Part shown: positions 1-22,726 of the stretch, in pieces
Layout of the letters: each line of letters begins with the position of its first letter
Numbering within the stretch: position 1 is the stretch's first letter
From: a virus
Length of the DNA stretch: 22,726 nucleotides
Virus record (IMG/VR): IMGVR_UViG_3300020407_000013
Span: 1 to 22,726 of that record
Reading direction: 5' to 3' (one strand)
Notes under the pieces: generated by a model
Databases searched by the model: none
What the model was told of the DNA's origin: nothing
The model's input: only the letters and a program-made list of their open reading frames with translations
Made by a program: the position numbers and the translations under genes

Positions 1-140
1 TCAAGTGGTCCTTTTGAAACTAATTGATCAACTGTACTATCTAACCAATTTTTATTAAGTTCGGTTTGAAATACACCTGGTAAAAAATTACTAGTTTTTA
101 TATTATTAACCGGATTGTGTCCTGCTTTTTTCTTACTCAT
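1..140 (-). CDS. Structural protein, N-terminal 46 residues (partial)
   Basis: The leftward reading frame starts with ATG at 140-138 and runs off the left edge of the window. An AGGA ribosome site at 152-149, inside the end of gp6, is 8 bases from the ATG. The visible protein has a lysine-rich start (MSKKKAGHNP) and then a segment with LPGVFQTELNKNWLDSTVDQL. Openings of the form LPxxFQTxxNKxxxxxTxDQL are familiar from large virion structural proteins of T4-like marine phages encoded just after gp6. It is the last visible gene of the leftward baseplate operon, 2 bases after the gp6 stop. A wedge or fibre-connector role (gp7/gp8 position) is inference from order alone; the rest of the gene is needed to decide. 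Confidence 0.7.
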   Translation of the reverse strand, partial: MSKKKAGHNPVNNIKTSNFLPGVFQTELNKNWLDSTVDQLVSKGPL

Positions 141-142
141 TA

Positions 143-3100
143 TTATGATCCTGCTTTAATATTTTCATCTGTAATGTTTGTAATAATATCAATATCGTTG
201 ACATCTACATTTGGTATAATAAGTTCATCAGTGTTAGGTGTGTATTCAAACATGTCACCAAACACACTACCTGCATCTTGTGGTACAATAACAAAACTAC
301 TTAATACGCCGGCAAGTTGTTTATGTACATATGCCGCTAGTTCTGTAAAGTAAAATGTTTCACCGAAATCCCAATTGCTTGAATTAAAAAACTCATCTAT
401 AGATTCTACTGTTTTTGATTTTAAATCAGTATCAGTAATACTTGAACCAAATAGTTTAATAATTCTAAATCTTGCTCTTAAATGTGGTTCAGCATGTGTA
501 CCAAACAATGGTTTATACTTAACAGGTTTGTATACAATAGTATCACTTATTGCTTTTTTGTCTATAAGATTTAAGAACTGTGCTCCTAGTTGATAACTTG
601 TAGGTGGCAATGGTTCTGTTATAACTGTACCTTTTAAATAATTTTTATATTCTGTATCATATGATTTTGACAATGCAAATACATCAATAATATTTGTAAA
701 GCTAGGATCAACTACCTGGTTATCTGCAGCAATATGTTCCCATTGAAAGTTTATATTTGATTTAGTAACAGTAGGATAATCACCTACAGTAGTTTCAAAT
801 ATTTCAGGGTTGTCTGGCCTGCTATCAGCATTACCGTCTATTAATGATAACTTGTAATTAACTGAATCAGTATTTTCAAATCCATATACATAGTAAGAAC
901 CTATTGTGGCTATTGCTCCTGTGTCTACGCCTAGTATAGAAATAATATCTCGTTTTGCTTTTTTAGTATAAGTTCCTATCTCTAATTCATTTTGGATATT
1001 TCCTAGTTTTACTTTAGTACTAGTAAAGGTAAATCTTAATGTTCTTAAGTGAATATCATATGCTGTGCCTGAGTAGTTAAAATAAATTAGCCAACTAGTA
1101 TCACTAGAATCAAAATCAGCTGGAAAAAGAGTACTTGTACTAAATGTCTGAGGCGATTTATCAATATTCCAATCTCTAGTTTTATAATCATATTTTATAC
1201 TAAATGATTTATTTGCTTTTATAAGCCATATAATAGTATCTTGTTCTCTAATAGAAAACTTTTTAGATAATGCTGGATATATAAGATCAATAGTACTGCC
1301 ACTTTCAATAGCAGTATCTAAAACAATAGCACCTGTACCATCTGTACGTTTACCTGTTGGCTGTCCAGCAGATGTTCCTGTACCTTCTATTCCAAGTCCA
1401 TGTTCAGCAGTATCAATTACTTTTGCCCATTTAAATGTTGTTAATGTTGCTGTTCCATTACCTGCTCCAGCACCTGTTGCTGTAAAGATTGTACCAATGT
1501 TATTATTAGCGGCGCCTATTAAAGTAAAATCTGTTGTGCCGACTGTTTTAATTCTCCATTTTATTCCAATAGTAAACAATCCTGCTGTAACTGCTGGTGG
1601 AGCAAATTTAATTAATGCACCAGGTGTAATGTATTGCATATAGTTAGATACTGTACTACCAACTCTTGTATAGGCATTATTATAATCTGTAATCCAACCA
1701 TTTAAAATACCACTAGCAGTTGTATTACTAGCATTCCATGTGTAAATGGAAGTCGGTTGTACAACTTTAGTAGTGTCTGTGTGGGTTGTGCCATCAAAGT
1801 GTCCAGACGTACATGCTAAGGTAATAAATGAATTTTTAAATCTTGTATAATATAAATTTATAAATTCATCATTGTCTAATATATTCTTGACATATTTTTT
1901 GTATATTAAGTTTGCACTCTCAGTTGCCGAAGATGAAGACGATACTAACCTATCGACTGAGGATAGTGTTGCATCGTCACCTGCCATATATAAATTACTG
2001 TATGTACCAGTAGGGTCATTAAATTTAGAATATCTACTGTGTCCGCTAAATGTTCTGTTAATACTTTTAACTTTTACAATACCTCCGTTAGTGCTTCCTA
2101 ACATAGTATTGTAGTCTTGTGCAGTAATCATTCTGTCTTGACTAGCATAGTTCCTTGGTGCGTTTTCTTTTATCTCATCTATAGTTTCATTTGAACTTGC
2201 AGTTGAAACTGATTGCTTGAGTTGTATCGTAAATACCGCAGTATACGTATTACCATCTACTCCTGTATAATTCATCTGTATTCTTTTATTTGTTATATCA
2301 TCTGGTCTCAAAATATATGTACTATTAGCACTTGTTCTATACCATACTCTAATAGTGTCTTTTGGAATGTTACCAAACACACGATCAGGAAATACAACTG
2401 ATATTTTGTTGTCTGTTCTAGTCTTAACACTAAAGACATTTCTCTCGCCTGTTGCTAAGTTATTATAAATTACATTACTATTAACATCTATAACTTTTGT
2501 CCATTCTTTAACAACATTACCTGTACTGTTAATATTTTGTACCCATACATCTGAATTGTTTACATTTGTATTTGTAATATCATATGATGCATTGTCAATA
2601 GGAGTATCTATACTAAAATCATTGTATTGTAAAGTTCCTTGTTTAACACCAAAAAAGAATCCAGTATTAACACTGTTTATACCTTTACCATCATTTTTAA
2701 AATATATTCCAAAACTTCCTACTGGGTTTGGAGATTTTTCTGCAAATACTTTAGTATTATTATCATAGTCGCTGCTTATAACATTAAATGTGGATTGTGT
2801 TCCAGACACTACGCCTTGTACATCAAATTTAATTTGATTAGGGGTATTGTTGAGATCGTAAAATTCTGTTTTTATATTATTAATTACTACTGATTTTTTT
2901 GGACTACCATATTGATTACTGTTTTGCATAACTGAATTAACTACAGTAATAAAATCATCTAAGTTACTTACATTGTTTGAAACTTCATATTTAATATCAG
3001 TTCCACCTAAGCTCGTACCCGCACTTCCAATAACATTTTCATTTGTTTTAACACTTACTACTTTCATCTCACCGTACGCTGGCACATTACGTCTTGGTTG

Positions 3101-3418
3101 ATATCCTAAAAATTCTGCTAATTTGTAAACTGATTCCTGTCGTTCTGCTGTACTTAAAAAATTGTTCCTAGCATTCATATCTACTCGATATGCTAAGTTG
3201 TGACCAAATTGTGCAACTACATCTAGTAGTGAAACAAATTCAGCTGATTCTACCCAGTCATTGTAGTTTTCTGGATAATTATTGCGTACATAGTCAACCA
3301 TTGCAGTACGTATTGTGTCATAGTCAAATGCTTGAAAGTTAGCATTAATATACGATTCATATATTACTGTAAAGTCTTCTGCCGCGAATAGTTTATTTTG
3401 TCTTGATTTCTGTGCCAT
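143..3418 (-). CDS. gp6: Baseplate wedge protein gp6
   Basis: gp6 forms the dimeric inner ring of the T4 baseplate wedge, joining gp25, gp53 and gp7 (established for T4). The N-terminus (about residues 1-130, with the DYVRNNYPENYNDWVESAEF stretch followed by a RVDMNARNNFLSTA segment) and the C-terminus (about 950-1060, with HLRARFRIIKLFG and then NSSNWDFGETFYFTELAAY) are typical of the family. At 1091 residues it is much longer than T4 gp6 (660), and the extra length lies in the middle. That middle part includes a glycine/threonine-rich module at about residues 613-661 (TVGTTDFTLIGAANNNIGT, then FTATGAGAGNGTAT) of a kind seen repeatedly in marine phage tail proteins. It starts 2 bases after the gp25 stop, so it is translationally linked. 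Identification is firm; the origin of the middle part is inference. Confidence 0.92.
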   Translation of the reverse strand: MAQKSRQNKLFAAEDFTVIYESYINANFQAFDYDTIRTAMVDYVRNNYPENYNDWVESAEFVSLLDVVAQFGHNLAYRVDMNARNNFLSTAERQESVYKLAEFLGYQPRRNVPAYGEMKVVSVKTNENVIGSAGTSLGGTDIKYEVSNNVSNLDDFITVVNSVMQNSNQYGSPKKSVVINNIKTEFYDLNNTPNQIKFDVQGVVSGTQSTFNVISSDYDNNTKVFAEKSPNPVGSFGIYFKNDGKGINSVNTGFFFGVKQGTLQYNDFSIDTPIDNASYDITNTNVNNSDVWVQNINSTGNVVKEWTKVIDVNSNVIYNNLATGERNVFSVKTRTDNKISVVFPDRVFGNIPKDTIRVWYRTSANSTYILRPDDITNKRIQMNYTGVDGNTYTAVFTIQLKQSVSTASSNETIDEIKENAPRNYASQDRMITAQDYNTMLGSTNGGIVKVKSINRTFSGHSRYSKFNDPTGTYSNLYMAGDDATLSSVDRLVSSSSSATESANLIYKKYVKNILDNDEFINLYYTRFKNSFITLACTSGHFDGTTHTDTTKVVQPTSIYTWNASNTTASGILNGWITDYNNAYTRVGSTVSNYMQYITPGALIKFAPPAVTAGLFTIGIKWRIKTVGTTDFTLIGAANNNIGTIFTATGAGAGNGTATLTTFKWAKVIDTAEHGLGIEGTGTSAGQPTGKRTDGTGAIVLDTAIESGSTIDLIYPALSKKFSIREQDTIIWLIKANKSFSIKYDYKTRDWNIDKSPQTFSTSTLFPADFDSSDTSWLIYFNYSGTAYDIHLRTLRFTFTSTKVKLGNIQNELEIGTYTKKAKRDIISILGVDTGAIATIGSYYVYGFENTDSVNYKLSLIDGNADSRPDNPEIFETTVGDYPTVTKSNINFQWEHIAADNQVVDPSFTNIIDVFALSKSYDTEYKNYLKGTVITEPLPPTSYQLGAQFLNLIDKKAISDTIVYKPVKYKPLFGTHAEPHLRARFRIIKLFGSSITDTDLKSKTVESIDEFFNSSNWDFGETFYFTELAAYVHKQLAGVLSSFVIVPQDAGSVFGDMFEYTPNTDELIIPNVDVNDIDIITNITDENIKAGS

Positions 3419-3420
3419 AA

Positions 3421-3804
3421 TTAAAACTCTGCGTTATGTTCGAACTCTCGATCGAATTTAATCTGCAACTCTGTTGCAGTTGTTGTTGGTAAGTAAGTGA
3501 GCTTTACGTTAACTGTGACCGAATGTGCATCTTGATTAACTTTTATATTTGAATCTGATACTTCAAATCTAGGATCGTATGATACTACATTATATACTTC
3601 TTCATTAATAGAATCTATTGTTGATTGATCTAGTGGTTCAAAGACGTATAATTCCAAGTCGCACCCGAATGTAGGGTCTGTCCATTTCTCTCCTTTACGG
3701 ATTTTAAAATGATTTAACAGGTCCTGCTTGGCTAAATCTAAGCCAGTCAGACTCTTACTTGTGTAAGGTTGATTTAATGTTGTGTACCCAAATATATTGC
3801 TCAT
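3421..3804 (-). CDS. gp25: Baseplate wedge protein gp25
   Basis: gp25 is the small conserved wedge protein that, with gp6 and gp53, nucleates sheath contraction in contractile tails. The 127 residues are close to T4 gp25 (132). The family core is visible: DLAKQDLLNHFKIRKGEKW followed by DPTFGCDLELYVFEPL, matching the usual DLxNHFxTRxGER...PxFG pattern. It lies directly upstream of gp6, the order found in T4. Unusually, no Shine-Dalgarno sequence precedes the ATG; instead a late-promoter box (CATAAATAG, 3817-3809) ends only 4 bases before it. If RNA starts at the T4 distance, the promoter-proximal message would have almost no leader. Readthrough from upstream could also feed the gene. Confidence 0.93.
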   Translation of the reverse strand: MSNIFGYTTLNQPYTSKSLTGLDLAKQDLLNHFKIRKGEKWTDPTFGCDLELYVFEPLDQSTIDSINEEVYNVVSYDPRFEVSDSNIKVNQDAHSVTVNVKLTYLPTTTATELQIKFDREFEHNAEF

Positions 3805-3808
3805 ACAA

Positions 3809-3817
3809 CTATTTATG
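3809..3817 (-). promoter_or_regulatory. T4-type late promoter box before gp25
   Basis: The minus strand reads CATAAATAG, sharing the ATAAATA core with the other late boxes of the window and with T4 TATAAATA. In T4, RNA starts about six bases past the box, which would put +1 at or next to the gp25 ATG (3804). It lies in a 44-base gap that otherwise holds only a 12-bp palindrome (AACTACGTAGTT, 3827-3838). Confidence 0.55.
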
Positions 3818-3848
3818 CGAATTATTAACTACGTAGTTTATGAATGAG

Positions 3849-4556
3849 TTAAGTTAGTAGTTTTGCCAGGAGTCTTTTCCTACTTTCAATCATATTTGGT
3901 AAGAATCGTTTTGTTTCTGCATAGTAAACATATTCTGCTTGTTTCTTTTGATCATCATTTAATTGGCCAGTACTATATTCTTTTACAAGAGTTTGTATGC
4001 CATTTTCTTTAATAAGAGATCTATCTTTATATGTTCCATAGTCACCAAGGATTAATATTTTTGCTTCTGATTGCCTAGTAATTCTATCCAAACCACTAAG
4101 TGTTAATGCTGTGGCTACATGGTCCCATTTTTTATCTGAGATAAAATCTAATAACTTGAATTTTCTATCACCTGTTCCCACATGGCTAAATGATCCTGTA
4201 TCTACATATAAACTTAACATAGCATCATATTGTGATTGTGATAATGTGTTTAATGGAAATAGTTTTTTAAATCTTCGTTCTTTATCTTTAAATTCTTCTA
4301 TCCAATTTGTATATGCCTCAGCTTCAGTAAGGCCTGTGCCAGTTAATCCAGTAGTTCCATTGTAGCCTATAACAGAATTTTTAGAATAGCCAAGCCATTT
4401 AGTATGTCTGAGTTTAAGATTAATTAGTTTATCACTTGCTTCATGTTCAGATAAATTTATTAGCGTGTTAACCGCTGTGCTGTTAATAGTTGTAAACAAT
4501 CCATAATCTATTAGATTTTTATTATCAACTGTTGGTTGTAAGTAAACAGTTGCCAT
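3849..4556 (-). CDS. Lysozyme-like (GH24-like) protein, probably degenerate active site
   Basis: The 235 residues keep the outline of phage T4-type lysozymes (glycoside hydrolase 24). There is an N-terminal Glu-rich helix (SEHEA, about 36-40), a VIGYNGTTGLTGTGLTEAEAY segment (62-82) where active enzymes have TIGxGH followed by xTxxEA, a LSQSQYDAMLSLYVDTGSF segment (105-123) where they have LxxxQxxALxSFxxNxG, and GLDRITRQSEAKILILGDYG (155-174) matching the usual GLxxRRxxEaxLxxxGdY. The catalytic Thr of TIG is Val here and the Gly-His is Asn-Gly, so hydrolytic activity is doubtful. In T4 the lysozyme domain sits inside gp5; here gp5 lacks it and this separate gene follows gp5 with a TAATG stop/start overlap. 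A baseplate-hub role is inferred from position and fold. Confidence 0.62.
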   Translation of the reverse strand: MATVYLQPTVDNKNLIDYGLFTTINSTAVNTLINLSEHEASDKLINLKLRHTKWLGYSKNSVIGYNGTTGLTGTGLTEAEAYTNWIEEFKDKERRFKKLFPLNTLSQSQYDAMLSLYVDTGSFSHVGTGDRKFKLLDFISDKKWDHVATALTLSGLDRITRQSEAKILILGDYGTYKDRSLIKENGIQTLVKEYSTGQLNDDQKKQAEYVYYAETKRFLPNMIESRKRLLAKLLT

Positions 4557-5809
4557 TATGATGAATTCCCTTTTGATTTGTTAAATCCTTCTTCTACTCC
4601 ACTAACACCTTTCCATGGATGATGTTCTGGTACTCTACTTGCTACACTCGTTTTAACATTCTCATTTGCTATTTGATTTTGTACTGTAGTTTTTGTTGCT
4701 GGATCTGGGTCAGGGCCGTTCATATCTATTCTAGCACCTTTGATAATCTGATTGCCTGCTACAAGTAAATTATAGTTTGCATCTGCTTGTATATTAATAT
4801 CTACTGCACTGTATATATCCATACTGCCTACACTTGTTTCTAATTTTATTCCATCACTACCTGAGCTTTTTATATTAACGCCCATTTCGGCCTGCATATT
4901 AATATTACCTTTTGCGTGTACATTGTAATCGCCTTCTGTATGAATACTAACTCCGCTTTTGCTGTAAACATCTATGTGTCCTACAAGGTCCATCTCAACC
5001 CAAGCATCACCTGATTTGTTTATAATAAAAACAAAACCATTACTGTCGTCCATTAATATTTGAGCACCGCCTTTGGTTCTCAATCTAATATTGTTACTGA
5101 CGCCATTAGCATCACCATCGTCCATTGTAAGGACATGTCCTTGTCGTGTTGTAATACCAAAAACTTTACTAGGCGACTCTCTTCTTGCACTACTTTGGCT
5201 GAGTCCCCTTACATAGTCAACACTTAGTCCTTGTTGATTTAATACTGACATTGTGTACTCGTCTACTGGTTTAGTATCTGCATCATTTTTATCTGTTGGG
5301 TTTTTCTCAACTGCTGGCCCGAGCCCTGCAATCTTTGCTCTAGCCATTTCTGTATTAGTCATACCTGCTGGGCCTGAGCTAGTTCCAAGTTTGTAAACAT
5401 CATGACCAGCCTTACCGCCCATCATAGCATTTCTATCTTTTGCTATAAGAGAACCAATTACAATACCTTGTTCTTGACTGCTTGTGTATGCTACAACAAC
5501 ATTTGTTCCTATTTCTGGAGGCTGAGGCCACATGCCATAACTTGTTGGTGCTTGAGATTCTTTAGTTACATCTTTACCACTATCAGTAATTTTTGTATGA
5601 CCACCAAACGGAATTGCCAGTAAACAAATTCTTTCATTCTTTTTTGCTCCAAATTCAGAGATACGTACAGTTATTCTTCCTGTATATAAACTATCTTTGT
5701 TGTTAATAACTTCGCCAATATATATTCCGCTAAGGGTATTAATACCCATTGCACTGCTTTGTTTACCTCTTTTTGAAACTACTACTCCGTCGTGTTTTAT
5801 TAATGCCAT
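4556..5809 (-). CDS. gp5: Baseplate hub/spike protein gp5
   Basis: gp5 trimers form the cell-puncturing spike under the hub. The sequence has an N-terminal OB-fold region (about 25-130; YTGRITVRISEFGAKKNERI, then an AIPFGG segment and WPQPPEIGTNVVVAYTSSQE), a linker, and a C-terminal region rich in short repeating beta units (about 210-375; SKSGVSIHTEGDYNVHAKGN continuing as a QAEMGVNIKSSGSDG segment), typical of the VgrG/gp5 triple-stranded beta-helix. There is no lysozyme domain between them, unlike T4 gp5 (575 residues); at 417 residues the length fits this loss. It begins 1 base after the stop of the 813-residue hub protein, with AGGAG upstream, and overlaps the next gene by one base (TAATG). 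Confidence 0.9.
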   Translation of the reverse strand: MALIKHDGVVVSKRGKQSSAMGINTLSGIYIGEVINNKDSLYTGRITVRISEFGAKKNERICLLAIPFGGHTKITDSGKDVTKESQAPTSYGMWPQPPEIGTNVVVAYTSSQEQGIVIGSLIAKDRNAMMGGKAGHDVYKLGTSSGPAGMTNTEMARAKIAGLGPAVEKNPTDKNDADTKPVDEYTMSVLNQQGLSVDYVRGLSQSSARRESPSKVFGITTRQGHVLTMDDGDANGVSNNIRLRTKGGAQILMDDSNGFVFIINKSGDAWVEMDLVGHIDVYSKSGVSIHTEGDYNVHAKGNINMQAEMGVNIKSSGSDGIKLETSVGSMDIYSAVDINIQADANYNLLVAGNQIIKGARIDMNGPDPDPATKTTVQNQIANENVKTSVASRVPEHHPWKGVSGVEEGFNKSKGNSS

Positions 5810-5810
5810 A

Positions 5811-8252
5811 TTACATGTCTCCTGATAATTCTATTAATCTTCCTAATACTAAACTTGTGTTTGTTGTTACATCTTTATAACCACTTAATGTTTGTGTAAA
5901 TTTTCCGCCTTGGAACCTACTCTCAATTGAAGTTAATTTATAAACTCCTGATGAAACAATATCAATAGGTCCTTTTGTTTGATCTTCTAGTAACTTATCT
6001 GCATTTGGATTCCATTGTACAAAACTTATTAATGCATCGCGTTTACTATAATCTGGTGTTTCTAATTTTCCTTTTATTATCGCCTGCATATTGCCCATCC
6101 AATATGGGTCACCTTTTATTTCTAAATCAAATTTCCACGCATCATATTCACGTTTGGCCATTTGAGATATTTTGTGTGCTAACGCTGATCTACTATCTAT
6201 ACCAGTTGCATTAAGTTGTGCATCTTCGGCAGAATCAGCTTTGGTAGCTCCACCATGAACTAAATCATTAAAAACACTTTCAGCGGTGTAAGGTATATCT
6301 TCTAAATATGGTGATGTTGGTATTGCTGTAGGAGCAAATTGAGGTTCCCCATCACTGCCTCTTCCATGACCGTATTGACCTCCTTGTGGGTGATCAACAA
6401 CTACATATAAATTTTGTACATCAATTTGATAGTTCAATACTTCTGTATTTGTTCCTGAATACATAAATGTGTAAGCCTTTTCAATTTTTGTGTTATTAAT
6501 TTTTTGTTTTTGAAAAATAGGATCTTTGAGTTTCTTTGCATGTTCTGTAAGACTAAGATCTGGAGATGTCTTATTTATATAAATTTTAATAGTAAAGGTA
6601 ACTAGAATAGGCTCTACACTAGCATAGAGCATTTTTCCGGCATACTCTTTTTGATCTTTCTTTGAATATTCGTATGTTGGATCAACTACAATGGCAGCCT
6701 TTAAACCTTGTTTCTCTAATTCAAGTTGCCAGTCAATCCATTCTTTACAGTTCTTTTGTATTAAGTCTCCTAATTTCATAGGAATACTAGTTTCTCTTTC
6801 AATTGTTACATCACATGTATCAGGATCATCTGGACTGACGTTCTGTCCACCGGAATCTGCTGAATCAGTTATATTGGAATATATTCTAGTTTCTAAAGTA
6901 AAATTCTCTTCTATGTCTGCTGTTTTAGTTCCTGGCATTGATACAACTTTTGATGAACCATCAAATACAATAGCTATCTGTTTTGGTGGCTGTCTTCCAG
7001 CCTTAAAATCTTCTTTGTTCATTGCCTCCTTTTGTCCTTTGTTAAATTGTTTTACTAATCCGTCTGTAAGGTCCTTTACTGTTCTTATGTTTTTTATGGT
7101 TATATCACAATCAGTAACTGATTCTGTTTGTGCGTGTTTAATCATTGACCATGCAATAATGTTATATCTAGTGCCCTCTGGTCCAGTAGTACTTCTAATT
7201 TGATTTAACTTAACTGGGTAAAAGAATATACCATTAAATGTAGTACTTGCAGAAGTAACTGGGTCTCTACCTAAAAATTCTAATTTTAATATATAATTTT
7301 GTGAATGTAAGTTGGCTGGCTTTTTAATAATTTGTGCTGCTCTTAGAGCTTTATCCAAAAAAGTAAAGCCCAGGTTTTCAAATAAATCAAATTGTATTAC
7401 ACCTGGTGTAGTATTACCATGTCTTTGTCCTGGTGTTACTACTGACATTGCCGCAAAATTATCTAAAGAAAATTCTGTAGTAGTTCCTTGTTGTGCAATA
7501 ATAAATGCTTTTTTAGTTTTTAATGCCGCATCATCATCCCCTAATATATTAGGGTCATTCCAAATATCATTGTCTACTATATACAATGTCCAACGATACG
7601 TAGGGCTATCAACAGTACTTAACCAGTTAGGTGCAACAAGGTTTGTTACTTTACCAGTTTGTATACGTTTAGCCTTAGCATCGGTTCTTATACCTCTTTC
7701 TCTATTTGTTTCTTGTCCACCTGAATCCTTTGCAGTGGTAAAACCTGCCGCATCAAAATCTGTATCTTGTGTGGCGAGCTGAACTTCACTTTCTGATTTG
7801 CCATTTGCCATAGCAACACCAGTTGCAATTACATCTTCAGTAAACTTAGTATCACGGTCATATTTTTGATGAAGGTCAGTTGAAGCACCTTCCATATCTG
7901 CCATTGATGTTATTAGTGCTTTAGTGATATGTGGATGAGTTTTTAAATTAGGTAAAGTATCATTTGGACCAATTCCTAAGTCAGCTGACACTTTGTCTAT
8001 ATATGCTAGTGTATCATTATAATCTTCTGGTGGTGCATGACGAGTAATAATTTCAGCTAGTGTACTGTTGCCGTGTGTTTCTTGACTTGTATATAAATTC
8101 TTTGCCGCAGCACGAACACCAAGTTCGGGATTAGAAAACGTTTCAAAGCCAGCATTAGATCCAACAGCGCCTTGCCACGGTATGTTTGTATCTATGAGGT
8201 TTACTGGATTATTGTTTCTATCCGCCAGTGTTGTGCCTGCTACATTTGCCAT
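5811..8252 (-). CDS. Baseplate hub structural protein (gp27-position) with N-terminal muramidase-like module
   Basis: This is a large (813-residue) virion protein. Residues about 11-100 form a separate module (RNNNPVNL, then IPWQGAVGSNAGFETFSNPE, HAPPEDYNDTLAYIDKVSADLG) of the type found at the ends of many phage structural or cell-wall-acting proteins, with the RNxNPxN...W.G...F..F......G.RA pattern. The remainder (about 200-813) is mostly beta-rich. Its end (SGVYKLTSIESRFQGGKFTQ, TLSGYKD) resembles hub proteins of the gp27/gpD fold, which close with a similar strand pair. The gene sits between gp53 and gp5, where a gp27-like hub gene is expected. The gp27 assignment is inference: T4 gp27 is 391 residues and sequence similarity is not obvious by eye. 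Neighbours are 1 base away on both sides. Confidence 0.68.
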   Translation of the reverse strand: MANVAGTTLADRNNNPVNLIDTNIPWQGAVGSNAGFETFSNPELGVRAAAKNLYTSQETHGNSTLAEIITRHAPPEDYNDTLAYIDKVSADLGIGPNDTLPNLKTHPHITKALITSMADMEGASTDLHQKYDRDTKFTEDVIATGVAMANGKSESEVQLATQDTDFDAAGFTTAKDSGGQETNRERGIRTDAKAKRIQTGKVTNLVAPNWLSTVDSPTYRWTLYIVDNDIWNDPNILGDDDAALKTKKAFIIAQQGTTTEFSLDNFAAMSVVTPGQRHGNTTPGVIQFDLFENLGFTFLDKALRAAQIIKKPANLHSQNYILKLEFLGRDPVTSASTTFNGIFFYPVKLNQIRSTTGPEGTRYNIIAWSMIKHAQTESVTDCDITIKNIRTVKDLTDGLVKQFNKGQKEAMNKEDFKAGRQPPKQIAIVFDGSSKVVSMPGTKTADIEENFTLETRIYSNITDSADSGGQNVSPDDPDTCDVTIERETSIPMKLGDLIQKNCKEWIDWQLELEKQGLKAAIVVDPTYEYSKKDQKEYAGKMLYASVEPILVTFTIKIYINKTSPDLSLTEHAKKLKDPIFQKQKINNTKIEKAYTFMYSGTNTEVLNYQIDVQNLYVVVDHPQGGQYGHGRGSDGEPQFAPTAIPTSPYLEDIPYTAESVFNDLVHGGATKADSAEDAQLNATGIDSRSALAHKISQMAKREYDAWKFDLEIKGDPYWMGNMQAIIKGKLETPDYSKRDALISFVQWNPNADKLLEDQTKGPIDIVSSGVYKLTSIESRFQGGKFTQTLSGYKDVTTNTSLVLGRLIELSGDM

Positions 8253-8253
8253 G

Positions 8254-8538
8254 TTACGAGAACCTTATAGGAACTGAAATTTTTAAACCTGTTTTAAAAT
8301 CTATAATAGGGTCTGATAATTTATCTTCATTAAATAAAGCAAATACCCACCATAACTTTGCATTACCATATAAGTCATGTGCTAATAAGTCTGGTTTCTC
8401 TTCGTATTTTGCTTCTAGTGTTATTGTTTTTGTTGTTGTGTTATCTACATCAATACTGTCAATATTTAAAACATCTAAATATTGTCCATTAATAATTTTT
8501 GTATTTCTATATAAACTATCTGTTCTATAATTTGCCAT
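8254..8538 (-). CDS. gp53: Baseplate wedge protein gp53
   Basis: gp53 is a LysM-like wedge protein that clamps the gp6/gp25 core in T4. The 94-residue sequence carries the family pattern: EEKPDLLAHDLYGNAKLWWV (48-67), then FALFNEDKLSDPI and DFKTGLKISVPI, that is PDxLAxxLYGxxxLWWxxxxxN...DPxxDxxxGxxIxxP. T4 gp53 is about twice as long, so this is a short, core-only version. A strong ribosome site AGGAGGATTT lies 8-16 bases before the ATG, in the 18-base gap after the gp48-like gene. Confidence 0.88.
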   Translation of the reverse strand: MANYRTDSLYRNTKIINGQYLDVLNIDSIDVDNTTTKTITLEAKYEEKPDLLAHDLYGNAKLWWVFALFNEDKLSDPIIDFKTGLKISVPIRFS

Positions 8539-8556
8539 TAAATAAATCCTCCTTCA

Positions 8557-9198
8557 TTATATGAAGCCATTACTGTTGCCACCTCTAAGTAAACTACCAC
8601 TTGCAAATGTTCTTATGTTAAACTTATCTTTAACAGCTTTTGGTGGAAGTTGAGGTACTATCTCTACAGATACTAGCGATAGTGTAGGCACAGCAATCAT
8701 TTCACCGCCTATATCTACTTCTACATAGTCAGTATCTTCAGGTAATGTGTATGTAAAGTTTCTAATTATACATGGAACATTTGATGCATGTACAGAACCA
8801 TAACAACTAAATTTTAGTATTGGTGGCGGAGTACCTGCTCTATCGCCTGCTTGTACGCCGAAGTCTGCTTTTGTACAAACTTTAAAGAAATGGAAAGCCG
8901 CTGCTGTATAACGTGCTTCTTCTTCTGTATTTGAAGGAAACAATGCTGTTACTGACATTGGAGGATTTGGTGTGTTTATATAATAATTTTGTTGATATAT
9001 AGATCCTGCTACATCATATGTACCATAATTTGCATTATGTGACATTTGAATAGTAGGAGTTAGTGGAAAAACTACTCCGCCATCTTTTACAAGTGGGTTT
9101 AATATACTTCGTTCGTGAGTTAATCTACCATCACCTAAGAAAAATGGGTTACCTGGTTGTTTCATTACTAACCTTGCTTTGTTTGTTATACCTGCCAT
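8557..9198 (-). CDS. Baseplate/tail-tube junction protein, gp48/gp54-like
   Basis: The 213-residue protein fits the gene called gp48 (tail-tube cap/initiator) in marine T4-like phages, where it sits beside gp53. Visible features are an N-terminal basic part, IQMSHNANYGTYDVAGSIYQ (50-69), TPNPPMSVTALFPSNTEEEA (76-95), a central helix with FFKVCTKADFG, and a C-terminal beta region (NFTYTLPEDTDYVE). The assignment is from recalled family features and order; T4 gp48 (364) and gp54 (320) are longer, and which of the two it replaces is open. It starts within the stop codon of the nucleotidyltransferase gene (TAATG), so the two are translationally coupled. Confidence 0.6.
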   Translation of the reverse strand: MAGITNKARLVMKQPGNPFFLGDGRLTHERSILNPLVKDGGVVFPLTPTIQMSHNANYGTYDVAGSIYQQNYYINTPNPPMSVTALFPSNTEEEARYTAAAFHFFKVCTKADFGVQAGDRAGTPPPILKFSCYGSVHASNVPCIIRNFTYTLPEDTDYVEVDIGGEMIAVPTLSLVSVEIVPQLPPKAVKDKFNIRTFASGSLLRGGNSNGFI

Positions 9199-9809
9199 TA
9201 TGTTAATCTATCCTCAATAAAACGAAAAACTTGTTCATCAAATTTTCCAAAAAACTTTGTAAATGCTTGTTGTTTTTCTTTCTCGTCAATTACTTTAGCC
9301 ATTGTTTCACGGAAATCACTTGCACTCATTCCACCCTGCATTAATGGTGCTACATATACGTAACCTCTTTCATTTGCAGTAGGAATTAATTCATCCATAT
9401 TATCTGGCATATCGTGTAAGAATCCTGTGCCTCCTGTTGCAAGTCTATTTGCATCTTTAGCACCGTATACAAGTATTGTTGCAGTAGTTTCTGGGTCTTT
9501 TCCAACTGCTGCCAAGTCTGGTCTGTATGGATTAGTTTTAATAATCTTGTCACCAGGTATGTTAAACATCTTATTCATAATGCTTGCCTTTTCACTAAAT
9601 GTAAATGGATCGCTACCGTAGTTGCCTTGCGAATGGGCTTTCATAGCTTTTTGGCCAAATGTTGTGGCGATAAATACATTAGCTGCACCGAACTTTTGGA
9701 CGAGATGTTTATATACATCATTATGTCCTTGGTGCATAGGTTGGAAACGACCGCCATAAAATACAGCTATGTTGTCAACACCTTCTTTTAAAATATGTTC
9801 AATTAACAT
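9198..9809 (-). CDS. HxGH nucleotidyltransferase (NMN/cytidylyltransferase-like)
   Basis: This 203-residue protein belongs to the HxGH nucleotidyltransferase superfamily, which adds AMP or CMP to phosphate-bearing substrates. Seen directly: GGRFQPMHQGH (19-29) with HxGH at H26-H29, and the second signature SASDFR (162-167, the usual ISxTxxR). A GAKDANRLATGGTG stretch at 116-129 lies in the substrate region. NadR/NadM-like NMN adenylyltransferases and glycerol-3-phosphate cytidylyltransferases share these motifs, so the substrate cannot be named. It is the first gene of the leftward baseplate operon, behind late promoter 9840-9832 with GGAGAG 9 bases before the ATG. Late timing and coupling to gp48 suggest action at virion assembly or late NAD metabolism; this is inference. 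Confidence 0.82.
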   Translation of the reverse strand: MLIEHILKEGVDNIAVFYGGRFQPMHQGHNDVYKHLVQKFGAANVFIATTFGQKAMKAHSQGNYGSDPFTFSEKASIMNKMFNIPGDKIIKTNPYRPDLAAVGKDPETTATILVYGAKDANRLATGGTGFLHDMPDNMDELIPTANERGYVYVAPLMQGGMSASDFRETMAKVIDEKEKQQAFTKFFGKFDEQVFRFIEDRLT

Positions 9810-9831
9810 GAAACTTTACTCTCCGTTCGTA

Positions 9832-9840
9832 GTATTTATC
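9832..9840 (-). promoter_or_regulatory. T4-type late promoter for the baseplate operon
   Basis: The minus strand reads GATAAATAC, the same 9-mer found at 16441-16449 and 20482-20490. With T4 spacing RNA would start near 9827 and give a leader of about 17 bases that still contains the GGAGAG ribosome site (9824-9819). It lies back to back with the sigma70 promoter of gp55. Confidence 0.72.
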
Positions 9841-9856
9841 AATTTAAAAAAACCGG

Positions 9857-9885
9857 TTGACGGACATCGGCCTATGCCGTATAAT
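9857..9885 (+). promoter_or_regulatory. Sigma70 promoter of the gp55-gp47-gp46 operon
   Basis: TTGACG (9857-9862) and TATAAT (9880-9885) are separated by exactly 17 bases: five of six and six of six matches to the bacterial consensus. An A-tract (9846-9852) just upstream could act as an UP element. The start would be near 9892, giving a leader of under 20 bases with AAGGA (9897-9901) before the gp55 ATG at 9910. Such a promoter is readable by unmodified host polymerase, so the operon is probably early. Confidence 0.88.
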
Positions 9886-9909
9886 GCTTACTAACAAAGG
9901 AATATTTCA

Positions 9910-10824
9910 ATGGCTAAATCAACAAAAACTTTTTACTTAACAAACAAAGATTTGTTAAGAGAAATACATAACAGCAAGATGTCTTACTGCTGGTCAAAGG
10001 ATGACGACTTTACTCATTTCGATATTATTGTTACTGGCTTTGAGGAAATTACGCAAGAAGCGATTGCCGAAGCTAAACAAAATAGAGCATCAAGATTGCA
10101 AAAACTAGCACACCAGGTAGAGGTTAAACGTTGGGAACAAGGTTTAACAGGAAAGAAAACTAAGCCAAGAGCAGCAGATTTTGCAGTTGACATTGAAACT
10201 ATTAAAGACAATGATATAGTAGTAAGAGTAATGACGTTTGATCATGTACCACTAGAAAACAGAAAGAATAAACCAAAAACAGAAGCAGACTTACATTCTA
10301 AATGTAACTTCCCACCATTTAAGCACTATGCTATGATGCGTGGTAAATGGAATGAAGTGTCACGAAGCCATTGGGAAGGTGGTAAAGACAATGGTCACTT
10401 TAATGTACATCATGGACAAACAACAGATAGTCTAGCAAAGATGTATATTAAATTATGTGAACGTTATAGTATGCGAGGGAACTGGCGTGGTTACACATAT
10501 GTAGATGAGATGCGTGGCCAAGCATTATTACAACTTGCACAAATTGGATTGCAATTTAATGAATTAAAAAGTCAAAATCCATTTGCTTATTATACCGCGG
10601 CAATTAATAATAGTTTTACAAGAGTTCTGAATTTAGAAAAACGTAGTCAGAATATTAGAGATGACTTACTAGAAGAAGAAGGGCTAAACCCAAGTAATAC
10701 AAGGACATTCAATGCTGAATGGGCCTCTCATCTTGAAAACATAAAAAAACTAGCAGAACAAAATCCAACCTTAAAGAAAAGCAAAATAACAGAATACACC
10801 GAAGACGAAGAAACAGGAGAATAA
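9910..10824 (+). CDS. gp55: Late-transcription sigma factor, gp55-like, with large internal extension
   Basis: gp55 replaces the host sigma and directs RNA polymerase to TATAAATA late promoters in T4. The C-terminal half (about 178-290) has the sigma-region-2-like core: DSLAKMYIKLCERYSMRGNW, then a GYTYVDEMRGQALLQLAQIG stretch, NPFAYYTAAINNSFTRVLNL, and a tail with FNAEW. The N-terminus (FYLTNKDLLREIHNSK, 8-23) also recalls the start of T4 gp55. Between them lie about 150 residues (24-175) not present in T4 gp55 (185 residues; 304 here), including a basic stretch and a His/Trp-rich part (HWEGGKDNGHFNVHHG). It is the first gene of the early operon and is followed immediately by gp47 (TAAATG junction, with GGAGA at the end of this gene). 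The gp55 identification is supported by the late boxes around it. Confidence 0.82.
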   Translation: MAKSTKTFYLTNKDLLREIHNSKMSYCWSKDDDFTHFDIIVTGFEEITQEAIAEAKQNRASRLQKLAHQVEVKRWEQGLTGKKTKPRAADFAVDIETIKDNDIVVRVMTFDHVPLENRKNKPKTEADLHSKCNFPPFKHYAMMRGKWNEVSRSHWEGGKDNGHFNVHHGQTTDSLAKMYIKLCERYSMRGNWRGYTYVDEMRGQALLQLAQIGLQFNELKSQNPFAYYTAAINNSFTRVLNLEKRSQNIRDDLLEEEGLNPSNTRTFNAEWASHLENIKKLAEQNPTLKKSKITEYTEDEETGE

Positions 10825-11847
10825 ATGTTTTTTGATAAAGCGGTGATCTTTACTGATATTCACTTTGGTATGAAGAATAACAGTAGATATCACAACCAAG
10901 ACTGTGAAGATTTTATTATATGGATGATCAATGAAGCTCACGAAAGAGGCATCAAAAAATGTTTCTTTTTAGGCGATTGGCATCATAATCGTGCTAGTAT
11001 CAATGTTAGCACACTAAATTACACCACTAGTAACTTACGAAGACTCAATGAGAGCTTTGACGAAGTCATAATGATTACAGGTAATCACGATTTGTATTAT
11101 CGTGAGAAACGTGAAATTCATAGTTTGTCAATGATTGAAGACTTTAAGAAAATAAAAATGATAAACAATGAAATGTTTATTGAAGATGGTGTAGCATTTA
11201 TTCCATGGCTATGTGACGATGAGTGGAAAAAATTAAAAGAAGTAGAATGTAAATTTATGTTTGGTCATTTTGAATTACCAAACTTTTATATGAATGCTCT
11301 TGTACAAATGCCCGACCACGGCGGACTTAAAGCAGAACACTTATCAAAACCTGAAAAGGTTTTTAGTGGACACTTTCACAAACGCCAAGTACAAGGTAAT
11401 GTAATTTATCCAGGCAACTGCTTCCCCCATAACTATGCTGACGCATGGGATGATGAGAGGGGTTGTATGTTTTTAGATTGGGATGGAACAATTGAATATG
11501 CTCAATGGCCAGATGCTCCTAAGTACAGAACTTTAACATTAAGTAGATTAATAGACGATCCAGACAAATACCTATCTAATAAAACGCATTGCCGTGTAAG
11601 TTTAGATGTTGGCATTACATATGAAGAAGCAAACTTTATTAAAGAAACATTTGCTAAACAATATGACTTGCGTGAGATTGCTCTTATGCCTAGTAAAAAA
11701 GAAGAACATACAAACGACTGGAACAAGGGTGTAGACATACAAGTTGAGAACGTAGATAGTATTGTGCTGTCACAACTTGAATCAGTACAAAGCGATACTA
11801 TTAAAAAGAAACTACTAGTAGATATTTACAGAGGGCTAACAACATAA
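10825..11847 (+). CDS. gp47: Recombination endonuclease subunit gp47 (Mre11/SbcD-like)
   Basis: gp47 is the metallophosphoesterase nuclease partner of gp46. The pair resects DNA ends for recombination-dependent replication. All expected metal-site motifs are visible: DIH (D11, H13), GDWHH (50-54), GNHD (86-89), a FGHFE histidine (H148) and GHFH (182-185). The length of 340 residues equals the T4 protein closely (339). It begins directly after the gp55 stop, and gp46 begins directly after its own stop, so the subunits are made from one message. Nothing is missing and the protein should be active. Confidence 0.95.
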   Translation: MFFDKAVIFTDIHFGMKNNSRYHNQDCEDFIIWMINEAHERGIKKCFFLGDWHHNRASINVSTLNYTTSNLRRLNESFDEVIMITGNHDLYYREKREIHSLSMIEDFKKIKMINNEMFIEDGVAFIPWLCDDEWKKLKEVECKFMFGHFELPNFYMNALVQMPDHGGLKAEHLSKPEKVFSGHFHKRQVQGNVIYPGNCFPHNYADAWDDERGCMFLDWDGTIEYAQWPDAPKYRTLTLSRLIDDPDKYLSNKTHCRVSLDVGITYEEANFIKETFAKQYDLREIALMPSKKEEHTNDWNKGVDIQVENVDSIVLSQLESVQSDTIKKKLLVDIYRGLTT

Positions 11848-13623
11848 ATGCTAATAATTAAGAATATCACCGTAAAGAATTTTATGAGTGTGGGTAACGT
11901 CACACAGGCTGTTCATTTTGATAATGCAGGATTAACACTTGTATTAGGTAACAACCTAGACTTGGGTGGAGATGGTTCACGTAATGGCACAGGTAAGACA
12001 ACAATTATTAATGCATTAAGTTATGCATTGTTTGGTAGTGCGTTATACAGTATTAAAAAAGATAACTTAGTTAATAAAACTAATAATAAAAATATGATTG
12101 TTACTTGTGATTTTGAAATGAATGGCATAAGTTATCGTATTGAACGTGGACGCAAACCTAATGTATTTAAGTATTTGGTCAATGATGTGGATAGCAATGA
12201 CGATGGTATTACAGATGAAATGCAGGGCCAAGGTAGAGAAAGCCAGCACGTAATTGAACGAACATTAGGTATGAGCCATACTATGTTTAAGCATATTGTT
12301 GCATTAAATACATACACTGAACCATTTTTAAGTATGAGAGCAAATGATCAGCGTGATATGATTGAGCAGTTGTTGGGTATTACACAACTTAGTGAGAAGG
12401 CTGATATTCTAAAAGAGCTATTAAGGAATACTAAAGATACAATAACAGAAGAAACATATAGACTTAAAGGAATTGAAGATGCCAACGATCGTATTAATAA
12501 TAGTATTAAAGATCTTGAGCGTAGAGATAAGGTATGGACTTCTCAACTAGAAGAACGTATTCAAGAATACACTAGTGAAATACAAGCGTTAGAACACATT
12601 GATATTGATAAAGAAATACAAGCACACGAAGAATTTGCTGAATTTAATGAAAAGAAAGACCAAATAGATACTTTAAACGCCGAAATAGCTAGACTTACAA
12701 GTAGTTCCGAGCGTGAACAGAGGCGTTTAGATAAAGCACAAGACGACTTAACTTCTACATTAGAACATAAATGTTATGCATGTGGGCAAGATATTCATGA
12801 TGAGCAACATGATAAAATAGTTTCTCAAAAAACAGAACTTGTTGACGAAAGTCAAAATCAAATTAAAGACGAGAAGGAATTAATAGAATCATACACAAAC
12901 GCAATTAATGACATTGGTGAACTTGGAATTGCTCCTATAATAGAATATAATACTTTACAAGAAGCATATAAGCATCAAAGTAAAATAGATAAACTACAAT
13001 CATCATTAACTAGTGCAGAGAAAGAAACTAATCCATATATAGAACAAATTGATATTTTGAAAGACACAGGGTTACAAGATGTAGATTGGGATGAAGTAAA
13101 TAGACTTGAAGAACTACGAGAACATCAAGACTTTTTGTTAAAACTATTAACTAATAAAGATAGTTTTATTCGTAAAAAGATTATTGAGCAAAACTTACAA
13201 TTCTTAAACATACGTTTAGAATATTATATTACACGACTTGGGTTGCCGCACGAAGTAGAATTCCAAAGTGACTTAACTGTAACTATTACACAACTTGGAC
13301 AAGATTTAGACTTTGATAACTTGTCACGTGGCGAACGCAATAGACTTATACTTGGACTTAGTTGGGCATTCCGTGATGTTTTTGAGAGCATGAACCATCC
13401 TATTAATTTTGTTTGTATAGATGAACTTGTTGATAGTGGTATGGACACAGTTGGTGTTGACAGTGCATTAGGTGTGTTAAAGAAAATGGAACGTGATAGA
13501 GAAAAGAATATTTTACTTATTTCACATAGAGATGAATTAGTGGGCAGAGTTAGTCGTGTGCTACAAGTTACTAAAGAAAACGGCTTCACTACATTTGATA
13601 CTGAAGTGGACATAGTAGATTAG
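11848..13623 (+). CDS. gp46: Recombination endonuclease subunit gp46 (Rad50/SbcC-like ATPase)
   Basis: gp46 is the SMC-type ATPase that clamps DNA and controls the gp47 nuclease. Seen in the sequence: Walker A GSRNGTGKTT (43-52), a long coiled-coil-prone middle (about 180-450), a zinc-hook CYAC motif (C309 and C312) at its apex, the ABC signature LSRGER (492-497), Walker B FVCIDE (521-526) and an H-loop histidine in LISHRDE (H560). The 591 residues compare with about 560 in T4. An Asp-rich loop in the N-terminal lobe (DVDSNDDGITDE, 123-134) is unusual and looks like a metal-binding loop, but no function can be claimed. The ATG follows the gp47 stop without a gap. Confidence 0.95.
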   Translation: MLIIKNITVKNFMSVGNVTQAVHFDNAGLTLVLGNNLDLGGDGSRNGTGKTTIINALSYALFGSALYSIKKDNLVNKTNNKNMIVTCDFEMNGISYRIERGRKPNVFKYLVNDVDSNDDGITDEMQGQGRESQHVIERTLGMSHTMFKHIVALNTYTEPFLSMRANDQRDMIEQLLGITQLSEKADILKELLRNTKDTITEETYRLKGIEDANDRINNSIKDLERRDKVWTSQLEERIQEYTSEIQALEHIDIDKEIQAHEEFAEFNEKKDQIDTLNAEIARLTSSSEREQRRLDKAQDDLTSTLEHKCYACGQDIHDEQHDKIVSQKTELVDESQNQIKDEKELIESYTNAINDIGELGIAPIIEYNTLQEAYKHQSKIDKLQSSLTSAEKETNPYIEQIDILKDTGLQDVDWDEVNRLEELREHQDFLLKLLTNKDSFIRKKIIEQNLQFLNIRLEYYITRLGLPHEVEFQSDLTVTITQLGQDLDFDNLSRGERNRLILGLSWAFRDVFESMNHPINFVCIDELVDSGMDTVGVDSALGVLKKMERDREKNILLISHRDELVGRVSRVLQVTKENGFTTFDTEVDIVD

Positions 13624-13628
13624 ATATA

Positions 13629-13784
13629 GTGAATAAACAAGAAGAATTAGATTTAGAAGATGGGACAAATCCCGAATATGTATTATTACATGCACCAAAT
13701 ACAATAAAAGAATCAGAGCTAGGTATAGATACTTTAGAGATGATTAGGAAAACAATTAATGAGTGGATCAAGGAACAGCAATAA
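13629..13784 (+). CDS. Small acidic hypothetical protein, 51 residues
   Basis: A GTG-started frame begins 5 bases after the gp46 stop and ends in TAA at 13782-13784. The start gives MNKQEELDLEDGTNPEYVLL; the end is helical (DTLEMIRKTINEWIKEQQ). No good Shine-Dalgarno is visible, so expression would rely on coupling to gp46. Its last 26 bases overlap the start of the GIY-YIG gene, whose ribosome site (AGGAAAA, from 13746) lies within it. Short accessory proteins after gp46 are common in T4-like phages. I do not recognise the family. It is real if translated by coupling; otherwise it is a spacer. Confidence 0.55.
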   Translation: MNKQEELDLEDGTNPEYVLLHAPNTIKESELGIDTLEMIRKTINEWIKEQQ

Positions 13785-14208
13785 TTGCCCATGGACTTAT
13801 AATAATGTTGTAGTAGATGAATTACCTACAGATGTTGAAGGATTTGTATATGTAATTACAAATCTTACTAATAATAAAAAGTACATAGGTAAAAAACTAG
13901 CAAGATTTAAAACAACCAAGCCTCCACTTAAAGGTAAAAAGAATAAAAGACGTGGATTTAAAGAAAGTGACTGGAGAGACTATTGGGGCTCATCAGATCA
14001 TTTAAATGCAGATGTACTTACACTTGGTTCGGATAAGTTTACTAGAGAAATTTTACATTACTGTCCTAGTAAAGGTGTGCTAAGTTACATGGAAGCAAAA
14101 GAACAATTTGACCGTAGAGTATTAGAAACTGATGAATACTACAACGGCATTATTAACGTAAGAGTAGGTAGTTCAAAAATTCTTACGGAACACTTGAGAA
14201 AGGGTTGA
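13759..14208 (+). CDS. GIY-YIG family endonuclease
   Basis: The 149-residue protein has a GIY-YIG nuclease core: GFVYVITN (28-35) for the GIY strand, KYIGKK (41-46) for YIG, a basic segment (about 47-66), DYWGSSDHLNADVL (74-87), which corresponds to the conserved SG/GS turn in Seg and I-TevI relatives, and the catalytic-glutamate position in SYMEAKEQF (E112). It is short, with little room for a separate DNA-binding domain, so it could be a free-standing homing enzyme of the Seg type or a DNA-degrading enzyme. Its ATG overlaps the 51-residue gene by 26 bases, and its TGA stop (14206-14208) lies inside the -35 box of the next promoter. It is the last gene of the early operon. Confidence 0.72.
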   Translation: MSGSRNSNNCPWTYNNVVVDELPTDVEGFVYVITNLTNNKKYIGKKLARFKTTKPPLKGKKNKRRGFKESDWRDYWGSSDHLNADVLTLGSDKFTREILHYCPSKGVLSYMEAKEQFDRRVLETDEYYNGIINVRVGSSKILTEHLRKG

Positions 14209-14233
14209 CAACACACTAAACTCTTGTTATACT
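14205..14233 (+). promoter_or_regulatory. Sigma70 promoter of the 14.2-14.8 kb non-coding region
   Basis: TTGACA (14205-14210, a perfect match) and TATACT (14228-14233) are separated by 17 bases. The -35 box contains the stop codon of the GIY-YIG gene. Transcription would start near 14240, where no gene begins for more than 600 bases, so the first product is an RNA without an obvious reading frame. Confidence 0.82.
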
Positions 14234-14239
14234 AACAAA

Positions 14240-14735
14240 AGTAGTGTTTTAACTCTATTATCAGCTAATAATTAAAGCATCAGATAATTAATAGTATAAA
14301 ACCAAAACTCACACAGACATAAAGTCCAGCAATTAACGGCACCAATTTAAACACAACCCCAGGCTAATAAAAACTAACACAGGCTACAAGGCTCTGACTG
14401 GTTGAGATTCGCTCAACCCACCTTGAGGTTACGTGTACTCACGTGACTAGATACTGGTGTGCCAAACAACGTCAATGCACTGATTTGACAAATCAAAAAG
14501 ATCAAGCTCTCCTAACACATTTGGAACTTGAGGACAGCACAAAGTCGATACTATGGCAATGTGTGTTTCTGCGTTATTAAGCAGTATGTAATAAGGGTAC
14601 AGCGTAACCGCCCTTCCTAGGTGTTAAACTAGGTTTACTATAGTATTGTGTGTGGATATCATTGTAAAGGTATTTTAGCACTTGGCCTGCATAAGGCTAA
14701 GTGTGAATAAAAAATCTTGTAAAAGCAATATCATT
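14240..14735 (+). ncRNA. Candidate structured non-coding RNA
   Basis: No reading frame beyond a dozen codons is seen on the plus strand, while strong helices recur: 14400-14406 with 14412-14418 (7 bp, loop ATTCG); 14428-14435 with 14440-14447 (8 bp including one G-U, loop TACT), itself framed by CACC (14419-14422) and GGTG (14456-14459); 14481-14486 with 14490-14495 (6 bp); 14593-14597 with 14611-14615; 14616-14620 with 14629-14633; and 14679-14687 with 14695-14703 (9 bp, one G-U). A 17-base element occurs twice (14550-14566 and 14637-14653, 14 identical). The 5' end is set by the sigma70 promoter; the 3' end is a guess, since no U-run terminator follows the last helix. I do not recognise the family, and it is not a tRNA, tmRNA or RNase P RNA by eye. 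Confidence 0.5.
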
Positions 14736-14741
14736 AGTTCA

Positions 14742-14749
14742 TATAAATA
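14742..14749 (+). promoter_or_regulatory. T4-type late promoter TATAAATA
   Basis: A perfect T4 late box. RNA would start near 14755, giving a leader of about 112 bases for the gene at 14867. This leader contains two hairpins (14808-14814 with 14819-14825, and 14834-14840 with 14844-14850). Confidence 0.68.
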
Positions 14750-14807
14750 AGTATACAAACACTTAAATCACTATTAACTAAACTAAAGAGCGTAGCAAGA
14801 ACAGCGA

Positions 14808-14850
14808 ACAAAGCGTTAGCTTTGTGAAGCTGATGATGTCGTAGACATCA
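14808..14850 (+). promoter_or_regulatory. Two leader hairpins upstream of the 149-residue gene
   Basis: ACAAAGC/GCTTTGT (14808-14814 and 14819-14825, loop GTTA) and TGATGTC/GACATCA (14834-14840 and 14844-14850, loop GTA) are each 7 perfect base pairs, with 8 bases between them. The second ends about 10 bases before the ribosome site. No U-run follows on either strand, so these are not terminators; they could protect the late transcript or control translation. Confidence 0.45.
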
Positions 14851-14866
14851 ATTATAATAGAGAAGT

Positions 14867-15316
14867 ATGTATATGACGTTGGACGAATTTCAGATTAAAT
14901 TTTTAAAATTTGCAGAAGAATCAGTAGAACCTTTAAAGGGTGACGGATATCCTGTATGTCCGTATGCTAAGAGTGCAAGAATTAAAGAAGCATTACAGTT
15001 TATTGATGCACGTGAAGATATTACGGTTTTAGAATCATTTGACCATATTAAGTATCAAATGGCTATTGCGTGGTTGGGAGATGTAGATGATATGTCTTCT
15101 ATAGAAAAAACGTGTGAAGAGCTTAGAGAAAAACATCCGCACTTATTATATTTTACTAGTACAAGAACAAGTGGACATTTTGTAAAGAATTTTACTGACT
15201 GTGTGTTTGTTCAAAGAAAAAGCGATCTACTGGAGAAACGTAAACATTTACACAATAACACCACATATTATGACAGTTGGCCAAAAGATTATTATAATCT
15301 AATAATGGGCCATTAA
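14867..15316 (+). CDS. Hypothetical protein, 149 residues, CPYA motif
   Basis: A soluble, mixed-charge protein that I cannot assign. Distinct stretches are GYPVCPYAKSARIKEAL (27-43), AWLGDVDDMSSIEKTCEEL (68-86), and a C-terminal half with STRTSGHFVKNFTDCVFVQR. The single CPYA near the N-terminus and a second Cys near residue 112 could matter for metal or redox function, but no family is claimed. Two start codons compete: ATG 14867 and ATG 14873 (same frame). AGAGAAG (14859-14865) is only 1 base from the first but 7 from the second, so the true protein may be two residues shorter. The gene stands alone, behind a late promoter, and its stop abuts the stop of the converging tail-chaperone gene. 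Confidence 0.72.
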   Translation: MYMTLDEFQIKFLKFAEESVEPLKGDGYPVCPYAKSARIKEALQFIDAREDITVLESFDHIKYQMAIAWLGDVDDMSSIEKTCEELREKHPHLLYFTSTRTSGHFVKNFTDCVFVQRKSDLLEKRKHLHNNTTYYDSWPKDYYNLIMGH

Positions 15317-15616
15317 TTATCGCTTACTCATAGCGGCTTTGTTTGCTTTATTCTGTTCATCAACACGATTATTCATACGTTCTATTAACATCTGAATACT
15401 ATTCACTGGCATTTCCATAATATCCTTATAACTAAACGCACCTTCACTGCGAATAACTATATCTAAATAGCTACCTTCAGTAATTTTCAGGTCCTTTTCG
15501 TATTTTTCTATTAACTTTGCTATTTCTTCGGGCTGACGAGAAGCTATCAGCCCTCGAAAAAATTTGCGACATCTAAGTCTACGCCAGTTTTCCAGGTATG
15601 TCCACAATCTTGACAA
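15317..15616 (-). CDS. -1 frame C-terminal extension of the tail-assembly chaperone (gp51/GT-like position)
   Basis: This open frame overlaps the end of the gp26-like gene in the -1 frame. The only upstream start is a TTG at 15616 with no ribosome site, and no ATG occurs until 33 codons from the end, so independent translation is unlikely. The part downstream of the slippery site (15556 to 15317) encodes 79 residues: RGLIASRQPEEIAKLIEKYE, an acidic middle, and AFSYKDIMEMPVNSIQMLIE followed by a basic tail. The coding look and its helical MP-containing end resemble tail-assembly chaperone C-terminal domains; T4 gp51 is the positional analogue (inference). A -1 shift at 15565-15556 would fuse it to the first 274 residues of the upstream gene to give a 353-residue product. 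The upstream overlap (15557-15616) is probably not translated in this frame. Confidence 0.72.
   Translation of the reverse strand: MSRLWTYLENWRRLRCRKFFRGLIASRQPEEIAKLIEKYEKDLKITEGSYLDIVIRSEGAFSYKDIMEMPVNSIQMLIERMNNRVDEQNKANKAAMSKR
15530..15565 (-). promoter_or_regulatory. Programmed -1 ribosomal frameshift site
   Basis: On the minus strand the zero frame reads GCA AAT TTT TTC GAG GGC TGA. This contains two overlapping X XXY YYZ heptamers, A AAT TTT (15565-15559) and T TTT TTC (15562-15556). Five or two bases further on starts a perfect 7-bp stem, GGGCTGA (15553-15547) with TCAGCCC (15536-15530), with a 10-base loop. The zero-frame stop lies inside the stem. The -1 frame is open for 79 more codons. 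Confidence 0.82.
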
Positions 15617-16377
15617 GAAGCATTAAATTCAGTTTCTAATCCACTTTCACTTAATTCTTCTATTTTGCTTCGAATTATTTCGTAGTCAGGTTTAGTAATA
15701 CTTTGCAACCATTCTCTAATAAGTTCTTTGTCAGTAATAACATCTGTGTCTTTACCTTGTACACTTGTAACACTGTTAGTAATTAAGTTAACAGTAAGTT
15801 CAGCAATTTCAACAAATGTTTTTCCAAAAAGAGTTTGTCTTTGTGTATCGTCTAGTTTTTCGCTAGCCAATCCTTGGATCATTTTTCCTTGTTTAATTTG
15901 TTGAACTTGTAGTAAAGTACGATCTGTTAACGTGTAAGGGTTACAAACAATTTTAAAATCACTTGGTAACGATACACTTTGATCAACTATATCTGTTTTT
16001 GTTTTTGATAACATTACGTTAGCATCTAATTGCAATTGGTTATCAAACTCACATTTAGGACACTTAACATCTATGTCAATATGTTTACCATAACTTGCTT
16101 GTCTAATTCCTACTAAGATTACAAGTAAATCACCTACTGGCATTGATTCTGGTTCTTCAATGTCAGGGCAACAACTTTTAATCAAACTTATTGTAGCTTC
16201 TCCGTTAAACAAAGCATCTGGGGTTTTAGTAATAAGTTCATCCCTTGCTGTCATTGCATATACAGCCAGTTCGTTATCTATACTAAGTTTTGGTTTAGTT
16301 TTATAAAACTTACCACCACTTGGTAGTGCAATAAACAAAGATGGCTTTCTGTATGCCTGAATTAATGGGTTTGTCAT
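15547..16377 (-). CDS. gp26: Tail/baseplate-hub assembly protein, gp26-like, zinc-ribbon cysteines
   Basis: The 276-residue protein resembles the T4-type base-plate hub assembly family labelled gp26 in marine phages. It opens with LIQAYRKPSLFIALPSGGKF and continues with AVYAMTARDELITKTPDALF, then a NGEATISLIKSCCPDI stretch. Two Cys pairs, C106-C109 and C255-C258, form a split zinc ribbon, the second just before the C-terminus. Within a few codons of the stop the frame crosses a -1 slippery site, so a minority of ribosomes should extend it. This makes it the functional analogue of lambda gpG, made in a short and a long form to chaperone the tape measure. It is driven by a late promoter (16449-16441); GGAG (16392-16389) sits 11 bases before the ATG. 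The gp26 label is family recall; the chaperone role is inference. Confidence 0.78.
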   Translation of the reverse strand: MTNPLIQAYRKPSLFIALPSGGKFYKTKPKLSIDNELAVYAMTARDELITKTPDALFNGEATISLIKSCCPDIEEPESMPVGDLLVILVGIRQASYGKHIDIDVKCPKCEFDNQLQLDANVMLSKTKTDIVDQSVSLPSDFKIVCNPYTLTDRTLLQVQQIKQGKMIQGLASEKLDDTQRQTLFGKTFVEIAELTVNLITNSVTSVQGKDTDVITDKELIREWLQSITKPDYEIIRSKIEELSESGLETEFNASCQDCGHTWKTGVDLDVANFFEG

Positions 16378-16417
16378 GTTTTGTATTTCTCCAATTATAT
16401 ACGTATATAATGATTAC

Positions 16418-16426
16418 CATAAATAC
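16418..16426 (+). promoter_or_regulatory. T4-type late promoter for the tape-measure genes
   Basis: The plus strand reads CATAAATAC. RNA would start near 16431, with a leader of about 69 bases to the ATG at 16500. Together with the minus-strand box at 16441-16449 it forms a perfect 9-bp inverted repeat (16419-16427 and 16440-16448). Confidence 0.68.
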
Positions 16427-16440
16427 TGTATATTACAATA

Positions 16441-16449
16441 GTATTTATC
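16441..16449 (-). promoter_or_regulatory. T4-type late promoter for the tail-chaperone gene
   Basis: The minus strand reads GATAAATAC. RNA would start near 16436 and run left through the box at 16418-16426, giving a leader of about 59 bases to the ATG at 16377. Confidence 0.7.
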
Positions 16450-16499
16450 TGAATTAAAATACCACTTAATTTAGTAAAGAATTTAGTTAACGGAAGATT

Positions 16500-18425
16500 A
16501 TGGACAACGAGCAAATAAACGCAATTTTTGATCAGTATCCTTGGGCAACAGAATCAACCCTTGATATGGTTAACTCTGAAGTCACAGAGAATAATGTTAC
16601 TATGGCTAACATAGCCGCTATACTGGGTGACTCTTCACAAGCAGATATTCAAAATCTTCAAAGAAAAGCTGAAAAGGCAAGTGACTCAGCAGAAAAAATC
16701 GAATCTAAGGTTCTAAGAGCCAGCAAAGTTGGACAAACTGCATTGGACAAGATTATTAGCGGAGCAGATCCTGTTAACGCTGTTGCTGAATTATCACACG
16801 AAGTTGCAAAATTATTAGCAAATGCTGGTGTAGGAATATCAAAATATACTAAAGGAATTAGAGGAATTGGAGCAGCAGTTTCAGCAACCACAAAAGTAAT
16901 AGGCACTGGAATGGTTATTACAACAGGAATGGCTGTAGTATTTGCAAAACTATTAACAGAACAAGAAAAACAAACTCGTCAGTTAGTAGATTTTGGTGCA
17001 GTTGTAGCTGACCAAGGATTGTGGACTTCTTTAAGAAGCAGTACAAGAAAATTAGGAATGGGACTTAAAAGTTATACAGAAATGGCAGAAGGAGCCAAAT
17101 CTGTTATAATTTCATCAGAAGGAGATGCATACTTAGGTCAAATGAAATTATCTGAATTTATTCAGCAAATTGATCAATCAGAGTGGTTTAATGATTTTGG
17201 ATTTTCAATACAAGATCAGTCTAGATTTATTACACAAGAAACAGAGACATTATACCAGTTAGGACAAATTACAAGTCTGAATGCAGCGGCTAAACAAAGA
17301 GTAATGGAAAGTTATAAATCTGCTAACAAACTTGCTCTTTTTACTGGCAACTCACTTGGTGTACAAAGAACTGAAGCACTTAGAATGAGAGAAGAAGCAA
17401 GAAACAACATTGACCTTCAAACAGGATTAATACAAAACGCAGCCTTTATTACATCCGAATATGGCGAAGTTGGAGCAAAAAATATTGCTGATGCGTCGGG
17501 GTTTTTAAAAGTACTCAACGAATCTACATTTGGAGCAGACTGGGCAAAATCATTTGAAGAGCACGTAGCTGGAACAGTTGGCGACATTTCATTTGACCAA
17601 TCGGCTGTAAATAATATTGATACAGCTTTTTTAGAAAAAATGAGAATGGTAGGGCCAGGCGTTGCAGAGGCTTATATACAATTAGTACAAGATACTGCTA
17701 CTGGAGAAATAACATCAGAAACAGAAGCGGTTGCAAGACAACGAGAATTAGTTGCGTTAGTAAAAAAACAAGTAACAAGAGTATCAGCATATAATCCTTT
17801 AATTGCAGATGCAAATATGTTAATTGCACAAGCAAAACTGATACCTGATAGTTATTTTAAAGCAGATATATCTGAATTAAATTCTGCTACACTTTATGCA
17901 GAACTTACTGAAAACGCAGATCATAATATAGATGTACTTGATGATGTATCTGTAACATTTCAAAACATTCAAGAAATATTAACACCAGGATTTGATACTA
18001 TGGGTACAGGGTTCAGAGCGTTAGCTGGCGGTATGTTAGATTTTGGTCAGGGTTTAGCAAATATGCTTCCTGGAGCAAGTGGTCGCTTTAACGAATTAGT
18101 TGTGTCAAAAGAAAAAGAAAGGATGGATTTCTTTATTGGTACTGTAACTTCTGATAACATTGACGCTACTATTAAATTAAATCAAATGAAGACAAAAGAT
18201 TTGAATGAAGAAATTGCTATGATAGTTGACGTACTTAAAGATAATAAAATACCAATGGGACTAGGTTACGAAAATGAAGGCGAAGCTTTCACCGAAGATC
18301 AAAGAAATACATTATCTTCACAACTTGAGCAGTACGAAATTGACTTATTAGGATTACAAGATCAAGCAAACGCTTTAGCTGATAAAGCAGAAGAATTAAA
18401 TAGAGTTAACGTAGGAGCATTATAA
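16500..18425 (+). CDS. Tape-measure-like tail protein 1
   Basis: The 641-residue protein is largely helical, has no enzymatic motifs, and carries one strongly hydrophobic stretch (about 131-152: GIGAAVSATTKVIGTGMVIT then TGMAVV). This layout is typical of phage tape-measure proteins, which set tail length and are ejected with the DNA. T4 gp29, the T4 tape measure, has 590 residues, so the size fits a T4-like tail. The opening (PWATESTLDMV, 14-24) is echoed in the next gene (AWASESTLKAM), and the hydrophobic stretch and a following QLVDFGAVVADQG segment also have counterparts there, so the two are paralogues. The start is supported by GGAAG 3 bases before the ATG, a rather short spacing. It is co-transcribed with the next gene from late promoter 16418-16426. 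Confidence 0.62.
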   Translation: MDNEQINAIFDQYPWATESTLDMVNSEVTENNVTMANIAAILGDSSQADIQNLQRKAEKASDSAEKIESKVLRASKVGQTALDKIISGADPVNAVAELSHEVAKLLANAGVGISKYTKGIRGIGAAVSATTKVIGTGMVITTGMAVVFAKLLTEQEKQTRQLVDFGAVVADQGLWTSLRSSTRKLGMGLKSYTEMAEGAKSVIISSEGDAYLGQMKLSEFIQQIDQSEWFNDFGFSIQDQSRFITQETETLYQLGQITSLNAAAKQRVMESYKSANKLALFTGNSLGVQRTEALRMREEARNNIDLQTGLIQNAAFITSEYGEVGAKNIADASGFLKVLNESTFGADWAKSFEEHVAGTVGDISFDQSAVNNIDTAFLEKMRMVGPGVAEAYIQLVQDTATGEITSETEAVARQRELVALVKKQVTRVSAYNPLIADANMLIAQAKLIPDSYFKADISELNSATLYAELTENADHNIDVLDDVSVTFQNIQEILTPGFDTMGTGFRALAGGMLDFGQGLANMLPGASGRFNELVVSKEKERMDFFIGTVTSDNIDATIKLNQMKTKDLNEEIAMIVDVLKDNKIPMGLGYENEGEAFTEDQRNTLSSQLEQYEIDLLGLQDQANALADKAEELNRVNVGAL

Positions 18426-18426
18426 A

Positions 18427-20463
18427 ATGGCAAACGACAAAAATCAAATAACATTAGCAGACGGAACATCGTTAGCTATACCAGCGTGGGCAAGTGAATC
18501 CACACTAAAAGCAATGGTATTAATGGCTCAACGAAGTAATGTACTGACTAAAAGTATGTTAAAAGGTTTGAAAGTGAATAAAGATGTTGATGAAAAAACA
18601 TTAGAAGCAATCAAAGAAGCAGTAGATGGAGTTAAAACTAACACAGAAACTAACCAGGAACAATCCAAAGGTAGAGCAAGTTTGTTGTTAAAAAGTGCTG
18701 AAAATATTAAAGAAACTGCTTCCTTCTTTGGTGATTCAGAAAAACCATTATCTAGTTTAGTAAAAGCGGCAGAAGGGCTAGTAAAGAAATTAGATGGTCC
18801 TACTGGCAAAGGTGGTTTTGCGGCACTGGCAAAAAAGTGGCCTGCTTTTGGTTCTGCTATTTCAGGAACGGCTGGAAAAGTAGTTGGAGTAGCATCAGAT
18901 ATTATACTAGCATTAGCAGGTTGGAATGCAGCCAAGTTTGAACAGTTTGCAGAAGTACAAAAGAAAATGATAGACAGTGGTGCTATTATGTATGATACAG
19001 GTGATGCGTTTGATCAATTATACAAAGACAGTTTCCAAGCAGGTATAACTTATAATATGCTTTCTGATGTTGTTGCTAACTATGGCGGAACAATGACAGC
19101 AATTGGCGGAGATGTGTCAAAAGGTACACAAGGGTTCTTAAAAATGTTTAAAAGTTTGTCAACTGCTACAGATGATCTAGGCGACTTAGGTATGCTTAAT
19201 AAAGAAATGATGGAAACGTATGCAAGTTATATAGAAACACAACGTTTAACAGGTGCGATAGATAGAAAGTTAATCAACAACGGCGAGGGACTAGAAGCAA
19301 GTTTTGCAAAACTAGTAGTAGAAAGTACAGCAATGGCAAGTCTAACAGCATTGAACAGAAGTGATATATTACAAAGACAAATGGCCGCATTAAGTGATCC
19401 ATTTTTAGCAGCCGGTGCTCAAACATTAAGAGATCAAGGATTAGATAAAACAGCAAACGTGGCAGAAAGTCTAATGACGCAGTTATCTTTATTCTCAGAT
19501 GTTGGCCCTGGTGCAGGTATAATGGCTGAACTTTCAGAATCATTTAATAGAAATTTAAATGAGTTTTCTAGCAACATAGAAAGTTTCCAAGTAGAAACTG
19601 GAATGACAAATGAGACACGTTCTGCATTTGATAAAATAATGCCAGGTTTCTTAGGAAGAATCAATGATATGGTTCAAAACGGAGAAATGACTACTGAGAC
19701 AGCTAAGAATTTCATGTTAAAAGAATTTGATAAAATGGACTTGGAAAGATTAGCAACTGCTGGTGTAGAAGGTGGTTCACCACTGAAACTAATACAAGAA
19801 CTTCAAGCTAGTGGTATTTTAATTAAAAAGAATTTTGGAGAATGGATTGATTTGTCTCAAAAAGAGATACAAGACATAGTTAACAAAACAAAAACAACAC
19901 TAGACGAATCAGGTTCAACAACTGTAGCAATGAATGATATGGCAAAAATGTTCTTATCAGCCCAAGAACTTATTACATTACCTATGAATAAGTTTGCTGA
20001 TGCACTTGAAACTGTAACAGGATTTATAGAAGAAAAAACATCTAGCGGCAACGAAATATCAAACAATATGTTTGAATTCGTTACTTTAGGTAGAGCAGAC
20101 AGAGATCAGCTTGACGCTGTAAGAGGAGAGGTTGATGGAAATACTAAAGATGCCGATAATTCAATAGGAGCAACGTCAACTACAAGTCGAGTTGTAAATG
20201 CAGTAATAAATGGTGGACAAAACGCTACGTTATCAACTAAACAGACTGAAAAGTTAAATAATCAGTTGACAGATTACGAAAATCAAGTTAAAATGTTAAT
20301 TGAATCGGATGAACGCTTCAAAGAAAGACAAATAGTTAGAATAAAACATCAAATGGAGCAAATTAATAGAGCTATGGAGATTTCCAATAAAAACATTAAA
20401 AACATGGAAGATAAAAGGAATATAGCAATTAGTGAAGAAAGAATGCAGGATGCTGGAAATTAA
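18427..20463 (+). CDS. Tape-measure-like tail protein 2
   Basis: The 678-residue helical protein resembles its upstream neighbour in plan. It has WASESTLKAMVLM (21-33), a Lys/Glu-rich helical part, a hydrophobic segment (about 141-165: FAALAKKWPAFGSAISGTAG then KVVGVASDIILAL), MIDSGAIMYDTGD (181-193), and a long helical body ending in a basic coiled-coil-like tail (about 610-670). It starts 1 base after the previous stop, with AGGAG inside the end of that gene, so the two should be made in similar amounts. At about 1.5 angstrom per residue either protein would suit a tail near 100 nm; which one is the ruler is unknown. An alternative is that one is a tail-lumen or hub protein derived by duplication. 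Confidence 0.6.
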   Translation: MANDKNQITLADGTSLAIPAWASESTLKAMVLMAQRSNVLTKSMLKGLKVNKDVDEKTLEAIKEAVDGVKTNTETNQEQSKGRASLLLKSAENIKETASFFGDSEKPLSSLVKAAEGLVKKLDGPTGKGGFAALAKKWPAFGSAISGTAGKVVGVASDIILALAGWNAAKFEQFAEVQKKMIDSGAIMYDTGDAFDQLYKDSFQAGITYNMLSDVVANYGGTMTAIGGDVSKGTQGFLKMFKSLSTATDDLGDLGMLNKEMMETYASYIETQRLTGAIDRKLINNGEGLEASFAKLVVESTAMASLTALNRSDILQRQMAALSDPFLAAGAQTLRDQGLDKTANVAESLMTQLSLFSDVGPGAGIMAELSESFNRNLNEFSSNIESFQVETGMTNETRSAFDKIMPGFLGRINDMVQNGEMTTETAKNFMLKEFDKMDLERLATAGVEGGSPLKLIQELQASGILIKKNFGEWIDLSQKEIQDIVNKTKTTLDESGSTTVAMNDMAKMFLSAQELITLPMNKFADALETVTGFIEEKTSSGNEISNNMFEFVTLGRADRDQLDAVRGEVDGNTKDADNSIGATSTTSRVVNAVINGGQNATLSTKQTEKLNNQLTDYENQVKMLIESDERFKERQIVRIKHQMEQINRAMEISNKNIKNMEDKRNIAISEERMQDAGN

Positions 20464-20481
20464 ATTGCCTTGCCTAGTAAG

Positions 20482-20490
20482 GATAAATAC
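20482..20490 (+). promoter_or_regulatory. T4-type late promoter for the portal gene
   Basis: GATAAATAC on the plus strand, in the 53-base gap between the second tape-measure gene and gp20. RNA would start near 20495, leaving a 22-base leader with AAGG (20505-20508) before the ATG at 20517. Confidence 0.75.
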
Positions 20491-20516
20491 AAATATAACG
20501 ATATAAGGTAGATAAT

Positions 20517-22190
20517 ATGAGTTGGAAAAAACATTTTACAAGATATAACCCAATGGATGGGACAGGTGGAAACACTAGAACTAGTCGCTGGCAAAGCTGG
20601 CTACCAGAAGTATACAGCGGTCAGCCGAATCGGGTTGAACGATATACACAGTACGATCAAATGGATCAAGACAGCGAAATAAACGCGGCATTGGATACTA
20701 TTGCAGAATTTAGTACACAATTAGATCCTGAAAATCAAATACCATTTAAAGTTCTTTATAAAACAACACCAACTGATTCAGAAATTTCTGCATTAGAAAC
20801 TACATTAAAACAATGGGTTAGAATTAATAACTTTGAACGTAGAATTTTTACTATGTTTAGATCTTGTATTAAATATGGAGATCAGTTTTTTATTAGAGAC
20901 CCAGAAACATATAAACTTATCTTTGTACAACCCGGCGATGTAGCAAAAACAATTGTTAATGAAAGCGAAGGCAGAGAAATTGATCAATATATTATTAAAA
21001 ATATTGCACTTAACTTACAAGACTTAGTAGCAACAGATACTAAAAAACATCAAGATTCAACTACAGTTAATCCTACAACAGGTTATACAGTTGGTAAAGG
21101 AAATGCAGGCATTGTATCTCCAAATAACTCATCTGGTGTAAATGCAGAATTTGCAGTAGATTCAAAGCATGTTGTTCACGTAAGTTTATCAGATGGAATG
21201 AATAGTAACTGGCCATTTGGTGATAGTATTTTAGAACCTGTATTTAAAGTTTATAAACAAAAAGAATTATTAGAAGATAGTATTATTATCTATCGTGTAC
21301 AAAGAGCACCTGAAAGACGTGTGTTTTATATTGACGTAGGTAATATGCCAGCACACAAAGCAATGAGCTTTGTTGAAAGAGTTAAAAACGAAGTACACCA
21401 AGTACGTATACCAAATATGAGTGGTGGCGGTACTAAAGTTGTTGATGCGGCTTATAACCCGTTATCAATAATGGAAGATTATTTCTTTGCACAAACAGCA
21501 GAAGGACGTGGATCTAAAGTTGAAGTTTTACCGGGTGGTGAAAACCTTGGTGAGATTGATGATTTAAAGTACTTTAATAACAAGTTAATGCGTGGACTTC
21601 GTGTACCAACATCGTACCTTCCTACTGGAAGTGAAGATGGTATAGCGGCGTTTAATGACGGACGTATTGGTACAGCAATGATCCAAGAATTCCGTTTTGC
21701 AAAGTATTGCGAAAGATTACAATTAACATTACAACAATCTTTAGACCATGAGTTTAAATTATTTTGTAAGCACAGAGGCTTAGATCTTAGTGCTAGTTTA
21801 TTTGATTTATCATTTGCCGAGCCACAGAGTTTCTCACAATATAGAACAATTGAAATTGATGCACAAAAGGCAAATCTGTTTAGTTCAATAGAAGGAGTTC
21901 CTTATCTATCGAAAAGATTTATACTTGCAAGATACTTAGGATTAAATGAAGAAGAAATGCTTGAAAATGAAAGAATGTGGAAAGAAGAAAATCAAGAAGG
22001 AAACCAACCAGCCGGGTCAGCAACAGGCGACTTAGGTGGTATGGGGCTTAGAGGCTCAGACGTAGATAGTTTCCAACCCACAGACGTTGATGCAGAAAAT
22101 GCAGACGCTGATCCAGATGCTGGTATTGATACACCAGATTCAGCAGGCGGCGACACACCAGACTTAGGAGATATAAGCGATGAGATTTAA
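20517..22190 (+). CDS. gp20: Portal vertex protein gp20
   Basis: gp20 forms the dodecameric portal through which DNA enters and leaves the head. The 557 residues (T4: 524) carry clear family stretches: QYDQMDQDSEINAALDTIAE (44-63), VYKQKELLEDSIIIYRVQRA (241-260) followed by PERRVFYIDVGNMP, the PTSYLPTGSEDG motif (about 362-373), and FAKYCERLQLTLQQSLDHEF. The last 55 residues are Gly/Asp-rich and poorly conserved in look (GDLGGMGLRGSDVDSF, then repeated D/A/P). The gene has its own late promoter, and its end overlaps the next start by 11 bases. Identification is secure. Confidence 0.96.
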   Translation: MSWKKHFTRYNPMDGTGGNTRTSRWQSWLPEVYSGQPNRVERYTQYDQMDQDSEINAALDTIAEFSTQLDPENQIPFKVLYKTTPTDSEISALETTLKQWVRINNFERRIFTMFRSCIKYGDQFFIRDPETYKLIFVQPGDVAKTIVNESEGREIDQYIIKNIALNLQDLVATDTKKHQDSTTVNPTTGYTVGKGNAGIVSPNNSSGVNAEFAVDSKHVVHVSLSDGMNSNWPFGDSILEPVFKVYKQKELLEDSIIIYRVQRAPERRVFYIDVGNMPAHKAMSFVERVKNEVHQVRIPNMSGGGTKVVDAAYNPLSIMEDYFFAQTAEGRGSKVEVLPGGENLGEIDDLKYFNNKLMRGLRVPTSYLPTGSEDGIAAFNDGRIGTAMIQEFRFAKYCERLQLTLQQSLDHEFKLFCKHRGLDLSASLFDLSFAEPQSFSQYRTIEIDAQKANLFSSIEGVPYLSKRFILARYLGLNEEEMLENERMWKEENQEGNQPAGSATGDLGGMGLRGSDVDSFQPTDVDAENADADPDAGIDTPDSAGGDTPDLGDISDEI

Positions 22191-22377
22191 CGAATTAGCA
22201 CAAAATGCAGAAGATGATAATTTTAACAAATGGGATTTAGACGATACTCGTAGACCTAAGTTAACATTAAAACATCTAAATAAGATGCGAAATAGGCGTG
22301 AAATGACACGAAGTGAGCATGCAGACAAGGTAGAAGACGTGCAATTACAGTATGGCGCTAGCCAAGACACAGAATAA
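22180..22377 (+). CDS. Small charged protein after gp20, 65 residues
   Basis: A short highly charged protein: MRFNELAQNAEDDNFNKWDL, then RRPKLTLKHLNKMRNRREMT and a tail ending QYGASQDTE. The start overlaps the gp20 end by 11 bases, with AGGAG about 10 bases upstream, which argues for a real, coupled gene. A small gene at this place, between portal and prohead-core genes, is common in marine T4-like phages. I do not recognise a function; a role in head assembly is suggested only by the neighbours. It is the last gene before the strong terminator. Confidence 0.78.
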   Translation: MRFNELAQNAEDDNFNKWDLDDTRRPKLTLKHLNKMRNRREMTRSEHADKVEDVQLQYGASQDTE

Positions 22378-22409
22378 GTAATACACATACATAACTAACA
22401 AATACAAAG

Positions 22410-22437
22410 CCGTGGAGTCAAAACCACGGTTTTTTTT
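22410..22437 (+). terminator. Rho-independent terminator
   Basis: Perfect 6-bp stem CCGTGG (22410-22415) and CCACGG (22424-22429), 8-base loop, followed by eight T (22430-22437), with A residues before the stem that lengthen it. It closes the tape-measure/portal transcript and separates it from the prohead-core gene, which has its own late box. Confidence 0.93.
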
Positions 22438-22466
22438 GTATTTAAGACATCTTACCATAAACCAAG

Positions 22467-22475
22467 ACTAAATAC
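22467..22475 (+). promoter_or_regulatory. Probable late promoter for the prohead-core gene
   Basis: ACTAAATAC differs from the ATAAATAC pattern of the other boxes at one position. It lies between the terminator and the ribosome site AGGAG (22494-22498), the position expected for a promoter, which is the main support. Confidence 0.5.
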
Positions 22476-22506
22476 ACGTGTTATAACCTTTAAAGGAGAA
22501 TGTCAA

Positions 22507-22726
22507 ATGAGTACTCGCGAACGTTATATTAAAGTAATTGAAAGCCTAGTTAATGGTGAAGAAGCTCAAGCATCTGATCTATTACACGAAGCATTCGTGG
22601 AAAAAGCACGTGAAATTTGGAACGACCTAGTTGAAGCAGACGAAGTTGTAGAAGATGAAGTAGCGGAAGAAGATATAGATGAAGCAATAGGCGACGAAAA
22701 AGCTGACGACTTCATTGACGACATCG
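22507..22726 (+). CDS. gp67: Prohead core (scaffold) protein, gp67-like, N-terminal part
   Basis: The frame opens at ATG 22507, 8 bases after AGGAG, and runs off the right edge after 73 codons. The protein begins with a helical part (TRERYIKVIESLVNGEEAQ, ASDLLHEAFVEKAREIW) and then becomes very acidic (EADEVVEDEVAEEDIDEA). T4 gp67, an 80-residue head-core protein encoded just after gp20, has the same plan: a short helix (xIxxIxxxxLxxAxxLFxEAMAxR) followed by an acidic tail. An upstream ATG at 22500 is in another frame and does not fit. The gp67 call rests on this resemblance and on position; a longer scaffold with a gp67-like start is possible. Confidence 0.72.
   Translation, partial: MSTRERYIKVIESLVNGEEAQASDLLHEAFVEKAREIWNDLVEADEVVEDEVAEEDIDEAIGDEKADDFIDDI

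Follow-up and report, generated by a model that had tools for sequence, protein, structure and literature searches.

A gp26-like gene of T4-type and jumbo phages with a probable -1 frameshift into a gp51-like extension

A single gp26-like gene in a 22,726-nt stretch of DNA from a T4-type marine phage (IMG/VR record IMGVR_UViG_3300020407_000013, positions 1 to 22,726; referred to as the window) very probably encodes two tail assembly chaperones by means of -1 slippage. The majority of ribosomes would stop at the zero-frame stop and release TAC-N, a protein of 276 residues that corresponds to lambda gpG and T4 gp26. A smaller share would slip back one base on T TTT TTC and produce TAC-NC, a protein of 353 residues that corresponds to lambda gpGT and T4 gp51 and would carry an extra 79-residue C-terminal domain. 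In the window clade the slippage may be aided by an overlapping A AAT TTT heptamer and by a hairpin at the stop. We infer the slippage and its efficiency, and likewise a role in assembly that follows the analogy with lambda; the short form may act as a coat of the tape-measure protein, and the added C-terminal domain may recruit tail-tube or hub components.

The frameshift cassette and its hairpin

The final codons of the gp26-like gene read GCA AAT TTT TTC GAG GGC TGA on the minus strand (15567-15547). They contain two overlapping heptamers, A AAT TTT (15565-15559) and T TTT TTC (15562-15556), and both are in the X XXY YYZ phase of tandem slippage (Table 1). The hairpin follows after a spacer of 2 nt from T TTT TTC or 5 nt from A AAT TTT. 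Its stem (GGGCTGA/TCAGCCC, 15553-15547 with 15536-15530) is perfect and GC-rich, and the zero-frame stop at 15549-15547 lies within it. The -1 frame is open for 79 codons (15556-15320) and ends with a stop at 15319-15317, which gives a predicted frameshift product of 353 residues. The initial annotation of this DNA had proposed such a cassette, and its parts, their order, phase and minus-strand coordinates are all confirmed. The same is true of the perfect 7-bp GC-rich hairpin that it had placed around the zero-frame stop, and of the products of 276 and 353 residues.

Seventeen genes of the window were scanned for a T6, A3T3 or A6 heptamer in phase together with a long -1 run past the stop, and only the gp26-like gene has both. 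Its -1 run continues for 227 nt beyond the stop, compared with 8 nt for the next best gene.

Table 1. Coordinates of the cassette elements and of neighbouring genes in the window
Feature	Position	Strand	Basis or remark
gp26-like gene, zero frame, 276 aa, predicted short tail assembly chaperone (TAC-N)	15547..16377	-	PF12322, phrog_150, homologues in 63 phage records
Slippery heptamer A AAT TTT, in phase	15559..15565	-	Conserved within the window clade, not seen in other lineages
Slippery heptamer T TTT TTC, in phase, widely conserved element	15556..15562	-	Encodes F273-F274, invariant in 27 homologues
Hairpin, 7 bp (8 with a U-G pair), holds the zero-frame stop	15530..15553	-	9/9 clade members
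-1 frame extension, 79 codons and stop, predicted TAC-C, gp51-like C-terminal domain of the long product	15317..15556	-	dN/dS, start-codon scan
Divergent neighbour, 641 aa, possible tape-measure-like protein	16500..18425	+	Adjoins gp26 and precedes the portal; jumbo-phage proteins resemble it no more than noise
678 aa, possible tape-measure protein	18427..20463	+	Paride protein in the same position matches weakly, E 0.001 among 14 proteins compared
T4-type portal gp20	20517..22190	+	PF07230, E 1.7e-105
SegE-type GIY-YIG endonuclease	13759-14208	+	PF19835, E 5.4e-35
Cytidylyltransferase-like gene, among baseplate-side genes	9198-9809	-	PF01467, E 2e-4, slightly above the cut-off
149-aa ORF	14867-15316	+	Matches only phrogs of unknown function, and weakly

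The hairpin region of the window folds at -14.2 kcal/mol with a z-score of -2.6, a value that was equalled by 2 of 200 shuffled sequences. The complete stem is present in all nine window-clade sequences, which also contain one wobble and one compensatory pair, a C-G to U-A change that is silent in either frame. Since most of the pairs are invariant, the covariation backing for the hairpin is modest. In most of the distant relatives the folds after the slip site are weak, different or differently placed, so a hairpin downstream is rejected as a general component of the cassette. Since the post-slip sequence of other lineages folds differently or weakly, T TTT TTC is, on the loci compared, the shared element, and the hairpin and A AAT TTT are a local addition of the window clade.

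A CTTCTC motif (mostly GCTTCTC) follows the slip site at 15544-15538 in the window and in the same region of loci L002, L005, L009 and L010. The motif is common to the window clade and many enterobacterial jumbo phages; in the window clade it lies about 4 nt further downstream, in another reading register, than in the enterobacterial phages.

Conservation, selection and start codons among relatives

Close to the gp26 stop, an in-phase T TTT TTC or T TTT TTT is present in all 32 relatives other than the window, each of which also encodes a related peptide in the -1 frame. The relatives consist of 16 IMG/VR loci and 16 GenBank jumbo-phage records (287-490 kb), which include RaK2, PBECO4, CBB, GAP32, Munch, Pseudomonas phage Paride, Agrobacterium phage Atu_ph07, Sinorhizobium phage Phosso, and Erwinia, Xanthomonas, Stenotrophomonas, Vibrio and Salicola phages. 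The heptamer is also in phase in four of four Kyanoviridae (Bellamy, S-RIM12, Melnitz-2 and C48C1). Among 84 further IMG/VR loci, TTTTTTC is found in each of the 83 that are legible to the end of the gene; all of these heptamer counts are of sequences and not of independent events, and near-duplicate loci are among them. A Vibrio query against IMG/VR returned no relatives, and the broad alignment was too poor in conserved stretches to locate distant loci.

The heptamer encodes F273 and F274, which are two of just six invariant columns among 27 homologues, and protein identity outside the window clade is only about 17-31%. Given two Phe codons and the codon usage of each gene, the use of NNT TTT in all 19 lineages has a probability of about 10^-10.8, a figure which assumes that the 19 lineages are independent. 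The -1 frame past the overlap shows purifying selection, with a dN/dS of 0.08-0.29 in eight window-clade sequences (pairs with unsaturated dS). An in-phase heptamer is present in every homologue read, whether of the window clade, of the GenBank jumbo phages or of Kyanoviridae; therefore, a chance origin of the cassette is excluded by this comparison. In the same three groups there is no homologue that has a separate start for the second frame and lacks the slippery run, which is the contrary case that the initial annotation had named. Its expectation that the heptamer, the hairpin and the -1 frame would all be kept in homologues stands for the heptamer and the frame, but the hairpin is limited to the window clade.

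It could be argued that the two phenylalanines are kept for protein reasons, and that the frame downstream is decayed or unrelated. T4 gp26 does have FF at this point (KEFFELL) without a slippery run. However, such a coincidence is contradicted by the codon-choice probability, by a second-frame dN/dS well below 1 and by the homology of the second frame to T4 gp51 via Kyanoviridae; it is considered extremely improbable.

Transcriptional slippage, in which the polymerase stutters on T TTT TT to give mixed mRNAs, some of them in the -1 frame, is also very improbable, if slightly less so. The run has six or seven Ts in a row, to which the codon before contributes another, and it is extended to T TTT TTT in XacN1, RAS14, Melnitz-2 and C48C1. 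Most of the T runs end in C, however, and runs of such length are short for efficient transcriptional slippage. The codon phase is fixed as NNT TTT TTC, as ribosomal tandem slippage requires, and a hairpin of the ribosomal type has been added in the window clade.

The main rival to ribosomal slippage is translational coupling. Ribosomes would stop at the zero-frame TGA and restart nearby in the -1 frame at an ATG, a TTG or, in the window, the CTG at 15550-15548, and the extension would be a separate small protein. Atu_ph07, Phosso and PBECO4 have an ATG at or next to the stop, several window-clade members have a TTG that overlaps the TGA, and record annotators have treated the downstream ORF as a separate gene, all of which is consistent with coupling. 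A scan for ATG, GTG and TTG from the last upstream -1 stop to 20 codons beyond the slip site gave a different result in other phages. RaK2, Paride, C48C1 and locus L019 have none of these codons in that interval. The window has only two TTGs, 54 and 45 nt upstream of the slip site and both within gp26, so none of these five sequences has an ATG, GTG or TTG in reach; the earlier description of the window's 79-codon frame as having no usable start is thus upheld. Judged by the codons present, coupled reinitiation with ordinary start codons cannot serve in the window, RaK2, Paride or C48C1.

The position of the conserved frame also argues against coupling. Hallingskeid, Munch, CBB, Phosso, PBECO4 and Melnitz-2 each have a -1 stop just 3-6 nt ahead of the heptamer, so the conserved frame opens only at the slip site. 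The zero-frame stop of Munch, XaC1 and Hallingskeid is 40 nt beyond the heptamer, and the -1 frame is conserved already ahead of that stop. The residues just past the slip site (R.xLL..PEEI) are conserved in the -1 frame, and reinitiation leaves the in-phase retention of T6 unexplained. Coupling is unlikely to be the source of the extension, but it is possible as an addition to frameshifting where an ATG or TTG is found at the stop.

In GenBank the -1 extension is unannotated in RaK2 and Paride and is a late-started short hypothetical gene in most of the others; no joined CDS is marked at the gp26 3' end in the records of Paride, RaK2, Munch, Hallingskeid and others. A frameshift would explain this orphan frame, which is omitted, started late or listed as a separate hypothetical gene in RaK2, PA5oct-type, Atu_ph07, CBB and GAP32-type records.

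Two loci from uncultured phages are more distant. In the 484-kb phage LR756508.1 (L039, 223637-230368; about 3700-4005), there is no T6 run at the end of the gp26-like gene, and the +1 frame encodes a TAC-C-like peptide, YYSNGGYSWYNVYHHMPVHHRKFHLRKLQEIKDEE, which suggests a +1 or -2 shift. This very distant phage is the single exception to the T6 rule that was met. In the 595-kb phage LR756511.1 (L038, 457328-463615; about 3708-3935), GGGTTTT/TTTTTTC is located about 70 nt upstream of the gp26-like stop and the -1 extension includes FLQYPINERKYIIHKFIEQKERE. LR756511 is the most distant probable case of this frameshift.

Kinship with T4 gp26 and gp51

The 276-residue protein matches PF12322 (T4_baseplate) with an E-value of 1.9e-20, above the curated cut-off, and it matches phrog_150, 'baseplate hub'. 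Profile comparison with hhalign aligns the jumbo-phage and Kyanoviridae frameshift products end to end (99.3% probability, E 9.5e-21). The Kyanoviridae frameshift product in turn aligns with residues 7-244 of T4 gp51 (95.7%, E 8e-9), and its zero-frame part aligns with nearly the whole length of T4 gp26 (97.6%, E 4.6e-12). Since the Kyanoviridae products align in this way with the two T4 proteins, the window's products of 276 and 353 residues are likely to be short and long tail assembly chaperones similar to lambda G and GT. The extensions were also compared alone. The Kyanoviridae extension matches the C-terminus of T4 gp51 with an E-value of 1.8e-5 (0.84 for the reversed control), and the window-group extension matches that of Kyanoviridae with an E-value of 0.002 (reversed control 0.29). 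Directly against T4 gp51 the window-type extension gives a weak match (E 0.036; reversed control 0.28); by these profiles it is connected to T4 gp51 through Kyanoviridae only. The gp26/gp51 connection made in the initial annotation is thus borne out by PF12322 and by the hhalign chain via Kyanoviridae. In Kyanoviridae records the -1 peptide is annotated as gp51, 'baseplate hub assembly catalyst' or similar, and this short protein is in all likelihood the C-terminal end of a frameshift product.

In T4 itself, genes 26 and 51 lie in divergent orientation, and gene 25 comes next after gene 26. The earlier description of separate genes 26 and 51 in T4 is correct, but the collinear split that it implied is ruled out by the divergent gp51. 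T4 therefore does not represent a simple split of the cassette. A T6 -1 shift may be ancestral for the gp26/gp51 pair in T4-type phages up to jumbo phages of about 300-600 kb, with the two genes of T4 derived and at least one huge-phage lineage (LR756508) moved to a +1 or -2 shift; this history is tentative and somewhat less likely than its opposite.

AlphaFold models the zero-frame protein with confidence (pLDDT 85.8), and the model matches other T4-type hub proteins in a viral structure library. A Foldseek comparison of this model with the PDB gave nothing significant, and a sequence search of the PDB with the gp26 profile gave chance matches only. HK97 gp13 (PDB 2ob9) is a weak match over the whole chain, with 101 of 107 residues aligned at an rmsd of 5.2 and a Z of 6.0, which is the background level of unrelated helical proteins.

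Described tail assembly chaperones and the gene neighborhood

T4 genes 26 and 51 reportedly correspond to TAC-N and TAC-NC, and frameshifting is said to occur in several T4-like groups, with T4 itself having the two as separate genes. The initial annotation knew of no described frameshift in the T4-type group. This does not hold, since a 2022 paper identified the tail assembly chaperones of T4-like phages, reportedly with frameshifting (Vladimirov, Gautam and Davidson, Virology 2022; 566:9-15). Poly-T -1 signals in T4-like TAC-N genes are described, with a citation of that paper, in PMC12846349. The window shares with these chaperones the gene family (PF12322), the gp51 second domain and the poly-T signals, whereas A AAT TTT and the covarying hairpin are additions of the window clade. 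Frameshifted gp26/gp51 chaperones are thus of an already published kind for T4-like phages, and they are reproduced independently here. A literature search found no paper joining jumbo phage, frameshift and baseplate hub. As far as can be told, what is added is the extension to jumbo phages around RaK2, PA5oct, Atu_ph07 and XacN1, in which the fusion is unannotated in public records. This would tie the T4 hub-assembly genes 26 and 51 to a general tail-chaperone mechanism, and the set of phages is ready for testing.

The comparison with G/GT that was made at the outset holds, with a heptamer in phase and a selected second frame that has no start of its own. Lambda gpG/gpGT and P2 E/E+E' likewise use a -1 shift near the 3' end of the short chaperone gene to make a minor long form. 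The likeness seen here is one of arrangement; the lambda slip site is G GGA AAG. These cassettes are close to the tape-measure gene, and the tape-measure-like genes of the window are divergent, on the other strand. Vandenendeviridae and Andersonviridae, which are different phage families, have a conserved GTTTTT -1 site at the TAC-N 3' end with a -1 frame that is open family-wide (PMC12846349). Their poly-T site is like that of the window, but their cassette is directly upstream of the tape measure, unlike that of the window.

The window has a T4-type virion neighborhood, with gp20 portal, gp25, gp6-like and SbcCD/gp46-47-like genes. The large divergent ORF ahead of the portal is annotated as a tape measure in some relatives, and the similarity of the window's protein to these is weak. 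The SegE-type GIY-YIG endonuclease adjoins the gp46-like gene and is likely a homing endonuclease. The cytidylyltransferase-like gene overlaps the next gene by one base. The end of the 149-aa plus-strand ORF directly abuts the end of the -1 frame on the opposite strand.
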